A DNA stretch of 64,000 bases from Bosea sp. 124 (lineage in GTDB: Bacteria; Pseudomonadota; Alphaproteobacteria; Rhizobiales; Beijerinckiaceae): the NCBI RefSeq assembly GCF_003046175.1, contig NZ_PZZM01000001.1, positions 1,063,001 to 1,127,000 of the forward strand, given 5' to 3'. Position numbers and translations under genes: made by a program. How positions within the stretch are numbered: position 1 is the first letter of the stretch; every line of letters starts with the position of its first letter. The notes beneath the pieces were generated by a model that saw only the letters and a program-made list of their open reading frames with translations, ran no database searches and was not told the origin of the DNA. Below are positions 1-64,000 of the stretch, piece by piece.

Positions 1-792
1 GACGAGCAGTACGGCCGCCGTCATGAATGCAACGATGACGCCCGTCTTCCGTGCTTTCTCGGCCGCCTGCTTGGCTGTCTCCTTCGCCTGATTCAGCCGA
101 GCATAGGCATCGTCGATCCGCTTCTCTGCTTCGGCCTGCGGGATGTTCATACGCACCGCCATGCGTGATGCGATGTATCCGCGATCCGCCCCATCGAGAC
201 TGCCACTCGCCAGGCTGCGGACAAGAATACGGGAAGCTTCATCACGCTCGCCCTGTGTCACAGGCTCAGTGCCATTCGCACGCATAATGCTATCGACGGC
301 TGACGCGAGCGGATCAGCCTGCTGGCTGATAAGAGCGCCAGCTCCGCCAGCCGCTGCGGCAGCACCAGTCGCCGCTGTCTTTGCCGCGCCAACAAGCGAC
401 GATGAAGTCAGGAAAGCAACAAGCAGCGCACCGACCGCCCAGACCACCAGCCCGTGGGCGCCGTCCCGGACGCCGCGCTCATGTGAGCTGGAATCTGCCA
501 GTGGCTTGCGCATCCTGCCGGCGAGATAGCCGCCCGCGCCGCAGGCTGAGACTGTTATCCAGAGCGCCCACAACGCACCCGCGATGGCGAGCGCTACGAA
601 GCTCGTGGATCGCGCGGCGTCAGCGGAAACCAGCGACAGGCCAATGGCTGAACCGAAGGCCGCCATCAGGGTCGAGATAGCGGCGGAGAGAACCGCCCCC
701 CCGAGGATAGGGCTCCACTCAAGATACGATCCAGAAGGTGCTTCGGAGCCGGGAGGGGTGACAACAACGACGTCGGTTGAACCGAGTGACAT
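1..792 (-). CDS. Polytopic membrane protein of unknown function (C-terminus cut by window edge)
   Basis: An uninterrupted frame of 264 codons starts at the ATG ending at 792 and runs off the left edge, so the C-terminus is missing. Hydrophobic segments lie at about residues 28-56, 65-92 and 113-135, and a fourth begins at about 251. Between the third and fourth lies a polar, Ala/Glu/Lys-rich helical stretch (about 175-250), probably cytoplasmic. The overall plan resembles the rhizobial membrane proteins often labelled 'PhnA-like', but that name is not a function and I do not assign one. It is followed upstream on the same strand by a 24-residue membrane peptide gene, and the two may be co-transcribed. 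The reality of the gene is well supported by frame length and composition; its role is unknown. Confidence 0.7.
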   Translation of the reverse strand, partial: MSLGSTDVVVVTPPGSEAPSGSYLEWSPILGGAVLSAAISTLMAAFGSAIGLSLVSADAARSTSFVALAIAGALWALWITVSACGAGGYLAGRMRKPLADSSSHERGVRDGAHGLVVWAVGALLVAFLTSSSLVGAAKTAATGAAAAAGGAGALISQQADPLASAVDSIMRANGTEPVTQGERDEASRILVRSLASGSLDGADRGYIASRMAVRMNIPQAEAEKRIDDAYARLNQAKETAKQAAEKARKTGVIVAFMTAAVLLV

Positions 793-802
793 GGCGATAC
801 CC

Positions 803-877
803 TTAGCGCAGACCGAGGAAAGACAGGATGGCCAGGACGACCACGACGAGACCGACGAGATAGATGATACTGTCCAT
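803..877 (-). CDS. 24-residue single-pass membrane peptide
   Basis: The frame encodes Met-Asp-Ser followed by an almost purely hydrophobic stretch (Ile, Leu, Val, Gly) and ends in Gly-Leu-Arg. It is essentially one transmembrane helix with a charged C-terminal tail. It sits 10 nt upstream of the larger membrane protein gene on the same strand. An EcfG-like promoter (GGAAC at 943-947, GGTT complement at 922-925) lies about 45 nt upstream of the ATG. Tiny proteins of this shape are common next to stress-related membrane genes in Hyphomicrobiales. Function unknown. Confidence 0.5.
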   Translation of the reverse strand: MDSIIYLVGLVVVVLAILSFLGLR

Positions 878-921
878 GACAGCCCCCAATTGCAGGCGCG
901 CCAATGCGCAGGTGCTGGCTT

Positions 922-947
922 AACCACAGGGCTGGGTGAGATGTTCC
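922..947 (-). promoter_or_regulatory. EcfG-like promoter upstream of small membrane peptide
   Basis: Reading the minus strand, GGAAC (947-943) is followed after 17 nt by GGTT (925-922). This matches the alphaproteobacterial EcfG pattern GGAAC-N16/17-CGTT except for the first base of the -10 element. It lies about 45 nt before the ATG of the 24-residue peptide gene. Confidence 0.35.
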
Positions 948-1050
948 GCGCATTCGTGCCACTGGACGAGCGGTAACGAGCCGGATCAATTGAAGGGTTC
1001 GGAACTGTTCGACCCGAACGATGGTGAGGCTCTGCCGAGGAGGTCACGTC

Positions 1051-1281
1051 ATGCCGGAAACTGTCGCCAGCGATGAGGCGTTGGATCAGGAGAGTCTCGA
1101 TACGAAAACGTCTCCCGGACGCTTTCGGCCTTTTGGCGGCTTTTTGAAGCTGATCGTGGCGGTGGACTCATCGCGCTCGCCTCTCAGCCGGTTTCGGGCA
1201 GGCGCGACCCTACTTGCCCTGCTGGCCGCATTTGCAGGCGCCGGATATTTCCTACCGGCCTACTTCTCGCAGTATTTCTGA
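1051..1281 (+). CDS. Small membrane protein, hypothetical
   Basis: 76 residues. The ATG at 1051 is chosen over an earlier in-frame ATG at 1021 because GAGGAGG lies just upstream of it (about 1036-1043). The first 45 residues are polar. A hydrophobic segment near the C-terminus (about residues 52-72, Leu/Ala-rich) is a likely membrane anchor. No family recognised. The gene stands alone between the divergent peptide gene and the MCE gene. Confidence 0.5.
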   Translation: MPETVASDEALDQESLDTKTSPGRFRPFGGFLKLIVAVDSSRSPLSRFRAGATLLALLAAFAGAGYFLPAYFSQYF

Positions 1282-1410
1282 AGCCTTCCTGCTAGACCGG
1301 CATATGCCTGATTTGATGGGCATGGCGACCGGCCATTATCGAACGATGGCTTGTTCAGGCAGCGGCTGACCATCCCGCCTGCTGATCGAGTTGAAGGAAG
1401 CTATATCGGT

Positions 1411-2541
1411 ATGAAATCGCAAGCGAGTCATGCGCTGGTGGGGCTGTTCACGCTGGCGATTGTGGCTGGGTTGTTCGGGTTCGTTTACTGGTTCAACACC
1501 GGCAGCGCCGACAAAATGACGGACGTCCGCCTCATCTTTAACGATAAGGTCTCGGGCCTGGCGCGCGGTACGAGCGTGCTGTTCAACGGGCTGCGCGTTG
1601 GTGAGGTGACCCATATTGGCCTGCAGCCCGACGACCCGCGCCAGATCTATGCTGTCATCAGGGTTGATCGGTCGGCGCCCTTGCGTGTCGATACCCGTGC
1701 GCGAGTTGAGGCGCAGGGACTCGCGGGCGTCGCCGCCGTCCAGCTGCTCGGTGGCGATCCGAATTCTCCGGTCTTGACCAAGCTGGAGGGGCAACCCCTT
1801 CCGACCATTCTTGCCGAGCCGTCCGAAAGCATCTTTGAAACCGTGCGTAGCGTTGCCAAACGCGCCGACGAGGCACTCGACGGCATTGAAGCCGCGGTCA
1901 AGGCAAACGCGGGATCAATTGGCGATACGATCAGAAATACGGAAGAGTTTTCGGCTTGGCTCCGCGGCAATTCCGATTCTGTCGCGAGCTTCATGAAAAA
2001 CATCGGTGCCGTAGCCGACTTCATCGCGCCGGCTTCGGAAAAGCTTGGCTCCTTCAGCCAGGAATTGACCGAAACTATCCGCGCGATCGATCAAAAAAAC
2101 ATCGCTTTGGTTATCGACGACGTCGAGAGGTTCACCGTGGCGCTTGGCAGTGGCGAAGCCGGAAAGGCGGTGAAGGATGTTGTCTCGACGGCCGAGAAGC
2201 TCAACAGGGCTGCCGATCAGGTGGAGGGAGTGCTCATCGGAGCACAGTCTTTCCTGAACAGCGCTTCTGGGCAGGATGGTCGAAGCGCGTTCGACGATGT
2301 TCGCGAGGTTGCCAAGTCCCTCCGCATGCTCGCCAACAATCTTGATAAACGTACGGCAGAGATAACCGCTGAAATCATACGCTTCACGAGCGCCGGTCTG
2401 CGCGGCGTCGAAACGTTCACAAGCGACGGGCGGCGATTGCTCACGGGCTTCGGTCGCACTGTGCGGGGTGTCGAACGAGACCCCCAAAGCTTGATTTTTG
2501 GCAGCAAGCCCCAGCTACCTCAATTCAATGGAACCCGGTAG
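1411..2541 (+). CDS. mlaD: MlaD/MCE-family substrate-binding protein (orphan)
   Basis: 376 residues. MCE proteins form periplasmic hexamers that carry lipids for ABC transporters of the Mla type. Residues 7-28 form one N-terminal transmembrane anchor, followed by one MCE domain at about 38-115, with the typical pattern of GTSVLFNGLRVGEV and a later GVAAVQLLGG. The rest (about 130-376) is a long helical, coiled-coil-like region, as usual in this family. The ATG at 1411 is preferred to the earlier in-frame start because GAAGGAAG lies directly before it. Normally mlaE (permease) and mlaF (ATPase) precede mlaD. Here neither is present in the window, so partners must be encoded elsewhere. A 73-residue protein gene follows 38 nt downstream and may be co-transcribed. 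Confidence 0.85.
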   Translation: MKSQASHALVGLFTLAIVAGLFGFVYWFNTGSADKMTDVRLIFNDKVSGLARGTSVLFNGLRVGEVTHIGLQPDDPRQIYAVIRVDRSAPLRVDTRARVEAQGLAGVAAVQLLGGDPNSPVLTKLEGQPLPTILAEPSESIFETVRSVAKRADEALDGIEAAVKANAGSIGDTIRNTEEFSAWLRGNSDSVASFMKNIGAVADFIAPASEKLGSFSQELTETIRAIDQKNIALVIDDVERFTVALGSGEAGKAVKDVVSTAEKLNRAADQVEGVLIGAQSFLNSASGQDGRSAFDDVREVAKSLRMLANNLDKRTAEITAEIIRFTSAGLRGVETFTSDGRRLLTGFGRTVRGVERDPQSLIFGSKPQLPQFNGTR

Positions 2542-2579
2542 CGATGATGATCTGCCGCAATTGAGATACGAGCCTTGCG

Positions 2580-2801
2580 ATGACCGACCTTAAAGCATTC
2601 CAGTTGGAAGTGACGTACCGGACGGAGGGGGGCCATCAGATATTCTTTGTCGCTGCCGAAACGGGCGACGCGGCCATTGCGGCTTTGAGGGGTCATTTGA
2701 GCCTGTTACCGGAGTCAGTGTTCAAGCTCCAACGACGGCTTAGCGATACAGAGATCGACCTCCACCAGATCGGGCCTGGAACGATATTTCAGTACCTGTA
2801 G
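2580..2801 (+). CDS. Hypothetical 73-residue protein
   Basis: A small soluble protein with no signal peptide and no membrane segment. The alternation of polar and hydrophobic residues in the first half (FQLEVTYRTEGGHQIFFVAA) suggests beta strands, followed by a helix. It lies 38 nt behind the MCE gene on the same strand. No family recognised and no function inferred. Confidence 0.5.
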   Translation: MTDLKAFQLEVTYRTEGGHQIFFVAAETGDAAIAALRGHLSLLPESVFKLQRRLSDTEIDLHQIGPGTIFQYL

Positions 2802-2904
2802 ACAGGGCGCGTCGATCTGGTCGTCAGGACTTACGCCGGTTGCGGGATCTCGATGATCGGCTCGTCGGTGGCGCCGAAACCGACCCTGTCCCACGCATCC
2901 ATAA

Positions 2905-3075
2905 GGTCTGGTACATCGTAGGCCTTGGGCGGCAGCCGATATCGGGCGCGAGCTGATCCGCCAGGGTCAGGCCATCCCTTACTGCTTGTATGACGGCGCC
3001 CGATACGCGAAGGCTTACAACGAAGCGCTTGCGGTGGATGCGGGTATGCACGCCGGCCCCCTTATCGACCCCTAA
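2905..3075 (+). pseudogene. Possible C-terminal remnant of an SNase-like nuclease
   Basis: The frame opens right after an in-frame stop at 2902 and ends with TAA at 3073. It encodes GRELIRQGQAIPY, then a Tyr/Ala/Lys-rich helix and a final Ile-Asp-Pro. The pattern 'xxLIRQGxAxPY ... YxxAxxEAxxxxxGxx' is what closes staphylococcal-nuclease-like domains. No upstream part with a start or the catalytic Arg/Asp/Glu region is visible in any frame, so if the match is right this is only a fragment. The rest of the gap 2802-3127 holds nothing else I can support. Confidence 0.3.
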
Positions 3076-3127
3076 CGCTGGCGCAGAGGCAAACGGTGGG
3101 GCGCAAACTGAGCCCCACCCCTTGGCC

Positions 3128-3709
3128 CTAGTACTTCTGGAAATGAAAGCCTTCGGCGAACGTCAACTGCACCATGTCGCCGCGCTTCATCCGCTTAAGA
3201 GCGGTCTGTATCGCAGGATCGACGACAGTGTGAGTGCGCGGGCCGAGCGGGCCTTCGTAGTTCACAATCCGGGTTGCCGGGTCGAAATTCTCGAGTTTGG
3301 CCGTCAGCGTGAGTGTGCGCACCACGAACTTTTCGGGCAGGTTCTGGAATGATGGGCCGGTCGTAGTCTCGGAATAGACGATGCCGGCCTGAGCACCCCT
3401 GCGCGCGGGCCTAACGCCGACTACCGCGCCTTCAACGCGCCGGATTTGGACCCGATCACCAGCGTTGATATTCATCAGGTCGCCAAAGACCTCCGGCACG
3501 TCGACGGGCCATGTGTTGCGGCCTTGACGCACGCGAACAATGCGAGCGTCCGGATCGACGTCCACAATCTCAACGTTCATTTGCTCGACCGTGACGGGAC
3601 CGACACCCGCTACAATCACGGTTTCGCTGGTCACTGTCGGCCCGGTCGCGCAGCCGGCTAGAGCACCCGCAACTGAGATGGCTATGATCATGGTCATGTG
3701 CTTGAGCAT
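3128..3709 (-). CDS. Outer-membrane-type lipoprotein, hypothetical
   Basis: 193 residues. The ATG ending at 3709 is chosen because GGGAGGAC lies 5 nt upstream; longer in-frame extensions have no such site and no signal. Residues 1-19 form a lipoprotein signal peptide ending in the lipobox LAGC with Cys20, so the protein should be acylated and exported. The mature part is rich in short Val/Ile strands (for example VEIVDVDPDARIVRVRQG) and looks like an all-beta periplasmic domain. I do not recognise a named family. It is monocistronic, facing the left end. Confidence 0.7.
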   Translation of the reverse strand: MLKHMTMIIAISVAGALAGCATGPTVTSETVIVAGVGPVTVEQMNVEIVDVDPDARIVRVRQGRNTWPVDVPEVFGDLMNINAGDRVQIRRVEGAVVGVRPARRGAQAGIVYSETTTGPSFQNLPEKFVVRTLTLTAKLENFDPATRIVNYEGPLGPRTHTVVDPAIQTALKRMKRGDMVQLTFAEGFHFQKY

Positions 3710-4113
3710 TGGATGTCCTCCCACCCAGCCTTCCGCCTTTTGGCTGTTGAACGGAAAGCTACAACAAGTTTCAACGATGTCGCTACGGCATGGAGAAATT
3801 TGAGCTAAGGCCGTCGACGAAGCGGCAGGGCTAGCTGCCGGCGCAGCTTGCTCTCGGAAGACGCCGGCAGCCCGGCGCATCCCGCGCTAATAATGGATCT
3901 CTGGGAGGACAACATGGGCGGCCTCCCATTCAGCTTCCGTCAAAACGGGGGCGCGGTCCCGCTCGTTCAGTCACAGGCATGATATCGGTGCCGAGCCGCG
4001 CCTGACATTCCTCACAGGACACAGCGATCGAACCTGTGACCACTCCCGTGTGAAGGGAGTGCTCTAGATGAAGCTATGGGCACGCGTGGACTCTCCCTGA
4101 ACGACCCGACGCT
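3710..4113. other. Intergenic region with tRNA-like relic
   Basis: 404 nt between the lipoprotein gene and the BLUF gene. It contains the tRNA-Val-like sequence at 4021-4083 (listed separately). It also contains a 22-codon reading frame at 3914-3982 with GGGAGGAC upstream, too short to support without conservation. Nothing else recognised. Confidence 0.5.
4021..4083 (-). pseudogene. tRNA-Val(CAC)-like relic
   Basis: On the minus strand the sequence can be folded as most of a tRNA. There is a 4-bp D stem around 4060-4074 with a shortened loop. The anticodon arm has a perfect 5-bp stem (CTCCC/GGGAG, 4043-4059) and the loop TTCACAC, giving anticodon CAC (Val). A T arm follows at 4021-4037 with loop TTCGATC and one mismatch at its base. 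The 5' acceptor strand GTGCCCA (4083-4077) has no partner, because the bases after the T arm read GTCCTGT and no CCA follows. I read it as a decayed or 3'-truncated tRNA gene, not a working one. Confidence 0.45.
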
Positions 4114-4563
4114 TCATAGCCGGATCGGTGAATTATGCACCGACAGCGATAGCTCCACGGCTAGACTTACCACTCGATCCGCCGAAAGGGTGCGTTGATG
4201 AATCTTCCCTCCGAGCCCATGACGCGCGAACACAGCCTCATGCGCGGGAGAGCGCAGATAGGCAGCCATTGACCAAGTGGGGAACAGCCGTGCGGAGGAT
4301 GGCTTCGCCTCCAGCACACTCGCGTGCCGATGCCGCCTATCACTCTCGATTCTTGCAAAGGTGCCCGAGACCGTGGCTTCAGCTCCCTCCAAGATCTGAA
4401 GGAACGTCTCGCCGTCGAAGATTAGATAGCCCGTGACTCCATTTTTAGCATTGTTCCGCCGGGACGCTGAGAGGATGTTACGGAGGGCCGCTGGCGCGCT
4501 ATCAACACGCCCCAAATTAAATTTCGACACATACACGAGACGGTGGATTTCAATTGTGTCCAT
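4114..4563 (-). CDS. BLUF-domain blue-light sensor protein
   Basis: 149 residues. BLUF domains bind FAD and sense blue light through a Tyr-Gln-Asn network. The domain fills residues 6-100: Tyr11 in RLVYVS, Asn38 in the NNAKNGVTG motif, Gln56 in FLQILEG, then the RxxFPTWSM segment with the conserved Trp/Met. The Asn-Gln spacing (18) is standard; the Tyr-Asn spacing is a few residues longer than in Slr1694-type proteins. There is no fused output domain (no EAL, GGDEF or HTH). The remaining 45 residues form a short C-terminal cap, so it is a short stand-alone photoreceptor that would signal through a partner. No operon partner is adjacent. Confidence 0.85.
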   Translation of the reverse strand: MDTIEIHRLVYVSKFNLGRVDSAPAALRNILSASRRNNAKNGVTGYLIFDGETFLQILEGAEATVSGTFARIESDRRHRHASVLEAKPSSARLFPTWSMAAYLRSPAHEAVFARHGLGGKIHQRTLSADRVVSLAVELSLSVHNSPIRL

Positions 4564-4959
4564 GGGCCAATCTCTAAACGCTGGCCGTAAGAGGTCCAGC
4601 CGCGCCGAAGCGGGACCGGGCCAGTCAACGGAATCAGTGGTGCAAGACAGCTAACGCGTTGCGCGGCCAAAAATTCAAGTTGACCAGCGCAGAGCCAAAT
4701 CGAGCAACGTTCGTCCGCTCATATTTAGGCGTGCCTCTTCAACAGATACGTCTGTGCTGAGAGCAGGCGCGTCAAACTGAAACAAGAAGAGCCATTCTGG
4801 AGCAAGATCATCATGCGGCATCAATCGCGGCTGACGGTTTCGGTTGGCCTAACGCTTCAGATTGGCTTGATCGCATTCATTGCGTTGATGATGTTGCGGC
4901 TAGTTGAAGGAATGAGCAGGTGAACCGCGCCAGGTTTCCCGGAGGCCGTTCCATTTGAG
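4564..4959. other. Intergenic region, mostly empty
   Basis: 396 nt between the BLUF gene and the IS3 remnant. Apart from the possible 36-codon gene at 4813-4923, I see no gene, tRNA or convincing promoter. Confidence 0.5.
4813..4923 (+). CDS. Possible 36-residue membrane peptide
   Basis: The ATG at 4813 opens a frame encoding a basic start (MRHQSR), then about 20 hydrophobic residues with Ile/Leu/Ala/Met, and an Arg-ending tail. This is the layout of a single-pass membrane peptide. There is only a weak Shine-Dalgarno sequence (AGCAAGATC). It lies next to a transposon remnant, so it may be fortuitous. Confidence 0.3.
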   Translation: MRHQSRLTVSVGLTLQIGLIAFIALMMLRLVEGMSR

Positions 4960-5560
4960 TCACGCCGCGATGGCTGGCTCATCCAGCATGGCGTAGTAGT
5001 GTTCCTCGGCCTCGCCCGGCGGGATGTTGCCGATAGACTCCAGCAGCCGGCGATTGTTGAACCAGTCGACCCAGGTCAGCGTCGCGAACTCGACGGCCTC
5101 GAAGCTCCGCCAGGGGCCGCGCCGGTGGATCAGCTCCGCCTTGTAGAGACCGTTGATCGTCTCGGCGAGAGCGTTGTCGTAAGAGTCGCCGACGCTGCCG
5201 GCGGAGGGCTCGATACCGACCTCGGCGAGGAACTCGGTATATCGAATGATGACATATTGAGACCCCCTGTCGGAATGATGCACGAGGCCGCCGCGACGGA
5301 CGGGCCGTCGCTCATGCAGGGCCTGTTCCAGCGCGTCGAGCACGAAGCTGGCGTGCGGTCCGGGACACGCGCCAGCCAACAATACGGCGGGCGTCGGCGT
5401 CGATGACGAAGGCGACATAGACGAAGCCCGACGAAGTGCTGACATAGGTGCCGGAGTCGGCGCCCGCAATCACTAGCAGGGGAGAGGCGTGGTGGCTGCC
5501 GGCGCCACGACTCACGGCGCGGCGCTGCCCCGGGTTGAGCGTGTCGAGCTAGGGCGTGGC
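4960..5560 (-). pseudogene. IS3-family transposase (OrfB) remnant, frameshifted
   Basis: The C-terminal half of an IS3-type DDE integrase is intact in one frame. It shows HHSDRGSQY with the second Asp, YDNALAETINGLYKAELI with the catalytic Glu, and the usual TWVDWFNNRRLLESIG end. The preceding stretch SGFVYVAFVIDADARRIVGW lies in a different frame, so there is a frameshift near 5370. The first catalytic Asp region and OrfA are missing. No clear terminal inverted repeats were found. It is a dead element and the likely cause of some local disorder. Confidence 0.85.
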
Positions 5561-5672
5561 GAGCGGCGGTGAATCGATGGCGAGCATAATCGGAATCGAC
5601 CACTTTTCGTGTTTTGTTCGCAATTACGTATCACGCCGCAGGGCGGCTGGTCCGATTGTGATCCGGCAAAGC

Positions 5673-5697
5673 GGAACCGACGCTGGCCGCCATGGTT
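5673..5697 (+). promoter_or_regulatory. EcfG-like promoter upstream of the LigD operon
   Basis: GGAAC at 5673-5677 is followed after 16 nt by GGTT (5694-5697). This is one base off the GGAAC-N16/17-CGTT consensus. It lies 25 nt before the ATG of the small gene that precedes ligD. Confidence 0.4.
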
Positions 5698-5721
5698 TGG
5701 CTCCTCAACAGGGAGTTGATC

Positions 5722-5949
5722 ATGTGTAACGATCCCAGAGACAGGCTCATCCGCGCGCTCGCGGCGCAACTCGGCGCCGAGCGAGAGACCAGGGCGGCCA
5801 TCGCCGATGTCGTCGCGAACGGCGAGATCGACCGGGAGGTGCTGCTGGCGCTGCTGGAAGATCCTATCCCCGCCTGGTCGCAGGAGGACTTGAACCGCGC
5901 CGATCGGCTGGCGACATCCGCCAAGCAGCATCGCGCGCTCGCGGCCTGA
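5722..5949 (+). CDS. Hypothetical 75-residue protein ahead of ligD
   Basis: The ATG at 5722 follows AGGGAG by 6 nt and is preferred over an in-frame ATG at 5692. The protein is soluble, mostly helical and acidic (for example [13 protein letters not shown]). It lies 40 nt upstream of ligD on the same strand and behind an EcfG-like promoter, so it probably shares a transcript with ligD. No family recognised and no direct evidence that it takes part in end joining. Confidence 0.6.
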
Positions 5950-5989
5950 TCTGGCTGCTGCAACCTCGGCAGCGTGGGGGAGGCGTGTC

Positions 5990-8647
5990 TTGGAAAAGCT
6001 GAAGGTCTATCGCCAGAAGCGCAATTTCGAAAAGACCAAGGAGCCGGACGGCGATGCGTCAGTCGTCGCGTCCAATCGGCTGCGCTTCGTGATCCAGAAG
6101 CATGATGCCACGCGCCTGCATTACGATCTTCGTCTGGAAGTCGAGGGTGTCTTCCGCTCGTGGGCGGTGACCAGGGGCCCCTCTCTCGATCCATCCGACA
6201 AGCGCCTGGCCGTAGAGGTCGAGGACCATCCCCTGCCCTACGGCGATTTCGAGGGCACGATCCCCAAGGGCCAGTATGGCGGCGGCACGGTCCAGCTCTG
6301 GGACCGCGGCTTTTGGCAGCCGGAGGGCCGGACCAGCCCGGAAAAGCAGCTCGAGAAGGGCGAGCTGAAATTCGAACTCGACGGCGAGCGCCTGCGTGGC
6401 AGCTTCGTCCTCGTTCGGATGCGCCGTGACCGCGACGGCGGCAAACGCACCAACTGGCTCTTGATCAAGCACCGCGACAAGCATGCGGTTGAAAGCCATG
6501 GCGACGCGGTCCTCTCAGACGACAAGTCGGTGGCGTCAGGACGCAGCATGGCGGCGATCGCTGCGGGCAAGGGCCGATCGCCCAAGCCCTTCATGCTGAA
6601 GGATGACGTCCTCGCACCCGATGCGGAGTGGGACAGCCGCCAAGGGCTCGCCGCGAGCGAAAGGCGCCCACAGGCCAAGCATGCCTCCAAGCCTGCAACC
6701 GCATCGGCCACCGCGTCCAAGTCAAAAAATTCCGTCGCTGCTCCCGCTCTTCCGGCCTTCATCGAGCCCCAGCTTTGTCGAAGCGTAGAGCGGCCCGCCA
6801 GCGGAGGGGATTGGGTCCACGAGATCAAGTTCGATGGCTACCGGATCCAGATGAGGGTCGAGAACGGCGTCGTCACGCTCAAGACCCGGAAGGGTCTCGA
6901 TTGGACCACCAGGTTCGACGCGATGGCGAAGGCCGCGGCGGGTCTGCCCGACACGATCATCGATGGCGAGATCGTCGCACTCGACGACCATGGCTCGCCG
7001 GATTTCGCGGCGCTCCAAGCTGCTCTGTCCGAGGACAAGACGGACGACCTGGTCTTCTTCGGCTTCGACATGCTCTTCGACGGGAGCGCCGACCTTCGAG
7101 AGGAGCCGCTCCTCGCCAGGAAGGAGCGGCTGAAGAGCTATCTGGAAGAACATGCCGATGGCGTGACGCTGCGCTATGTCGAGCACTTCGATTCCGGCGG
7201 CGACGCCATCCTGAAATCAGCCTGCCGGCTGTCGTTGGAAGGCATCGTCTCGAAGGCGACCGAAGCGCCCTATGTCTCCGGGCGCAGCGACAGCTGGACG
7301 AAGGCCAAGTGTCGCGCTGGGCATGAGGTCGTGATCGGGGGCTGGTCGACGACGGCAGGCAAGTTCAAATCGCTTCTGGTCGGTGTCAACCGGGGCTCGC
7401 ATTTCGTCTATGTGGGTCGCGTTGGCACCGGCTACAGTGCGGCCAAGATCAAAGCTCTGATGCCAAAGCTCAAGGCCGTGGTAGCCGAGAATTCGCCTTT
7501 TACTGGCATAGGGGCGCCCAAGCGCGAGGCCGGCGTAAACTGGCTGAAGCCCGTGCTCGTCGCCGAGATCGCCTTTGCCGGGTGGACCGGCGACGGCATG
7601 GTCCGTCAGGCGGCTTTCAAGGGATTGCGGGAGGACAAGCCGGCCGAAGAGGTGGAAGCAGACCTACCAGCAGATCCCGCGAAGGTCGAGACGCCCGAGC
7701 CAACGCCGGCGCGATCGCGCGGACGCGGCGGCCGTGCACTCGTCATGGGCGTCGGCATCAGCCATCCCGACAAGGCACTTTGGCCACATGCGGAGGACGA
7801 CCGGCCCGTCTCGAAGCAGGATCTTGCCGAGTATTTCGAAGCCATCGGCGAATGGATGCTTCCCCATATTAAGGGTCGACCCTGTTCCCTCGTCCGAACG
7901 CCAGACGGCATCGAGGGTGAGACGTTTTTCCAGCGCCATGCCGGGATGGGGACGTCGAATCTGTTCGAGCTCGTCCGCGTCTCGGGCGACAGGAGGCCAT
8001 ATCTGCAGATCGACCGGATCGAGGCGCTCGCTGCGGCAGCCCAGGTCGGGGGTATCGAGCTACACCCCTGGAACTGCGTGCCAGGCTCTCCCGAGATACC
8101 CGGGCGCCTCGTCTTCGATCTCGACCCCGGGCCAGGCGTGACCTTCGGCGATGTGATCGACGCGGCCAAGCAGATGCGAGAGCGGCTCGAGGCCCTCGGT
8201 CTGGTCAGCTTCTGCAAGACCACCGGCGGCAAGGGCCTCCATGTCGTCGTGCCGCTCACATCCGGCAAGCGGGATTCGTGCGACTGGCCGGCGGCCAAGG
8301 ATTTCGCGCGGAGGGTCTGCGCGGAGCTCGCGAGTGACGAGCCGTCGCGCTACGTCATCAACATGGCCAAGCGTCTCCGCAACGGCCGCATCTTCCTCGA
8401 TTATCTCCGCAACGACCGAATGGCGACCGCCGTTGCGCCGCTCTCACCCAGGGCCCGGCCTGGCGCCCATGCCTCGATGCCACTGACGTGGTCACAGGTG
8501 AAGGCGGATCTCGATCCCAGCCGATTCACGGTGAGGACGGTGCCTGGGCTCCTGAAGAAGACGACGGCCTGGGACGGCTACGACGACGCAGCGGGATCGA
8601 TCACCGATGCGATCAAGAAGCTCGGGAAGCGCGCCGCTGCCGCCTGA
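5990..8647 (+). CDS. ligD: ATP-dependent DNA ligase LigD (phosphoesterase-ligase-polymerase)
   Basis: 885 residues, full length. LigD is the multifunctional end-processing and sealing enzyme of bacterial non-homologous end joining. Domain order is as follows. The 3'-phosphoesterase (about 15-170) has [13 protein letters not shown] with His38 and His44. The ligase core (about 245-560) has the adenylated Lys280 in EIKFDGYR. The primase-like polymerase (about 600-880) has metal-binding Asp710 and Asp712 in FDLDPGPG and [13 protein letters not shown]. The start is TTG at 5990, preceded by GGGGGAGG; no ATG is better placed. A low-complexity Lys/Ala/Ser linker (about 220-245) joins the first two domains. 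A Ku gene follows on the same strand, and a second Ku gene lies opposite. Confidence 0.97.
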
Positions 8648-8670
8648 CAAGTGCCCGGGTTGACGACGCG

Positions 8671-8696
8671 GGAACGAAGAGACGAGGCCCCGCGTT
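8671..8696 (+). promoter_or_regulatory. EcfG-type promoter of the first Ku gene
   Basis: GGAAC (8671-8675), 17 nt, CGTT (8693-8696): a perfect match to the alphaproteobacterial general-stress sigma factor pattern. It lies in the ligD-ku gap, 26 nt before the Ku ATG, so Ku can be transcribed separately from ligD. Confidence 0.65.
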
Positions 8697-8721
8697 CACC
8701 GGGACAATCGGAGATGGAACC

Positions 8722-9510
8722 ATGGCGCAGCGGACGTTCTGGAAGGGCTATCTCAAGCTGTCGCTGGTGACGTGCCCGGTCGCGATGATGCCGGCCCGCT
8801 CCGAGAGCGAGAAGGTCCGGTTCCACACGCTCAATCGCAAGACCGGCAACCGCATCCAGAGCCGGTATGTCGACGCCGTCACGGGGAAGCCCGTCGCCGA
8901 TGATGACGAGGTCAAGGGATATCCAAAGGGCGACGACGACTATGTCGTCCTGGAGGATGACGAGCTCGATGCCGTCGCCCTGGAAAGCACCCGGACGATC
9001 GACATCCAGACCTTCGCCCCGCGATCCTCAGTGGGCTGGATCTGGTATGACGCGCCCCATTACCTCGTGCCCGACTCCAAGGTCGGCGAGGAGGCGTTCT
9101 CCGTCATCCGGGAAGCGATGAAGCGGACGAAGACGGTGGGGATTTCCCGTGTCGTGCTGTATCGCCGCGAACGCGCCGTGCTGCTCGATGCGCGCGACAA
9201 CGGCATCGTGCTGTGGACCCTGCGCTATGGCGACGAGGTCCGGCCAGAGAAGGACTATTTCGCCGGAATCAAGGATGCCGAGCCGGATGCCGATCTTCGG
9301 CCGTTGATGGATAAGCTGATCACGACCCGGACGAAGGACTGGTCGCCCGATTTGGCCAAAGACCCCGTCCAGGACGAACTGCTGGCGATCATCAAGGCGA
9401 AACAGAAGGGCCGCAAGCCGACGAAGGCGGCCAAGCCTCAGGCCAGCGAGGGCAATGTTGTGAGCATCATGGACGCGCTCAAGAGGAGCCTCGAGCCTCG
9501 CAAGCAGTGA
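8722..9510 (+). CDS. ku: Ku protein (first copy)
   Basis: 262 residues. Bacterial Ku forms a ring-shaped homodimer that holds DNA ends and recruits LigD. The family signature is clear from the start: FWKGYLKLSLVTCPVAM, then RFHTLNRKTGNRI and later the YDAPHYLVPD and RVVLYRRERAVLL strands of the beta-barrel. The C-terminus has a Lys-rich stretch and the usual SIMDALKRSLE helix. The ATG at 8722 follows GGAG by 8 nt; the in-frame extension upstream overlaps ligD and is not family-like. It lies behind ligD and has its own EcfG-type promoter. Its stop codon directly abuts the stop codon of the opposite Ku gene. Confidence 0.95.
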   Translation: MAQRTFWKGYLKLSLVTCPVAMMPARSESEKVRFHTLNRKTGNRIQSRYVDAVTGKPVADDDEVKGYPKGDDDYVVLEDDELDAVALESTRTIDIQTFAPRSSVGWIWYDAPHYLVPDSKVGEEAFSVIREAMKRTKTVGISRVVLYRRERAVLLDARDNGIVLWTLRYGDEVRPEKDYFAGIKDAEPDADLRPLMDKLITTRTKDWSPDLAKDPVQDELLAIIKAKQKGRKPTKAAKPQASEGNVVSIMDALKRSLEPRKQ

Positions 9511-10347
9511 TCAGCTGGCCTTTTTCCGTGGCGCTTCCTTGGCGGCAGGCGCCTTTGCCGCTTTCTTGCCGGACCCGCTCTTGGCGCTTTCGCGCAGCGC
9601 ATCCAGCAGGCTCACGACTTTCGTCGGCTCGGGCCGCTTCTGCGGCTTGATTTTGCGCCCTTCGATCTTCGCCTGAACCAGTTCGGCCAGAGCGCTCTCA
9701 TAGCGGTCGTCGAACTCTTTCGGATCGAACTCGCCAGCCTTCGTCTTGATGATGTGCTCAGCGAGCTCCAGCATCTCCTCGTCGATCTTGATTTTGGGCA
9801 CGTCGCTGAATGCGTCTGCTGCTGATCGCACCTCGTAGTCGAAGTTCAATGTGGTCGCGATCAATCCCTCGCCATGCGGCCGGATGAGGATCGAGCGCAT
9901 GCGGCGGAAGATGACCGTCCGCGCCAAGGCTGCCGATTTCTGGCCCTTCATGCCCTCGCGGATCAGCGCGAAGGCCTCGGAGGCGACGGGAGAGCTGGGC
10001 GAAACATAGTAAGGCTTGTCGAAGAAGATGTCGTCGATCTCGTCGCAGGGCAGGAACGTCTCGACCGTCAGGGTCTTGTCGCTTTCGGGGATGGCGGCTG
10101 CGATCTCGTCGGGTTCGAGGATGACATAGTCGCCGTCTCCCTTGTCATAGCCCTTGACCTGATCCTCAGTCTCCACGGGCTTGCCCGAGACCTCGTCGAT
10201 GAACTGGCGATGGACGCGGTTGCCGGTCTTTCGGTTCAGCGTGTGGAACGAGATGCGCTCGGAGGTCGAGGCCGCCGTGTAGAGCGATACCGGGCAGGTC
10301 ACCTCGGCGATCTTGAGAACGCCTTTCCAGACAGCGCGCGGAGCCAT
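9511..10347 (-). CDS. ku: Ku protein (second copy)
   Basis: 278 residues, a diverged paralogue of the neighbouring Ku. It has WKGVLKIAEVTCPVSLY, RISFHTLNRKTGNRVH, and the barrel strand TVIFRRMRSILIRPHG. The C-terminal tail is long and basic (Lys/Ala repeats, ending in RKKAS), which in Ku proteins contributes to DNA binding and LigD recruitment. The two Ku genes are convergent with zero spacing. Hyphomicrobiales often carry several Ku genes that may form homo- or heterodimers; which partner it uses here cannot be told. Its promoter region is shared with the divergent gene at 10447. Confidence 0.95.
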   Translation of the reverse strand: MAPRAVWKGVLKIAEVTCPVSLYTAASTSERISFHTLNRKTGNRVHRQFIDEVSGKPVETEDQVKGYDKGDGDYVILEPDEIAAAIPESDKTLTVETFLPCDEIDDIFFDKPYYVSPSSPVASEAFALIREGMKGQKSAALARTVIFRRMRSILIRPHGEGLIATTLNFDYEVRSAADAFSDVPKIKIDEEMLELAEHIIKTKAGEFDPKEFDDRYESALAELVQAKIEGRKIKPQKRPEPTKVVSLLDALRESAKSGSGKKAAKAPAAKEAPRKKAS

Positions 10348-10386
10348 TGGAATTCCCCAGCCGCGTCGGTGAGACGACGCAAGCGA

Positions 10387-10414
10387 GGAACTAGCCAGCG
10401 GCGATGATGGTTCC
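10387..10414. promoter_or_regulatory. Symmetric divergent EcfG-like promoter pair
   Basis: GGAAC at 10387-10391 and GTTCC at 10410-10414 are separated by 18 nt. Read rightwards, GGAAC-N17-GGTT drives the gene at 10447. Read leftwards, GGAAC-N17-AGTT drives the second Ku gene. Each -35 element overlaps the -10 element of the opposite promoter, so the two could not be occupied at once. Confidence 0.45.
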
Positions 10415-10446
10415 GTTGCCGGGTGCGATCACCAGAGGATCATTCG

Positions 10447-10734
10447 ATGTCCTACGACGATCTGATTAGTGCCAAGGCGTTGAACGCCGGCATGCGCCGC
10501 CTGCTCGTCGCAGCGTTCGTTCACCAAAACGAAACGGCGCCTGCCTCGAAGCAGATGATCGGACTTCATGAGGCCTTCAAGCGTGAGATCGCCCGGCTCG
10601 TCATGCGCGGCAAGACAGTGGATGGCGACGACGTCGTTCTGACAACGGCAGTTAGAAAGAGCCTGCAGCTCTTCGTTGATGCCGCCTATGGCGAGGCTTC
10701 GCAGCGCCGCGCAGGACCAGGAAAGATGCAGTGA
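10447..10734 (+). CDS. Hypothetical 95-residue protein divergent from Ku
   Basis: The ATG at 10447 is chosen; AGAGGAT lies 7-13 nt upstream, and an earlier in-frame start lacks a site. A soluble, largely helical protein, without signal peptide or membrane segment. No family recognised. It shares a divergent stress-type promoter region with the second Ku gene, which suggests co-expression but not function. Confidence 0.6.
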   Translation: MSYDDLISAKALNAGMRRLLVAAFVHQNETAPASKQMIGLHEAFKREIARLVMRGKTVDGDDVVLTTAVRKSLQLFVDAAYGEASQRRAGPGKMQ

Positions 10735-10786
10735 GGGCGATGCTCTGTGGGACGGCAGCCGCTCCCAGACCACAGATGGCTCCATT

Positions 10787-11893
10787 TCACCTTTCCAGGA
10801 AAAAACGGATCATCTCGCGCGATGCGTCGGGCCCGGTCGCGTCGGTATAGGTTCCCGAACGGTCACCGCCAGACCAGGCATGTCCGCCACCCATGATGAC
10901 CCAATGCTCCGCAACGGTGCGTCCTTCAGCCGGGCCCAAGAGCGTCCGCACGGTTCTCTTCCCGCCGGCATCTGTTTCGACCGTCACTTCTTGCAGGTCG
11001 GGCGAACCGGACCGCGCCATTTCCAGTACCATCTGTCCGTTGGAGGGGGCGACCGTTGTGTCGATCGAGCCATGAAAGATGATCTTGCGGCTGCGGGACC
11101 GGTTCCGACGGGCAACGGGCTTTGCATTGCCCTTCATCGCGTCGAATGCCGACATGACGTCGGTCGCTGCGCCATGTGGCAGGCCCGAGTGGACGCCAAC
11201 CGCGGCGAAGACATCCGGATGGGTGACGGAAAGAACATCCGCCATCGCTCCGCCAGCGGAAAGCCCGGCGACGAAAACCCGATCAGAGTCGATGTTGAAT
11301 TCAGCCGCCAGTGCCTGCGCCAAGCCAGCAAGCAGTGCGGGTTCTCCTCGTCCGCGCTCTTGATGACGCGTATCGAACCAATTCCAGCAGCCTTGGGCGT
11401 TGGCGGTATGAGGCTGGTGCGGGTAGGCCACGATCAGCCCGAACTCCTCAGCCAACGCATTCATCCGGGTGCCTCGCGCAAAATCATCCGGATCCTGCGT
11501 GCAACCGTGCAGCATCACGACGAGAGCCAACTTCCGACCTGCATGATCCACAGGGACGTAGAGCTTGTAGTTCAAAGAGCCCGACGCATCGAGAAAGCGG
11601 CGGGAGCGAAAACGATCTTGGCAATGGGCGGGCGAGTTTTCGTCCGACCCTGTCGGGGCAGGATTGGCAAAACGCCCGCGATGGGCCTTGAGCGCCAGCA
11701 ACACGTCACCCAGGCGCCGGGGAGCCGTTGCATCGATCCCGATCCATTTCCCCTCATGGCCGCTGGATCCGTCCAATGGAGTGAGGGCGTTGCCGACCAG
11801 CGCGCGCTGGATCGCGTCGGTGGCGCCGGCGACGTCGGCCGTCTTCAGGCGTGACATCGCCTCGCCGAGGGCAGATTGAAGGAAAGTGGCCAT
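10787..11893 (-). CDS. PHB depolymerase/feruloyl-esterase-type alpha/beta hydrolase
   Basis: 368 residues, the family annotated as PHB depolymerase (LpqC-like). Such enzymes hydrolyse polyhydroxybutyrate or related esters. Catalytic elements are visible: LHGCTQ (129-133) for the oxyanion hole, the nucleophile Ser212 in GLSAGGAM, Asp278 in HGSIDTT, and His338 in GGGHAWSGG. The first 100 residues are a family-typical helical lead. There is no evident signal peptide, so the enzyme may act inside the cell. The ATG ending at 11893 follows AAGGATT and fits the family; the longer frame does not. A ribbon-helix-helix regulator gene ends 13 nt upstream, so the two genes form a likely operon. Confidence 0.9.
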   Translation of the reverse strand: MATFLQSALGEAMSRLKTADVAGATDAIQRALVGNALTPLDGSSGHEGKWIGIDATAPRRLGDVLLALKAHRGRFANPAPTGSDENSPAHCQDRFRSRRFLDASGSLNYKLYVPVDHAGRKLALVVMLHGCTQDPDDFARGTRMNALAEEFGLIVAYPHQPHTANAQGCWNWFDTRHQERGRGEPALLAGLAQALAAEFNIDSDRVFVAGLSAGGAMADVLSVTHPDVFAAVGVHSGLPHGAATDVMSAFDAMKGNAKPVARRNRSRSRKIIFHGSIDTTVAPSNGQMVLEMARSGSPDLQEVTVETDAGGKRTVRTLLGPAEGRTVAEHWVIMGGGHAWSGGDRSGTYTDATGPDASREMIRFFLER

Positions 11894-11906
11894 GAGAATC
11901 CTTGGG

Positions 11907-12308
11907 TCAGGCCAGACGGTCGGCCAACGCGGCCTTGACCTCGGGCGTTGCATGGAGAGCGCCGAGCACCGTCAACGACACAATCGCATCTCGTGCGAGC
12001 TCGGGTGATACGTCAGTGTCGATGATGGCCAGACCCAGCACCCGGATCTCCAGCCGCTCGCCAGCGGCCTTGATTCTTTCGAGATCAGCCCGCGTGAACC
12101 GACGAAGACCAAGCTCAAGTGATAGCCTTGTCGTTGCTTGGGCCGCGACGTCGGCATGGCCAGAAAGCTGGTTACGTATGGCAGTGCGAATGAAATCCGA
12201 ACGGTTCGAGTAAAACCCGTCCCGGACGAGAAGGTCGATGCGGCCCAAATCGACGAAACCAAGGTTGATGGTCAGCTTTTCGCTCTCGGGCGTTTTCATA
12301 TGAGACAT
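11907..12308 (-). CDS. Ribbon-helix-helix (CopG/Arc-type) transcriptional regulator
   Basis: 133 residues. Residues 10-48 (KLTINLGFVDLGRIDLLV, then SNRSDFIRTAIRNQL) are the strand-helix-helix core of a CopG-type DNA-binding domain. The remaining 80 residues form a second small domain rich in Leu/Glu/Arg, perhaps for oligomerisation. The start could be the ATG ending at 12308 or one nine bases further in; neither has a strong ribosome site. It precedes the PHB-depolymerase-type gene by 13 nt. GGATGGT repeats just upstream of its start (12315-12343) are a plausible autoregulatory operator. Confidence 0.8.
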   Translation of the reverse strand: MSHMKTPESEKLTINLGFVDLGRIDLLVRDGFYSNRSDFIRTAIRNQLSGHADVAAQATTRLSLELGLRRFTRADLERIKAAGERLEIRVLGLAIIDTDVSPELARDAIVSLTVLGALHATPEVKAALADRLA

Positions 12309-12314
12309 CCACTG

Positions 12315-12343
12315 ACCATCTAAACGGATGGTATATGGATGGT
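12315..12343. promoter_or_regulatory. Candidate operator of the RHH regulator
   Basis: ACCATC (12315-12320) and GATGGT (12327-12332) form a perfect 6-bp inverted repeat with a 6-nt spacer. A second GGATGGT (12337-12343) repeats the one at 12326-12332 with an 11-nt period, about one helical turn. RHH proteins bind short tandem or inverted sites of this kind. The site begins 7 nt before the regulator's start codon. Confidence 0.4.
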
Positions 12344-12533
12344 TATACGTTTGCTTTCAAGGGGCCTGTCGGACGGTCTGGTCACCAGTCAGCGGACTTG
12401 ATTGGCGGCCGTCCAATGGAAACAATCCAACTCCCCCACTTCCGCGGGGAGAGCCTTGGAATACGGGCGGAGATGGGGGCGGTGCTAATTCACAGCAAAG
12501 GGAACACACAGCGCCACACCGCATTTCTCTGCC

Positions 12534-13388
12534 ATGACGACATTTTTCTTCGACATCGATGGATCGGCTGAAATCGCCGACGAGGGGTTGGTTCTGCCCG
12601 ACGTCGAAACTGCCTTGAGTGCCGCGCTGCGGGCGTTTCCGGACATGATTCGGGATCGCGAACCGATGTCAGACCAAACCCGGTTTCGAATGACCGTCAG
12701 GAGCGCGAGCGGCCCGCTGTTCCAGATCACCCTCGATTTGCTACCGGGCTCGTCATCCAATCCGCAGCGCGTAGGCGCTGACGAGTCACCGCAGCGCCCT
12801 GCTATCGGAACCACCCCCATGAACTCCGTCGACGATCTCATTGCCGCCGTGGCGAAGAGGCACGACGCCGCGCCTGAAGCCGTTTCCGCGGCGTGGGCCG
12901 CACTGAGAAGAGGGGGCGGGACGATGGCCCAATTTGCCCACACAGAATTCGGCGGCATGGCGCAATGGTCCAAGGGGAGCATGAGCATGGTCGGCGATAT
13001 GTTCAACAACGCCGTCAAAACCAAATTCGACGGTGTCATGGCCGACTTGGCCGCTGCAATCCACCAAGACCCGTCCGAGGCTCCCGCTGAGACAGGATCT
13101 CTCGCGCCGGTGCCGCCCACGGCGATGTCTGCAAGTCGATGGCCCGACGCGTTCGGCGCGCCATCTTCTTCGGGAAGTCAGAATGACATGAGCTATGCGT
13201 TCTTCCCCAATGTCGGGCGCCTCATCGTCGAAGATGGGGCGAAACGCACGATCTACGACACGGGGAAACATCGTATCTCCGGCGTATCCCAGCAGCAGTC
13301 TGGGTCGCGCTCAGTTCGCTTCCACAGTCAGGTAGGTGACGTCGAACTGGATGATCTCGCCGTGGCTGCTGACGAACCGACCGGTTGA
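12534..13388 (+). CDS. Two-module protein: DUF6894-like N-terminus and SHOCT-type C-terminus
   Basis: 284 residues. Residues 1-60 (TTFFFDIDGSAEIADEGLVL) match the DUF6894 type found widely in Hyphomicrobiales. From about residue 96 a different protein type follows. It has an MNSVDDLIAAVAKRHDAAPE helix and a Gly/Met-rich segment. The ending AFFPNVGRLIVEDG ... TIYDTGKHRISGVSQQQ is a pattern I know from SHOCT-domain proteins. The two are usually separate genes. An internal Met at residue 96 could be a remnant start, but the frame is continuous and no ribosome site precedes it. No signal peptide. Function unknown. Confidence 0.65.
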   Translation: MTTFFFDIDGSAEIADEGLVLPDVETALSAALRAFPDMIRDREPMSDQTRFRMTVRSASGPLFQITLDLLPGSSSNPQRVGADESPQRPAIGTTPMNSVDDLIAAVAKRHDAAPEAVSAAWAALRRGGGTMAQFAHTEFGGMAQWSKGSMSMVGDMFNNAVKTKFDGVMADLAAAIHQDPSEAPAETGSLAPVPPTAMSASRWPDAFGAPSSSGSQNDMSYAFFPNVGRLIVEDGAKRTIYDTGKHRISGVSQQQSGSRSVRFHSQVGDVELDDLAVAADEPTG

Positions 13389-13466
13389 TCTTGCCATCCG
13401 CCATCCACGTCTAGACGGCCAACTCGCTCGTGACATGCGTCAGGCGAGAACATTTCGAGGAATCTC

Positions 13467-13649
13467 ATGCTGAAGCTGATAGCGGGACAGGCACTGGGTG
13501 CCTATTTGACGAAACTTTCGGCCAGCGGGCGCCACCCGAGGCTGATTTCGGTTTTGCTCGCCCTCGCAGCGACACGGATGGGCGGAGCCAGCAAATTCAT
13601 GGGCATCTGGGGCTTGATTGCGGCCCTGACGAGCAGGCGAGCACGCTAG
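13467..13649 (+). CDS. Small hydrophobic protein, hypothetical
   Basis: 60 residues. The ATG at 13467 is preceded by CGAGGAATCTC, a fair ribosome site. The protein has two weakly hydrophobic stretches, separated by basic residues, and a basic C-terminus. It may lie at the membrane. No family recognised. It precedes the PepSY-like gene, which has its own promoter. Confidence 0.45.
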   Translation: MLKLIAGQALGAYLTKLSASGRHPRLISVLLALAATRMGGASKFMGIWGLIAALTSRRAR

Positions 13650-13716
13650 CTATTTTATCGAAAATTCTACCCATCGACCGCAGCGACAATCGGCTCATGC
13701 TGCCGGGATCTTATGT

Positions 13717-13742
13717 GGAACTAAAATCGGCAGAACGCCGTT
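13717..13742 (+). promoter_or_regulatory. EcfG-type promoter of the PepSY-like gene
   Basis: GGAAC (13717-13721), 17 nt, CGTT (13739-13742): perfect match to the EcfG pattern, 44 nt upstream of the ATG at 13787. Confidence 0.65.
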
Positions 13743-13786
13743 TTCCTGAGCATCGCGGCAGAGCCGCTCATCCTCGGGAGACCATC

Positions 13787-14083
13787 ATGAAGAAGCTGAT
13801 CATTGCATCATTGATCGCCTCGGCGACCTCCTTCGGCGCCATGGCACAGACCTCGACAACTTCGCCCGCCCCGGCCCCGGCGCCGGCCGACGCGAACGCC
13901 CCGCTGCCGGGCGCCAACAGCTTCACCGAAGGCCAGGCCAAGAGCCGCCTTGAAGCCAACGGTTACACCAACGTGACGGGCCTGAAGAAGGACGAGAATG
14001 GGGTCTGGAAGGGCATGGCCACCAATGCTGGCGCCCAGGTCAATGTGTCGGTCGATTATCGCGGCAACATCACCCGCAACTGA
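13787..14083 (+). CDS. Secreted PepSY-like small protein
   Basis: 98 residues. The ATG at 13787 follows CGGGAG by 6 nt. Residues 1-21 are a signal peptide (MKKLIIASLIASATSFGAMA then Gln). A Pro/Ala-rich linker leads to a domain with FTEGQAKSRLEANGYTNVTG and a final VSVDYRGNI strand, the layout of short PepSY-type periplasmic domains. These proteins are often stress-induced in rhizobia. It has a perfect EcfG-type promoter, and the general-stress-like gene at 14119 follows 35 nt downstream. Confidence 0.75.
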   Translation: MKKLIIASLIASATSFGAMAQTSTTSPAPAPAPADANAPLPGANSFTEGQAKSRLEANGYTNVTGLKKDENGVWKGMATNAGAQVNVSVDYRGNITRN

Positions 14084-14118
14084 CCGGTGCCCTCGCCACA
14101 CGAACTTTGGAGACACAC

Positions 14119-14661
14119 ATGACTCGCACTATCACACGGTCCTATGACACCTATGATCAAGCTGCCGTCGCGGTCGAGAACCTGGAGCAAGCCGGTGTCT
14201 CATCGTCAGACATCAGCGTCGTTGGTCGCGATGAGCGCGCCAGCGATACCAATGCCGCAGAAGGCGCCGGGATCGGCGCCGGCGTGGGCGGCGCGGCAGG
14301 ACTGCTCGCTGGCCTTGGCTTACTGGCAATCCCCGGCATCGGTCCGGTCGTGGCCGCGGGCTGGCTCGCCTCGACGGCAGCCGGCGCGGTTGCGGGCGCA
14401 GCCGCAGGTGGGTTGGTCGGCTCGTTCACCAGCGCGGGCGTCGACGAGGAGGAGGCTCACTACTACGCCGAGACGGTCCGCCGCGGCGGCACCGTGGTAT
14501 CGGTGAAGGCTGCCGACGAGCATGCGGCGACGGTCGAGGCGATCCTGGATGGGGCGACCCCCATCGATCGACACACGCGCGTCGCCCAGTATCGGCAGGA
14601 GGGATGGACCCGTTTCGACGAGAACGCGGATCCGTACCTGCAGGGCAAAGCCGGTATCTGA
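14119..14661 (+). CDS. General stress protein 17M-like glycine-zipper protein
   Basis: 180 residues. The ATG at 14119 follows GGAG (14109-14112); the in-frame TTG upstream is less likely. Residues 1-38 (RSYDTYDQAAVAVENLEQAG, then SDISVVGRD) match the N-terminal module of YflT/GSP17M-type stress proteins. A long Gly/Ala-rich segment (about 48-105) could insert in or coat membranes. An acidic C-terminal part follows, with EEAHYYAETVRRGGTVVSV and a second alpha-beta half. Probably co-transcribed with the PepSY-like gene under EcfG-type control. A perfect 17-bp hairpin follows its stop. Confidence 0.75.
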   Translation: MTRTITRSYDTYDQAAVAVENLEQAGVSSSDISVVGRDERASDTNAAEGAGIGAGVGGAAGLLAGLGLLAIPGIGPVVAAGWLASTAAGAVAGAAAGGLVGSFTSAGVDEEEAHYYAETVRRGGTVVSVKAADEHAATVEAILDGATPIDRHTRVAQYRQEGWTRFDENADPYLQGKAGI

Positions 14662-14670
14662 CGAGCCAGT

Positions 14671-14710
14671 ACGTTGAAGGCCTCCGGTTTATTCCGGAGG
14701 CCTTCAACGT
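14671..14710. terminator. Long perfect hairpin, probable terminator
   Basis: 17-bp perfect inverted repeat (14671-14687 with 14694-14710) around a TTTATT loop, 9 nt after the stop of the stress protein gene. The T tract after it is poor, so it may act as a transcript-end stabiliser as well as a terminator. It also overlaps the end of the doubtful opposite gene. Confidence 0.6.
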
Positions 14711-14997
14711 TTCAAATCACGGCCAGACTGCGTGACGACTATCCGGTTCTCCGCCCGATCCATCGTGATCAAGGCTTGGGCGTATCCACGAACTGCCTTC
14801 GCCGCGTCGTCTGCGATCGCTCCAGAGATATCGCCTTGCGCGGCGCACCCCGCAAATCCTCGATCGTCTGCGGCGTTGCGGCTGGGCCAAGCCCTCACCA
14901 ACTCGTCATGCGACGGGCGCCGCCACAGCGCCCATATCAGACCCCCAGCTGCTACTGAGCTCCAGGGGTAGTACTCTCGCGCAATCTCGGGGGCCAC
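14704..14997 (-). CDS. Doubtful 97-residue hypothetical protein
   Basis: A frame with GTG start at 14997 and stop within the hairpin at 14704. It contains a Trp-rich start and a DUF-like alternating C-terminal part ending in VVTQSGRDLKR. There is no clear ribosome site, and the overlap with the hairpin counts against it. Listed because no other gene explains the interval 14711-15019. Confidence 0.3.
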   Translation of the reverse strand: MAPEIAREYYPWSSVAAGGLIWALWRRPSHDELVRAWPSRNAADDRGFAGCAAQGDISGAIADDAAKAVRGYAQALITMDRAENRIVVTQSGRDLKR

Positions 14998-15019
14998 CTG
15001 TCAGCGCATCGATCTACAC

Positions 15020-15056
15020 CACAAAAAGAAAATCCCGCGCCCTTCTGGCGCGGGAT
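15020..15056 (-). terminator. Rho-independent terminator
   Basis: On the minus strand a perfect 10-bp GC-rich stem (ATCCCGCGCC/GGCGCGGGAT, loop AGAAG) is followed by TTTCTTTTTG. It lies 28 nt after the stop of the glycine-zipper protein gene. This is a textbook intrinsic terminator. Confidence 0.85.
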
Positions 15057-15083
15057 CAGCCGGTTTACGCCACTGAAGCAGCC

Positions 15084-15500
15084 CTACTGGATCACCTGAA
15101 CGATCCGGCGGGTCTGCGGATCGACCAGGACGGTGCGGTTGTTGACGACGGTATAGCGATACTCCGTCTGGCCGTACTCCCGCGGCACATCATAGTACTG
15201 AATGCCCTCATTCGGCAGCAAGCCGCCCACGACTACCGGCTCGGCGTAGGTGTAGGACGGACGGCGCTGCTCGACGACATAGGCTTGGAAGCGGGGCGTG
15301 TTGTCACCGATGATGGCGCCGACCACTGCGCCGCCGACACCACCCACCACTGCACCGATTGGACCGCCGACGATAGCGCCGCCTACGGCTCCCGTCGCGG
15401 CTCCGCTCAGAGCGCCTCCCTGCGCGGCAGGTGCATTCTGCGCGAACGAAGCCGCGGGGGCAGCAATGAGCAGACCGGTGAGTGCGATCATCTTGAACAT
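15084..15500 (-). CDS. Secreted glycine-zipper protein with DUF1236-like C-terminus
   Basis: 138 residues. The ATG ending at 15500 follows AAAGG by 8 nt; the longer frame has no site. Residues 1-21 form a signal peptide ending in SFA before QN. A Gly/Ala/Val zipper (about 28-65) resembles glycine-zipper membrane-insertion segments. The C-terminal part, with YYDVPREYGQTEYRYTVV and VLVDPQTRRIVQVIQ, is the DUF1236 pattern common in Hyphomicrobiales. Function unknown; the protein should be periplasmic or cell-surface. Monocistronic, closed by a strong terminator. Confidence 0.8.
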   Translation of the reverse strand: MFKMIALTGLLIAAPAASFAQNAPAAQGGALSGAATGAVGGAIVGGPIGAVVGGVGGAVVGAIIGDNTPRFQAYVVEQRRPSYTYAEPVVVGGLLPNEGIQYYDVPREYGQTEYRYTVVNNRTVLVDPQTRRIVQVIQ

Positions 15501-15693
15501 GTGAGAGACCTTTCGCCTGACCGGCCGGCGCAAATTTTTTGCGCAAGTGTCAAGTGAAACGACAACGTCACGATCGCGCGTTGGTTCATTTTTGCCTTGC
15601 CGTCTAACCAAAATCCGGCCGGCTCAAGCGCCTCCGGCAAAATTCGGACGCGAGCGTCGGCAAAGAGGATCGACCCGTCGCGGTCGAAACCCA

Positions 15694-15936
15694 TTATCCA
15701 GACCGCAGGGCCTCCAGAAGCGCCGCGAACCGAATCTGGCTCACCTCGACCGCAACACCAGACGGGGCCCGTTGCCGCAGAACCGTCCTCACCGAATTGG
15801 CGACGCGCTTGGCTGCGGCAACCTGCGCCGTCGATGCCTGCGGGCTTTTCGTGATTTCGAGGGCGATCGCCAGGATCTGCGTGGAACTGCCATCACTTGC
15901 TGCTGCGCGTGTCAGCCAATCCTGTGTGTTCGACAT
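15694..15936 (-). CDS. Hypothetical 80-residue helical protein
   Basis: The ATG ending at 15936 is chosen because the protein from this Met (MSNTQDWLTRAAASDGSS) is regular and helical. The longer in-frame extension reads as Arg/Gly-rich noise. No ribosome site is obvious. No family recognised. It lies between the permease gene and the glycine-zipper gene, on the same strand. Confidence 0.4.
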   Translation of the reverse strand: MSNTQDWLTRAAASDGSSTQILAIALEITKSPQASTAQVAAAKRVANSVRTVLRQRAPSGVAVEVSQIRFAALLEALRSG

Positions 15937-16107
15937 GGCGGCGTGATCCGGAAGACCGAGGAGAGATAGTTTGATTAAGACGCTGGCGTGACAGGCGATG
16001 CCGCTCCGCCCCCGACCGTCAGTTCGGCAACGCCCGCAAGGCCGACCGTCACGTTCGCCTGACCGCTGCGGAGATCGCGTCTGCAAACCTGACCGCCTGT
16101 CCGGTCA

Positions 16108-18060
16108 TCAGTCAACTGCAAGAGTTGCCAGTTCAATGCAGGCCTGACTGACGCCTCGCAACGTCGTCTCGGTTTGATCGGCAAGCGCAGTGTCAGCGGG
16201 GTTCGCAACGCTTTGCTCGGTGCTGAAGGAAGCCACGATGATGGCGGTGGATGGCAGCCGCCGCCGCAAGCGCTTCAGGGCGTAGCGCATATGAGCGCCG
16301 CTCTGCTTTCCCAGATAGCAAAGACAGATCAACGCAGGCTCGGATTGAGCGAGTGCAGCCAAAGGGGCACTCGATATCGCCTCTGGCGCCAGGACGCGGG
16401 TCGGCAGTCCATGCTTGCCAAGAATCTGCGACAGCATCAACGCTGCAGCCTCGTCGAGGCTGGACTGCGCCGCGATCAGGACGACGCGATCCTCCCCGCG
16501 AAAAACCTCCTTCATCTGTTCTGCCGACAGGATCGGAAGGTCCGCAGCGCCTTCCGCCTCCTCAGTCTGGTCCACCGCAGCACCGGCCTCGGCGTCCCGC
16601 GTGACTTCACCCGAGTTGGGCTTTCTGTCCTCATAATCGGAGAGTTCGTCTAACACCTCGCGGACCGTCTCGAGGATCTGCGTCTGCCGTTCGACATCAA
16701 GCACACCGCGCGCGACGTCGGCGGCTGCCAAGCGCAACCCCTCCAAAGCAACCTCATCGTAATATGCCGACAGGGAGCGTTCTTTGAGGACCTCTTCGGC
16801 CGTGTCGGTCGCTTCCGCTGGATCTCCGGCCAGGACGCGCTGGTAGAAGATCTGCGGCGCCGATAGCGGGGGGCGATCTCCCAACAGAACGTCCAGAAAT
16901 TCCAGCCGATCGACGTGGCGGCCGAGCACCACGAGGCACACCGTCAGCGGCGTCGCCAACACCAATCCAATAGGACCCCATAGCCAGGTCCAGAACGTCG
17001 CCGCAACGACGATGGCAACGGGAGAGAGCCCCGTCGTACGGCCATAGACGAGCGGCTCGACGACATGTCCAGCGAGAGGCTCCGCCACCAGGAAAAGAGC
17101 GGCCGTCCAGGCGAGCATCGTCCAACCCGGATCGACCGCGGCGGCGATCACCATCGGAAAGATCGCCGAGAGCAGCGCGCCGACATAAGGCACGAACCTC
17201 AGGATCGCGGAGAGGATGCCCCATAGCAGGGCACTGGGGACGCCTATCACCCATAGCCCGATGCCGATGAGCAGCCCAAATCCGGAGTTCAGCAGCAACT
17301 GGGTCAGGAACAGCCGGCTGAGGCGCTTGGCGGCATCGTCAAATGCGGCGGTGGTCTTCTGCAGGTCGTACGTACCGGTCAGCCGGATAAAGCGGTTTCG
17401 AAGATCCTCGCGCTTCAGCAGGATGAATACGACGAAGATCAGCACGATGCCCGTCGTGGTCAGCGGCTGGATCAGCGGCGTCAAGAAAGCCCGTAGCGTC
17501 TCGAGAGCGCCAGGGCGCGGCGGGTGGACCTCGACAGGGATCGGCCTGCTCTCCGCAGTGGCTGAGGGCAATTGCGCGGAAGGCCTTGTCTCCGGTTTGT
17601 CGAGTTCCTTGCCAAGTTCCTGGAGGACATCGGCCGCGCGAGAGAGCACGCCCGATCCCGGACCCGCTCCCTTCAACGATGCGATCTTCTCCCGCATCGT
17701 GCTCTGATAGGTCGGCAAGTCCCCAGCCAGCTGCGTCGCTTGCCCAACCATGGCCATGGCGAGTCCGGCGATGATCGCGAACGCGCAAGCGACGACGGAG
17801 ATCACGGCGATCGACCGCGGCAGTCGGATCTTCTGGAGCAGCTTGACCAACGGCGCCAGGACGAAGCTGAACAGGATCGCAAGGGCAACTGGGACGAACA
17901 CTTCGCGGCCCAGATACAGCGCAGCTATGATCAAGGCGCCGGTTGCGATGTTCCCGAGGCTACCCGGCGCTTCGGTCACCGGTCGCTTGTTCAGCGACGC
18001 GAGCGCCATTTTCGAGCCGACCGATCGCGTGTCGTCTGCCACTGGATCTGAACTCCTCAC
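16108..18060 (-). CDS. AI-2E-type (PerM/UPF0118) permease with cytosolic C-terminal extension
   Basis: 650 residues, about 280 longer than a usual member. Residues 35-430 are the AI-2E/PerM family body. It has the paired N-terminal helices, a soluble insertion (about 130-190), the GFGLLIGIGLWVIGVPSALL segment and the conserved FVPYVGALLSAIFPM region. After the last helix comes a predicted helical stretch (about 430-525) and a domain at about 545-650 (VVLIAAQSSLDEAAALMLSQ ... ALICLCYLG) that resembles a cobalamin-binding-like Rossmann fold. Some family members move autoinducer-2, others ions; the substrate here is unknown. The GTG at 18060 is tentative; an ATG at 18009 is an alternative. Follows two membrane-stress genes on the same strand. 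Confidence 0.85.
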   Translation of the reverse strand: MRSSDPVADDTRSVGSKMALASLNKRPVTEAPGSLGNIATGALIIAALYLGREVFVPVALAILFSFVLAPLVKLLQKIRLPRSIAVISVVACAFAIIAGLAMAMVGQATQLAGDLPTYQSTMREKIASLKGAGPGSGVLSRAADVLQELGKELDKPETRPSAQLPSATAESRPIPVEVHPPRPGALETLRAFLTPLIQPLTTTGIVLIFVVFILLKREDLRNRFIRLTGTYDLQKTTAAFDDAAKRLSRLFLTQLLLNSGFGLLIGIGLWVIGVPSALLWGILSAILRFVPYVGALLSAIFPMVIAAAVDPGWTMLAWTAALFLVAEPLAGHVVEPLVYGRTTGLSPVAIVVAATFWTWLWGPIGLVLATPLTVCLVVLGRHVDRLEFLDVLLGDRPPLSAPQIFYQRVLAGDPAEATDTAEEVLKERSLSAYYDEVALEGLRLAAADVARGVLDVERQTQILETVREVLDELSDYEDRKPNSGEVTRDAEAGAAVDQTEEAEGAADLPILSAEQMKEVFRGEDRVVLIAAQSSLDEAAALMLSQILGKHGLPTRVLAPEAISSAPLAALAQSEPALICLCYLGKQSGAHMRYALKRLRRRLPSTAIIVASFSTEQSVANPADTALADQTETTLRGVSQACIELATLAVD

Positions 18061-18105
18061 CTCACTCTTGGAGGCAGATTCGGCGGAACTGTACGACGCG
18101 GATCG

Positions 18106-18531
18106 CTATGGCCTTGAGTGTCCTGGCAGGATCGCGCGCACCAACCTGGATCTCGCGACGATGACGGCGGCCGTCAGAGCGCCGGCTGCCGCAGCGCCGG
18201 CAGCCAACATCGAAGCGGGCGAGTATGACTTCGAGTAAGGCAGCCCGCGAGGGGCTGAGGTGGATTGGCTAGCCGAAGACGGTTGGCGCCTTTTGATCAC
18301 CATCGCTACGCCGAAAAGGCATCCGGCGACGGCGATGAGGCCGCCGGCGACGATCAAGCTCGCCAGAACCGCGCCATATCGAAACATCAGCCACGTTCGA
18401 AAAGCGTCGAGTCCATAGCCCGCGGCGAACACGACGATAAGACAGCCGAAAGCCCATAAGCCATAGACGATGGCATATCGCTTTAAGGCGGTGGTCGCCT
18501 GAAGGGAGACATAGGCGAGGAGGCCGCCCAT
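18106..18531 (-). CDS. Membrane protein, YqjE/holin-like layout
   Basis: 141 residues with two strong hydrophobic segments (about 15-38 and 50-78), a basic polar linker and a third Ala-rich segment near the C-terminus (about 107-128). Its stop is 45 nt from the permease gene, and its start is 3 nt from the stop of the ElaB-like gene. In many proteobacteria an ElaB/YqjD-type gene precedes a YqjE-type membrane protein gene; the arrangement here is the same. No catalytic motif. Confidence 0.6.
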   Translation of the reverse strand: MGGLLAYVSLQATTALKRYAIVYGLWAFGCLIVVFAAGYGLDAFRTWLMFRYGAVLASLIVAGGLIAVAGCLFGVAMVIKRRQPSSASQSTSAPRGLPYSKSYSPASMLAAGAAAAGALTAAVIVARSRLVRAILPGHSRP

Positions 18532-18534
18532 GGC

Positions 18535-18777
18535 TCAGCGGGACACATACTGTCCGAGGGCCAGACCGGCTGCCGCTGCCCATCCGATCGCTCGAAACGG
18601 CCGCGCGCGAATCTCATCGATAAGAACGCGCTGGAGTTCGGAAGATAGCTCATCGGCATCATCATCCTGCGCATCGAAATCGCGGCCGCCGGGCGTGTCC
18701 TCCAGCGAATCCGCGTAATGGGACATCTTGATGAAGCCGGTCTCAGAGACGTCAGGGGAGGCATCGACGTTTGTCAT
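18535..18777 (-). CDS. ElaB/YqjD-type (DUF883-like) membrane-anchored stress protein
   Basis: 80 residues. The ATG ending at 18777 follows AAAGGTG. An acidic helical N-terminal part with Asp-rich patches leads to the C-terminal signature RARPFRAIGWAAAAGLALGQ. This is the tail anchor typical of ElaB/YqjD proteins that tether ribosomes or other factors to the inner membrane in stationary phase. It is shorter than classical DUF883 proteins. It is the first gene of the 18777-16108 cluster and has an EcfG-like promoter at 18821-18845. Confidence 0.7.
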   Translation of the reverse strand: MTNVDASPDVSETGFIKMSHYADSLEDTPGGRDFDAQDDDADELSSELQRVLIDEIRARPFRAIGWAAAAGLALGQYVSR

Positions 18778-18820
18778 GACGCACCTTTGCGAGCCAAGGT
18801 CAGCGGATTGGTTCACGCTG

Positions 18821-18845
18821 AACTCTGAGCAGCCCAGGCTGTTCC
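18821..18845 (-). promoter_or_regulatory. EcfG-like promoter of the ElaB-like gene cluster
   Basis: Minus strand: GGAAC (18845-18841), 16 nt, AGTT (18824-18821). One base off the -10 consensus. It lies 43 nt before the start at 18777 and just inside the 5' side of the end of the YihY gene. Confidence 0.35.
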
Positions 18846-18853
18846 GTCGGATA

Positions 18854-19924
18854 TCAACCCTTTCGATCTGCCGCGTCGGCACCGCGGGAACCGATCGGCA
18901 TGGGGGCGCCTTCGGTGGTGTCTCTGTTGGTCTGCCGCTCGGCCTCCGAGTTCAGCTCCGCCCCGATCAGGACGATGATCGCTGATAACCACATCCAGGT
19001 CAGGAGCCCGATGACGGCGCCGATGGCGCCGTAGGTCTTGTTGTAGTCCTCGAAATTGGCGACGTACCAGGAAAACAAAAGTGAAGCTCCAAGCCAGGTG
19101 ATCGCCGCAAAAATCGCGCCCGGACTGACCCAACTCCATTGTGCGGTGTCACGGCTCGGGCCGAACCGGTAGAGCAGCGAGAGACCGAGGACCAAAACGA
19201 GGATCAACGCGGGCCACCGCGCAACCGAGATCACGACCTCGGTTGCTTCGCCCAGATAGACGTAGTCGAGCACGACCGGCAGGGCGGCGATCGCGCCGAG
19301 GGCTACAACGGCGAAGACAAGGATCGCGACCGTGAACGAAAGCGACATTGCGTTGAGCTTGAAAAAGCCCCTCTTCTCGTCTTCGCCATAGGCCACGTTC
19401 AAAGCATCGAATATCGCCTTCGCGCCCGCATTCGCACTCCAGATCGCCAAGACCAATCCCAGCGCGAAGGCGAAGCCCAAGGTCGTCTCGCCAGCACTCG
19501 TGATCCGCACGACCTGATCGCGCAAGAACTCCGTCGAGCCTGCCGGAAGAAGGCCCTCGGCCACAACGAGTTGCTCGCCGATCGTCCCCGGCTCCGCCAC
19601 GAGGCCATAGATCGAGACCAGCGCGGTCAGAGCTGGAAACAGAGCCAAAAGTGCGTAAAATGTCACGCCGGCAGCGACGGCAAGCACGCGGTCGCGATCA
19701 ACCTCATGGTATGTGCGGCGGAGAATGTCCGCCCATCCCCGCATTGGTATCTCGGTCGGAGTGTGGGATAGCGCCCCTTGTCCAGATCGATGGGTCGCCT
19801 TCCGCTCAAAGGCGCGCTCGCGGGCGCTCACATCCGCTTTCGAAAGCCACGCGAACAGCAAGGCAATGCTCACTCCCAGCGCGGTTGCCAACCCAATGTC
19901 TTTGATTACTTGTCGATTGCGCAC
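18854..19924 (-). CDS. YihY/BrkB-family inner membrane protein
   Basis: 356 residues. The GTG at 19924 is chosen because GGAGGG lies 4-9 nt upstream. A first N-terminal helix (about 7-26) is followed by a linker and the YihY core. The core shows TYHEVDRDRVLAVAAGVTFY, ALLALFPALTALVSIYGL, and later the GPSRDTAQWSWVSPGAIFAA signature and a W-x-W-LSAIIVLIGAELNSE end, with six helices in total. The family is often misnamed ribonuclease BN; its transport or envelope role is not settled. The end is rich in Arg/Asp. It precedes the ElaB-like cluster. Confidence 0.9.
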   Translation of the reverse strand: MRNRQVIKDIGLATALGVSIALLFAWLSKADVSARERAFERKATHRSGQGALSHTPTEIPMRGWADILRRTYHEVDRDRVLAVAAGVTFYALLALFPALTALVSIYGLVAEPGTIGEQLVVAEGLLPAGSTEFLRDQVVRITSAGETTLGFAFALGLVLAIWSANAGAKAIFDALNVAYGEDEKRGFFKLNAMSLSFTVAILVFAVVALGAIAALPVVLDYVYLGEATEVVISVARWPALILVLVLGLSLLYRFGPSRDTAQWSWVSPGAIFAAITWLGASLLFSWYVANFEDYNKTYGAIGAVIGLLTWMWLSAIIVLIGAELNSEAERQTNRDTTEGAPMPIGSRGADAADRKG

Positions 19925-20298
19925 GGGGCCCTCCGCGAGGAGACCAACGCCTTCGACACGTGAAGGTTCGCGAAGCGCCCTCGATGGCGCGAATCTTTGC
20001 GATCGGAGCCGCGGCCGAATTGCGAAGGCAGTCGGCACACGACCCATCTGGTGCGTAGGAGGAACCGATCACCTAACCAAACATCCCGAATGGTCGGGCT
20101 GGGGGGCGTCGTGGAGCCCCCATCGCTACGGTTGTCCTGTTCGGTGCCAGCGATAGAGCGGTTTCTTCTCGAACATCGAGAGGCCGTAGTCATTGCGCGC
20201 GCCGCGCTGGGGCCACTGTTCACGGATCAATCCCGCTCCGACGACGTTGGCGCCAGTGCAGGAGGTGACGCATGCAGATCGAGCGCAGGTAGCGAGCC
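19925..20298. other. Intergenic region before xthA
   Basis: 374 nt. It contains a seven-codon mini-ORF at 20272-20292 (Met-Gln-Ile-Glu-Arg-Arg-stop) with an ideal AGGAGGTGA upstream, ending 6 nt before the xthA start. A minus-strand frame at about 20126-20280 reads protein-like near its end but has no supported start. No promoter recognised. Confidence 0.4.
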
Positions 20299-21192
20299 GT
20301 GAGTGGATCACCCGTCAGTGCGCCGCCGGCAGCCGTTTCGATCGCCACATTCAACGTCAATAACGTGAACAGGCGATTGTCGAACCTCTTGGGCTGGCTC
20401 GCAGCGCGAAAGCCCGACGTCGTCTGCCTGCAGGAACTGAAATCATCAGACGACGCCTTCCCTGCAGACGCGCTGGAGAATGCCGGCTACGGCGCCGTAT
20501 GGAGGGGGCAGAGAACCTGGAATGGTGTCGCGATCCTGGCGCGCGGGAGCACACCGATCGTAACTCGGACCAGCCTTCCGGGCGACGCCGATGACATGCA
20601 GGCGCGATATATCGAGGCCGCCGTCAACGGCATCCTGATTGCGTCGATTTACGTGCCCAATGGCAATCCCCAACCCGGCCCCAAATTCGCCTACAAACTC
20701 GCGTGGTTCGATCGGCTACGGGCCCATGCGGCCACGCTGCTGGCTGCAAAAGTGCCCGTGGTCATGGCGGGAGATTATAACGTCGTGCCGACCGACCTGG
20801 ACATCTACCGCACGACCTCTTGGGTAGACGACGCTTTGCTTCACCCCAAAAGCCGGCATGCCTTTCACAGCCTCGTTTCGCAGGGCTGGACCGATGCCTT
20901 GCGCGAAATTCATCCGGGCGCGCAGGTCTTCACGTTTTGGCATTACATGCGCCAGAGATGGAAGAGAAATGCCGGCCTGCGGCTCGACCACCTGCTGCTC
21001 AGTCCCGAGGTCGCACGCAGGCTGCAGGACGCAAGCGTCGATCGTTCGATCCGTGGCCTCGACGGGGCCAGCGACCACGCGCCCGTGTGGATCACGCTCG
21101 GCAACGAGGTTCGGACAAAAGGGTCGACCCGTCGAAGCGCGCGAGAGGCTGGCCCGGCAGGACATCGCCTGCCGGGCCAGGTTCGTGGTTAG
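20299..21192 (+). CDS. xthA: Exodeoxyribonuclease III-type AP endonuclease
   Basis: 297 residues. ExoIII cuts at abasic sites and trims 3' ends during base-excision repair. Family motifs: IATFNVNNVNRR (metal-binding Asn), VVCLQELK with the catalytic Glu at about 50, VPNGNP, VVMAGDYNVVP with Asp/Asn, and the closing GASDHAPVWI with the catalytic Asp-His pair. The start is GTG at 20299; a mini-ORF with a strong ribosome site ends 6 nt earlier and may feed ribosomes onto it. The last 25 residues beyond the family core are basic and partly encoded by a hairpin (21149-21180). Confidence 0.9.
   Translation: MSGSPVSAPPAAVSIATFNVNNVNRRLSNLLGWLAARKPDVVCLQELKSSDDAFPADALENAGYGAVWRGQRTWNGVAILARGSTPIVTRTSLPGDADDMQARYIEAAVNGILIASIYVPNGNPQPGPKFAYKLAWFDRLRAHAATLLAAKVPVVMAGDYNVVPTDLDIYRTTSWVDDALLHPKSRHAFHSLVSQGWTDALREIHPGAQVFTFWHYMRQRWKRNAGLRLDHLLLSPEVARRLQDASVDRSIRGLDGASDHAPVWITLGNEVRTKGSTRRSAREAGPAGHRLPGQVRG
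21149..21180. terminator. Hairpin between convergent xthA and DUF892 genes
   Basis: Perfect 13-bp GC-rich inverted repeat (21149-21161 with 21168-21180), loop ACATCG. It lies within the last codons of xthA and 9 nt beyond the DUF892 stop. It lacks a T tract on either side, so it may slow or stabilise transcripts but is not a classical intrinsic terminator. Confidence 0.4.
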
Positions 21193-21692
21193 GCGGCCTT
21201 GGCAACGGCGGCCGAATTGGCGGGTCCGCCGAGCTGGGTCAGCGCCTTGTCGGTCTTGGTCTCCTCGGCCAGCGTCTCGTCGAGGAGCTTGACGGCATCC
21301 TTGTGGCCGAGTTGCGCGGCCCACGCCTTCAGGGTGCCGTAACGAGCGATCTCATAGTGTTCGACGGCTTGTGCCGAAGCCACGAGACCGGCATCCAGCG
21401 CAGGGCTGTCGGCATAGTCCTCGATGACGGCCTTGCCTTCTTCGAGGATGCCGAGGATCGCATCGCAGGTCTTGGCTCGGGGGGCCTTGCCGATCAGTTC
21501 GAAGACCTCGCCGAGCCGCTCGACATGGCCCTCGGTCTCAGCTCGGTGCGTTTCGAAGGCCTTTTTCAGCTCGGCGGACTTCGCGGCCTTCGCCATTTTG
21601 GGCAGCGCTTTCAAGATCTGCTTCTCGGCGTAGTAGACGTCCTTGAGCATGTCGTGGAACAGCTCGTCGAGGGGCTTTGCGGTCGTCGCCAT
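21189..21692 (-). CDS. DUF892 (YciE/YciF) ferritin-like stress protein
   Basis: 167 residues. The ATG ending at 21692 follows GGAG by 8 nt. The four-helix ferritin-like fold is indicated by LFHDMLKDVYYAEKQILKAL, the ETEGHVERL segment and the HYEIARYGTLKAWAAQLG segment, with Glu/His residues at metal-ligand positions. Members are stress-induced and are often regulated by general-stress sigma factors; binding of a di-metal site is likely, the reaction unknown. An EcfG-like promoter lies at 21727-21751. The stop codon overlaps that of xthA by 2 nt. Confidence 0.9.
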   Translation of the reverse strand: MATTAKPLDELFHDMLKDVYYAEKQILKALPKMAKAAKSAELKKAFETHRAETEGHVERLGEVFELIGKAPRAKTCDAILGILEEGKAVIEDYADSPALDAGLVASAQAVEHYEIARYGTLKAWAAQLGHKDAVKLLDETLAEETKTDKALTQLGGPANSAAVAKAA

Positions 21693-21726
21693 GGGATGTT
21701 CTCCAACACTGGGGTGATCTCCGCTC

Positions 21727-21751
21727 AACCACATCCCGCTCTCGGTGTTCC
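21727..21751 (-). promoter_or_regulatory. EcfG-like promoter of the DUF892 gene
   Basis: Minus strand: GGAAC (21751-21747), 16 nt, GGTT (21730-21727), one base off the consensus, 34 nt before the start codon. Confidence 0.45.
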
Positions 21752-21910
21752 GTGCGGCCGCTCATCTTTCGACGTTCTGAACCGCTGTGGATCGACATCG
21801 CCGACATGCAAGGCAAGACAAGAGAGGTCGGCAGCGTTACCGCATCGCACTAGGCATCCTGCATTCTGTATCCTATGCCCTGAGGCCGCCCCTGCATGTC
21901 TGGAGCCTGA

Positions 21911-23380
21911 ATGTCAGTGCAATCGACGATAACCGACCCGGCGCGGCTGGCGGCCCTTCGACGGTACGACATTCTAGACACGCCGACCGAAGCCGAATTC
22001 GATGACATCGCGAAATTGGCGGCGGCCTCGTTCGATGCCCCCATCGGGATCGTCAACCTGATTGCGGATGTGCGGCAATGGTTCAAGGCGGAGGTCGGGA
22101 TTGGTGTACGCGAATTGCCGCTCGATGTTTCGATCTGTGCGCACGCGATCGTCCAGTCCGATATCATGGTGATCCGGGACACGCTGGAGGATCCGCGGTT
22201 CGCCTGCAATCCACTGGTCCAGGTCGAAGGCGGCCTGCGCTTCTACGCTGGCGCCCCGCTGCGCACGCCAGACGCCCAGATCATCGGCACGGTTTGCGTG
22301 CTGGACCGCGCCCCGCGTCCTGACGGCATCACCGACCGACAGCGGCTGACCCTCGAGGTTTTGGCACGTCAGGTCATGACGCAGCTCGAACTGCGGCGGG
22401 TAGCATCGATTGAGACTCTCGCCCATGCGATGGCGCAGGCGGCAGAGCGCAGGAGCCGTTTCATCCTCGACGCCGCCCGGCTGGGATCGTGGGAGTGGAT
22501 GATGCTCACCGGAAGCTTCGAAGCATCCTCCGCTTTCAAGGCGAATTTCGGGGTCGCGATCGATCAGCCCTTCAGCTACGAGCAGATGCTGGATGCCGTC
22601 CATCCGCAGGATCGCGACAGGGTCGTTGAAGCCTTTCAGGCGACGATCACCCGCGGCTGCGAATGTGACGTCGAGTTCCGCCTCGGCCACGCGGAACAGG
22701 GCGAAGTCTGGCTGAATTTGCGCGCCCAACTCGACCGAGCCTCGGACGGCTCGCCGTTTCGCCTTGCCGGTATCTCGCTCGATATCAGTGACCGCAAGAA
22801 CGAGGAGGCGCAAAAGCAGCTCCTCATGGAGGAACTCGCCCACCGCGTCAAAAACACCTTCTCCGTGGTCCAGGCCATCGCATCGCAGACCCTGCGCCAG
22901 GCCGATCCCGAGATTGCCCGGACTTTCCAAAGCCGGCTCGTTGCCTTGAGCCATGCGCACGACATGCTCCTTCAAAAGAGCTGGTCCTCAGCCACTGTCG
23001 GGTCACTTCTGGACAGTGTCCTGGGGCTCCAGGCCGAGGCCCATCGCTTCAACATCGCCGGGCCGGAGGTGTTGTTCGGACCCAAGGCGGCGTTGTCGCT
23101 GGCATTGCTGGCGCACGAGATGGCTACGAATTCGGTCAAGTATGGAGCCCTTTCGGCGGATGGCGGTTCCATCGAAATCCGCTGGACCCTGGCCGATCAG
23201 GTGTTCCAGTTGACCTGGCGCGAAAGGGGAGGCCCCCCGGCCGTCCAGCCCGAAAAAAGAGGTTTTGGATCGCGCCTCCTCAGGATGGGCATCGCCGGCA
23301 GTAACCGCGCCGAATTTTCATACGAGGCAGGCGGATTGAGCGCGATTTTCGAGGCCGACGACGAGCGCATCACGCGATAG
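21911..23380 (+). CDS. HWE-type sensor histidine kinase with GAF and PAS domains
   Basis: 489 residues, no transmembrane segment, so a soluble sensor. A GAF domain (about 22-163) carries the CAHAIVQSD and FYAGAPLRT motifs. A PAS domain (about 188-295) follows. The HWE kinase core comes next, with phospho-acceptor His311 in EELAHRVKNTFSVVQAIASQ, the N box LLAHEMATNSVKYGAL, and the W-x-E motif LTWRERGG that names the family. HWE kinases in alphaproteobacteria commonly feed the PhyR-EcfG general stress pathway or respond to light. A cofactor-binding Cys in the PAS domain (LOV type) is not seen. A single-domain response regulator is encoded convergently 45 nt beyond its stop. Confidence 0.92.
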   Translation: MSVQSTITDPARLAALRRYDILDTPTEAEFDDIAKLAAASFDAPIGIVNLIADVRQWFKAEVGIGVRELPLDVSICAHAIVQSDIMVIRDTLEDPRFACNPLVQVEGGLRFYAGAPLRTPDAQIIGTVCVLDRAPRPDGITDRQRLTLEVLARQVMTQLELRRVASIETLAHAMAQAAERRSRFILDAARLGSWEWMMLTGSFEASSAFKANFGVAIDQPFSYEQMLDAVHPQDRDRVVEAFQATITRGCECDVEFRLGHAEQGEVWLNLRAQLDRASDGSPFRLAGISLDISDRKNEEAQKQLLMEELAHRVKNTFSVVQAIASQTLRQADPEIARTFQSRLVALSHAHDMLLQKSWSSATVGSLLDSVLGLQAEAHRFNIAGPEVLFGPKAALSLALLAHEMATNSVKYGALSADGGSIEIRWTLADQVFQLTWRERGGPPAVQPEKRGFGSRLLRMGIAGSNRAEFSYEAGGLSAIFEADDERITR

Positions 23381-23425
23381 TGCGACGGCTGGAACGGGCG
23401 ACAAGAAGTCGCTCTCTGTCGCAGC

Positions 23426-23815
23426 TCAGGCGCTCGGCGCGTGACCGATCTGGTCGCTCTGGTTCATCAGGAGCGAGACCGCGCTGATGATCTGTGCGAA
23501 GGCAAAGGGCTTCTGGATCATCACGCTGCTCGGGACGCCCTGCGACGTCCAGTCGCCGGCGCTGTCACCACTGACATAGACGACTGGCATGGTCGGCACG
23601 GTCTGGCGCGCGTGCCGCCCGACGTCCCATCCCGATAGGCGGCCTCCGAGGCGTATGTCCGTCAGCACCGCCCGGATCTCCGCCCCTCGCCTCTCGATCC
23701 AACCAACCGCGTCTTCGCCATTCGATGCGGCAATGACCTCGAAGCCAGCGTCTATCAGGGCCGATTCAACATCCATCAAAATAAGGGGTTCGTCTTCGAC
23801 AAGAAGAATCAGCAT
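23426..23815 (-). CDS. Single-domain response regulator (CheY-like)
   Basis: 129 residues consisting of one receiver domain: acidic pocket Glu7-Asp8-Glu9 (LVEDEP), phospho-acceptor Asp53 in VLTDIRLGG, the switch Ser in YVSGD, and Lys in MIQKPF. No output domain. Regulators of this type act as phosphate sinks or diffusible intermediates for HWE kinases in the alphaproteobacterial general stress response. It is convergent with a GAF-PAS HWE kinase gene and has a perfect EcfG-type promoter. Confidence 0.92.
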   Translation of the reverse strand: MLILLVEDEPLILMDVESALIDAGFEVIAASNGEDAVGWIERRGAEIRAVLTDIRLGGRLSGWDVGRHARQTVPTMPVVYVSGDSAGDWTSQGVPSSVMIQKPFAFAQIISAVSLLMNQSDQIGHAPSA

Positions 23816-23844
23816 TCACCTGGCACCTGCAGCAGCGGGACGAA

Positions 23845-23869
23845 AACGCGGCACTCGCGATTTGGTTCC
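23845..23869 (-). promoter_or_regulatory. EcfG-type promoter of the response regulator
   Basis: Minus strand: GGAAC (23869-23865), 16 nt, CGTT (23848-23845). Perfect match, 29 nt before the ATG. Confidence 0.65.
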
Positions 23870-23993
23870 CCGACCCACCGCAGTCTGTTTCATGGGCCTT
23901 AAGCACCTTATCGGCCGAGCGTAAACAGAGCTTGCCCGGTGCTGGAACCAACCCGTTTGCGTGGACTTGTTCCCATCCAGGCGGAGGCATGTC

Positions 23994-24146
23994 GTGAAAC
24001 GCCGAGGTAAAAGGCCACCGCCGGCCGAATTTTGGCTTTGGCTTCTCATCGCAGGGCTTCTGATGGCGCTCCTGGTGATTGCCGCCAGGCCGCCATTCCG
24101 GGTCGAGCCGCATGATCCACAGGTCTGGGAAGGCCGCTCGAGGTGA
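23994..24146 (+). CDS. 50-residue single-pass membrane protein
   Basis: The GTG at 23994 is chosen because GGAGG lies 7 nt upstream; an earlier in-frame GTG at 23961 has none. A basic N-terminus (KRRGKRPPP) precedes one helix (WLWLLIAGLLMALLVIAA) and a polar tail, so the tail should face outside by the positive-inside rule. No family recognised. Confidence 0.5.
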   Translation: MKRRGKRPPPAEFWLWLLIAGLLMALLVIAARPPFRVEPHDPQVWEGRSR

Positions 24147-24225
24147 TTGCCGTAGCGAGCCAATGGGAGCGCCCTGCCGATTGCTGCCTTCGCGCGAAGG
24201 GCTCACTCGCCCATCCATCGGGGGT

Positions 24226-24453
24226 TCAGCGATCGCTGGTGGTCTGGAAACGCTCGATCGCGCGCGCGGACAACTCGGCTTCATCGCTGGTGATGGCGGA
24301 GAGGTTGGCGATGATAACGGCCAGCCTCAGCTTCTCGGACTCATCCGTCCCAAGCAGGAGGTGCTCGCTTGCCTTGATATCGGCCCAGGCACGCTCCAGC
24401 GCAGCGTGGCACCGGGCGACATCAACAGGGTCGGACAAATGGCGAAATGGCAC
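24226..24453 (-). CDS. Hypothetical 75-residue helical protein
   Basis: The GTG ending at 24453 follows GGGAGGGGAAC, a very good ribosome site, and is preferred to longer starts. The product (VPFRHLSDPVDVARCHAALE and on) is an acidic, helical, soluble protein. It lies downstream of the hybrid kinase gene on the same strand (140 nt gap). No family recognised. Confidence 0.5.
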   Translation of the reverse strand: MPFRHLSDPVDVARCHAALERAWADIKASEHLLLGTDESEKLRLAVIIANLSAITSDEAELSARAIERFQTTSDR

Positions 24454-24592
24454 CGTTCCCCTCCCTCGCGCCCGATTTCGTGGGGACCGCTGCAGAGTCT
24501 CGCGGCCAGCCAAACGTCGAACCTTCTTGAAGCCGCAGCCTCAGCAAACTCCTGGTCGAAGCTTGCATACGACGCTGGGCTCATTTGCGGGC

Positions 24593-27241
24593 TCATGCAA
24601 GAACCCGCGCCAAATCCCCTGCGCCATAAGGCTTGGGCAGAAGCCTGGTGCGGCTGTCCATTTCGACCTCCAGAACCTCGTGCCGCCCCGTTGCGAAGAC
24701 GACGGGAAGTTGAGGATGCAGTTCGCGAACCCGCCTCGCCAGTTCCATGCCGTCCATGTCCGGGAGACCGATGTCGGTGACCAGTCGGTCAATCGCCCGC
24801 GTCCTGGCGATCCCCAGCGCCTCGTCGGCCGTCGCTGCCTCCACGACGACGAATCCCAGCGACTCGATCAGTGAAGCGGTGTCCATTCTGATCAGGGCAT
24901 CGTCTTCCACCAGCAACACCGTTTCCGATGCGCGCCGATCGTCAACCTCGGGCGAGGTCGCTTCGGGCAGGACGTGCCGGATTCTGCGCGCCAGGGCTTC
25001 CCGCGTGTACGGCTTCGACAACAAGTTGACGCCGTCGTCCAACCTGCCGCCGTGGACAATCGAGTTCTCGGTATAGCCTGAGGTGAACAGGACCGTGAGT
25101 TTGGGCAGGCGTAGCTTCGCCTGTCTCGCAAGGTCCGCGCTCTTCAGGGGACCCGGCATGACAACGTCGGTGAACAGCAGGTCGATCGCGACCCCGCTTT
25201 CGACAATGCTCAGCGCGCCTTGGGCATCGGAGGCCTTGAGCACGTTGTATCCCAATTCGGTCAGGAGCCCGATGACGGTTTCGCGGACGGCGTCGTCGTC
25301 CTCGACGACGAGCACGGTCTCGTTCCCGCCGACGATCGGGCGGGCATCATCGGGCGCACTGTTTTCCTCTGCGCTCATCGAGCGAGGGAGGTAGATCTTG
25401 ATCGTCGTGCCCAAACCGACTTCGCTGTAGATCTTCACATGACCGCCCGACTGCTTGACGAAGCCATAGACCATCGACAGACCGAGTCCTGTTCCCTTGC
25501 CCATCGGCTTCGTCGAGAAGAACGGCTCGAAAACCTTCGACATGATCTCCGGTGTCATGCCCGAGCCCGTGTCGGTCACGCTGACGACGACATATTGACC
25601 GGCTGTCACATCCGCATGGCGAGCAACATAGGCGTCATCGAGGAAGGCGTTCCCCGCCTCGATCGTCAAGCGACCCGATCCCCCCATGGCATCGCGCGCG
25701 TTGATCGCCAGATTGAGAATGCAGTTTTCGACATTCGTCGGATCGGCGAACGTGTTCCAGAGGCCTCCGGCGATGACGGTCTCGACTTCGATGGCCTCTC
25801 CGATCGAGCGACGCAGCAGGTCATCCATGCCGCGGATGAGCCGGCCGACATTGATCGGCTTGGGTGCGAGCGCTTGACGGCGGCCGAACGCCAACAACTG
25901 ACTGGCGAGTTGCGAGCCGCGCGCGACGCCTGACATCGCATTGGCAAGCCGTCCCCGCCCCTTCTCGCTGAGGTCCATCTCACGACCGAGCAATTCGAGG
26001 TTGCCGCTGACGACCTGCAGGAGGTTGTTGAAGTCATGGGCGACGCCGCCCGTGAGGTTGCCGACGGCCTCCATCTTCTGTGACTGAGCCAACATGGATT
26101 CGACGCGCAGTCGCTCCTCGCCCTCCTGCTTGAGACGTTCGTTGGCGCGTTCCAGCTCAGCTGTGCGCGCCTGGATCCTGCCCTCGAGCTCCGCGCTGTT
26201 GGCACTGAGCTTGGACGACGCCTCGGACATCGCGTCCCTCAAGGCGACGAACTCGCGCAGCCGCGTCGGCGCGGCGATGGGGGACGAGAATTGCCCGAGT
26301 CTCGAACTCGCCGCCGTCAACGCCTTGAGCGGGGTTTCGATCAGGCGCCACAGCAGGAGGGCGAGGGCTGAGGCGACCAGAAGCGCCATCGCGCCGCCTG
26401 CCACGAGCGCTTGGAGGGCCTCGCGCAGTGGACGCTCTATGACGCTTTGCCGGATGTTGGCGGCGATCAGCCAGTCTGACAGCTCAGAGCGGGCATATCC
26501 GACGAGAACGTCCTCGCCGAGCGCGCTCTGGCCGACGAAGGTGCCCTCCCTGCCGACGGCCTTCTTCAGGAAGGCCGGCACGCCAGGGCGGCCGGTGAAC
26601 GCCTCGTGCTGTTCGGATCGGGTGACGTAGACGCCGGCCCGGTCACCCACCGCGACGAACCAGCCTGGGGGTGTGACCGTGCGGATGACGTCGTAGAACA
26701 GTTTGGTCTCGGCGCTGACATGCAGCAGATAGCGCGGCACGCCGCCAATCGAGACCGGAACCACGACCGCAACCAGGGGCGCATTGGCGATAGCCCCAGT
26801 GAAGACATCCGCAACATAGGGCTTCTGCGACGAGATGATCTGCCGATCGACTCCCATCGGGGTCAGAGGCAGTGGCCTGCCGAAGACCTGACGCGTATTG
26901 ACGAGTTGCTGGCCGTCGAGGTCACGCAGGCCGATATCGGCGCCGATGAACGTCTTCACAGCCAGTGCCTGACGATAGAACGCTTCGAGGTTGCCGCTCC
27001 GGAGATTCTCCGAGGTGCCCAGCGTCTGGAGGGTCGCCTGCCACCCGCGAATGTGTTGGTCCACCACGGATGCAGCCGTGCTCGCGACCTCCCTGGCCTC
27101 TTGCTGGAAGCGGCTACGTTCGGCCTGCGCGAAGCGCGATATGAGTACGCTTGCGAAGATGGTGCCGGGCAGGACGATCACGGCGAAGAACGCGATGATA
27201 ACGACCCTTGTCGGGAGGCCGGTTGCGACGGACCGCAGCAT
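24593..27241 (-). CDS. Hybrid sensor histidine kinase with two receiver domains
   Basis: 882 residues. The ATG ending at 27241 lies behind AGGAACGAG. Transmembrane helices at about 9-32 and 270-292 enclose a Cache-type periplasmic sensor. A HAMP-like/coiled linker (about 295-390) leads to a kinase core with phospho-acceptor His402 in GGVAHDFNNLLQVVSGN. The ATPase domain contains LNLAINARDAMGG, TDTGSGM and GTGLGLSMVYGF. Two CheY-like domains follow, with LLFTDVVMP and RLVTDIGLP around their phospho-acceptor Asp residues. The last receiver ends the protein. The double receiver suggests a phosphorelay or feedback on its own kinase. No DNA-binding partner lies adjacent. Confidence 0.93.
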   Translation of the reverse strand: MLRSVATGLPTRVVIIAFFAVIVLPGTIFASVLISRFAQAERSRFQQEAREVASTAASVVDQHIRGWQATLQTLGTSENLRSGNLEAFYRQALAVKTFIGADIGLRDLDGQQLVNTRQVFGRPLPLTPMGVDRQIISSQKPYVADVFTGAIANAPLVAVVVPVSIGGVPRYLLHVSAETKLFYDVIRTVTPPGWFVAVGDRAGVYVTRSEQHEAFTGRPGVPAFLKKAVGREGTFVGQSALGEDVLVGYARSELSDWLIAANIRQSVIERPLREALQALVAGGAMALLVASALALLLWRLIETPLKALTAASSRLGQFSSPIAAPTRLREFVALRDAMSEASSKLSANSAELEGRIQARTAELERANERLKQEGEERLRVESMLAQSQKMEAVGNLTGGVAHDFNNLLQVVSGNLELLGREMDLSEKGRGRLANAMSGVARGSQLASQLLAFGRRQALAPKPINVGRLIRGMDDLLRRSIGEAIEVETVIAGGLWNTFADPTNVENCILNLAINARDAMGGSGRLTIEAGNAFLDDAYVARHADVTAGQYVVVSVTDTGSGMTPEIMSKVFEPFFSTKPMGKGTGLGLSMVYGFVKQSGGHVKIYSEVGLGTTIKIYLPRSMSAEENSAPDDARPIVGGNETVLVVEDDDAVRETVIGLLTELGYNVLKASDAQGALSIVESGVAIDLLFTDVVMPGPLKSADLARQAKLRLPKLTVLFTSGYTENSIVHGGRLDDGVNLLSKPYTREALARRIRHVLPEATSPEVDDRRASETVLLVEDDALIRMDTASLIESLGFVVVEAATADEALGIARTRAIDRLVTDIGLPDMDGMELARRVRELHPQLPVVFATGRHEVLEVEMDSRTRLLPKPYGAGDLARVLA

Positions 27242-27457
27242 CAAATCTCGTTCCTGGCAGCGAATTTGGGGCCGCAGTTCACATGGTTTGGTCACGCGAC
27301 ACAAGGCAACGGATCAGGGGGCGCCTCTTGTGCGTGCCTGAGCCGACTTTAGATCGGAAACCGGCACTTCTCACTACACCAGCGACGGCTTGACGATAAC
27401 GAATGAGGCCGATTGAGTGCGACCTGATGATCGTTCTGCAAGCTTGGAGTGTTCTGC

Positions 27458-28888
27458 GTGAAGCATGCCGTCGTCTCCAACCAAGGCGAAGGATCGGGAC
27501 CTGTCGTCCAGGCCCTGCGGGACAGCGAGGCACGCTACAGAGCTGCTTTACAGGCTGGTGGCTTGGGGAGTTGGGAAACTGATTTTGGAGCAGGCTGCAG
27601 GCGTTGGAGCGATGAAGGCCTGGCTCTCTTTGGACTGACACTGCCCGGTAATATCGGTCAGGTGGGTGTCGATGCCGATGAATGGCTCGCGGCGATCCAC
27701 CCTGACGATCGCGCGGCCGCGCTACGATTGCGACGCCAGGCCGAAACGCTCGATTCATTTCCGGCCGAGTACCGCATCATTCGGCCCGATGGCCGAATCG
27801 TTTGGCTGTCGGGCCGGGGGCAGGTCGCCGAGCGGGACGGCAAGGGGCGGCCCGTGCGGCTCGTCAGCATCATGGCCGATATCTCGGAACGGCGCCGTGC
27901 AGAAGCGGCCACGCGCGCGAGCGAAGCGCGCTTTAGGAGCATCTTCGAAAACGTGGCCGTCGGCATGGCCTACACCGACACGACCGGCGGCTGGATCGAA
28001 GTGAACGAACGCCTGTGCAGCATCCTCGGCTATCCCCGCGCTGCCTTGATGGCAACGCCGCTCGACCGACTGACAGCTCCCGAGGACCGCGGGCGAGACC
28101 TTGATGAGATGGGCCGAGTGCTATCGGGCGAAGCGGAGCACAGCGCCTTCGAGGCCCGTTACCTCAAGGCCGATGGTTCCGAAATCTGGGTCGGCCGGAC
28201 GATCTCGCTCGTCCGTGACACGGCCGGAGTGCCGCAGCATTTCATCTCGGTCTTCAGGGATGTCTCTGAGCGCAAGACGGCACAGGAGCACCAGCGCTTC
28301 CTGCTCTCGGAGCTGGCTCATCGGTCCAAGAACCTTCTGGGGGTGATCCAGGCTCTGGCGAGCCAGACGATCCGTTCGGTCGACAGCTTGTCGGGCTTCA
28401 GCGAGCGCTTCATGAACCGGCTTCAAGGCTTGGCAAAGACCCAGGACATCCTGGTCAATCAGGCCTGGGTGCAGGGAGACCTCACCCAGCTTGCGGCGGG
28501 CCAGTTGGATCTTTTCAACGCCTTCGGCGATGGCCGCATCGAAATCGACGGCCCGCCCGTGTCGCTGCCCGCCGACGCGGCGCAGGCGGTCGGGCTGGCC
28601 CTCCACGAACTCGCGACCAACGCGATCAAGTACGGAGCGTTGTCAGGCCCCACGGGTGCCGTGACGTTGCGTTGGCGGATTGTGGTCGAAGATGGCTCAT
28701 CACTGCGCCTGTCATGGAGCGAGCGCGGCGGTCCTCCCGTTACACCCCCTAGCAGGACCGGGTTTGGCAGCGTCGTGGTTCAGCGGATGGTGTCGTCTGC
28801 TGTTTCGGGACGAGTGACGATGGACTTCTCTCCCGAAGGACTGCTTTGGGTGCTCGACATCCCACCAGAGAATTTCCAAGCGCGCTGA
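27458..28888 (+). CDS. HWE-type sensor histidine kinase with two PAS domains
   Basis: 476 residues. GTG at 27458 is chosen, with GGAG 8 nt upstream; another GTG lies three codons earlier. Two PAS domains (about 24-148 and 155-276) are followed by the HWE core: His288 in SELAHRSKNLLGVIQALASQ, LALHELATNAIKYGAL, and LSWSERGGPP. No membrane helix. Both PAS modules have the typical HPDDR or PEDRG loops, but no flavin-binding Cys is visible. It is transcribed divergently from the hybrid kinase gene. Together with the GAF-PAS kinase and the single receiver it forms a signalling cluster. Confidence 0.92.
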   Translation: MKHAVVSNQGEGSGPVVQALRDSEARYRAALQAGGLGSWETDFGAGCRRWSDEGLALFGLTLPGNIGQVGVDADEWLAAIHPDDRAAALRLRRQAETLDSFPAEYRIIRPDGRIVWLSGRGQVAERDGKGRPVRLVSIMADISERRRAEAATRASEARFRSIFENVAVGMAYTDTTGGWIEVNERLCSILGYPRAALMATPLDRLTAPEDRGRDLDEMGRVLSGEAEHSAFEARYLKADGSEIWVGRTISLVRDTAGVPQHFISVFRDVSERKTAQEHQRFLLSELAHRSKNLLGVIQALASQTIRSVDSLSGFSERFMNRLQGLAKTQDILVNQAWVQGDLTQLAAGQLDLFNAFGDGRIEIDGPPVSLPADAAQAVGLALHELATNAIKYGALSGPTGAVTLRWRIVVEDGSSLRLSWSERGGPPVTPPSRTGFGSVVVQRMVSSAVSGRVTMDFSPEGLLWVLDIPPENFQAR

Positions 28889-28956
28889 GACCCGTTTCAG
28901 TCTCAGAGAAGCTCGCGGCTAGCGCGCTCTAAGGCGGCAGGCAGGCGCCTGTCATC

Positions 28957-29727
28957 ATGCCTGCAATCGCCCTAACCAAGGAACGAACGCTTCCCACACC
29001 CGTTGCCGGTCTGACCGCGATCGGATCCTGCCAGCCCGCGTGGATCCCTGGTGTCATTTGGCGAGGCTCGCAAGATTCGTTGCGGTCGCACAAGCCGGCT
29101 GCACACCTGGAGGCTGCTCCTTTGGGCTCTGGCCTGAGAGAAGACCTAGATCATCACGCGCTGCATGTCTGCGTGGACATGCAAAAGCTCTTCGCGCCCG
29201 GATCGCCTTGGCACGTTCCCTGGACGATGGACGTTTTGCCGGCCGTGACGGACATCGCCCGTCGGCATCCGGCCCGCACGCTTTTCACGCGCTTCATCCC
29301 GGCGCGGAAGGCGGGAGGCGGCCCCGGCGTGTGGCGCAAATATTACGAGAAGTGGTCCCAGGTCACACTGGAGCGGGAAGGCGCTGCACTGGTCGAGCTG
29401 CATCCCGCACTGTCTGAGTTGGTCCCTCCAGCCCGGGTGCTGGATAAGCACGTTTATTCGCCCTGGACGGAAGGCGGGATGGATCAGCTCCTGGGCGGTA
29501 CCGGAATCGACACGCTGATCGTCACCGGAGGCGAGACCGACGTTTGCGTGTTGGCAACGGTGCTGGGAGGCATCGACCGAGGCTATCGTGTCATTGTCGT
29601 GAGCGACGCCTTGTGCAGCTCCGCCGATCGGCAGCACCATGCGCTCCTGACGCTTTATCGCGAGCGCTTCAGCGAGCAGGTGGAGGTCACGACCGTCGCG
29701 GAAGTGATCGAGCGGTGGCGACCATGA
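28957..29727 (+). CDS. Isochorismatase-family cysteine hydrolase
   Basis: 256 residues. The family cleaves C-N or ether bonds in small molecules (isochorismate, nicotinamide, N-carbamoyl compounds). The triad is visible: Asp in HVCVDMQKLF (about residue 74), Lys in LDKHVYSPW, and Cys in GGETDVCVLATVLGG. The substrate is not identifiable; GxETDVCV is common to many. The first 60 residues precede the family core and may be a misplaced start, but no better start with a ribosome site is visible. Its TGA overlaps the ATG of the glycosylase gene, so the two are translationally coupled. Confidence 0.88.
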   Translation: MPAIALTKERTLPTPVAGLTAIGSCQPAWIPGVIWRGSQDSLRSHKPAAHLEAAPLGSGLREDLDHHALHVCVDMQKLFAPGSPWHVPWTMDVLPAVTDIARRHPARTLFTRFIPARKAGGGPGVWRKYYEKWSQVTLEREGAALVELHPALSELVPPARVLDKHVYSPWTEGGMDQLLGGTGIDTLIVTGGETDVCVLATVLGGIDRGYRVIVVSDALCSSADRQHHALLTLYRERFSEQVEVTTVAEVIERWRP

Positions 29728-30308
29728 GGCCAGATCATCTCAGAGCGCTGGGACTGACGCCGCAATCCCCCGCTGTCGTATTCGATACCGATGCACCCGC
29801 TCTCGCCTTAGGGCTGATCGGAGCATCGCTTTTCGTCGATGGGGTGGGCGGCATGATCGTCGAGACGGAAGCGTATATGCGCGATGATCCCGCCTCGCAC
29901 AGCTTCCGGGGTCCAACGATCCGCAATGCTGCGATGTTCGGCCCACCAGGTCATGCCTACGTCTATCGCTCATACGGTCTGCACTGGTGTCTCAACATCG
30001 TCGCGGCCGATGGGGGCGCGGTCCTGCTGAGAGCGCTAGCTCCGCTGGAGGGGCTCGATGTGATGGCCCTCAGGCGCGGTAAGGGACTGCTCTGCGCTGG
30101 CCCGGGACGTCTCGCGCAGGCACTGGGCATCGACATGAGCCACAATGGCCTCGACATGAGGCGCTCCCCCTTCTGCTGGGGAGATCGGAGCGAACTCCCG
30201 GATTTCGTCCAGGGGACGCGGATCGGGATCAGCAAGGCGCGCGACCGGCCCTGGCGGTTTGGCTTGCGGCGTTCGCCTCATCTCAGTCGGCCCTTCCCCA
30301 CATCTTAG
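29724..30308 (+). CDS. DNA-3-methyladenine glycosylase (AAG/MPG family)
   Basis: 194 residues. AAG-type glycosylases remove alkylated and deaminated purines. Active-site elements align with human AAG: ETEAY with Glu49 and Tyr51, then His59, RNAAMFGPPGHAYVY and YGLHWCLNIV. Length is typical for bacterial members. The ATG overlaps the stop of the hydrolase gene by ATGA, so expression is coupled. With LigD, Ku and xthA nearby, this adds another DNA-repair gene to the segment. Confidence 0.92.
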   Translation: MRPDHLRALGLTPQSPAVVFDTDAPALALGLIGASLFVDGVGGMIVETEAYMRDDPASHSFRGPTIRNAAMFGPPGHAYVYRSYGLHWCLNIVAADGGAVLLRALAPLEGLDVMALRRGKGLLCAGPGRLAQALGIDMSHNGLDMRRSPFCWGDRSELPDFVQGTRIGISKARDRPWRFGLRRSPHLSRPFPTS

Positions 30309-30366
30309 GGTCTTCGGCCCGGCGGCTTCCTTCGGCACCTCGCCAGCCCACGCTCGGCATGCACGG

Positions 30367-30391
30367 GGAACCTTGCCAAGGCGGGGGTGTT
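30367..30391 (+). promoter_or_regulatory. EcfG-like promoter of the phospholipase D gene
   Basis: GGAAC (30367-30371), 16 nt, TGTT (30388-30391), one base off the -10 consensus, 29 nt before the ATG at 30421. Confidence 0.35.
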
Positions 30392-30420
30392 CTCATCGCA
30401 AGTCGCTGGCGGGGGCCATC

Positions 30421-31701
30421 ATGAAAATCGCGAGGCATCCGCTTGTCATAGCCATCCTGTCAGCGGCGGCTGGCGTTGCCGCTTGGCTGATCGTCGCCAA
30501 CTTGATGCCGGAGCGGCGGGATCTGCAGCAGCCGCTGCCGCACCATCTGGCTTCCTCCGACGAGCAGTTCAGAATCTCGATGGGAGCCCTGTTCGGCTCC
30601 CATGCCATCCCGGGTAACAAGGTCGAGACGCTGACAAACGGGAACCAGATCTTCCCATCGATGCTGCAGGCGATCCGCGGTGCCAGCAACACGATCACGT
30701 TCGAGACCTACATCTACTGGCGTGGCGCGATCGCTGATCAGTTCGCGGACGTCCTATCGCAAAAGGCGCGCGAAGGCGTCAGCGTAAAGGTCTTGCTCGA
30801 CTGGGTGGGAAGCATCCCGATGGAGGAGACGTTGATCGAGCGCATGCGATCGGCGGGCGTGGAGGTGGTGAGATTTAGACCCGTGAAATGGAGCACGGTC
30901 GATCGGGTCAACAACCGCACACATCGGAAGCTCCTGATCGTCGATGGTCGCATCGGCTTCACCGGTGGCGTCGGAATCGGCGACGAATGGAATGGCGATG
31001 CCAGGACGGCTGCCGAGTGGCGCGACAATCACTATCGGCTCGAAGGCCCTGCCGTCTCCGAACTCCAGGCCGCCTTCGCCGAGCACTGGATCGAGGCCAC
31101 CGGCGAACTGCTGATGGGAGACCGGTTCTTCCCGGCGATCGAACCCGAGGGCGAACAGGATGCCCAGATCGTCGTCAGTTCGACCCATCAGCGCAACGTG
31201 ATGCACCTCATGCTGATGACAGCCCTCGCCGCCGCGGAGAAAAACATTCGCATTGCCACACCGTACTTCGTTCCCGATTCCATCACCCGGCGGCAACTGC
31301 TGGATGCACGAAAACGAGGCGTCGATATCGAGATCATTGTGCCCGGCCAGAAAACCGATGCACGCCTCGTTCAGAAGGCGTCGCGGCACTTCTGGGGAGA
31401 ATTGCTCGAAGCTGGCATCAGGATCCATGAATTCGATCCGACGATGTATCACTGCAAACTCGTCGTCGTGGATGAGGTCTGGACCTCGGTGGGATCCACG
31501 AACATTGACGAGCGCGCCCTGCGATTGAACGACGAAGCCAATATCAATTTCTATCAACCGCGGTTCGCGCGTGAGCAGATCAAGATCTTCCAGGCCGACT
31601 TGAAACGGTCGACCCGCTACACGATCGACAAGTGGCAGCAGCGCTCCATGGGGGAGCGACTGTCAGATTGGATGGCGAGCCTACTGCGTTCTCAGATCTA
31701 G
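30421..31701 (+). CDS. cls: Phospholipase D-family cardiolipin synthase-like protein
   Basis: 426 residues. The enzyme would join phosphatidylglycerol units into cardiolipin, or transfer another phosphatidyl group, at the inner membrane. An N-terminal helix (about 7-26) anchors it. Two HKD motifs are present: HRKLLIVDGRIGFTGG and HCKLVVVDEVWTSVGSTNID. ERALRLNDEANI follows the second, as in cardiolipin synthases. The usual second membrane helix of classical Cls is missing, as in ClsB/ClsC-like forms. ATG at 30421 follows GGGGGCC. It may be induced by stress from the EcfG-like site upstream. Confidence 0.88.
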   Translation: MKIARHPLVIAILSAAAGVAAWLIVANLMPERRDLQQPLPHHLASSDEQFRISMGALFGSHAIPGNKVETLTNGNQIFPSMLQAIRGASNTITFETYIYWRGAIADQFADVLSQKAREGVSVKVLLDWVGSIPMEETLIERMRSAGVEVVRFRPVKWSTVDRVNNRTHRKLLIVDGRIGFTGGVGIGDEWNGDARTAAEWRDNHYRLEGPAVSELQAAFAEHWIEATGELLMGDRFFPAIEPEGEQDAQIVVSSTHQRNVMHLMLMTALAAAEKNIRIATPYFVPDSITRRQLLDARKRGVDIEIIVPGQKTDARLVQKASRHFWGELLEAGIRIHEFDPTMYHCKLVVVDEVWTSVGSTNIDERALRLNDEANINFYQPRFAREQIKIFQADLKRSTRYTIDKWQQRSMGERLSDWMASLLRSQI

Positions 31702-31820
31702 CCGCGGGGCTGCTGGTCGCTTTCCCAAAGCGCTTCGCGTTGGGCCGGCCCGACACGCTGATAGGGTGACATCCAACTGAGGTACCCAGAGCGAGAGCGC
31801 AACCGTGCATCCCGTGGGGT

Positions 31821-31846
31821 GGAACCGCGTCGCCGCGCCTATCGTT
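31821..31846 (+). promoter_or_regulatory. EcfG-type promoter of an 81-residue protein gene
   Basis: GGAAC (31821-31825), 17 nt, CGTT (31843-31846): perfect match, 48 nt before the ATG at 31895. Confidence 0.65.
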
Positions 31847-31894
31847 GCTCTCGCGGCGCAGATCTCATCGATTGCGCATGCAAGGAGTGTTTCG

Positions 31895-32140
31895 ATGCAG
31901 ATTACCAGCAGAGCAGAATACGACGCGGCGACGACCCGCGCCAACGCCATCAGTGATGCGACTGAAGGGACCCCGCAGGCCGAGGAGCTTGCCAGGCTCG
32001 TCGGGGCCATCCGAGCTTGGGATGAGGCACATGAGGCTGAGCACGCCAACGGTCCTGAAGAGGTCACGGGGTTGACGCGTCCCGACGACCTTTCGATCTC
32101 AGGATTGCCGGGCAATCTTGGGAAGCTCAAGAAGGATTGA
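31895..32140 (+). CDS. Small acidic helical protein with a broken paralogue in the window
   Basis: 81 residues. The ATG at 31895 lies behind AAGGAG (8 nt), preferred to the earlier in-frame GTG. The first half (RAEYDAATTRANAISDATEG then a Glu/Ala helix) resembles the N-terminal part of HigA-like antitoxins, but no helix-turn-helix follows. Instead the protein ends with RPDDLSISGLPGNLGKLKKD. A frameshifted copy lies at 43180-43395 with related upstream DNA, so the gene has been duplicated. A perfect EcfG-type promoter suggests stress induction. Function unknown. Confidence 0.7.
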   Translation: MQITSRAEYDAATTRANAISDATEGTPQAEELARLVGAIRAWDEAHEAEHANGPEEVTGLTRPDDLSISGLPGNLGKLKKD

Positions 32141-32306
32141 GCGACACACACTCTGCAGTTCACTGCCCGTACACTTTCGCCACGCGCGCAAGCGCATTCT
32201 CACAATGGCATCGGTCGTTGATGAATCGGCCGGATGCCGGATGGATCTCATGCAGCGTGTGGTGGAGATAGCCTCCTCCGGAGCTGTCGCCCCCGTTGGA
32301 ATCGGC

Positions 32307-32331
32307 GGAACCGTGTTGATCGCTGCGGGTT
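32307..32331 (+). promoter_or_regulatory. EcfG-like promoter of the DUF6766-like gene
   Basis: GGAAC (32307-32311), 16 nt, GGTT (32328-32331), one base off consensus, 23 nt before the ATG at 32355. Confidence 0.4.
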
Positions 32332-32354
32332 CACGCTGCCGGAGGGTGGCGGCT

Positions 32355-33014
32355 ATGTTCAATCAAGGCTGTAGAGCAATCGCACGGGAAAACGGTCTGA
32401 CGATCGTCCTTGCTTTGATGTTTCTCGTAAGTTTGATCGGTATGGCTGGAACAGGTGTAAGCGCGTTCAACGAATTGCGCATTGCTCATGGAATGGAGGG
32501 GTTGTCCCTGGGCGGTTACCTCACCAGTGGCGCCTTCGTGTCAGCCCTCTTCGAGAATTGGGAGAGCGAGTTCCTCCAGATGGCGTCCTATGTGATGCTG
32601 ACTGCGGTGCTGGTTCAGCGCGGCTCGGCGGAGTCCAAAGACCCCGACGAAAAAGCGGAGGAAAGCGCACCCGCCCCCCGCAGTCCATGGCCAGCAAAGC
32701 GAGGTGGATGGTTGGGGTGGCTGTACGGGCGGTCCTTGGGCCTGTCTTTGCTTGCTCTCTTCATCATCTCGTTTTGCTTGCACTGGTGGGGGAGCCTGCA
32801 CGCCGCGAACGCGGACGCGGTCCTTCATGGCAAACCCACGACATCTGGCTTCGATTACCTGATCGGCGCACAGTTCTGGTTCGAGTCCTTCCAAAACTGG
32901 CAGTCCGAGTTCCTCTCTACGGCGGTGCTCGTCGTCCTGTCGATCTTCCTGCGTCAGAAGGGCTCGCCCGAGTCCAAGCCGGTCAATGCCCCCCACCGGC
33001 AAACCGGAGCGTGA
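32355..33014 (+). CDS. DUF6766-like membrane protein
   Basis: 219 residues. The ATG at 32355 follows GGAGGG (9 nt) and begins directly before the first helix; the longer frame is not family-like. Hydrophobic segments at about 14-38, 70-92 and 130-150, plus a last one near 185-205. Two internal half-repeats are visible: SALFENWESEFLQMASYVML and WFESFQNWQSEFLSTAVLVV, each with Trp-x-Ser/Glu-Phe. This repeated F-x-N-W-x-S-E-F pattern is a hallmark of the DUF6766 type. Function unknown. Confidence 0.75.
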   Translation: MFNQGCRAIARENGLTIVLALMFLVSLIGMAGTGVSAFNELRIAHGMEGLSLGGYLTSGAFVSALFENWESEFLQMASYVMLTAVLVQRGSAESKDPDEKAEESAPAPRSPWPAKRGGWLGWLYGRSLGLSLLALFIISFCLHWWGSLHAANADAVLHGKPTTSGFDYLIGAQFWFESFQNWQSEFLSTAVLVVLSIFLRQKGSPESKPVNAPHRQTGA

Positions 33015-33113
33015 GGCGCTGACAATGAGCGGGATCGAGACAGGGTTGGCCCCAAGCGAGCCCGAAACTCGATTTCACGGCAGGCACTCCGAGGATCAAA
33101 CCAGAGTGGGCGG

Positions 33114-35363
33114 TTAACGCGCAACGATTTTGTCGATCGTGATCGGCAGGCTTCGGATGCGTTTGCCGGTGGCGTGATGCACCGCGTTGGCAATGGCGGC
33201 GGCTGTCCCGACGATACCGATCTCGCCGAGGCCTTTGACGCCGATCGGGCTCGCCTTGTCGTCATGCTCTTCGACGAAGTTCACCTCGACCTCGTGGACA
33301 TCGGCATTGGCGGGGACGTGATACTCGGCCAGGGAGTGGTTCATGATCCGGCCGAGCGCATGGTCGGTCAGCGTTTCTTCGTGGAGCGCCATGCCCATCC
33401 CCCAAACGACGCCGCCGATGATCTGGCTGCGAGCCGTCTTGGGGTTGAGGATGCGGCCGGCCGCGACAGCGTTGACGATCCGGGTCACGCGCAACACGCC
33501 CAGATCCTGGTCAATGCGCACCTCCGCGAACACCGCGGCATGGGTGTAGGTCGAGTGGCTCTTCGGCAACATCATACCTATCAGGCCGGGCCCGGCCGAT
33601 TCCTCGGCTTCGACCTGAGTGTTTCCGCCCGAAGCGATGGCATCAGCCAGCGAAACTGACCTGTTGGCATCGACGCGCATGACGATCCGACCGTCCGTGA
33701 ATGCGACATCGTCGATCCCGACGTCGGCAAGGGGCGAGCCGTCGATTTTGCTCGCCTGTTTGAGCAGGTTTGCCCTTAGGGTCTGACAGGCCGCCATCAC
33801 CGCACTGCCTGCGGACGCCGCTGTCCAGGATCCGCCCTGGACGGGCGAGGCCGGCAACGATGAATCCCCCAGCGCGACAGTAACGTCCTCCATCGCAAGT
33901 CCGAGCGCATCGGCGGCGATCTGAGTTAGGATGGTGTAGGTTCCGGTGCCGATATCAGACGTGGCGCAGGAGATTTCGAGCTTGCCCTCAGCGCTAAGCA
34001 CCGCCCGCGCCGACGTCTTCATCATGTTGGCCTCCCAGACGCCGCTGGCCATGCCCCAGCCGATCAGTTCGCGGCCGTCGCGCATCGAGCGCGGTTCCGG
34101 GTTGCGCTTGGTCCAACCGAAGCGCTCGGCGCCCTGCCGGTAGCAGGCCCGCAGTTCCTTCGAGCTGAAGGGAACGTCATCGTTTTCGTCGCGTTCGGCA
34201 TAATTGAGCAGCCGAAGTTCCACCGGATCGACTCCGGTCGCGACGGCGAGCTCGTCCATCGCGCTTTCCAGCGCGAACATGCCGAGCGGCGCGCCTGGCG
34301 CGCGCATGTCGCCGGGCGAATAGATGTCGAGCTTTGCAAGCTCATAGCGGAGATCGACATTGGGCGCGGGGTAGAGCAACCCCGACCAGTTGACGACGAC
34401 CTCCTGATGATCCTCGAACCGCGATGTCGCAGCGACGGCCTGATGCTGGATCGAGTGCAGCCTGCCGTCCTCTCCTGCCCCCAGCGAGAGCACGTTGATC
34501 GTCTCGGGACGGTGCACGTGGGAGAACATTTGCTGGCGCGTCATCTCCAGCCGGACCGAACGTTCGAGCGCGAGCGAGGCCATCACTGCCAGGAAGAGCT
34601 GATGTTGCGGGCGAAGGCCCGCGCCGAAGCCGCCGCCAACAAAGGGGGCCACGACTCTGACATCGTCACTCGAGAGGCCGAAGACGCTTGCGACATAGGC
34701 CTGGCTGTTCTGCACGCCTTGCGTCTTGTCGTGCACGGTGATCCTTCCGTCGCCGTCCCAGATTACGGTCGTGGCGTGCGGCTCCATCGGATTGTGGTGC
34801 TCGGTCGCGATCGTGTATTCGCCCCCGACGCGCACGGGCGCTTCGCCGAACGCCTTGATCGCGTCGCCACGTGGCTTGGGCGGGGGGGCGATGCCGCTGC
34901 GCTTCTTGGGCGGCTCGTAGCTGTCGCGACGGGCCCGGCTAAGATCGGTCTCGTGCGGCTGCTCGTCATAGGTCACGCGCAGCAACGAAGCCGCATGGCG
35001 CGCGACGTCGAAGCTCTCCGCCACGACCAAGGCGATCGGCTGGCCGCTAAACTGCACCTCGTCGCTGTAGAGTGGCCGGAATGGCGAACCGGGCGGCCCG
35101 ACCATGTCCTGGTATTTGTAGGAGAACCAAGCCGTCTTCGGCCTGTTCTCGTGGGTGAAGATTTTGATGACGCCCGGCACCGACTCGGCGCTTGCCGTAT
35201 CGATGCCGGTGATCCGGCCGCGCGCGATGCCGCTGTCGACGATGTAAGCGTGCGCGAGATCGGCGGCCGTGAACTCGGCGGCATAGGTTGCCTTGCCGGT
35301 GACCTTGGCGGGACCATCAACGCGGCTGCGGGGCGAGCCGATATGGGTGTCGTTCTTCAACAT
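33114..35363 (-). CDS. paoC: Aldehyde oxidase/xanthine dehydrogenase-type molybdopterin subunit (PaoC type)
   Basis: 749 residues. This is the large subunit that binds the molybdenum cofactor and the aldehyde substrate. The small N-terminal domain is at about 10-120. Conserved pieces then include GGGFGAGLRPQHQLFLAVMA, the QGGSWTAASAGSAV segment and the C-terminal GVKGLGEIGIVGTAAAIANA with the catalytic Glu. Length and order match E. coli PaoC. It is the third gene of a three-gene operon; the ATG at 35363 is 14 nt beyond the stop of the FAD subunit gene. No XdhC/PaoD-type maturation factor is in the window. Confidence 0.92.
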   Translation of the reverse strand: MLKNDTHIGSPRSRVDGPAKVTGKATYAAEFTAADLAHAYIVDSGIARGRITGIDTASAESVPGVIKIFTHENRPKTAWFSYKYQDMVGPPGSPFRPLYSDEVQFSGQPIALVVAESFDVARHAASLLRVTYDEQPHETDLSRARRDSYEPPKKRSGIAPPPKPRGDAIKAFGEAPVRVGGEYTIATEHHNPMEPHATTVIWDGDGRITVHDKTQGVQNSQAYVASVFGLSSDDVRVVAPFVGGGFGAGLRPQHQLFLAVMASLALERSVRLEMTRQQMFSHVHRPETINVLSLGAGEDGRLHSIQHQAVAATSRFEDHQEVVVNWSGLLYPAPNVDLRYELAKLDIYSPGDMRAPGAPLGMFALESAMDELAVATGVDPVELRLLNYAERDENDDVPFSSKELRACYRQGAERFGWTKRNPEPRSMRDGRELIGWGMASGVWEANMMKTSARAVLSAEGKLEISCATSDIGTGTYTILTQIAADALGLAMEDVTVALGDSSLPASPVQGGSWTAASAGSAVMAACQTLRANLLKQASKIDGSPLADVGIDDVAFTDGRIVMRVDANRSVSLADAIASGGNTQVEAEESAGPGLIGMMLPKSHSTYTHAAVFAEVRIDQDLGVLRVTRIVNAVAAGRILNPKTARSQIIGGVVWGMGMALHEETLTDHALGRIMNHSLAEYHVPANADVHEVEVNFVEEHDDKASPIGVKGLGEIGIVGTAAAIANAVHHATGKRIRSLPITIDKIVAR

Positions 35364-35376
35364 GGTCTCAAGCCTT

Positions 35377-36402
35377 TCAGGCGATACGCTTGTCGGTCTG
35401 CGATTGCGGCGTTCCGGCTGCCGCCTGCGTCAGGGCGCGAATGATGGCAGGCCGTGCCAGATCGATCTTGAAGGCGTTGTGCTCGTAGCCTTGCGCGCCG
35501 GCGAGGAGGAGGTCGGCTGCACCGGCGAACACCGTCTCGTCCGCGGCCTTTCCGGCAAGCGACGCTTCGACGTCGTCGCGGCGCCAGGGCTTGTGCGCGA
35601 CGCCGCCGAGGGCGATCCGCGCCGACTTGATCACGGCGTCCTCCACCTCGAGCGCAGCGGCGACCGAAACAAGAGCAAAGGCATAGGACAGCCGATCGCG
35701 CAGCTTCAGATAGCTGTAGTGGCCGGCATAGTTGCAGCTGGCCCGCGGCAGCACGACCGCCACGACGATCTCCCCAGGCTGCAGAGTATTGTCCCGCTGC
35801 GGCTCGTCACCCGGAAGCCGATGATACTGTGCGAAGGGTATGACGCGCTCGCTTCCGGGCCCCGCGACGTGCACCTCGGCCTGAAGTGCCGCCAGCGCGA
35901 CGCACATGTCGGAGGGGTGCGTGGCGATGCAGTGCTCGCTGGCGCCCAGAATGGCATGGATGCGGTTGAGACCGCCGATCGCGGAGCAGCCTGATCCCGG
36001 CTCGCGCTTGTTGCAGGGCGTTGCCACATCGGTGAAGTAATAGCAGCGGGTACGCTGGTTCAGGTTGCCACCCGTCGTCGCGGCATTGCGTAGCTGCGGC
36101 GTCGCACCCGCTAGAATCGCGCTCGCAAGGAGGGGAAACCGGTCATTGACGCGCTGATCGGAGGCGACGGTCGTGTTGAGCACGAGTGCGCCGATGCGCA
36201 AGGATCCGTCGGTTGTCTCGCTGATGCCTTTCAGCGCGTCGATGCGCGTGACGTCGACCAGTGTCGCGGGGGCCTCGACGTTGTACTTCATCAGGTCGAC
36301 GAGATTGGTGCCGCCTGCAATGACGCGCGCAGTAGGCTCAGCGCAGAGCGCCTTGACGGCGTCGTCCACGGTGCTGGCCCGGTAGTAGGAAAAGCGGTTC
36401 AT
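35377..36402 (-). CDS. paoB: FAD-binding subunit of aldehyde oxidase (PaoB type)
   Basis: 341 residues. It binds FAD, as seen in ARVIAGGTNLVDLMKYN and ATPQLRNAATTGGNLNQRT. A Cys-rich loop follows (Cys in RCYYFTDVATPCNKREPGSG, then GCSAIGG and a later Cys in SEHCIATHPSDM). Like PaoB it should therefore hold an additional [4Fe-4S] cluster, absent from most xanthine dehydrogenase FAD subunits. The ATG ending at 36402 overlaps the stop of the iron-sulfur subunit gene (ATGA). Confidence 0.92.
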   Translation of the reverse strand: MNRFSYYRASTVDDAVKALCAEPTARVIAGGTNLVDLMKYNVEAPATLVDVTRIDALKGISETTDGSLRIGALVLNTTVASDQRVNDRFPLLASAILAGATPQLRNAATTGGNLNQRTRCYYFTDVATPCNKREPGSGCSAIGGLNRIHAILGASEHCIATHPSDMCVALAALQAEVHVAGPGSERVIPFAQYHRLPGDEPQRDNTLQPGEIVVAVVLPRASCNYAGHYSYLKLRDRLSYAFALVSVAAALEVEDAVIKSARIALGGVAHKPWRRDDVEASLAGKAADETVFAGAADLLLAGAQGYEHNAFKIDLARPAIIRALTQAAAGTPQSQTDKRIA

Positions 36403-36917
36403 TCCGCGGCCTCCTTCATCAACTGGCCGCGCTGCACGAGCACGTCTTCGATCGCATCGACGATGTTGGGGTAGGCGCCGCAACGGCAGATGTTACCGCT
36501 CATATGCTCGCGGATCTCCTCGCGAGTCGTCGCGTGCCCTTCCTCGATCAGCGCCACGCCGGAGCAGATCTGGCCCGGCGTGCAATAGCCGCACTGGAAG
36601 GCGTCGCGTTCGATGAAGGCGGCTTGGAGCGGATGCAGCGCGCCGCCCTGCGACAGCCCCTCGATGGTGGTGATCGCCTTGCCGTCCTGCATCACCGCAA
36701 GCTGCAGGCAGCTGTTGATCCGCTGCCCGTCAATGATCACCGTACAGGCGCCGCACTGGCCGTGGTCGCAACCCTTCTTCGTGCCGGTGAGGAGAAGATC
36801 GTGGCGCAGGAGGTCCAGCAGGGTCGTGGCCGGCGACACCTCCAGCGTCCGCTTATCACCGTTCAAGGTGATCTCGATTGGCACGGTCTGCGTCCCGACA
36901 ATGGCATGAACGGGCAA
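36399..36917 (-). CDS. paoA: 2Fe-2S subunit of aldehyde oxidase (PaoA type)
   Basis: 172 residues from a TTG at 36917, which follows GGAGAG by 7 nt. Upstream frame is open but not family-like. The plant-type ferredoxin cluster motif CDHGQCGACTV and a fourth Cys in NSCLQLAV are present. So is the second cluster domain, with CGYCTPGQICSG and CRCGAYPNIVDAIED. The protein carries electrons from the Mo centre to FAD. No twin-arginine signal is seen, unlike E. coli PaoA, so this enzyme would be cytoplasmic unless the start is wrong. First gene of paoABC; an EcfG-like promoter lies at 37002-37026. Confidence 0.9.
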   Translation of the reverse strand: MPVHAIVGTQTVPIEITLNGDKRTLEVSPATTLLDLLRHDLLLTGTKKGCDHGQCGACTVIIDGQRINSCLQLAVMQDGKAITTIEGLSQGGALHPLQAAFIERDAFQCGYCTPGQICSGVALIEEGHATTREEIREHMSGNICRCGAYPNIVDAIEDVLVQRGQLMKEAAE

Positions 36918-37001
36918 GGGCGTCTCTCCTGCGATCTGCGGCGAAATTGGCGCGATCAGGAGGCGGCAAGTGCCAACGGATCCGCGGCCGGATGCCCTCA
37001 C

Positions 37002-37026
37002 AACAGGGTCAGTCCCCGCATGTTCC
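37002..37026 (-). promoter_or_regulatory. EcfG-like promoter of paoABC
   Basis: Minus strand: GGAAC (37026-37022), 16 nt, TGTT (37005-37002). One base off the -10 consensus and 85 nt from the proposed start, so weakly supported. Confidence 0.3.
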
Positions 37027-37039
37027 GCAGGTTCGGATT

Positions 37040-37064
37040 GGAACAGTTCCGCAGTGGTTGTGTT
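37040..37064 (+). promoter_or_regulatory. EcfG-like promoter of the catalase-family gene
   Basis: GGAAC (37040-37044), 16 nt, TGTT (37061-37064), one base off consensus, 43 nt before the GTG at 37108. It is divergent from the paoABC site. Confidence 0.3.
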
Positions 37065-37107
37065 GGCCAGAGGGGCGAGCTGAAGACGCCCGCGATGGAG
37101 ATCAGAC

Positions 37108-38217
37108 GTGACCCGCCTCAACCCTTCGATCGCACCAATCCGGTACCATCCTGGTGTCGAGCAGCCCGAAGCCGATGAGGCCGCCACGGCAGATGCCCTC
37201 GTCGCCACGCTTCGCTCGATCAGCGAAACGACGTTTAAAGATGGTGGCCCTCCGTTGCGCAGCGTCCATGCCAAGAGCCATGCCCTGCTTAAGGGCGAGA
37301 TCGAGGTCATGGCCGGTCTGCATCCGGTGCTCGCTCAGGGTCTGTTCGCCCAACCCGCGATCTATCCCGCGGTGATGAGGGTCTCGACGATCCCCGGCGA
37401 CGTGCTCGATGACAATGTCTCTGTTCCGCGCGGACTCGCCCTCAAGATCATCGGCGTGCCGGGCGAACGGCTCGACGGATCCGAGAACGATGCCACGCAG
37501 GATTTCGTGATGGGCAACGGGCCGGTCTTCGCGGCACCGACCGGCAAGGCATTCTTGAAGAGCCTGAAGCTTGTCGCCGCGACAACCGACAGGGCCGAAG
37601 GAGCCAAGAAGGTGCTGTCCTCTGTCCTCCAGCGCGTCGAGAAAATGGCTGAGGCCTTCGGAGGCCGCAGCGCAACGTTGATCGCGATGGGTGGCCACCC
37701 GGAAACCAACCCGCTCGGCGAGACGTATTTCACGCAAGCGCCCCTGCTCTATGGCGACTACATCGCCAAGTTCGGACTATTCCCGGTCTCGCCGGAGCTG
37801 ATCGCGTTGGCCAATGCCAAGGTTGATCTCGCGGGCAAGCCGGACGGACTCCGAGAGGCGGCGGTTGATTTCTTCCATGCCCATGGCGGTGTCTGGGAAT
37901 TGCGCGCGCAGCTTTGCACTGACCTCAAGACGATGCCGGTCGAGGATGCGACGGTCCAATGGCCCGAGGATAAAAGCCCCTATGTCGCCGTGGCGCGCGT
38001 GAACGTGAAGCCTCAGGAAGCGTGGAGCGAGGCGAAATCGCAGGCGTTCGACGACGGCTTGACGTTCAGCCCATGGCATGGCCTCAAGGCCCATCGGCCG
38101 CTCGGCTCGATCATGCGGCTTCGCAAGCCTGCCTATACGATGTCGGCCCGCTTCCGCTTCGAGCGAAACGGCTGCCCGATGCGCGAACCCAACGGAGACA
38201 GGGACATCGCGGGATGA
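37108..38217 (+). CDS. Catalase-family (SrpA-like) heme protein
   Basis: 369 residues. GTG at 37108, preceded by GGAG. The family shares the catalase core but is shorter: KSHALLKGEIEVMAGL near the N-terminus holds the distal-pocket His region, QDFVMGNGPVFAA aligns with the catalase segment carrying the distal Asn, and FSPWHGLKAHRPLGSIMRLR replaces the usual Tyr-ligand region. Peroxidase or mini-catalase activity is expected for the family; some members act on organic peroxides. It is divergent from paoABC, whose enzyme makes hydrogen peroxide when it uses oxygen, so the pairing makes sense. Confidence 0.85.
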   Translation: MTRLNPSIAPIRYHPGVEQPEADEAATADALVATLRSISETTFKDGGPPLRSVHAKSHALLKGEIEVMAGLHPVLAQGLFAQPAIYPAVMRVSTIPGDVLDDNVSVPRGLALKIIGVPGERLDGSENDATQDFVMGNGPVFAAPTGKAFLKSLKLVAATTDRAEGAKKVLSSVLQRVEKMAEAFGGRSATLIAMGGHPETNPLGETYFTQAPLLYGDYIAKFGLFPVSPELIALANAKVDLAGKPDGLREAAVDFFHAHGGVWELRAQLCTDLKTMPVEDATVQWPEDKSPYVAVARVNVKPQEAWSEAKSQAFDDGLTFSPWHGLKAHRPLGSIMRLRKPAYTMSARFRFERNGCPMREPNGDRDIAG

Positions 38218-38552
38218 ATATGCCGTTGGATCGCAGATCCACGCGGTGATGCGCGCTGGCACGTCGAAGCTGGCCCGCCGGCAGTAGCGTGCCTTAGTCC
38301 CAACGACGACTGCGCGGTCGCCGGAACTCCCGAGACCGAGGCTCTTGGCGAACTGAGCGCCGCCCGCATTCGGGTCGATGTGGTCAAGGTAGCGTACGCG
38401 AGCGTGGGCCCGTCTGGTGGAACGACGGCGCGCCCGCGCGAATCGTCACATGGCTAAAACCCGCCCTACGCAGAATGCGCGGCGGTCTTGAATAAGAGCA
38501 GGAGCGAGACATAAATCGATGCGAACTAGTGCCGAGCCGCAAGGAGGGCGGC
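38218..38552. other. Intergenic region, nothing convincing
   Basis: 335 nt between the catalase-family gene and the 82-residue protein gene. A minus-strand frame is open across about 38220-38400 and reads protein-like in places, but has no supported start and no recognised family. No RNA gene or promoter seen. Confidence 0.4.
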
Positions 38553-38801
38553 ATGCGAAAGCAGACGGTTGCATTGACGACCCGTGTAGGGGCCGAAGGG
38601 CCGTACCGAGTTGATCTGCCGCTCGATCCAGGTTCCCTTAACGAGCGCTTGTTCGACATTGGCCTGTGGCTTGTTGAACGCAGCATTCCCCACCAGGCCC
38701 GCGTCTTGATGGAGCCGGAGCACGAACGCGTCCGGGTCAGCTTCCTTGATCCGGACGATGCGAAAGATTTCCGCGCACGTTTTGGGACCCGTCTCAACTA
38801 A
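38553..38801 (+). CDS. Hypothetical 82-residue protein
   Basis: The ATG at 38553 follows AAGGAGGG by 5 nt, a strong ribosome site. The protein is basic and soluble, with a strand-like first third (RKQTVALTTRVGAEGPYRVD) and a later RVRVSFLDPDDAKDFRARFG motif. No family recognised. Monocistronic as far as seen. Confidence 0.6.
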   Translation: MRKQTVALTTRVGAEGPYRVDLPLDPGSLNERLFDIGLWLVERSIPHQARVLMEPEHERVRVSFLDPDDAKDFRARFGTRLN

Positions 38802-38952
38802 AGATGCCACGCTGCGCGGATCGGATTGCATCGGCGCCGTTGGATTACAGCTCGTTGGCTCTGCTGCTTGGCGTGGAGTTTGACATGGCCAAGCGCATGA
38901 TGCCCGCCGGTGTCGGCGGGGATGTCGCGAAGAGCGCCGTCGTCACGCGGCG

Positions 38953-39150
38953 CCCAAGCCGCCGGCAGGTGAGCTACCCGTCGCTCCTATGCCCGACCCG
39001 ATCGAGCCTTGTCGGGTGCTCACGGCAGCCAAGCCGCCAAAAGCGACGACTGGGCGTTGGAGATCAAGCGGAGCGAGTAACGACTTACCGTCCAGATCGA
39101 ACGCGGCAAAATCCGCATCGTTGTGTGGCCTGAAAGCTATGATCGGTGGC
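38953..39150 (+). pseudogene. Remnant of an ATP-dependent DNA ligase (LigD-type)
   Basis: Translation gives KPPAGELPVAPMPDPIEPC. After a one-base frameshift near 39040 it gives DDWALEIK-R-S-E-stop-R-L-T-V-Q-I-E-R-G-K. This aligns with the linker and nucleotidyltransferase motif I of LigD/LigB-type ligases (EIKxDGYR), with the Tyr codon turned into TAA at 39078. Only about 65 codons are recognisable. The match is by pattern only; the catalytic Lys is kept but the frame is destroyed. The intact LigD is about 30 kb away, so this is a relic of an additional ligase gene. Confidence 0.45.
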
Positions 39151-39207
39151 TGTCGGCGAAGTGTGCTCCGATCTCCCCTCGGAACTCGAAATCCGTGCTC
39201 TCCTGCC

Positions 39208-39233
39208 GGAACTTAGAGCCGTTCCATTTCGTT
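39208..39233 (+). promoter_or_regulatory. EcfG-type promoter of katE
   Basis: GGAAC (39208-39212), 17 nt, CGTT (39230-39233): perfect match, 39 nt before the ATG at 39273. Confidence 0.65.
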
Positions 39234-39272
39234 CGCCTAGCAGCCTCAGCACCCGAACGAAGGACAAGATTC

Positions 39273-41369
39273 ATGGCCCGTTCCCCGCGCAACGACACGA
39301 CCCCTACGAGAGCCATCTCCGGCAATGGGGGCGAACTGCACCAGACGGCATCGGCGCCGGAGGCCCGCATCACGACCAATCACGGCGTCCCCGTTAGCGA
39401 CAACCAGAATTCACTGAAGGCAGGCGGTCGCGGGCCGACACTGCTCGAGGACTTCGTGCTGCGCGAGAAGATCCAGCATTTCGATCATGAGCGCATCCCC
39501 GAGCGCATCGTCCATGCGCGTGGCTCGGCGGCCCACGGTTTTTTCGAGTTGACGGAGTCGCTCAGCGAATTCACCCGCGCCCGGGTGTTGACCGAGGTCG
39601 GCGTTAAGACCGAGGTCTTCACCCGCTTCTCGACTGTCGCCGGCGGTGCGGGCTCGGTCGACACGCCCCGCGACGTGCGGGGCTTCGCGGTCAAGTTCTA
39701 CACCAATGAAGGCAACTGGGATCTCGTCGGCAACAACATCCCGGTCTTCTTCATCCAGGACGCGATCAAGTTTCCCGACCTGATCCATGCCGTGAAGATG
39801 GAGGCCGATCGCGGCTATCCGCAGGCAGCCAGCGCCCACGACACCTTCTGGGATTTCATCGGCCTGATGCCTGAATCCACGCATATGATCATGTGGGCGA
39901 TGTCCGATCGCACCATCCCGCGCTCGCTGCGGATGATCGAGGGTTTTGGCGTTAACACCTTCCGTCTGCTCAACGACAAGGACGAGCCGACCTTCGTCAA
40001 GTTTCATTGGCGTCCCAAGCTCGGCACGCAATCAACCTGTTGGGACGAGGCGGTGAAGATCGCCGGCGCCGACCCGGACTATCATCGCCGCGATCTGCAC
40101 GAAGCCATAGCCAAGGGCGATTTCCCGGAATGGGAATTCGGCGTGCAGCTGTTGAGCCAGGCCGACGCCGACGCGCTGCCCTTCGACATCCTGGATGCGA
40201 CCAAGGTGATCCCCGAGGAGCTTGTGCCGATCCGCATCATCGGGCGGATGGTGCTGAACCGCAACCCGGACAACTTCTTCGCCGAGACAGAGCAGGCCGC
40301 CTTCTTGCCGACCAACATGCCGCCGGGCATCGATGTCTCGGAAGACCCTCTGCTGCAAGGGCGCCTGTTCTCCTATCAGGACACGCAGCTCTCGCGCCTG
40401 GGAACCGTGAACTTCCACCAGATTCCGATCAACAGGGCCAAGGGCTGCCCCTTCCAGAATCTACAGCGCGACGGTCACATGCAGACGCAGGTCTTCACGG
40501 GCCGGGCGAACTATGAGCCCAACAGCTTGTCCGAGGCAGGGGAGAAAGGTGGCCCCCGCGAGGATCCCGTCGGTGGATTCCGTACGGCGGCGGTACCAGT
40601 CGAGAACCACAAGGTTCGTCTGCGCGCGGAAAGTTTTGCGGATCATTACAGCCACGCGCGCCTATTCTTCCGCTCTCAGAGCGAGATTGAGCAGGCCCAT
40701 ATGGCAAGCGCGTTCGTCTTCGAGCTGTCCAAGGTCGCGCTCGATCATGTCCGTAACCGCGTGATGTCCAACCTCGTCAATGTCGACGAAATGCTGGCGC
40801 AGCGCGTGGCCGCCGGCCTTGGCATGGCATTGCCGAAAGCGTCCAAACCCGCTGTGGCACCAGCCGACATGGAACCGTCACCCGCGCTCCGGATCGTCGG
40901 TAAGTATCCCGAGACGCTGAAGGGTAGATCGGTCGGCATCCTCGTCTCGGACGGTTCGGACGGGACTATGGTCGCAGCCGTCAGATCGGCAGTCGAAGGT
41001 GAGGGCGGAACGGTCAAGATCGTCGCGCCCAAGATCGGTGGCGTGAAGCTCAAGGACGGCAAGATGCTGAAGGTCGACGGACAGCTTGCTGGTTCGCCCT
41101 CGGTGATCTTCGACGCGGTCGCGATCATCCTCTCCGAGGCCGGCTGCCATACGCTAATGAAGGAAGGTGCAGCAATCGATTTCGCCAAGGATGCTTTCGG
41201 TCACCTCAAGGCGATCGGCCACAGCTCTGAAGCCAAGCCATTGCTCGACAAGGCCGGCGTCCAGGCGGACGAAGGCATCGTCGCGCTCGGCAAATCGGTC
41301 GAGGCATTTCTGGCTCCTGCACGCACGCGGCAGTGGGTTCGCGAGCCCAATGTCCGCATGCTGGCCTGA
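39273..41369 (+). CDS. katE: Large-subunit catalase KatE (HPII type)
   Basis: 698 residues. It breaks hydrogen peroxide into water and oxygen using heme. The catalase core (about 40-530) has RIVHARGSAAHGFFE with catalytic His88, GNNIPVFFIQDAIKFPDLIH with the distal Asn, and RLFSYQDTQLSRLG with the proximal heme-ligand Tyr. The extra C-terminal domain (about 560-698) with GRSVGILVSDGSDGTMVAAV is the flavodoxin-like fold of large catalases. The ATG at 39273 follows AAGGAC; the longer upstream frame overlaps the promoter. In E. coli katE depends on the stationary-phase sigma factor; here a perfect EcfG-type site takes that place. Confidence 0.97.
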   Translation: MARSPRNDTTPTRAISGNGGELHQTASAPEARITTNHGVPVSDNQNSLKAGGRGPTLLEDFVLREKIQHFDHERIPERIVHARGSAAHGFFELTESLSEFTRARVLTEVGVKTEVFTRFSTVAGGAGSVDTPRDVRGFAVKFYTNEGNWDLVGNNIPVFFIQDAIKFPDLIHAVKMEADRGYPQAASAHDTFWDFIGLMPESTHMIMWAMSDRTIPRSLRMIEGFGVNTFRLLNDKDEPTFVKFHWRPKLGTQSTCWDEAVKIAGADPDYHRRDLHEAIAKGDFPEWEFGVQLLSQADADALPFDILDATKVIPEELVPIRIIGRMVLNRNPDNFFAETEQAAFLPTNMPPGIDVSEDPLLQGRLFSYQDTQLSRLGTVNFHQIPINRAKGCPFQNLQRDGHMQTQVFTGRANYEPNSLSEAGEKGGPREDPVGGFRTAAVPVENHKVRLRAESFADHYSHARLFFRSQSEIEQAHMASAFVFELSKVALDHVRNRVMSNLVNVDEMLAQRVAAGLGMALPKASKPAVAPADMEPSPALRIVGKYPETLKGRSVGILVSDGSDGTMVAAVRSAVEGEGGTVKIVAPKIGGVKLKDGKMLKVDGQLAGSPSVIFDAVAIILSEAGCHTLMKEGAAIDFAKDAFGHLKAIGHSSEAKPLLDKAGVQADEGIVALGKSVEAFLAPARTRQWVREPNVRMLA

Positions 41370-41725
41370 CCATGCCGTTGCGCGAGGTAAAACGCCGCTT
41401 CTCAGTTACCTTTTTCCGCCACGAACGATATGTCGATGCAAAGCGGCAAGCCCAAGCACAGCCAGGACCAGAACGGCCCTGGCTGTGCGATCGCTTTGAT
41501 TCAGCCCGCATCGTGCGCCGCGCCGGGAGGAGATCGGCAGGACCGGCTCGTGATCGGAGGCGGTCGAGCCAGTTACGAGCAATTGACGCTAGCACGCCGA
41601 GCCGTGATGTCATCGGCAGCGAATATGTTGTCGATTTTGGTCAGCGGCCGGTCACTCACGATTCTCCAAGCCTGACGTTCAGTTCAAAGCGAGAAGTTTG
41701 AGTTTTGGTGCCGTGTCCGCCCTCA
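41370..41725. other. Intergenic region, nothing convincing
   Basis: 356 nt between katE and the SDR gene. One 81-codon plus-strand frame at 41430-41675 has no ribosome site and a composition unlike neighbouring genes. No RNA gene or terminator recognised. Confidence 0.4.
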
Positions 41726-42583
41726 TTACAAGATCGGCTTTCCGCCGGTCACGGCGATCGTGGCCCCCGAGACATAGCTCGACATGGGGTCCGCCAGCAT
41801 GACGTAGGCCGTGGCAAGTTCCGCGGGCTGCCCGGGTCGTTTCATCGGCACCTGCTTTCCGAAGTTCGCGACGGTGTCAGCCGGCATCGTTGAGGGGATC
41901 AGCGGCGTCCAGATCGGCCCTGGTGCGACGGCATTCGCACGAATTCCTTTCTCAGCCAGCATCTGAGCCAATCCCCCGGTGAAATTCTGGATCGCGCCCT
42001 TCGTTGTGGCGTAGGCCAGGAGTGTCGGGTTGGGCATGTCCGAGTTGACCGAGGCCGTGTTGATGATGGCACTGCCTGGCGGCATGTGTGCGACCGCCGC
42101 CTTCGTCAGATAGAACATCGCGTGGACATTCACCGCGAAGGTCAGCTGCCATTCGTCGTCGCTGATATCTGCGATGTCTTCGAAAGTGGCCTGATGGGCG
42201 GCATTGTTCACGAGGATGTCGATCCCTCCCAAATCCGAAACGGTCTGCTGGACGAGCTTGCGGCAATGCTCGGCTGACTGGATGTCGCCCGGTACGAGAA
42301 CGGCCTTCCGCCCGGCCTTCTCAACCCAACCCGCCGTCTCGCGCGCATCCTCCTCTTCGTCGAGATAGGAGATCAGGACGTCGGCCCCCTCGCGGGCGAA
42401 AGCGATCGCCACCGCGCGCCCGATCCCGCTGTCGCCTCCGGTGATCAGAGCACGTTTGCCCTGGAGGCGACCGGATCCTCGATAGCTCTCTTCACCGTGA
42501 TCAGGCCGAGGATCCATAGCAGCGGTTTGGCCCGGCATGGATTGCTGTTGTTCCGGAAAGGGAGGCTTCGCATAATCGGTCAT
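41726..42583 (-). CDS. Short-chain dehydrogenase/reductase (YghA-like)
   Basis: 285 residues. The NAD(P) site is ALITGGDSGIGRAVAIAFAR. Catalytic residues follow in NTASVNSDMP (Ser) and LLAYATTKGAIQNF (Tyr and Lys), with VNNAAHQATFEDIADIS between. A 45-residue N-terminal extension rich in Pro/Gln (PPFPEQQQSMPGQ) before the fold is typical of the YghA/GsiB-like stress branch of SDRs. The ATG ending at 42583 is preceded by AAAGGAGATCCCGCG. Substrate unknown. Confidence 0.92.
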   Translation of the reverse strand: MTDYAKPPFPEQQQSMPGQTAAMDPRPDHGEESYRGSGRLQGKRALITGGDSGIGRAVAIAFAREGADVLISYLDEEEDARETAGWVEKAGRKAVLVPGDIQSAEHCRKLVQQTVSDLGGIDILVNNAAHQATFEDIADISDDEWQLTFAVNVHAMFYLTKAAVAHMPPGSAIINTASVNSDMPNPTLLAYATTKGAIQNFTGGLAQMLAEKGIRANAVAPGPIWTPLIPSTMPADTVANFGKQVPMKRPGQPAELATAYVMLADPMSSYVSGATIAVTGGKPIL

Positions 42584-42732
42584 CGCGGGATCTCCTTTTC
42601 GATATCTGTCGCTATCGAAACGCGGTTTCCTTCGGGTTTGATCCGAGAAATCAGCGGAAGCGATGGGAGAGATGGATTGAACGGCCGCCAACCAGGCCTA
42701 TCTCATTGCTAGCCGGAAATCTGAGGTGAACC

Positions 42733-42996
42733 ATGGCGAGCGGTTGGGCTCCGGATGGAGCCGTTCAGGACCAGATCGACGACAGCATCACTGATGCCGT
42801 GCGTTTGGCGAGGGCGCGCCTGCCGAACGGACCGGGCGAAATCCATTGTCAGGATTGCGGCAACGAAATCCCTGAGGCTCGACGCAGGGCGATGCCGGGC
42901 GCGCGTACCTGCGTTGCCTGCCAGTCTGGCTACGATACAAAGCCCGTCATGAGCGGGTACAATCGTCGTGGCAGCAAGGACAGCCAGCTCAAGTGA
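42733..42996 (+). CDS. DksA/TraR-type C4 zinc finger protein
   Basis: 87 residues. A helical N-terminal half is followed by a zinc finger with Cys39-x2-Cys42 and Cys60-x2-Cys63 around EIPEARRRAMPGA, the signature of short TraR/YbiI-like proteins. Such proteins can bind in the secondary channel of RNA polymerase, but this one lacks the long coiled coil of DksA, so its effect is uncertain. Its gene stands alone. Confidence 0.85.
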   Translation: MASGWAPDGAVQDQIDDSITDAVRLARARLPNGPGEIHCQDCGNEIPEARRRAMPGARTCVACQSGYDTKPVMSGYNRRGSKDSQLK

Positions 42997-43179
42997 TCAA
43001 TGTCAGTCGATGCGTGCCACGCGCGGTTGGGAGTTAGGCTGAGACCATCAGCCCCCTGCGACACGCTGCATCGCGATATCCTGGGCCTTCGATCTTAAGC
43101 CTCGGAACTCATCCCCACGCTTTCATTGCCGAGATGTCGGCAGCCGTCGTGGTCACGAGCGATGAGGAAGTGTTTCGAT

Positions 43180-43395
43180 ATGGCTGAATATGATGCGGCG
43201 GCCATACGCGCCAATGTGATCAGCGATGCACCGGATGGGACACCCGAGGCGCGCGATGTCGCCAGCCTGGTTGCTTCGCGCGTGGGACGAAGCTCACAGG
43301 GGTGAGCAATGTTACGGTCCCGAGCTAGTGTCGGGACTGATCCGTCCCGATGACCTGACGGTGTCGGGACTGCCGGGCAGTCTCGGCATCTCCCT
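43180..43395 (+). pseudogene. Frameshifted copy of the 81-residue protein gene at 31895
   Basis: The first 32 codons (AEYDAAAIRANVISDAPDG and on) match the gene at 31895. The frame then breaks near 43274 and continues in another frame as AWDEAHRGEQCYGPELVSGL then RPDDLTVSGLPGSLG. Compared with the intact copy, 5 nt are missing at the break. A GGAAC lies at 43104, the same distance upstream (76 versus 74 nt) as in the intact copy, but the -10 element has become CATT with 15-nt spacing. Both the gene and its promoter are decaying. Confidence 0.75.
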
Positions 43396-43625
43396 TAGCC
43401 GTGCGTTTGCCTTGTCACTTGCCGCGCGGAATCGACGGATCAAGGCCGTGGTCGGCGATCGACGGAGGTCGCCTCCAAGCACCGACGCTGATCCTGCATG
43501 GTGATTTTGATCGTGTCGTCCCCGTTAGGAACGCGGATCAGATCGAGGCGACGGTCAGCGTGCGGGGCGTTGCCGCCGAGAAGCAGATCTACGCGGGCGG
43601 AGGGCACGGGTTCACCCTATCGCCG
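43385..43625 (+). pseudogene. Fragments of an alpha/beta hydrolase (dienelactone hydrolase-like)
   Basis: GISLSRAFALSLAARNRRIK resembles the nucleophile elbow region (normally G-x-S-x-G-G-A-F-A-L). After a frame change, PTLILHGDFDRVVPVRNADQ carries the acid strand and IYAGGGHGFTL the His loop of such hydrolases. The spacing between the parts is too short and the frames differ, so the gene is deleted and broken. It is fused head-on to the end of the broken 81-residue copy. Confidence 0.6.
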
Positions 43626-43666
43626 AGTTCGACGCGGCAACACGAAGCGCCGACTTCAGCGCGAGC

Positions 43667-44210
43667 TCAAGCCTTCGGCGCCAAAGGTCTTTCCGTGAAA
43701 GGGGTTGCCCAATGCTGCGAGACAGGGCCACCCTCGCCATGGACCGGATCAAGGCGCGGAAAAGCCAGTTTGGCCATTGCGGCGCGTAAGGCCGCCGAGG
43801 GCGCATCGCGCATGATATCGCCGCTCTGGCCGGGAGGATATGCGCCCACGACCAAGAGGTCGCGCCTTGCGCTGGATCGACAATGTCCAGTGCCGACGGG
43901 CAGGAGCAGGACATCGCCGGCCGCCGCGCTGATCTCCTCGCCGCCTTCTCCTCCGATGACGAGTTCCACGCTGCCGGCGGCGATCCCGAGAACCTCATGC
44001 CCCGTCGCGTGATAGTGGTGGAAGTCGTAAATGCCATTGCGCCATTGCGATGGCCAGCCATTGGCATCGAACCGCTCTTCCATCGCCGCAGCCAGTTTGG
44101 GGGCGCTGGCCGAAAGCGCCTCGGTAGATCATGACGGGCAAGGCGGGGTTGTTGGGCACGAAGCCGCGGGCTTCCGGTCGAAGCAAAATCAACTCTGTCA
44201 TTTGCATCAT
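43667..44210 (-). pseudogene. Cupin-domain protein, frameshifted
   Basis: The first part (MMQMTELILLRPEARGFVPN then PALPVMIYRGA) is in one frame. From about 44115 the protein continues in another frame as SASAPKLAAAMEERFDANGW, then IYDFHHYHATGHEVLGIAAG and GDVLLLPVGTGHC. The second part has the two cupin His motifs, including HHYHATGHEVLG. A shift by one base (or loss of two) near 44111-44122 separates the parts, so the gene is either newly inactivated or holds a sequencing error. If the second part alone is used, an internal Met at 44083 could serve as a start. Confidence 0.65.
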
Positions 44211-44273
44211 CCGATCGTTCGCTCAAAGCGGGACAAGCCGAGCGAATGAAACCGGAACGGCCCAACGAGGTTC

Positions 44274-44600
44274 CTAACGGCACGAAGGCAGGGCGAGACC
44301 GACTGCCGCGACGAGCATGATCGCGACAAGAGACAGGGCATCCAGGGTCAACGCCGCTCGTGCAAGGAAACCGCTCACGCCAAGCATCCGGAGGCGCTGG
44401 AGCTGTCTCCTTCCATGGACGGCAAGCGAGGCGACTGCGAGGGCCGTTACTGCGGCGATGACGACAACGTGCCAACGTCCCGCGCCCGCCCGGCACAGCA
44501 GCGACTCCAGACTGTAGACGATGAGGAAATGTGCGGCCCAGATCACAGGACCCAGCAGCATGCCTGCGACATGCGTGAATGGGACAGTTGGGCTGGTCAT
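44274..44600 (-). CDS. Small membrane protein at the end of the oxidase operon
   Basis: 108 residues with three hydrophobic segments (about 9-32, 42-58 and 78-104), starting with ATG whose ATGA overlaps the ctaD stop. Such coupling suggests a role linked to the oxidase, for example as a small accessory subunit. The first helix contains HVAGMLLGPVIWAAHFLIVY, similar in style to oxidase-associated small proteins, but I know no named family. Confidence 0.65.
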   Translation of the reverse strand: MTSPTVPFTHVAGMLLGPVIWAAHFLIVYSLESLLCRAGAGRWHVVVIAAVTALAVASLAVHGRRQLQRLRMLGVSGFLARAALTLDALSLVAIMLVAAVGLALPSCR

Positions 44601-47146
44601 GATGCGACCATGCGCGGGAACCCATGCGTCAGCAGCAAGCCGAAAAGGCTTTGCCCGATCGCATAGGCCCAGAAGAGCGACAGGTTGTCGAACACGACGC
44701 GCCGACGCGTCGTCAACCGGCCGGCGAGGATGCGAGCGATCGCGAAACCGGCCATGACGAGGACGGCCGCCGCGATCTGCAACTGCAACGCCAGATTGGC
44801 ATAGACCATCGCCGCGTAGCCGCTGGCCTGAGGTCTCAGGCCAGCGCGCCAGTGAGACAGGCCATCGAGCGCCAGCCCCGACAGCAGCGCAAGGACGCCG
44901 AACCCGATCAGAATTGAGAGCCCCACCTTGGCCCCGCCCACTCTGCCCAAGAGCCAATGAGCGCCTGAAAGCAGCATGCCGCTGGTGCCGAGCAAAGCCA
45001 CTGAGCCAAGCGCCGAAGAGGGTAATGGCAGCTCAGCGGTTCTCGGCCAGGTCGCCGGCGAGACGGTCCAGAGATAGAGGTAGCCGAAGAGGTAGGAGAG
45101 ATAGAGCGCAGCGGCGACCAGCATCAGGATCACCATCGCCCACCAGCTGTGCGAGAGCGTCCCGGACGCATAGGTCGGCAGCATGATGCCCCCGCCGATA
45201 TCGACGGGCTCGGTCGGCGCGGGATCGCTGTCCCACATCCAGACGATGATCGAGACGATGGCGAGCGCGCCGCAGGTCGCCGCCAGCATGACAGCCTTGA
45301 CCGTCAGCAAAAGGAAGAAGGCTGCGGTGAAGACCGCTGCCGCCAGATGCGCCCAGCCGGGACCGCTCAGCCGCATCAGATATTGCGGCTCCGCCTCGAC
45401 GGGTGAGGTTACGATCGTTTCTCTGGCACCCGTCGCGGTTCGGGGCAGGTACCAGCGTCCGCCCTCGACCTCCTGGGCGAGGCCCGGCTGTTTCCAGAGC
45501 GGCTCGCGGGAGGTGACGCGCGGCGAGCTGCGAATACCGAAGCTATGATTGGGCAACCATTCGAGCGTTCCGGCTCCCCAGACATCGCCGGCGCGATTGC
45601 TCTCGGTGAGCCGAAGGTTGCGGGCAACATCGACCAGAAAGACCAGAATGCCGGCCGCCAGGATGAAGGCCCCTGCGGTCGAGGCCAGGTTGAGCACGCC
45701 CCAACCCATGCCCGCCGGGTAGGTGTAGACCCGGCGCGGCATTCCGATCAGCCCGGTGATGTGCATCGGCAGGAAGGCAATGTTGAAACCGGCGAAAATC
45801 AGGCCGAAGGCCCATTTGCCGAGCCGCTCCGACAGCGGCCGCGTGCTGAAGGCCGGCGTCCAGTAGTAGACCGCCGCAAACAGCGGGAAGACCATCCCGC
45901 CGAACAGCACATAGTGAAGGTGCGCCACGACGAAGTAGCTGTCATGCGCCTGCCGATCGAACGGCACCATCGCGACCATCACGCCGGTCAGTCCTCCCAG
46001 CGTGAAGATCAGCAGGAAGCCGATGACGAAGAGCGCCGCGACGGTGATCTTGAGCCGACCGGCCGCGATCGTCGCGATCCAGGCGAAGATCTGGATGCCG
46101 CTGGGGATCGCCACGGCCATGCTCGCGGCGGAGAAGAAGCCGAGCGAACGGGCCGGGATGCCGGTGGTGAACATGTGGTGGACCCACAGCCCGAACGAGA
46201 AGAAGCCGACCGCGATCAGCGCCACCACGATTAACCGGTACCCGACGAGCGGTGTTCCCGCCATGGTGGGTACGATCATCGAGACCATGCCGGCCGCCGG
46301 CAGGAAGATGATGTAGACCTCCGGATGGCCGAAGAACCAGAACAGGTGCTGCCAGAGCAGCGGGTCGCCGCCGCGCTCGGCGATGAAGAATGGCCAGTCG
46401 AAGGCGCGCTCGAGCTCGAGCAGGATCGTCGCCAGGATCACGGCCGGAAAGGCGAAGACGATCATTCCGGCAAAGATCAGCATGGTCCAGGCGAAGATGG
46501 GCATCTGCGCCAAAGTCATGCCGGGCGCACGGGTGCGCAGCACGCCGACGATGATCTCGATCGCGCCGGCGATCGCCGAGATCTCGATGAAGCCGATGCC
46601 GAGCAGCCACCAGTCGGCGCCGATACCGGGCGAGAAGCGCGCGCCGGTCAGGGGCGGGTACATGAACCAGCCCCCAGACGGCGCGACGCCGAAGAACAGC
46701 GTGCAGAAAAACACGATGCCCCCGACGAAATAGGCCCAGAACGCGAAGGCGCCGAGTCGCGGGAACGGCATGTCACGCGCGCCCAGCATCGCCGGGAGCA
46801 ACAGCACGCCGACCGCCTCAACGGCCGGCACCGCGAAGAGGAACATCATCACCGTGCCGTGCATGGTGAAGATCTGATTGTAGGTCTCCTGCGAAAGGAA
46901 GTCGTTGCCCGGAGACGCCAGCTGCAGCCTGATCAGCAGCCCGAGGATGCCGGCCGCCAGGAAGAACAGGAAGGCCGTGGCGATGTAGAAATAGCCGATG
47001 ACGGTGTTGTTGACGTCGCTGACGATGCGCCAGCTCTTCGGCCCCGCCCAGACCCGTTGGAGTTCTGCGAGCTCGCCCGCCGGACGTGCCTCCGGGTGGG
47101 GCAAGGCGCGCTTCGCGCCTTCTGGATCCATGCGCTCGGCCGTCAT
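44597..47146 (-). CDS. ctaD: Cytochrome c oxidase subunit I with fused subunit III-like C-terminus
   Basis: 849 residues. Subunit I core (about 30-560): low-spin heme ligand in IFTMHGTVMMF, CuB site and cross-linked Tyr in FGHPEVYIIFLPAAGM, CuB His pair in FGLWVHHMFTTG, and the heme a3/heme a ligands in VVAHLHYVLFGG. After about residue 620, a block of five or more helices (for example AHLAAAVFTAAFFLLLTVKA and SHSWWAMVILMLVAAALYLS) occupies the place of a subunit III domain. No separate ctaE is present. ATG at 47146 overlaps the ctaC stop. The enzyme reduces oxygen and pumps protons. Confidence 0.93.
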   Translation of the reverse strand: MTAERMDPEGAKRALPHPEARPAGELAELQRVWAGPKSWRIVSDVNNTVIGYFYIATAFLFFLAAGILGLLIRLQLASPGNDFLSQETYNQIFTMHGTVMMFLFAVPAVEAVGVLLLPAMLGARDMPFPRLGAFAFWAYFVGGIVFFCTLFFGVAPSGGWFMYPPLTGARFSPGIGADWWLLGIGFIEISAIAGAIEIIVGVLRTRAPGMTLAQMPIFAWTMLIFAGMIVFAFPAVILATILLELERAFDWPFFIAERGGDPLLWQHLFWFFGHPEVYIIFLPAAGMVSMIVPTMAGTPLVGYRLIVVALIAVGFFSFGLWVHHMFTTGIPARSLGFFSAASMAVAIPSGIQIFAWIATIAAGRLKITVAALFVIGFLLIFTLGGLTGVMVAMVPFDRQAHDSYFVVAHLHYVLFGGMVFPLFAAVYYWTPAFSTRPLSERLGKWAFGLIFAGFNIAFLPMHITGLIGMPRRVYTYPAGMGWGVLNLASTAGAFILAAGILVFLVDVARNLRLTESNRAGDVWGAGTLEWLPNHSFGIRSSPRVTSREPLWKQPGLAQEVEGGRWYLPRTATGARETIVTSPVEAEPQYLMRLSGPGWAHLAAAVFTAAFFLLLTVKAVMLAATCGALAIVSIIVWMWDSDPAPTEPVDIGGGIMLPTYASGTLSHSWWAMVILMLVAAALYLSYLFGYLYLWTVSPATWPRTAELPLPSSALGSVALLGTSGMLLSGAHWLLGRVGGAKVGLSILIGFGVLALLSGLALDGLSHWRAGLRPQASGYAAMVYANLALQLQIAAAVLVMAGFAIARILAGRLTTRRRVVFDNLSLFWAYAIGQSLFGLLLTHGFPRMVAS

Positions 47147-48123
47147 TTGAGGCTCGTCAGATAAGTGGCCAGCGATCGCAGTTCCTGTTCGCTGAAGATG
47201 CGGAACTCGGGCATAGCATTGCCGGGTTTGACCGTCTGGCCGTGCGTGATGAGCCGGGTCAGATTCTCCGGCGTATTGGGAATTGTCGCCGCTGCCAGGA
47301 AGCGGCGCGTGCCAATGCGCGACAGGTCGGGACCGATCACGCCCGCAGCTTTCGTTCCACGGATGGCATGGCACGCGCCACAGCCGCCAGAATGAAACAG
47401 CGCCGCACCGGGCCCGTCATGCGTGCCGCCTGGTGCGGGACGTTTGGCCGCCTTCAGCCAGTTTTCGAACTCCGCGTCGGACATCGCGACCAGTTCGAGC
47501 GCCATCAGCGCATGCGCGCCGCCGCAATACTCGGCGCATTGGCCGCGGTAGATTCCCGGGCGTTCCGCCTTGATCCGGAGCACATTGGTACGGCCCGGGA
47601 TCATGTCGAGTTTGCCGCCCAGGCTTGGGATCCAGAACGAGTGAATGACGTCGGAGGAGCGCAGGACGACATCGACCTCGCGCCCGACGGGAATTCTCAG
47701 TTCGTTGGCCTCCGCGATCGGTTGCCCCTGATCCCCGGCATAGGCGATGCGCCACCACCATTGTTCGCCCGTGACCTCGATGCGGAGCGCGGCGGGACGA
47801 TCCGTCGCGATCGTCTCCCGCATCAGCCAGACCCCGTAGCCGAGCAGAATGGTCAGCGTTACCACGGGAAAGGCGATGCCGCCGAGCTTGATCGCCCGAC
47901 GGGACGCCAGAAAGCGACGCGATCGCTTCGATCCCATCATCGCTAGCACCAGCGCGACGCCTACGATCAGCAGGATCACGGCCGCACCGGCAAACAGGAT
48001 CCAAGTCAGCAGCGCGACGCGGCTCGCCTCGTCGCCCGCCGGCGCGAGGGCCGACTGAACATCGCCGCAACCGCCAAGGGACGTGGCACCGACGACGATC
48101 CAGGCCGGGGCGATACGCGTCAC
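47143..48123 (-). CDS. ctaC: Cytochrome c oxidase subunit II with fused cytochrome c domain (caa3 type)
   Basis: 326 residues. The N-terminus carries a lipobox (SLGGC), so it is a lipoprotein. Two helices at about 38-62 and 80-100 follow. The CuA domain has EVTGEQWWWRIAY and the metal site GQCAEYCGGAHALM. A C-terminal cytochrome c domain (about 235-326) has CGACH and a Met ligand region (GNAMPEF), so electrons can be taken from a cytochrome c and passed straight to CuA. The start GTG overlaps the stop of the triheme gene (GTGA). Confidence 0.94.
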   Translation of the reverse strand: MTRIAPAWIVVGATSLGGCGDVQSALAPAGDEASRVALLTWILFAGAAVILLIVGVALVLAMMGSKRSRRFLASRRAIKLGGIAFPVVTLTILLGYGVWLMRETIATDRPAALRIEVTGEQWWWRIAYAGDQGQPIAEANELRIPVGREVDVVLRSSDVIHSFWIPSLGGKLDMIPGRTNVLRIKAERPGIYRGQCAEYCGGAHALMALELVAMSDAEFENWLKAAKRPAPGGTHDGPGAALFHSGGCGACHAIRGTKAAGVIGPDLSRIGTRRFLAAATIPNTPENLTRLITHGQTVKPGNAMPEFRIFSEQELRSLATYLTSLK

Positions 48124-49286
48124 GGGCTCGGCTCGCCGGACAAAGTTTGCGACGGCGATAGGCTTGCGAAGAAGGCCGCGACGTCGGTAGCCTCCTCGGG
48201 GGTCAGACGACGGGCGATCGGCGCCATGATCCTGCCGGTCTCGCTGCGATCATTCAGGGCGGCACGCCAAATGCCCAATTGGCCGGACAGATAGCGGGCA
48301 CTCTGCCCGGCCAGGCGCGGATAGATCGGCAGCGCCTGTGGTCCATGGCACCCCAGGCAGCTCGGAACGCCTCGCGAAGGTACGCCTTCGCGGGCCAGTA
48401 TCGCGCCACGCTCGATCGCGCCAGGGTCGCCTGCCGGCCGGGAAGACGCGGGTTGCGGGAGCGTAGCGTAAAAGGCGGCCAGTTGCTGGATTGCGCGCTC
48501 CGAGAGGCCGGACGCTGCCATCTGCATCACGCCGCTGGGCCGCTCACCTGCCGCATAACTCTTCAAGGCGCCGACGATCATATCCCTGGATTGGCCATGA
48601 AGCGTCGGCACCAGCCGGCTCGGCGGCGCTTCGTCGGCACCATGGCAGCGCGCGCACGCTCCGACTGCGTCGAGGGGCACCTGGCCAGTTGCGATCGCCA
48701 GTCCGTCTCGTGACTCGATCTTCACCTCGCCAAGCGCCAGCGCCCGATATTCTGTTGGATCAAGCGAGGGCAGACGCCGCAGGAAGGCAACCAGTGCCCA
48801 GATCTCGTCCTGACGCTCCAGGGCCGGCCAGCCCGGCATGCCGGCATATTTGAGGCCATGCCTGACGATCCAGAACAGCTCGCCGTCTCTCCAAAGCCCG
48901 GCTTTCTCCGCTAGATCGGGGGGCGGCGGGAGCATGCTGGCAGAGACCGGCGTGATCGGGATGCCCGGAGCGCCGTGGCAGTAGGCGCAGCCGGAATGGA
49001 AATGGCCCGCGCCAAGGCGGATCAAATCGGCATCGTCGGCAGAAGGCAGGGTCGTGTCCGGAGCGCGGGCCTTGACCGAGTTCTCCATGCCAAAGCGCAG
49101 GATAAGATCGACGATGTGGAAATGCCCCGTGCTGGCTGCAACGTTGTACACGCCGAGCCATGCGAAAAGCGCCGCTCCGGCCAAGCCCGCGCTCACGAGT
49201 CCGAGCAAGACGCCGATCACACGGCGCCAGTTGGCGAAAAGCCACAGGCTTGCCGACCTAGCGCGAGCGAGCAGCGACATCGCCAT
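48120..49286 (-). CDS. Membrane-anchored triheme c-type cytochrome
   Basis: 388 residues with one N-terminal helix (about 22-47) and three CxxCH heme sites: SGCAYCHG, GACARCHG and PSCLGCHG. Each is followed by a segment rich in Pro/Met that could provide the axial Met (for example GMPGW, IMAPIA). It lies between the CtaG-like gene and ctaC, overlapping both, so it is an integral member of the operon. It probably passes electrons from a periplasmic dehydrogenase to the oxidase. Similar triheme proteins accompany alcohol and sugar dehydrogenases. Confidence 0.9.
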   Translation of the reverse strand: MAMSLLARARSASLWLFANWRRVIGVLLGLVSAGLAGAALFAWLGVYNVAASTGHFHIVDLILRFGMENSVKARAPDTTLPSADDADLIRLGAGHFHSGCAYCHGAPGIPITPVSASMLPPPPDLAEKAGLWRDGELFWIVRHGLKYAGMPGWPALERQDEIWALVAFLRRLPSLDPTEYRALALGEVKIESRDGLAIATGQVPLDAVGACARCHGADEAPPSRLVPTLHGQSRDMIVGALKSYAAGERPSGVMQMAASGLSERAIQQLAAFYATLPQPASSRPAGDPGAIERGAILAREGVPSRGVPSCLGCHGPQALPIYPRLAGQSARYLSGQLGIWRAALNDRSETGRIMAPIARRLTPEEATDVAAFFASLSPSQTLSGEPSP

Positions 49287-49959
49287 CGGCCTGGTTCAGG
49301 GAGCGGTCATGATCGATCTCGAGGCGAATGAGCATTTGCGCCGCCAGGATCACGCTGGCGATCAGATAGCTCAATGGACAGGCTGTGATCATCAGCAACC
49401 CGGCGAGTTGCTGGTCGGCCAGCGTAGAGGGACCCGTCGTGCATAGCGCCAGCGCAAGCCCGGGAAGGCCATATAGGTCGCGCTGGGCGAAGATGAGCAG
49501 AGCCCCAAGCAGACAGGCGAGCTTGCCGGTCAGCATCAGGGCAGGCAGTGCGCGCCATCCCGAAGATGAGGCGGCGATCACGGCGCTCCAGAAGGTGACA
49601 GCCGACACCGCCAGCAGGACGAACAAGGCGAGCTGCCATCTGGCTGAACTTGCGGTCCCCTGCTGTAGGGCCGGAGCGTGCCAGGCCCAGAGCAACAGTA
49701 TTTGGAGGAGGCCGGCGATCCAGATCCCATTCGGTCCTGCCGGTGCCAGCCGTCCGGCCAGTACCAGCGCGACCAGTGGAGCCAGCACGTTCATCACCGC
49801 GATATGCAGGAGCATCTGAAATGACAGCGGGCCGATCTCGACCAGAGAGATCGTGACGATGCCGGCTCCCGCGACCAAGGCGGAGCTTACCAGGATCGCG
49901 GTTGCACCAGGGCTGTCGCTTCGTCCGGCGTTCTGTCTGACGATGTGCTGCAACCTCAT
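49258..49959 (-). CDS. ctaG: CtaG-like cytochrome c oxidase assembly membrane protein
   Basis: 233 residues with about six helices. The ATG ending at 49959 lies behind AAGGGGGGC; the longer frame is not membrane-like. The pattern MLLHIAVMNVLAPLVALVLA, IWIAGLLQILLLWAWHAPAL and DQQLAGLLMITACPLSYLIA matches the CtaG family of caa3 oxidase assembly factors from Bacillus type organisms, which help load the copper centre. First gene of the oxidase operon; it overlaps the triheme gene by 29 nt. A perfect EcfG-type promoter lies directly upstream. Confidence 0.85.
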   Translation of the reverse strand: MRLQHIVRQNAGRSDSPGATAILVSSALVAGAGIVTISLVEIGPLSFQMLLHIAVMNVLAPLVALVLAGRLAPAGPNGIWIAGLLQILLLWAWHAPALQQGTASSARWQLALFVLLAVSAVTFWSAVIAASSSGWRALPALMLTGKLACLLGALLIFAQRDLYGLPGLALALCTTGPSTLADQQLAGLLMITACPLSYLIASVILAAQMLIRLEIDHDRSLNQADGDVAARSR

Positions 49960-49974
49960 GCCCCCCTTTTCGCC

Positions 49975-49999
49975 AACGAGCAGTCGGCTCTGAGGTTCC
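49975..49999 (-). promoter_or_regulatory. EcfG-type promoter of the oxidase operon
   Basis: Minus strand: GGAAC (49999-49995), 16 nt, CGTT (49978-49975). Perfect match. It is only 15 nt from the proposed start, which leaves a very short leader; the true start may be slightly downstream. Confidence 0.55.
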
Positions 50000-50099
50000 G
50001 CCGGAACCTGCCGCCCGAGCCCTGAGAACAAAAGGTCGCCGCTGACGTTGAGATTCCATGATCCGTGGGCAGTCAGCCCGGCAACAGGAGTAGCCCCAG

Positions 50100-51428
50100 A
50101 TGGCAACCGCCCGTCGCGCCTTCTTTTTTGCCAGCGTCGCAGCGTCGGCTCTCGCCTTCGCATCTTGCAACAACCAGGCGGCCTTGCCGGAAGAAGCCGG
50201 GTACGGTCCCAACCCAACTCTGCCAGAACCGCAATCATCGTGGTTCCCGACACTCAAGGTGGCCGACGCGGTCGGATGGAAGAACGGTGAAAAGCCAACG
50301 GCAGTCGGTGGCGGGCAGGTTACCGCCTTCGCCACTGGGTTGCAGCATCCGCGCTGGCTCTACGAGCTGCCCAATGGCGACATCTTGGTGGCCGAGAGCG
50401 ACGCTCCGCCCAAGCCGGAGGGAACGAGCGGCGGTATCCGTGGCTGGGTGCAGGGCCTCTTTATGAAAAAGGCCGGCTCGCGAACACCCAGCGCCAACCG
50501 CATCACGCTTTTGCGTGACAAAGATGGCGACGGCGTTGCGGAGGTGAAAAGCGTCTTCCTCGATAACCTAACTTCGCCGTTCGGCATGGCCCTGATCGGC
50601 AACCAGCTCTACATCGCCAATGCCGATGCCGTAGTTCGCGTGCCCTATGTCGAGGGTGAAACGAAAAGCGCGGCTGCACCGGTGAAGGTCGCAGCGCTTC
50701 CTGCCGGGCGCAACCACCACTGGACCAAGAGTCTCGTCGCGAGCCCGGACGGCGCCAAGCTTTATGTCGGTGTCGGCTCCAATTCGAACGTCGGTGAGAA
50801 TGGTATGGCCGAGGAGGACAGCCGGGCGGCCGTGCTTGAAATCGATCCGTCGACGGGTGCCACGCAGGTCTTCGCGACAGGGCTTCGCAACCCCGTCGGC
50901 ATCGATTGGAATCCCGTCACGAAGGAGCTTTGGGTTGCGGTCAACGAACGCGACGAGATCGGCGACGACCTCGTGCCTGACTACATGACCTCCGTGAAGC
51001 GCGGCGGCTTCTATGGCTGGCCCTACAGCTACTTTGGCCAGACCGTCGACAAGCGGGTCGACCCACCAAGGCCCGATCTCGTCGCGAAGGCCATCAAGCC
51101 CGACTACGCACTGGGCTCGCACAGCGCGTCGCTGGGCATGACCTTCGTCAAGAAGGGCGGCATGGGCCAGGCCTTCCAGGCCGGCGCCTTCATCGGCCAG
51201 CATGGCTCCTGGAACCGCAAGCAGCCGGTCGGCTATCGCGTCATCTTCATCCCCTTCGTCGATGGCAAGCCCGCCGGCATGCCCAAGCCCGTTTTGACCG
51301 GCTTCCTCAACGAGAAGGGGGAGGCCCGTGGTCGCCCGGTGGGCGTGCTGGTGGACCAGCGCGCCGGACTGCTGGTAGCCGACGATGTCGGCAATGCGGT
51401 CTGGCGGCTGGTCGCGCCGACGAGCTGA
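50100..51428 (+). CDS. PQQ-type sugar (sorbosone/glucose) dehydrogenase lipoprotein
   Basis: 442 residues. The lipobox AFASC (Cys at about 23) marks a lipoprotein at the periplasmic face. The mature part is a six-bladed propeller of the soluble quinoprotein glucose/sorbosone dehydrogenase type, with HPRWLYELPNGDILVAES, a SPFGMALIG blade, FATGLRNPVGIDWNPVTKEL and QHGSWNRKQPVGYRVIF. The family oxidises sugars using PQQ. The pqq operon lies 6 kb away and the oxidase operon is divergent, so a complete path from sugar to oxygen is encoded here. ATG at 50100 follows AGGAG. Confidence 0.87.
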   Translation: MATARRAFFFASVAASALAFASCNNQAALPEEAGYGPNPTLPEPQSSWFPTLKVADAVGWKNGEKPTAVGGGQVTAFATGLQHPRWLYELPNGDILVAESDAPPKPEGTSGGIRGWVQGLFMKKAGSRTPSANRITLLRDKDGDGVAEVKSVFLDNLTSPFGMALIGNQLYIANADAVVRVPYVEGETKSAAAPVKVAALPAGRNHHWTKSLVASPDGAKLYVGVGSNSNVGENGMAEEDSRAAVLEIDPSTGATQVFATGLRNPVGIDWNPVTKELWVAVNERDEIGDDLVPDYMTSVKRGGFYGWPYSYFGQTVDKRVDPPRPDLVAKAIKPDYALGSHSASLGMTFVKKGGMGQAFQAGAFIGQHGSWNRKQPVGYRVIFIPFVDGKPAGMPKPVLTGFLNEKGEARGRPVGVLVDQRAGLLVADDVGNAVWRLVAPTS

Positions 51429-51525
51429 GGCGACGACGAGCGCGCCTGCTCGTTTGGTGGGATCCGGAACATCCGTCCCGTCTGTCCGTATAGCTTCGGC
51501 GAACCCCCTCGTCGCCGGAGCCCCC

Positions 51526-52524
51526 ATGACAACCGCCCATCCGAACAGGACCGCCAGAACTGCGGCCATCATGGTCGCGGTCATGGCGGCCTTCGCTTCG
51601 CCTGCGCTGTCGCTCACGGCTGCCGAGGTGAATGCCGTCACCTTCGCCGAACGGAATGCCGCGGTCGCGCCAGGAGCGAGCCCGTTTATCGTCAAGGCCC
51701 AGGTCCTGCTCAGCCGGCGCAGCGTCTCGCCCGGCGTCATCGACGGTGTCGACGGCGAGAATTTTCGCAAGGCGGTCGCGCAGTTCCGGCGACAGGCGAG
51801 GCTCCCCGATGGCGAGGAGGTCGACGAGTTGGCCTGGCTCAGCCTTGGAGGCGATGCGGCCAACGACGTGATCGCCGAGTACACGCTGACCGAGAAGGAC
51901 GCGGCCTACGACTTCGCCGACGAGATTCCGCGCGACTACGCCAGGCAGGCCAAGATGAAGCGGCTGTCTTATACCAGCCCGCAGGAGATGCTGGGCGAGC
52001 GTTTTCATATGAGCGAGACGCTTCTCGCGGCGCTCAATCCCCGCCAGTCGTTTTCCGAGGCAGGCTCCCGCATCGCCGTGGCATCGGGGCTTCGCTCGCC
52101 CGAGAAGGGCGCGGCCCTTCGCATCGATGCGATCAAGAGCACAGGGATGGTTCTGGTCTTCGGCGCCGACGACCGGCTCCTTGCGAGTTATCCGGCGACC
52201 ATCGGCAGCGAGGACACGCCCTCGCCCTCGGGCGAATACGCAATCGAGCGCATCGCCAGGAATCCGAACTACACCTACGATCCCGAGAAGAACTTCCAGC
52301 AGGGCAAGAACACCGAGACGCTCACCCTGCCCCCGGGACCCAACGGTCCCGTCGGGACGGTCTGGATCGCGCTGTCGAAGCCCACCTTCGGAATCCACGG
52401 CACGCCGGAACCCGCGAAGGTCAGCAAGACCAGTTCGCATGGCTGCATCCGCCTGACGAACTGGGACGCCGAGGAACTCGCCGACCTGGTGAAGCCGGGC
52501 GTCGCTGTGCGATTCCTGGACTGA
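51526..52524 (+). CDS. L,D-transpeptidase (ErfK/YbiS family)
   Basis: 332 residues. The ATG at 51526 follows GGAG. A hydrophobic signal peptide of about 30 residues is followed by a peptidoglycan-binding-like helical part (VLLSRRSVSPGVIDGVDGEN) and a YkuD catalytic domain at about 200-332. The signature HGTPEPAKVSKTSSHGCIRL contains His305 and the nucleophile Cys307. The enzyme forms 3-3 cross-links in peptidoglycan or attaches proteins to it. It precedes an extensin-like gene by 4 nt, so both probably act on the cell wall. Confidence 0.92.
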   Translation: MTTAHPNRTARTAAIMVAVMAAFASPALSLTAAEVNAVTFAERNAAVAPGASPFIVKAQVLLSRRSVSPGVIDGVDGENFRKAVAQFRRQARLPDGEEVDELAWLSLGGDAANDVIAEYTLTEKDAAYDFADEIPRDYARQAKMKRLSYTSPQEMLGERFHMSETLLAALNPRQSFSEAGSRIAVASGLRSPEKGAALRIDAIKSTGMVLVFGADDRLLASYPATIGSEDTPSPSGEYAIERIARNPNYTYDPEKNFQQGKNTETLTLPPGPNGPVGTVWIALSKPTFGIHGTPEPAKVSKTSSHGCIRLTNWDAEELADLVKPGVAVRFLD

Positions 52525-52528
52525 AGGC

Positions 52529-53308
52529 ATGCAGAGATCGGTTGGCTGGATGATCGCGGCGGCGCTTCTGGCGCTGCATCTCTGCGCTGCAGCCGATGCG
52601 CAGTCACGAGGTCGTGGCCGTTCCGACAATGAAGTCGCAACCCCGCTCATCATGACCCCGTTGCCCCCGCGACGCCCTGCCGACCTGACGGCAAGCAAGG
52701 CAAAGCCCGCCAAGACGCCCCCCGCCCCCACCGCACCAGACGGACCGATGGGCCCGCCGGCCTGTTTTGCGACCTTCTTCAAGCGCGGCGGCATCGCCTT
52801 GCCTGTAGCCCCGGAGAGCGGCGACGGCGCGTGCGAAATCACGGACCCCGTGACCTTTCGCGCCATCTCCATGCCCGGGGGAGCGAAGGTCGAGCTCGAC
52901 AGCGCCATCACGGTCACTTGCGCCTTCGCGGTCGAGCTCCTCGATTGGGTTCGCGACGACCTGCCCGGCATCATCTCCCGCGAGAACGGCACGCTTTCCA
53001 GGCTTATCGGCGTTGGGGGCCACGCCTGCCGACCGCGCAACGGCGTGCCCGGCGCTCAGATCAGCGAGCATGCGACCGGGAATGCGCTCGATCTTGGCGC
53101 CCTGCGTCTTGCAGATGGCCGAACCCTCACCCTGGTAGGCACGGACGCCGCGACGCGTACCCTGCGGGAGGCACTCAAGACCAGCTCCTGTGCGCGCTTC
53201 AGGACGGTCCTCGGCCCGGGCTCGGATGACTCGCACAAGGACCATCTGCATCTCGACATGCGCCAGAGGCCGCGCGACTACAAGATCTGCCAATGGCACG
53301 TCGACTGA
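52529..53308 (+). CDS. Secreted extensin-like family protein
   Basis: 259 residues. A signal peptide ends near residue 24 (AAADA before QS). A Pro/Lys/Ala-rich linker (about 30-80) leads to the extensin-like C-terminal domain. This domain has Cys pairs (PPACF, GACEI, VTCAF, HACRP, SSCARF, KICQW), the metal-ligand-like motif SEHATGNALDLG and the later DDSHKDHLHLD. The fold is related to D-Ala-D-Ala carboxypeptidases, so peptidoglycan hydrolysis is plausible. Coupled to the L,D-transpeptidase gene. Confidence 0.85.
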   Translation: MQRSVGWMIAAALLALHLCAAADAQSRGRGRSDNEVATPLIMTPLPPRRPADLTASKAKPAKTPPAPTAPDGPMGPPACFATFFKRGGIALPVAPESGDGACEITDPVTFRAISMPGGAKVELDSAITVTCAFAVELLDWVRDDLPGIISRENGTLSRLIGVGGHACRPRNGVPGAQISEHATGNALDLGALRLADGRTLTLVGTDAATRTLREALKTSSCARFRTVLGPGSDDSHKDHLHLDMRQRPRDYKICQWHVD

Positions 53309-53352
53309 CCAGCGCCGAAACTTCCTGAGGCATCTAACAGGGACGATCTGCC

Positions 53353-53607
53353 ATGTCCGACGCGATTGACGCTCTCGAAAGCCGCTACGGCGGCGGCCCG
53401 CTGACGGTCCAGATCCGCCAGGACGTGAAGCGCGGCGGCGAATTGATGGCGACCTATGAGATGGAATATCCGTGCTTGCGCAATGCGATGCTTGCGATCG
53501 CAGGCGATCTGCGAGAGGGCCGCGTCGAGACGATCCAGTTCGCAGGCCGTCCCATCTCGGCCGAGGATCTACATGCCCTCGCGAAATGGACCGACGGATC
53601 AACCTGA
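53353..53607 (+). CDS. Hypothetical 84-residue protein
   Basis: A small soluble protein with alternating strand and helix patterns (LTVQIRQDVKRGGELMATYE, then a helix with a Glu/Arg-rich face). The ATG at 53353 has AACAGGGACGAT upstream, a modest site. It follows the extensin-like gene by 44 nt and is convergent with the DUF763 gene. No family recognised. Confidence 0.6.
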   Translation: MSDAIDALESRYGGGPLTVQIRQDVKRGGELMATYEMEYPCLRNAMLAIAGDLREGRVETIQFAGRPISAEDLHALAKWTDGST

Positions 53608-53627
53608 ATCGGCTGGCGCTCCCGTCG

Positions 53628-54908
53628 TCACCCGCGCTGCGCTTTCGCACTCGGGCGAGAGGCTCCTTCGGGCTCCTGCTGCTCCCAGCCGAAAATGCTC
53701 CGCCCCCCATACTCCGCCGAGCGACTGCGTTCCTCCTCAACATATTCGTCCAGCGTCGGGCCGGTCGCCCCACGCTCGAGCCTCCGGCTCTCGCGATCGA
53801 GCCTCGCAATGGCGGCGAGCCGATCGTCCTGCCCGATCTTCGCCCGATCGACGGCGGATCTCAGCACCGCGATCGTCTGGTCATAAACCTTGGTTGGCAC
53901 GGCAAAGGGCTGCCGGTCCTTGCCGCCATGCGCGAGCGAAAATCGTGCGGGATCGGCAAAACGGCACGGCGCGCCGTGCACCACCTCGGCCACCATCGCG
54001 AGCGACCGCACCGTCCGGGCTCCGACGCCGGGGACGAGCAGCAATTCAGAGAAATCCGTCGGTCCACTGTCCGCAGCTGCCGCCAGCGCGCCATGAAGAC
54101 GGCGCGCAATCACGTCCTTCGGCCTGACATCGTGATGCGCCGGCATCACCAGATGCGGCAGAGCAAGCTGGGCAGGCGACAACGCCGGCGGCGCCCGGTC
54201 GCGTTCCAGTGCAGTAAACTCCCTGACGATCGCGTCCGGCCCGAGGCCGCGGAGCATCTCGACCTGGCCGTCGCGAGACGAGCCGGCGCGCGCATCTGTC
54301 AGGTTGATAATCCTGCCCTGGTTCTGTCCTTCGATAGCTGCATGAGGCGCATCGACGAAGCTGCCAAGCCCTTCTGACTGCCAGTGATAGCGCCGGGCAA
54401 GGCCACCATCGCCGTTCATGCCCTGCTGCACCACGACCCATCGGCCGTCATCTGCGACGATGAAGGCGTGCAGATAGAGATCGAAGCCGTCCTGCACCGC
54501 GGCGCTGTCGACCTTCGCAACAAGCCTGCTGGCCTTAGCCAGCACCAGCCCGTCGAAACCCACTTTGGCGCCGATGCGCTCAAGCTCCATCGGCGTCTGT
54601 CGCGAATGACTGCCGCGTCCGCCACAGACATGCAGGCCGAGTTCACCAGACAGGGGTGCCAACCCGCGCTTGAGCGCCCCGATGACACTGGTGGTGATGC
54701 CGGAGGAATGCCAGTCCATCCCCATCACCGCGCCGAACGACTGGAACCAGAACGGATGTGCGAGGCGCCGCAGCAGCTCGTCCCGCCCGTAGTGATGGAT
54801 GATCGCCTCGCAGATCACCGCGCCAAGCCGGGTCATGCGTTGCCCGAGCCAAGCCGGAACGCGCCCGTGGTGCAAGGGCAGATCGGCGCTGCCCGATCGA
54901 CGCGTCAT
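53628..54908 (-). CDS. DUF763 protein behind a LexA box
   Basis: 426 residues, full length. The DUF763 signature is at the start: RRSGSADLPLHHGRVPAWLG, then FGAVMGMDWHSSGITTSVIG and the LHVCGGRGSHSRQTP segment. Near residue 295 a helix-hairpin-helix-like motif LLLVPGVGARTVRSLAMVAE suggests DNA binding. The C-terminal quarter is acidic and helical, and ends in Arg/Ser/Pro-rich residues. DUF763 has no settled function; the Cys/His/Ser residues above could form a catalytic or metal site. Thirteen nucleotides upstream of the ATG lies GTTC-N7-GTTC, the alphaproteobacterial LexA site, so it should belong to the SOS response. Confidence 0.85.
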   Translation of the reverse strand: MTRRSGSADLPLHHGRVPAWLGQRMTRLGAVICEAIIHHYGRDELLRRLAHPFWFQSFGAVMGMDWHSSGITTSVIGALKRGLAPLSGELGLHVCGGRGSHSRQTPMELERIGAKVGFDGLVLAKASRLVAKVDSAAVQDGFDLYLHAFIVADDGRWVVVQQGMNGDGGLARRYHWQSEGLGSFVDAPHAAIEGQNQGRIINLTDARAGSSRDGQVEMLRGLGPDAIVREFTALERDRAPPALSPAQLALPHLVMPAHHDVRPKDVIARRLHGALAAAADSGPTDFSELLLVPGVGARTVRSLAMVAEVVHGAPCRFADPARFSLAHGGKDRQPFAVPTKVYDQTIAVLRSAVDRAKIGQDDRLAAIARLDRESRRLERGATGPTLDEYVEEERSRSAEYGGRSIFGWEQQEPEGASRPSAKAQRG

Positions 54909-54920
54909 GTTAGTTCCTGA

Positions 54921-54935
54921 GAACGAAAAAAGAAC
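54921..54935 (-). promoter_or_regulatory. LexA box (GTTC-N7-GTTC) of the DUF763 gene
   Basis: Minus strand: GTTC, TTTTTTC, GTTC. This is the direct repeat with 7-nt spacing known as the SOS box in alphaproteobacteria. It ends 13 nt before the ATG, where a bound repressor would block transcription. An additional GTTC-CTGA-GAAC palindrome overlaps it (54913-54924). Confidence 0.65.
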
Positions 54936-55001
54936 ATTGACGTAACCCGCGTCTAGGCAAATTACCAGCCCTGAAATTGCAACGCCCGTATCACGCCGGC
55001 C

Positions 55002-55026
55002 GGAACCCGTGCCGCCCGATCAGGTT
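55002..55026 (+). promoter_or_regulatory. EcfG-like promoter of the DUF2171-like gene
   Basis: GGAAC (55002-55006), 16 nt, GGTT (55023-55026), one base off consensus, 32 nt before the ATG at 55059. Confidence 0.4.
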
Positions 55027-55058
55027 GCCTAGGCGGGGCGATGATCAGGAGTGACGCA

Positions 55059-55238
55059 ATGCTGGATGTTCAGAAAATCAGAGAGGGTCTCGAGGTCGTG
55101 GGATCGGACAGCACCCATGTCGGCTCAGGCGGATCGCATCATTATCTGAGTTCGGACCTGATTGCCGACATCGGCGACAAGATCGTGCTGGTCGTCTCGG
55201 CCGAGGAGGCGCGCCAGCAATGGTCGGCGGTCGACTGA
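55059..55238 (+). CDS. Shortened DUF2171-like protein
   Basis: 59 residues. ATG at 55059 follows AGGAG by 9 nt. The start (MLDVQKIREGLEVVGSDSTH) and the SGGSHHYLSSDLI segment match the DUF2171 family, whose members have about 75-80 residues. The usual central strand-turn between the two (typically a Val-Asp-x-Val ... Leu-Thr-Lys stretch) is missing, about 20 residues. The frame is intact, so it is a true short form or an in-frame deletion. Stress-associated family without known activity. Confidence 0.65.
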   Translation: MLDVQKIREGLEVVGSDSTHVGSGGSHHYLSSDLIADIGDKIVLVVSAEEARQQWSAVD

Positions 55239-55335
55239 CGGCCGCCTGTTCGATGCCCCGATAGCTCGGTCTCGGCCTTGGTCGGTCGGACAAGGCAGAG
55301 ACCCCGACAGCACCATTCTTAGGAGGACAAAGGAA

Positions 55336-55524
55336 ATGCCGGCAAAATCAGCAGCACAGCAAAAGGCGGCGGGCGCCGCCTTGGCCGCAAAGCGCGGCGA
55401 AATCAAAAAGTCCGAGCTCAAGGGTGCATCCAAATCGATGGAAAAATCGATGACGGAGAAAGAACTCGACGAGCTCGCCTCGACCAAGCGGAAGGGTAAG
55501 CCCGAGCACGTCTCGAAGTCCTGA
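55336..55524 (+). CDS. DUF3008-family small basic protein
   Basis: 62 residues. The ATG at 55336 follows AAAGGAA. The sequence (MPAKSAAQQKAAGAALAAKR, then KKSELKGASKSM, ending KRKGKPEHVSKS) is typical of DUF3008, a Lys/Ala-rich helical family common in Hyphomicrobiales, sometimes compared with DNA- or RNA-associated proteins. It may be co-transcribed with the DUF2171-like gene (97 nt gap). Confidence 0.85.
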   Translation: MPAKSAAQQKAAGAALAAKRGEIKKSELKGASKSMEKSMTEKELDELASTKRKGKPEHVSKS

Positions 55525-55555
55525 GTGACTCGACGACGTTTGAGCATGGCTGCAC

Positions 55556-55855
55556 ATGACCGCTGATTTCAGAGCTTTGCGCTTCGCGTTCAAGCGGCTT
55601 GAGTGCGAGCTGCAGCCCCGGGTGGCCTCATGGTTGCGCGGGCTGAGACACGCCGGGCCGCGCTGGGTCGGGCTGCCCGCCGGCGTCGCCCTCACCTTCG
55701 GGGGGATCTTCGCAATCCTGCCTTTCCTCGGATTGTGGATGCTCTCGCTCGGCCTGATGCTGATTGCGGCCGATGTACCTCTGCAGCGACCGATGGCACG
55801 GCTGACCATGTGGGGTGCCGATCGCCTTGATCGCGACCATGAGCGCCGGGCTTAG
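55556..55855 (+). CDS. Small membrane protein, hypothetical
   Basis: 99 residues. An amphipathic, basic N-terminal third is followed by a hydrophobic hairpin (about 42-73, GVALTFGGIFAILPFLGLWM) and a basic tail with Arg/Asp/His. It resembles the tripartite layout of small rhizobial membrane proteins of the PGPGW type, but that assignment is weak. Follows the DUF3008 gene by 31 nt. Confidence 0.6.
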   Translation: MTADFRALRFAFKRLECELQPRVASWLRGLRHAGPRWVGLPAGVALTFGGIFAILPFLGLWMLSLGLMLIAADVPLQRPMARLTMWGADRLDRDHERRA

Positions 55856-55892
55856 CTCTCGTGACGCAGCCTTCTCCCAGCGGACATCAGGC

Positions 55893-56189
55893 TCAGTCCG
55901 TCGGATCGAGCGCCTCGGCGACCACCTTCTTCTTTCGCGACGACAGCAGCGTCATCATCAGGATGAAGGCTGCGAGCACGAAGCAGATCGCATTGGTCAG
56001 GATCAGCGGCCATTGTCCCTGCCCGATCCCATAGGCCGTCCAAAGCAGGAAGCCGGTAGTCGTCAGCGCATACATCGGCGGCGACAGGGACGAGGTGTCG
56101 CGTGTCCGCAGGATCCTGAAGGCCTGCGGTACGAAGCTCGTCACCGAGCAGGCTGCCGCCAAGAAACCGATGATCGAAACGGGGTCCAT
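55893..56189 (-). CDS. SemiSWEET sugar transporter
   Basis: 98 residues from the ATG ending at 56189, which is 5 nt after the stop of the PCC-domain gene, so translation is coupled. Three helices: about 3-25, 35-56 and 62-83. The conserved PQ motif is in SFVPQAFRILRTRDTSSLSP. Asn in LTNAICFVL matches the substrate-pocket Asn of SemiSWEETs. Such proteins work as dimers and equilibrate sugars across the inner membrane. It is the last gene of a run that begins at pqqA. Confidence 0.85.
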   Translation of the reverse strand: MDPVSIIGFLAAACSVTSFVPQAFRILRTRDTSSLSPPMYALTTTGFLLWTAYGIGQGQWPLILTNAICFVLAAFILMMTLLSSRKKKVVAEALDPTD

Positions 56190-56194
56190 CGCCG

Positions 56195-56635
56195 TCAACG
56201 CGGTTTGAGCAGGGCGATGCCAAGCGCCTCGACCTTGCGTCGGCGCAGATGGCCCGGCATTTCGGTCACGATTACCTCCAGCGTCGGCCGCACGGTCCCT
56301 TTCATCAGATGGCCCCCCTTAGTGCTGCCGTCCCGTAGGCCCAGAACGGCATGGACATGCAGGCTGGCCTTGCCGTCGTCCCCTTCGGCGATGTCGCCGA
56401 TCAGGCTCAGCACCTCGGACTGCTCCACCACGGGGATCTGGTCATAGGATTTCGTTTCGAAATCGAAGAAGCCGACGGTCGCGCGCTCGAAAGCGCCGAT
56501 CGCGGTGATCGAGGCCGTTGATATCGCCTGCTCGTTGGCGAACCGGCTGATGCAGGCGAAGGCCTCCTCGCCGGCGTCCAGAACCAGCGCGAAGACACGT
56601 TTGCCATCATTTTCCGCCAGAAGCGTACTATGCAT
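56195..56635 (-). CDS. PCC-domain (DUF296) protein
   Basis: 146 residues forming a single PCC/DUF296 domain: IGAFERATVGFFDFE in the middle and the metal-site signature LHVHAVLGLRDGSTKGGHL with its three His. In plants this domain is fused to AT-hooks; bacterial stand-alone forms are trimeric, and their ligand is not known. The ATG follows AAGGA. It begins 11 nt after the pqqE stop and couples to the SemiSWEET gene, so it sits inside the pqq transcription unit. Confidence 0.88.
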   Translation of the reverse strand: MHSTLLAENDGKRVFALVLDAGEEAFACISRFANEQAISTASITAIGAFERATVGFFDFETKSYDQIPVVEQSEVLSLIGDIAEGDDGKASLHVHAVLGLRDGSTKGGHLMKGTVRPTLEVIVTEMPGHLRRRKVEALGIALLKPR

Positions 56636-56646
56636 CTCGTCTATCC

Positions 56647-57768
56647 TTAGAGTTGATCCGGCTCGGGGGCCGGCGGCTTCGGAGCGGTCACGTTTGCCGG
56701 ACGCGCCCGCATGACATAGGTCTCGGTGCGCTCCGCCGTGGTCAGCTCTTTGACGCGGTCATGGAAAGGCGACAGCACGCAGACCGGATCGGTGTTACGG
56801 GCATCGCCGGTCAGCGCCATCGCTTGACAACGGCAGCCGCCGAAATCGACGTCGCGCCGCTCGCAGCTCCGGCAAGGCTCGCGCATCCAGTCCGTGCCGC
56901 GGAAAGCCGCGAAGGCCGGAGACTCCTGCCAGATTTCCGCAAGCGAATGGTCCTGCACGCTCCAGAACGACAGGCCCGGGATCGACTGCGCGGCATGGCA
57001 GGGCAGCACCAGCCCGCGCGGCGTGACGTTGATCGACTGCCGGCCCCAGCCATTCATGCAGGGCTTGGGATAGCGCGCGAAATGATCGGAAGGGACATAG
57101 TCGATGGTGATCTGGCCGGCCGTCCGCTCGCGCAGGCTGGCAACCTCATCTCGGCATGCGACTGCCTCCGCCACGTCGGGCATCAGCGCCTCGCGGTTGA
57201 GCGTGGCCCAGCCGTAATACTGCGCGTGGGCGAGCTCTATCCGGCGCGCGCGCAGCGCGATCGCCTCCTCGACCATCGCCGCCATACGCGCCAGGTTGCC
57301 GCGATGCAGGACGGCATTGACTGTCAACGGAAGGCCCGCGGCGACGACCTGCGCGGCAAAGGCGCGCTTGCGCTCATGCGAGCCGCGCAGTCCCGCGATC
57401 CGGTCGGCGTTGTCCCTCAGCATATCCTGGATCGAGAGTTGGAGATGGTCGAGCCCGGCCACCGCCAGCGCCGTCAGCCGCGACTGATCGAGACCGATGC
57501 CGGAGGTGATCAGGTTCGTGTAGAGGCCGGACCGGGCGGCTGCCGCGACCAGTTCGACGAGGTCCGGCCGCGTTGCTGGCTCGCCGCCGGACAGATGCAG
57601 TTGCAGGATGCCGATCTCCGCCGCCTGTTCGAAGACGCGAATCCAGTCGGCTGTAGCCAGTTCGTCAGCCTTGCGGTCGAGCTCGAGCGGATTTGAGCAA
57701 TACGGGCAGGCCAGCGGGCAGCGATGCGTCAGCTCTGCCAGCAGCGCGAAAGGGGCCGGCGCACTCAT
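56647..57768 (-). CDS. pqqE: PQQ biosynthesis radical SAM protein PqqE
   Basis: 373 residues. With PqqD it links Glu and Tyr of the PqqA peptide, the first committed step of PQQ synthesis. The radical SAM cluster is Cys17-x3-Cys21-x2-Cys24 (CPLACPYCSN). LHLSGGEPATRPDL binds S-adenosylmethionine. The C-terminal SPASM part has MNGWGRQSINVTPRGLVLPC, CRSCERRDVDFGGCRCQA and a final Cys for two auxiliary clusters. ATG overlaps the pqqD stop (ATGA). Confidence 0.97.
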   Translation of the reverse strand: MSAPAPFALLAELTHRCPLACPYCSNPLELDRKADELATADWIRVFEQAAEIGILQLHLSGGEPATRPDLVELVAAAARSGLYTNLITSGIGLDQSRLTALAVAGLDHLQLSIQDMLRDNADRIAGLRGSHERKRAFAAQVVAAGLPLTVNAVLHRGNLARMAAMVEEAIALRARRIELAHAQYYGWATLNREALMPDVAEAVACRDEVASLRERTAGQITIDYVPSDHFARYPKPCMNGWGRQSINVTPRGLVLPCHAAQSIPGLSFWSVQDHSLAEIWQESPAFAAFRGTDWMREPCRSCERRDVDFGGCRCQAMALTGDARNTDPVCVLSPFHDRVKELTTAERTETYVMRARPANVTAPKPPAPEPDQL

Positions 57769-58037
57769 GTCTCGACCATCCGCCGGGCGATGAGGTCCTG
57801 AAGCAGCGCGTTCGTCTCGCGCTCGATCCTGCCGCGATCGACCTGGTACTCCTCCGCGAGGCGATCAACGATCTCGCGTAGACTGCGCTGCCCGTCGCAG
57901 AGGTTCAGGATCGCTGCCGAGGAGGTGTTGACGCGCAGCACATGCTCGGGCGCCAGCAGGTTGAAGCCGCCGCGGACGCGGTCCGCCTGGACGCGGACGC
58001 CGCGTGCGAGCTTCGGACGTGTGTCGAGTCCGATCAT
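57765..58037 (-). CDS. pqqD: PQQ biosynthesis peptide chaperone PqqD
   Basis: 90 residues, the usual length. PqqD binds the PqqA peptide and presents it to PqqE. The family pattern is RPKLARGVRVQADRVRGGFN, VLRVNTSSAAILNLCDGQRS and LREIVDRLAEEY. Its ATG overlaps the pqqC stop, and its stop overlaps the pqqE start, so all are coupled. Confidence 0.96.
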   Translation of the reverse strand: MIGLDTRPKLARGVRVQADRVRGGFNLLAPEHVLRVNTSSAAILNLCDGQRSLREIVDRLAEEYQVDRGRIERETNALLQDLIARRMVET

Positions 58038-58762
58038 CGCGCTGGCTCGAAGGCGCCGGGCGGGACATGGCCGGTCTCGCCATAGGCATGGTCGAGCGCA
58101 TCGAGCATCGCCCACAGCACATCGCATTTGAATTCCAGCGCGGCGATGACGGCATCCTGATCGGCCGGCGTCCTCGCATTGGCGATGACATAGGCCAGGG
58201 CGCTCTCGACATCGCGTGAGGCCTGCTCAGGCCGCGCCGTGAAATAGCTCAGACTGTCTTCGCTGACGAAATCGTAGTGTGCGAGCATGCCGGCGACGCG
58301 CGCCTTGATCACCTGCGGCGAGAACAATTCGGTCAGGGACGAGGCAACGGCTTCGAGCAGCGGTCGCGCGCGCACGAAATCCAGATAGGCGCCGACAGCA
58401 AAGCGTGTCGCCGGCAAAACGCCTTTGTAGGCGATGACATCCTGCCGCTCGAAGCCGAGGCTTTCGCAGAGCCGCAGCCAGCGCTCTATGCCGCCCTCTC
58501 CATCCGCCGCGCCGTCATGGTCGACGAGACGCTGGCGCCAGGCGCGCCGCAAAGCGACGTCGTCGAGCCGCGCGATGAGGCTGGCATCCTTGCGCGGGAT
58601 CGCCGCTTGGTAGGCATAGCGATTGAGCGCCCAGGCCTGGACCTCGCCTTTGCTGCAGGCGCCTGAATGTAGCCGCTGATGAAACGGATGCCGGTCATGA
58701 TAGCGCGCCGCGCCGACCGCGCGCAGGCGGGCGAGAAACGCCTCGGGCGAAAGCAGGCTCAC
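58034..58762 (-). CDS. pqqC: Pyrroloquinoline-quinone synthase PqqC
   Basis: 242 residues. PqqC performs the last ring closure and the eight-electron oxidation to PQQ without a metal. The all-helical fold is seen in YHDRHPFHQRLHSGACSKGE, NRYAYQAAIPRKDASLIARL and the later LTELFSPQVIKARVAGMLAH and YFTARPEQASRDVESALAYV segments that carry conserved active-site residues. Start is a GTG overlapping the pqqB stop. Confidence 0.97.
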   Translation of the reverse strand: MSLLSPEAFLARLRAVGAARYHDRHPFHQRLHSGACSKGEVQAWALNRYAYQAAIPRKDASLIARLDDVALRRAWRQRLVDHDGAADGEGGIERWLRLCESLGFERQDVIAYKGVLPATRFAVGAYLDFVRARPLLEAVASSLTELFSPQVIKARVAGMLAHYDFVSEDSLSYFTARPEQASRDVESALAYVIANARTPADQDAVIAALEFKCDVLWAMLDALDHAYGETGHVPPGAFEPAR

Positions 58763-59643
58763 AGCGAGATCTCCAGCCCATCATGGGCGATCTCGACCCC
58801 GGCGCTCTCGACGAGCCTGCGCTCGCGCGAGCCCTCGATCAGGACGGGATTGGTGTTGTTGATATGGGTGTAGATCTTGCGCGACGCCGGCAGCTCCGCC
58901 AGCCAGTCGAGCGAGCCGCCCGGCCCGGTCATCGGCATGTGCCCCATGCGGCGCCCGGTCTTAGGGCCGAGCCCGCCACGTCGCATCTCCTCGTCGTCGA
59001 ACAACGTCCCGTCAAAGAGCACGATATGGGCGCGCTCTGCCCGCTGGCGAACCGCCTGGTTCAGCACAGCGCAACCGGGAATGTACACGAGCGAGGCGTT
59101 CGGACCCTCCATAGCAAGGCCACTCGTCTCGCCGGTCTCACTGTCCGTGATCGGCTCGTCCGCTTCGAGATACAGCGGTGCCTTTCCGGGAACCGGAAAC
59201 AGCGTCAACTCGAATCCAGCATGCGCCGGGATCGGCATCTCCGCCTCAGCGGCAACCCAGTTCGCGCTGAGAGGCTGTAGCATCGGGTTGTCCCTGATCG
59301 CAGCGCGGACCGGTGCGAGAGCCAGGATATCGAGGGCATGGCGTTCTCGAAGCGACAGAAGTCCGGCGACGTGATCGATCTCGGCACTCGTCAGAACGAC
59401 GGTCGAAATCGGCGAATTTCGTTCCGACCTCGGCCACAAATCCGGCGTCGCGCGCAGTTGCTGGCCAATATCCGGCGAAGCGTTGACCAGCACGCACCCA
59501 TCCGGACCCACGAACGCCAGCGAGGACTGTGTTCGCCATACCGCCCGCGGATCGCGCGCCCAGGCGAGCCGACAGTTGGCGCAGCCACAGTTCCATTGAG
59601 GAAAGCCGCCGCCCGCGGCAGAACCGAGAACGACGGCCCGCAT
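58759..59643 (-). CDS. pqqB: PQQ biosynthesis hydroxylase PqqB
   Basis: 294 residues, metallo-beta-lactamase fold. It hydroxylates the tyrosine part of the cross-linked intermediate. The N-terminus has GSAAGGGFPQWNCGCANCRL with the structural-zinc Cys19, Cys21 and Cys24. The active-site motif of the fold is reduced, as in the family (SAEIDHVAGLLSLRE). The ATG ending at 59643 is 5 nt after the pqqA stop. Confidence 0.96.
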   Translation of the reverse strand: MRAVVLGSAAGGGFPQWNCGCANCRLAWARDPRAVWRTQSSLAFVGPDGCVLVNASPDIGQQLRATPDLWPRSERNSPISTVVLTSAEIDHVAGLLSLRERHALDILALAPVRAAIRDNPMLQPLSANWVAAEAEMPIPAHAGFELTLFPVPGKAPLYLEADEPITDSETGETSGLAMEGPNASLVYIPGCAVLNQAVRQRAERAHIVLFDGTLFDDEEMRRGGLGPKTGRRMGHMPMTGPGGSLDWLAELPASRKIYTHINNTNPVLIEGSRERRLVESAGVEIAHDGLEISL

Positions 59644-59648
59644 ATTGC

Positions 59649-59777
59649 TCAGCTGTCGGCGTCGGTCGAAGTTGCCACCGGCACCGCATGGAGGTCGTCG
59701 CCCTCGCTGGCCGGCGCATAGGCCGTCACCTCCATGCCGCAGGCGATGTCCTCGATCGTCGGGGTTTCCCAGGTCAT
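59649..59777 (-). CDS. pqqA: PQQ precursor peptide PqqA
   Basis: 42 residues, longer than the classical 23-29 but usual for some alphaproteobacteria. The ATG ending at 59777 follows AAAGGAGACGAC. The peptide has the conserved start MTWETPTIEDIACGMEVTAY, where Glu16 and Tyr20 (E-x3-Y) become the PQQ skeleton. The tail after Tyr20 is acidic and Ala-rich. It opens the run pqqA-B-C-D-E. Confidence 0.95.
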   Translation of the reverse strand: MTWETPTIEDIACGMEVTAYAPASEGDDLHAVPVATSTDADS

Positions 59778-59912
59778 GTCGTCTCCTTTCGTGCTGTCCA
59801 ATCCGAACGCATCAGTGACGCCATTGATCCATAGCCAGTCATCCGCAGCCAAAACACGAAGTCTCGACCGTGCGAACAGCAGGTGTGCCCGAACAGCCCA
59901 TCGCGGCGACGC

Positions 59913-60386
59913 TCAAGGGCTGTCGTGGCGCGCTGTCGTGGACGGCGGCTTCCCGGCCCGGCGCCCGGCCCATCGCTCGACCGAATGATCAATCGCCAGA
60001 AGCAGCACTGCGAGCGCCGTCCCAGTCAGGACGATCGGCCAGTCGCCCCGCCCGGCCGCGCACCCCAATGCGGCCGTAACCCAGATCGCCGCTGCCGTGG
60101 TCAGCCCTCGCGGAGTTTGTTGGGCCCTGGATAGCGTGATGACGCCAGCGCCCAGGAAGCCGATGCCGGTTAGGACGCCCTGGACCACGCGGCTCGCCGC
60201 ATCAGCTTCCCCATCACCTGTGAAGATTGCAGCAGCAGTTGCCGTTCCAAGCCCAACGAGGCCAAACGTCCGGATCCCAGCGCTTTGTTGCTTGAGCGTT
60301 CGCTCCCAGCCGACGACAACGCCTACAGCCATGCCTGCGAGAAGCCGGAGAATGAGGTCAAGTTCGTCGATGATCGTGATGCCCAT
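59913..60386 (-). CDS. MgtC/SapB-family membrane protein
   Basis: 157 residues with about five helices. The signature is LRLLAGMAVGVVVGWERTLK followed by AGIRTFGLVGLGTATAAAIF and VLTGIGFLGAGVITL, which fits the MgtC/SapB N-terminal module. No cytosolic C-terminal ACT-like domain, so it belongs to the short form. MgtC proteins affect magnesium, acid or phosphate stress responses by modulating other membrane proteins. It lies upstream of pqqA on the same strand but 136 nt away. Confidence 0.88.
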   Translation of the reverse strand: MGITIIDELDLILRLLAGMAVGVVVGWERTLKQQSAGIRTFGLVGLGTATAAAIFTGDGEADAASRVVQGVLTGIGFLGAGVITLSRAQQTPRGLTTAAAIWVTAALGCAAGRGDWPIVLTGTALAVLLLAIDHSVERWAGRRAGKPPSTTARHDSP

Positions 60387-60595
60387 CCCGGCACAACCCT
60401 GACGGCTGCCATTAGTTCATGGCGTCATAACGTTCGGGTGCGCTGTGGCACCTTCCTCGTAGCGCCTCTGCCTCGCGGCTCGCCTAGGGTTACAACGCGA
60501 CCGGCATGGGCCTTGCCACGGCCGAGGTAAGCCATACCTGAACGAAAAGGTTCCTACCGACCCTTCCATTCAAGCAGTCGCTTCAGGAGTAAGCC

Positions 60596-61501
60596 ATGGA
60601 CGTTTCCCAGGCATTGAAGTCGATCGTTGCAGTCCGCTCCACCGTTCCCGATGACGCATTCACGGCGTCCGCGTTGGGTACACGGAGGGAGGGCAGCGGC
60701 GTGGTCATCCGGGATGACGGGCTCGTCGTGACCATTGGCTACCTCATCACCGAAGCCGAAGAAGTCTGGCTGACGACCCAAAGCGGCCGCGTCGTCCCTG
60801 CTCACGCCCTCGCATATGATCAAGAAACCGGCTTCGGGCTGGTGCAAGCGCTTGGCGGGCTCGGCCTGCCCGCCGTGGAGTTCGGCGATGCGAACGGGGC
60901 CGAAGTTGGTGATGCCGTCGTTCTCGCCGACGGTGCCGGCCAAGCTGTGCGGGCCAACATTGTCGCGCGACAGGAATTTGCCGGCTACTGGGAGTATCTG
61001 CTGGAGAGGGCGATCTTCGTCGCTCCGGCTCATCCGTCCTGGGGCGGCGCAGCGCTCATCGGAGCGGACGGCAAACTTCTCGGCATCGGCTCGCTGTTTC
61101 TCCAGGTGGCCCAGGGCGAGGATGTCTCCGACGTCAACATGATCGTTCCGATCGATCTGTTGTCTCCCATCCTGAACGACCTACTGCGCGAAGGCAGCGT
61201 CGCGAAGCCACCTCGCCCTTGGCTCGGCGCGTTCGCGGCCGAGAATGACGGCAAAGTCGTCGTTATGAGCGTGGCGGAAGGCGGGCCGGCGGCGAAGGCG
61301 GGAATACGTCCCGGGGACGTCATATCGGACGTCCAGGACGGTGAAGTTGAAGATCTCGCCGACTTCTACCGAAAATTGTGGGCCACGGGCCCGGCTGGAT
61401 CAGACGTTCCTATCAGGATAGTGCGCGATGGTCGCGAGGCGTGGGTCCGCGTCAAGTCGTCAGACCGCAGCAGTTTCCTCAGGAAACCCTCTCTCCAATA
61501 G
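60596..61501 (+). CDS. HtrA/DegP-like protein with all three catalytic residues lost
   Basis: 301 residues: a trypsin-like HtrA domain (about 1-200) followed by one PDZ domain (about 205-290, ending near IRIVRDGREAWVRV). The frame of the protease is clear in REGSGVVIRDDGLVVTIGYL and YDQETGFGLVQALGGLGLPA. The His position reads Tyr49 (IGYL for NNHVV), the Asp position reads Gly79, and the Ser position is Trp149 (HPSWGGAAL for GNSGGPL). There is no signal peptide. It should be a non-catalytic binding or chaperone protein, probably cytoplasmic. ATG at 60596 follows CAGGAG. Alone on its strand. Confidence 0.85.
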   Translation: MDVSQALKSIVAVRSTVPDDAFTASALGTRREGSGVVIRDDGLVVTIGYLITEAEEVWLTTQSGRVVPAHALAYDQETGFGLVQALGGLGLPAVEFGDANGAEVGDAVVLADGAGQAVRANIVARQEFAGYWEYLLERAIFVAPAHPSWGGAALIGADGKLLGIGSLFLQVAQGEDVSDVNMIVPIDLLSPILNDLLREGSVAKPPRPWLGAFAAENDGKVVVMSVAEGGPAAKAGIRPGDVISDVQDGEVEDLADFYRKLWATGPAGSDVPIRIVRDGREAWVRVKSSDRSSFLRKPSLQ

Positions 61502-61838
61502 CGGTCCCCCGCAACCAGTAGGACCTATCGCGCGCAACCCAACGCCCGCTCCTCGCGCAGAAGCGCCGTAACCATCCGAGGTTGTGCCGGGTTCAGCGGC
61601 ACGCGGATCGGCTTGTTGAGACGATCGTCCACGTCAATCCCGGGCGATTGGCAGGCTGTCACACCTTAACAATGATTCTTTGGATCACATGCTGGCCGAC
61701 GCTGGGCGAATTTAGCCTAAAAAAAAATTGCCGCTCCCTAGCGATCACGCGAGCGCGTTTCACTCGGATGCTCAGGGATGGGTCTTGCGGCTGAAATGCG
61801 GATCCCCATTTCGCCGCCACGCAACCGAGACCACACAC
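61502..61838. other. Intergenic region, mostly empty
   Basis: 337 nt between the HtrA-like gene and the 85-residue gene. A minus-strand 45-codon frame at 61525-61662 (PIRVPLNPAQPRMVTALLRE inside) reads protein-like but is unsupported. An A9 run lies near 61720. No terminator or promoter called. Confidence 0.4.
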
Positions 61839-62096
61839 ATGCCGAACTTCCGCTTTCCCGGCGTCTTGAATTCGCAGGAACTCCTCGTTGCCGAGGCGAT
61901 CCAGGCGAGAGCCTGGCAAGTGATCTGGGATGGGGGCCACTACATCGACGAACGGGCCGATCGAGCCAAGCTCGGCGGCATCGTGGTGCGGCTCATGTCG
62001 GATCGCTCGAAATCGATTAGCGACCTGGCGTCGGCCGCCGTCGCAGCGTTCAAGAGGCAGCACGGAAAAGATGGAGATTGTTCATCTTCCACCTGA
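61839..62096 (+). CDS. Hypothetical 85-residue protein
   Basis: ATG at 61839; the ribosome site is weak (GAGACC). The protein has a helical core with ELLVAEAIQARAWQVIWDGG, a central GGIVVRLMSD strand and a polar tail. It overlaps the start of the metallophosphoesterase gene by 19 nt, which suggests coupling. No family recognised. Confidence 0.5.
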   Translation: MPNFRFPGVLNSQELLVAEAIQARAWQVIWDGGHYIDERADRAKLGGIVVRLMSDRSKSISDLASAAVAAFKRQHGKDGDCSSST

Positions 62097-63202
62097 TCCT
62101 TGCAACTCCAAGCCTATTTGTCCTCGCTCGCTGGCTCTGGCCGTTATCGCTGCCATGGTGGGGAGCGGGCCCAATCGCGCTGCTGCTGATCTTCGTGTCG
62201 CAGTATCACTACTGGAGCCGGCTTTCGTCGGGCTCGGTTTTTGCGCCCGAGTTTCCTCGACCCGTCGTCATTCTGTTCAACTGGGCTTTTGGCACCATCG
62301 CGCTGCTCGCCGTTCTGCAGTTCCTGCTCGACCTCGGCACGCTGACGACCATGGTGGCGCGGCTGAGCATAGTCGCCGTACCGGACGTCGTTCGTTATGC
62401 GATCGCTGGCTTGGCCGCGCTTGTCGCTGCCTTCGGCGTTGCCAGCGCTCTACGTGTGCCACCCGTCAAGGACATCGAGGTTGCTATCCGCAACCTGCCG
62501 CCCGAGTTCGAGGGATATCTGCTGCTTCAATTGACGGATTTGCACATCAGCCGCCTGTTTCCAGAAAACTGGGCAAGGCACGTGGTCGATCGAGCAAACG
62601 CGTCCGCCGTCGACCTCATCGTCGTGACCGGGGACTTCATCGACGGCTCGCTGGCGATGCGTACTGCCGACGTCGAGCCCTTGCGCGATCTGCGTGCGCC
62701 AGACGGCGTCTACGCTATCCCAGGCAACCACGAATACTTCTTCGACTACGCGGCGTGGATGCGCCATCTCGCGGGCATGGGGATACACATGCTCGAGAAC
62801 GCACATGTCGTTCTGAAGCGTGGTCACGCGGGAATCGTGCTTGCCGGCGTCACGGATGTTTCGGCCCGTTCGCATGGACATCCCGGCCCCGATCTCGCAT
62901 CGGCACTGGCTGGTGCGCCGAACGATGCCCCGGTTATCCTGCTCGATCATCAGCCGAGGGGCGCCAAACAGGCTGCCGTGCGCGGCGTCGTGCTCCAGCT
63001 ATCGGGACACACGCATGGGGGGATGACCTTCGGGCTGGACCGGCTCGTCGCCAACGGTAATGGCGGGTTTGTGCGAGGGCGTTATGAAGTTGGTGGGATG
63101 ACGCTTTACGTCAGCAACGGCACCGCGCTGTGGCCAGGATTTGCGCTCAGATTGGGTCGGCCATCGGAGCTCACGCGCATCACGCTTCGCGGCTTGCTTT
63201 GA
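62078..63202 (+). CDS. Membrane metallophosphoesterase (YkuE-like)
   Basis: 374 residues. About four N-terminal helices (1-130) precede a calcineurin-type phosphoesterase domain at about 138-370. Its metal-binding motifs are in order: QLTDLHISRLF, VVTGDFIDG, PGNHEYFF, LLDHQP and LSGHTHGG, with all expected Asp, Asn and His residues. Family members act on lipid-linked or nucleotide phosphates; the substrate here is open. The start is uncertain: TTG at 62078 fits the frame, but the GGAG is only 2 nt away. A longer plus-strand frame over the same region is a shadow. Confidence 0.88.
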   Translation: MFIFHLILATPSLFVLARWLWPLSLPWWGAGPIALLLIFVSQYHYWSRLSSGSVFAPEFPRPVVILFNWAFGTIALLAVLQFLLDLGTLTTMVARLSIVAVPDVVRYAIAGLAALVAAFGVASALRVPPVKDIEVAIRNLPPEFEGYLLLQLTDLHISRLFPENWARHVVDRANASAVDLIVVTGDFIDGSLAMRTADVEPLRDLRAPDGVYAIPGNHEYFFDYAAWMRHLAGMGIHMLENAHVVLKRGHAGIVLAGVTDVSARSHGHPGPDLASALAGAPNDAPVILLDHQPRGAKQAAVRGVVLQLSGHTHGGMTFGLDRLVANGNGGFVRGRYEVGGMTLYVSNGTALWPGFALRLGRPSELTRITLRGLL

Positions 63203-63458
63203 CATAGCGGGAGCACGCGAATCCCCAGGATCGCCGACGCGGTCTGCCTAGAACATGCGACGCTCGGCAGCCCGGCCAAGCACGCGTAGCCCTTCCATTT
63301 GAGACCGACATTAGCGCATCCGGGTGACTTCTTGGAACTGGATTTCGAGCCCGTCTGTGCTATCAATTGCTGACGTTCGGCATTACCACTTCGCTTTGAC
63401 ACCCACCCACTGCGGACATCATAAAACGCGTTTAATTTCAATGCCTAGCAGCCCACGA

Positions 63459-63487
63459 TGGAGGTTCGAGTCCTCTCCTGGGCACCA
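63459..63487 (+). other. 3' end of a tRNA-Leu gene without its 5' part (attachment-site scar)
   Basis: The 29 nt hold a T arm with loop TTCGAGT, the acceptor 3' strand CCTGGGC, the discriminator A and CCA. This fits the 3' end of alphaproteobacterial tRNA-Leu genes that begin GCCCAGG. No matching 5' acceptor (GCCCAGG), D arm or anticodon arm lies upstream. Integrases commonly use tRNA 3' ends as attachment sites and leave such copies at the far end of an island. Confidence 0.65.
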
Positions 63488-63609
63488 CTCAGCTACCAGA
63501 GTGGTGGTTTGTCAGAGCCTTATCTGGCATCAATGGCTTGACCGAGCCCGAGTGATACAACCGGGTGGGCCAGATGGTTCTTTTGATGTCGCGTCCGCGC
63601 GGACACCCC

Positions 63610-63846
63610 TAAGCTGACGTCCAACAGTTCCGCAAGACCATGCCGGCGGTTCTGCGCGCTCTCGTCGGCAAGGGCGAAGTGATTCGATCCCTGAGCGTCA
63701 AGGACCGGGCTGAAGCCAAGCGACTTCATGCCAAGGTCGCGACCGAGGTCGCGCGGCATTGGCTCGCTCTCGGGTCCCGGCGCAGCGCCCGAGTGCCAAA
63801 CGGCACGCAATGCTGCCCCCCGGTCGGCGCCCAGTATCGCCCCTGA
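63610..63846 (+). pseudogene. N-terminal remnant of a tyrosine recombinase (phage integrase)
   Basis: The frame opens after a stop at about 63610 and reads QQFRKTMPAVLRALVGKGEV then IRSLSVKDRAEAKRLHAKVA, the typical N-terminal arm-binding region of tyrosine integrases (VP-x-x-L-R-x-L-x-GK-x-E-x-x-R-S-L-x-T-x-D-x-x-E-A). It stops at 63846 after a diverged tail; core-binding and catalytic domains (R-H-R-Y) are absent. It lies about 120 nt beyond the tRNA-Leu fragment, the usual order for an integrated element. Confidence 0.6.
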
Positions 63847-63859
63847 TGAGCTGAGGCGT

Positions 63860-64000
63860 TCAGCCGACGGCGGAGCGGAGCGGGTATGGCTTGCCGCAGC
63901 CGCACGGGCTGTGGGGCGTAGGGGCGCCTTGCTCCGAGCCCGCAGGAGTCGACGGGGCTCTCAGCAGCCCTGGCTCAACGGCCAAAAAGCCGTTGAGCGG
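63860..64000 (-). CDS. Possible C-terminal end of a protein cut by the right edge
   Basis: On the minus strand a frame of 46 codons enters from the right edge and ends with TGA at 63860. It reads PLNGFLAVEPGLLRAPSTPA then ends SPCGCGKPYPLRSAVG. The Cys-Gly-Cys-Gly is the only notable motif. No start is visible because the edge cuts it. A 10-bp hairpin lies inside it, which would also fit non-coding DNA, so this is doubtful. Confidence 0.25.
   Translation of the reverse strand, partial: PLNGFLAVEPGLLRAPSTPAGSEQGAPTPHSPCGCGKPYPLRSAVG
63973..63998. repeat. 10-bp inverted repeat with A-rich loop
   Basis: Stem 63973-63982 with 63989-63998, loop CAAAAA. It could be part of a terminator or of the ends of a mobile element near the integrase remnant. 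No T tract follows within the window. Confidence 0.35.

Follow-up and report, generated by a model that had tools for sequence, protein, structure and literature searches.

A LexA-type operator before DUF763 genes of Bosea and other alphaproteobacterial lineages, and a probable accessory role of their products in DNA repair

In the bacterial SOS response, the repressor LexA keeps the genes that carry its box silent until RecA triggers LexA self-cleavage. The family DUF763 (PF05559) is, to our knowledge, not a known part of the bacterial Ku-LigD end joining. Searches of one open-access library for DUF763, PF05559, COG1415 and IPR008482, the last two being numbers that we take to denote the same family, found neither a function nor an SOS link for it in print. 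The LexA motif of Alphaproteobacteria is stated to be GTTC-N7-GTTC (PMC3323433), and the additional SOS genes of this class named in section 8 of that paper are parE, tag, comM, dnaE and splB, DUF763 not being among them. An earlier comparison of proteobacterial LexA regulons, published in 2004 and cited in PMC1839093, may contain a prior mention of the family. Within that library, COG1415 and IPR008482 do not occur, and DUF763 and PF05559 occur solely in PMC554113, where the domain figures in a list for some plant-associated bacteria and archaea.

The window, that is, the whole 64,000-nucleotide stretch of Bosea sp. 124 DNA analysed here, contains a DUF763 gene with a LexA-type box immediately upstream, and the sequence-only reading had proposed it as an undescribed SOS gene of a family without assigned function. 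Both attributes agree with what was found, the first with the literature searches of the one library and the second with the Pfam entry PF05559, which gives no function. The best explanation, with a probability of roughly 0.7, is that DUF763 belongs, in Bosea and several other alphaproteobacterial lineages, to the SOS genes repressed by LexA and most likely encodes an accessory DNA-repair enzyme. The two features at the centre of the analysis are the following:

54921..54935, minus strand: LexA-type operator GTTC-TTTTTTC-GTTC, GTTCTTTTTTCGTTC, the sole exact GTTC-N7-GTTC match in the window

53628..54908, minus strand: DUF763 (PF05559) gene, 426 aa; profile positions 1-319 of 319 covered at 394 bits (Pfam cut-off 35.5)

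The exact match of the box on the coding strand and the whole-profile match of the protein bear out the arrangement described earlier, a box before a full-length DUF763 gene, with the spacing corrected from 13 nt to 12 nt between the box end and the ATG at 54908. The exact pattern occurs once in the 64-kb window versus 1.7 times expected from shuffles, so that the single box, taken alone, is within chance; in the whole genome, GTTC-N7-GTTC is found 119 times versus 67 for the reversed pattern. The significance of the DUF763 box comes, despite the chance-level count in the window, from its position and conservation. A consensus promoter scan gave no sigma-70 site immediately before the gene, while a -10-like element ahead of the box was noted by eye only, and Rfam at gathering scores had no match in window positions 53000-56000. 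A small DUF2171 gene at 55059-55238 (plus strand) is divergent from DUF763 and begins 124 nt past the box, and the ORFs at 56647-59643 (minus strand) read like what is presumably a pqq (PQQ biosynthesis) cluster.

The motif stated for the class in PMC3323433 is also the one that precedes lexA and recA in this genome, to which named Bosea relatives are up to 92% identical. One lexA gene is encoded above the cut-off (178 bits; Pfam LexA_DNA_bind and Peptidase_S24), and its box GAACACAACGCGAAC begins 83 nt ahead of the gene start; the GTTC-N7-GTTC boxes of recA, ssb and a comM-like gene lie 139, 100 and 69 nt upstream, respectively, and each of two umuD-like S24 peptidase genes has a box 36 nt upstream. 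The regions behind this comparison were 20, picked by eye, mainly because of AT-rich spacers, among the matches listed (100 of 119), so that it checks known SOS genes and does not amount to a census. Small uncharacterised ORFs were seen directly behind boxes of the same genome (L140:3233-3442, L132 near 881 and L130:1147-1410), having in common a '..DLIAEHGSERAAIRALLHDMTVLLADADRSVSRGYLRGVFS..'-like sequence; the two of them that were scanned had no Pfam match, and they are possibly new small SOS proteins. Another ORF, of 84 aa (L124:1423-1674, MTAIETYFIQPFRTQRKR..), has no Pfam match and is preceded by a box that begins 37 nt upstream; an ORF resembling it occurs in L132.

Within the genus, the exact box precedes all 17 DUF763 genes detected in 67 Bosea genomes, beginning 24-30 nt ahead of the start codon. 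In the alignment of 16 Bosea promoters (one near-copy excluded), conservation is 100% in the eight GTTC columns and 81-100% in four spacer columns, while in the 45 columns upstream of the box the commonest base takes 31-75% of the rows; Blastn of the 1.45 kb upstream of Bosea DUF763 found flanks common to some pairs only. SOS control of DUF763 in Bosea is, on such phylogenetic footprinting, very probable, and footprinting supports it strongly in several other alphaproteobacterial lineages too.

Beyond the genus, the exact box lies within 150 nt upstream in 46 of 126 distinct DUF763 loci, versus 1/126 for the reversed pattern and 46 of 8619 tiles (0.53%) elsewhere in the same loci. It is present under 23 of 47 labels, which mix genus names with family codes and partly overlap, the boxed groups being Bosea, f29, f16, f50, Kaistia, Faunimonas, Telmatospirillum, Acetobacter, Caulobacteraceae, Sphingomonas and others. 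A quick maximum-likelihood tree of 123 rows requires 19 changes of the box label, at least 7 of them forced by well-supported branches, versus a shuffled mean of 36.2. Some counted boxes are distant from the start, at 93-110 nt (two Sphingomonas and Mesorhizobium camelthorni are examples), or read on the opposite strand, and such boxes could serve other genes. The conserved box upstream of orthologues, for which the sequence-only reading had proposed to look, thus holds throughout Bosea and in several alphaproteobacterial lineages, but not for the 80 of 126 loci without an exact box, 16 of 18 Rhizobium and 15 of 16 Mesorhizobium among them. By genus, the exact box was counted in 2/18 Rhizobium, 1/16 Mesorhizobium, 0/2 Sinorhizobium, 0/6 Microvirga, 0/2 Bradyrhizobium, 1/2 Kaistia, 1/2 Acetobacter and 3/5 Sphingomonas named loci, and all sampled loci of Frateuria, Lysobacter and Bordetella were without it. 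At three f152 loci the same position is taken by a one-mismatch box, GTTTCCCTTTCGTTC; outside them there is no excess of near-boxes, a one-mismatch box within 75 nt occurring in 6/80 loci in all, those of f152 counted, versus 4.35% of tiles. A search of the 126 loci for an E. coli-type box (CTGT-N8-ACAG) within 150 nt was negative, as was one for five LexA-type patterns within 300 nt at the four gamma- and betaproteobacterial DUF763 loci checked. Since the box is missing in most Rhizobium and Mesorhizobium and in all sampled Bradyrhizobium and Microvirga loci, the SOS control would be lineage-specific; for DUF763 as a whole, with the Frateuria, Lysobacter and Bordetella loci added, it is ruled out. 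The box-less Mesorhizobium upstreams (e.g., L042-L045) seem, by eye, to have other stretches in common ('..GCTTCC..CTATCTGT..'), perhaps of another promoter type.

The protein itself was compared in an alignment of 78 diverse sequences, among them those of haloarchaea and of a second group at 39-45% identity to the window protein. Shared throughout are, among others, A8, L10-H13, G15, P18, W20, L21, D65-W-H-S-S-G70, T72, T73, G96, G97, G99, D134, Q139, D140, Y145, H147, W157, Q161-Q-G, A171-R-R-Y-H-W, H327-G-G and D331, and the haloarchaeal members have the same invariant residues, which look like an active site and not merely a fold. Of the conserved Cys/His/Ser segments pointed out earlier, the histidines and serines (H13, H67, S68, S69, H147, H175) are invariant in the 78 sequences, but the cysteine is not family-wide: C95 is invariant in 17 alphaproteobacterial sequences but does not figure among the positions that are invariant, or nearly so, in the 78, and Cys-based catalysis by the family is rejected on this ground. 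No convincing sequence relatives of DUF763 were found in PDB. The C-terminal part contains the following segment:

53979..54053, minus strand: helix-hairpin-helix-like segment, roughly residues 286-310 of the DUF763 protein (..LLLVPGVGARTVRSLAMVAEVV..), from the sequence, with weak Pfam HHH matches in orthologues

Its G294, L303 and E308 are invariant in the 78 sequences. The helix-hairpin-helix-like motif is present in the sequence as had been claimed, but it is weak by profile: matches to Pfam HHH occur in 6 of 17 family members, the best with E 0.0032, and the window protein has none even at E 10. The proposal of a DNA-acting protein draws some support from this segment and more from the gene neighbourhood.

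The window encodes, apart from DUF763, the following DNA-repair genes, spread across 24 kb (5990-30308):

5990..8647, plus strand: DNA ligase D gene (ORF; Pfam LigD_N, DNA_ligase_A_M, DNA_ligase_A_C and LigD_Prim-Pol), with phosphoesterase, ligase and primase-polymerase domains

8722..9510, plus strand: Ku gene (ORF, which may begin upstream, at 8488; Pfam Ku 144.5 bits)

9511..10347, minus strand: second Ku gene (ORF; Pfam Ku 150.8 bits)

20335..21144, plus strand: exonuclease-III-like gene (match extent, ends not refined; 62.6% identical to the Bosea L194 copy; Pfam Exo_endo_phos)

29784..30308, plus strand: methylpurine-DNA glycosylase (MPG) gene (ORF, which may begin upstream, at 29544; Pfam Pur_DNA_glyco 184.9 bits)

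The window glycosylase is 67% identical to the product of the gene adjoining DUF763 on the Bosea NBC_00550 plasmid, where the order is DUF763, MPG glycosylase, a small gene, Ku, Ku and LigD. Among the regions fetched for 13 of the 16 other DUF763-positive Bosea, four have LigD and a pair of Ku genes no more than 10 kb from DUF763, one of them (L195) being the NBC_00550 plasmid, and since L193 is the same plasmid, the five Bosea records with Ku and LigD near DUF763 represent four genomes. The glycosylase is found in three other regions of the 13, six have neither LigD/Ku nor the glycosylase, and the exonuclease-III-like gene is present in five, with a partial match alone in a sixth. Outside Bosea, at least one of the LigD, Ku, exonuclease-III-like and glycosylase genes occurs in the flank of 9 of 80 named loci, each flank extending 8 kb at most and being shorter near a contig end; in Rhizobium herbae and in an Ensifer, 100 and 193 bp separate the MPG gene from DUF763. 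No conserved neighbour was seen on ORF clustering over the 80 named loci, and a conserved operon partner is thus rejected, though some repair genes recur. The DUF763 box is the sole exact one of islands L194 and L197, L196 has an additional exact box about 7 kb away, and L193 has a second box at 2115-2129, about 80 nt before the hypothetical-protein gene NWE53_RS29815, upstream of DUF763. No exact box was found at ku, ligD or the glycosylase gene in the repair islands or the window; therefore, these genes do not form one SOS operon and are not co-regulated with DUF763 via the exact motif.

The recurrence of Ku and LigD raises the alternative that DUF763 is an end-joining accessory factor, which would process broken or lesion-bearing ends before the Ku-LigD joining. 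This narrower reading, considered unlikely, has in common with the accessory-repair reading the four Bosea genomes (the window's own not among them) with Ku and LigD within 10 kb, as well as the presence of Ku in the DUF763-positive genomes tested; it draws further on G004, in which DUF763 is within 4 kb of Ku, and on the flanks of the 80 named loci, with Ku in four, LigD in three and both in two (ku or ligD in 5/80). In the 17 Bosea genomes, the DUF763-Ku distance is up to 10 kb in four and 23-44 kb in three (43.6 kb in the window's own), with ten having Ku farther away or on other contigs, that is, 4/17 within 10 kb versus 0.1 expected and 7/17 within 50 kb versus 0.5 expected; the expectations rest on hand-made Ku cluster counts and assume an independence that descent breaks, and as the Bosea islands may have common descent, the P-values for proximity overstate the association. 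In 36 other genomes, Ku lies within 10 kb in one (0.2 expected) and within 70 kb in four (1.4 expected, P 0.05), so the proximity outside Bosea is weak. Most DUF763 loci are away from Ku, which counts against an end-joining factor, and constant genetic linkage of DUF763 to ku or ligD is not what these genomes have. As to co-occurrence, every DUF763-positive genome tested encodes Ku (53/53, namely 17/17 Bosea and 36/36 others, the latter out of 38 found, with a matched background for Bosea only) versus 38 of 50 DUF763-negative Bosea (Fisher P 0.02), but among Bosea genomes of at least 4.9 Mb the counts are 17/17 versus 29/33 (P 0.18), the association fading at matched genome size to a level that is not significant. 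Ku and non-homologous end joining are stated to go with large genomes (PMC7719229). Furthermore, Sulfolobus acidocaldarius, taken as a control, has DUF763 and no Ku match.

The gene is sporadic, which is among the points in favour of a second alternative, namely, that DUF763 is SOS-induced and serves not repair but growth arrest, defence or mobile-element upkeep. It is carried by 17 of the 67 Bosea genomes; the samples of the order, the class and the phylum, which overlap and include the window's own genome, gave 23/150, 10/385 (a fragment match being one of the ten) and 17/299, respectively. Plasmid-borne copies are present in 230 of 72,556 records, and the accessory islands common to DUF763 and ku may be just stress islands. 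However, phages, viral contigs and PADLOC had no DUF763 match, with weak partial matches only in PHROGs, so that a phage or defence gene is rejected on these searches; the invariant residues are kept in the haloarchaeal members of a family that occurs in archaea as well as bacteria, and the repair neighbours are repeated. A non-repair role is, accordingly, judged improbable. Some DUF763 copies are maybe broken: L158 (Bosea G1287) has an internal TAG with the box still exact, L055 has an early stop (53 aa read), and in L074 the stop in the stretch given may be the end stop. The third alternative, a chance match or another regulator's site with DUF763 outside LexA control, could appeal to the chance-level count in the window and to the 80 box-less loci of 126, but it is very improbable, a chance match being rejected on the conservation of the box, which is kept on diverged flanks in Bosea, precedes lexA and recA in the same genome and recurs in several alphaproteobacterial families.

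The reading of DUF763 as an SOS-controlled accessory repair enzyme may be put in the following steps. LexA would occupy GTTC-N7-GTTC just ahead of the start codon, where it probably covers the site at which transcription starts, and upon RecA activation on damaged DNA it would leave, allowing DUF763 to be made. The C-terminal helix-hairpin-helix of the product may grip DNA, and the invariant polar core of H13, D65-W-H-S-S, D134, Q139-D140, Y145, H147, Q161-Q-G and R172-R-Y-H-W would act chemically on damaged DNA or on DNA ends. The gene is scattered and without a fixed operon partner, and it is met repeatedly near Ku/LigD end-joining and base-excision genes. Thus, the conserved SOS switch together with the tendency to sit near DNA-repair genes makes DUF763 probably a new damage-induced DNA-repair enzyme; the repair function, as judged from residues and neighbours, is likely, though less firmly so than the SOS control in Bosea. 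More tentatively, and with considerable doubt, the family may be a new class of lesion- or DNA-end-processing enzymes of archaea and bacteria, under LexA in some Alphaproteobacteria, that feeds Ku-LigD joining or base-excision repair. The family combines a strictly conserved enzyme-like core, common to archaea and bacteria, with no function found in print in the one library searched; because the conserved LexA operator gives an expression condition and the repair genes nearby reduce the range of substrates to try, it becomes directly testable.

In comparison with the known systems, the DUF763 operator is that of lexA, recA, ssb, the comM-like and the umuD-like genes of this genome, as in the LexA (SOS) regulon of Alphaproteobacteria, whereas the LexA-box control of DUF763 is limited to some lineages. 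With Ku-LigD non-homologous end joining, DUF763 has some accessory islands and the tested genomes in common, but it is usually not adjacent and its box is missing at ku and ligD of the same islands. With respect to the family PF05559, the window protein is a full-length member with the residues invariant across 78 sequences, and to an entry for which Pfam assigns no function the present analysis adds a regulon and a gene neighbourhood.
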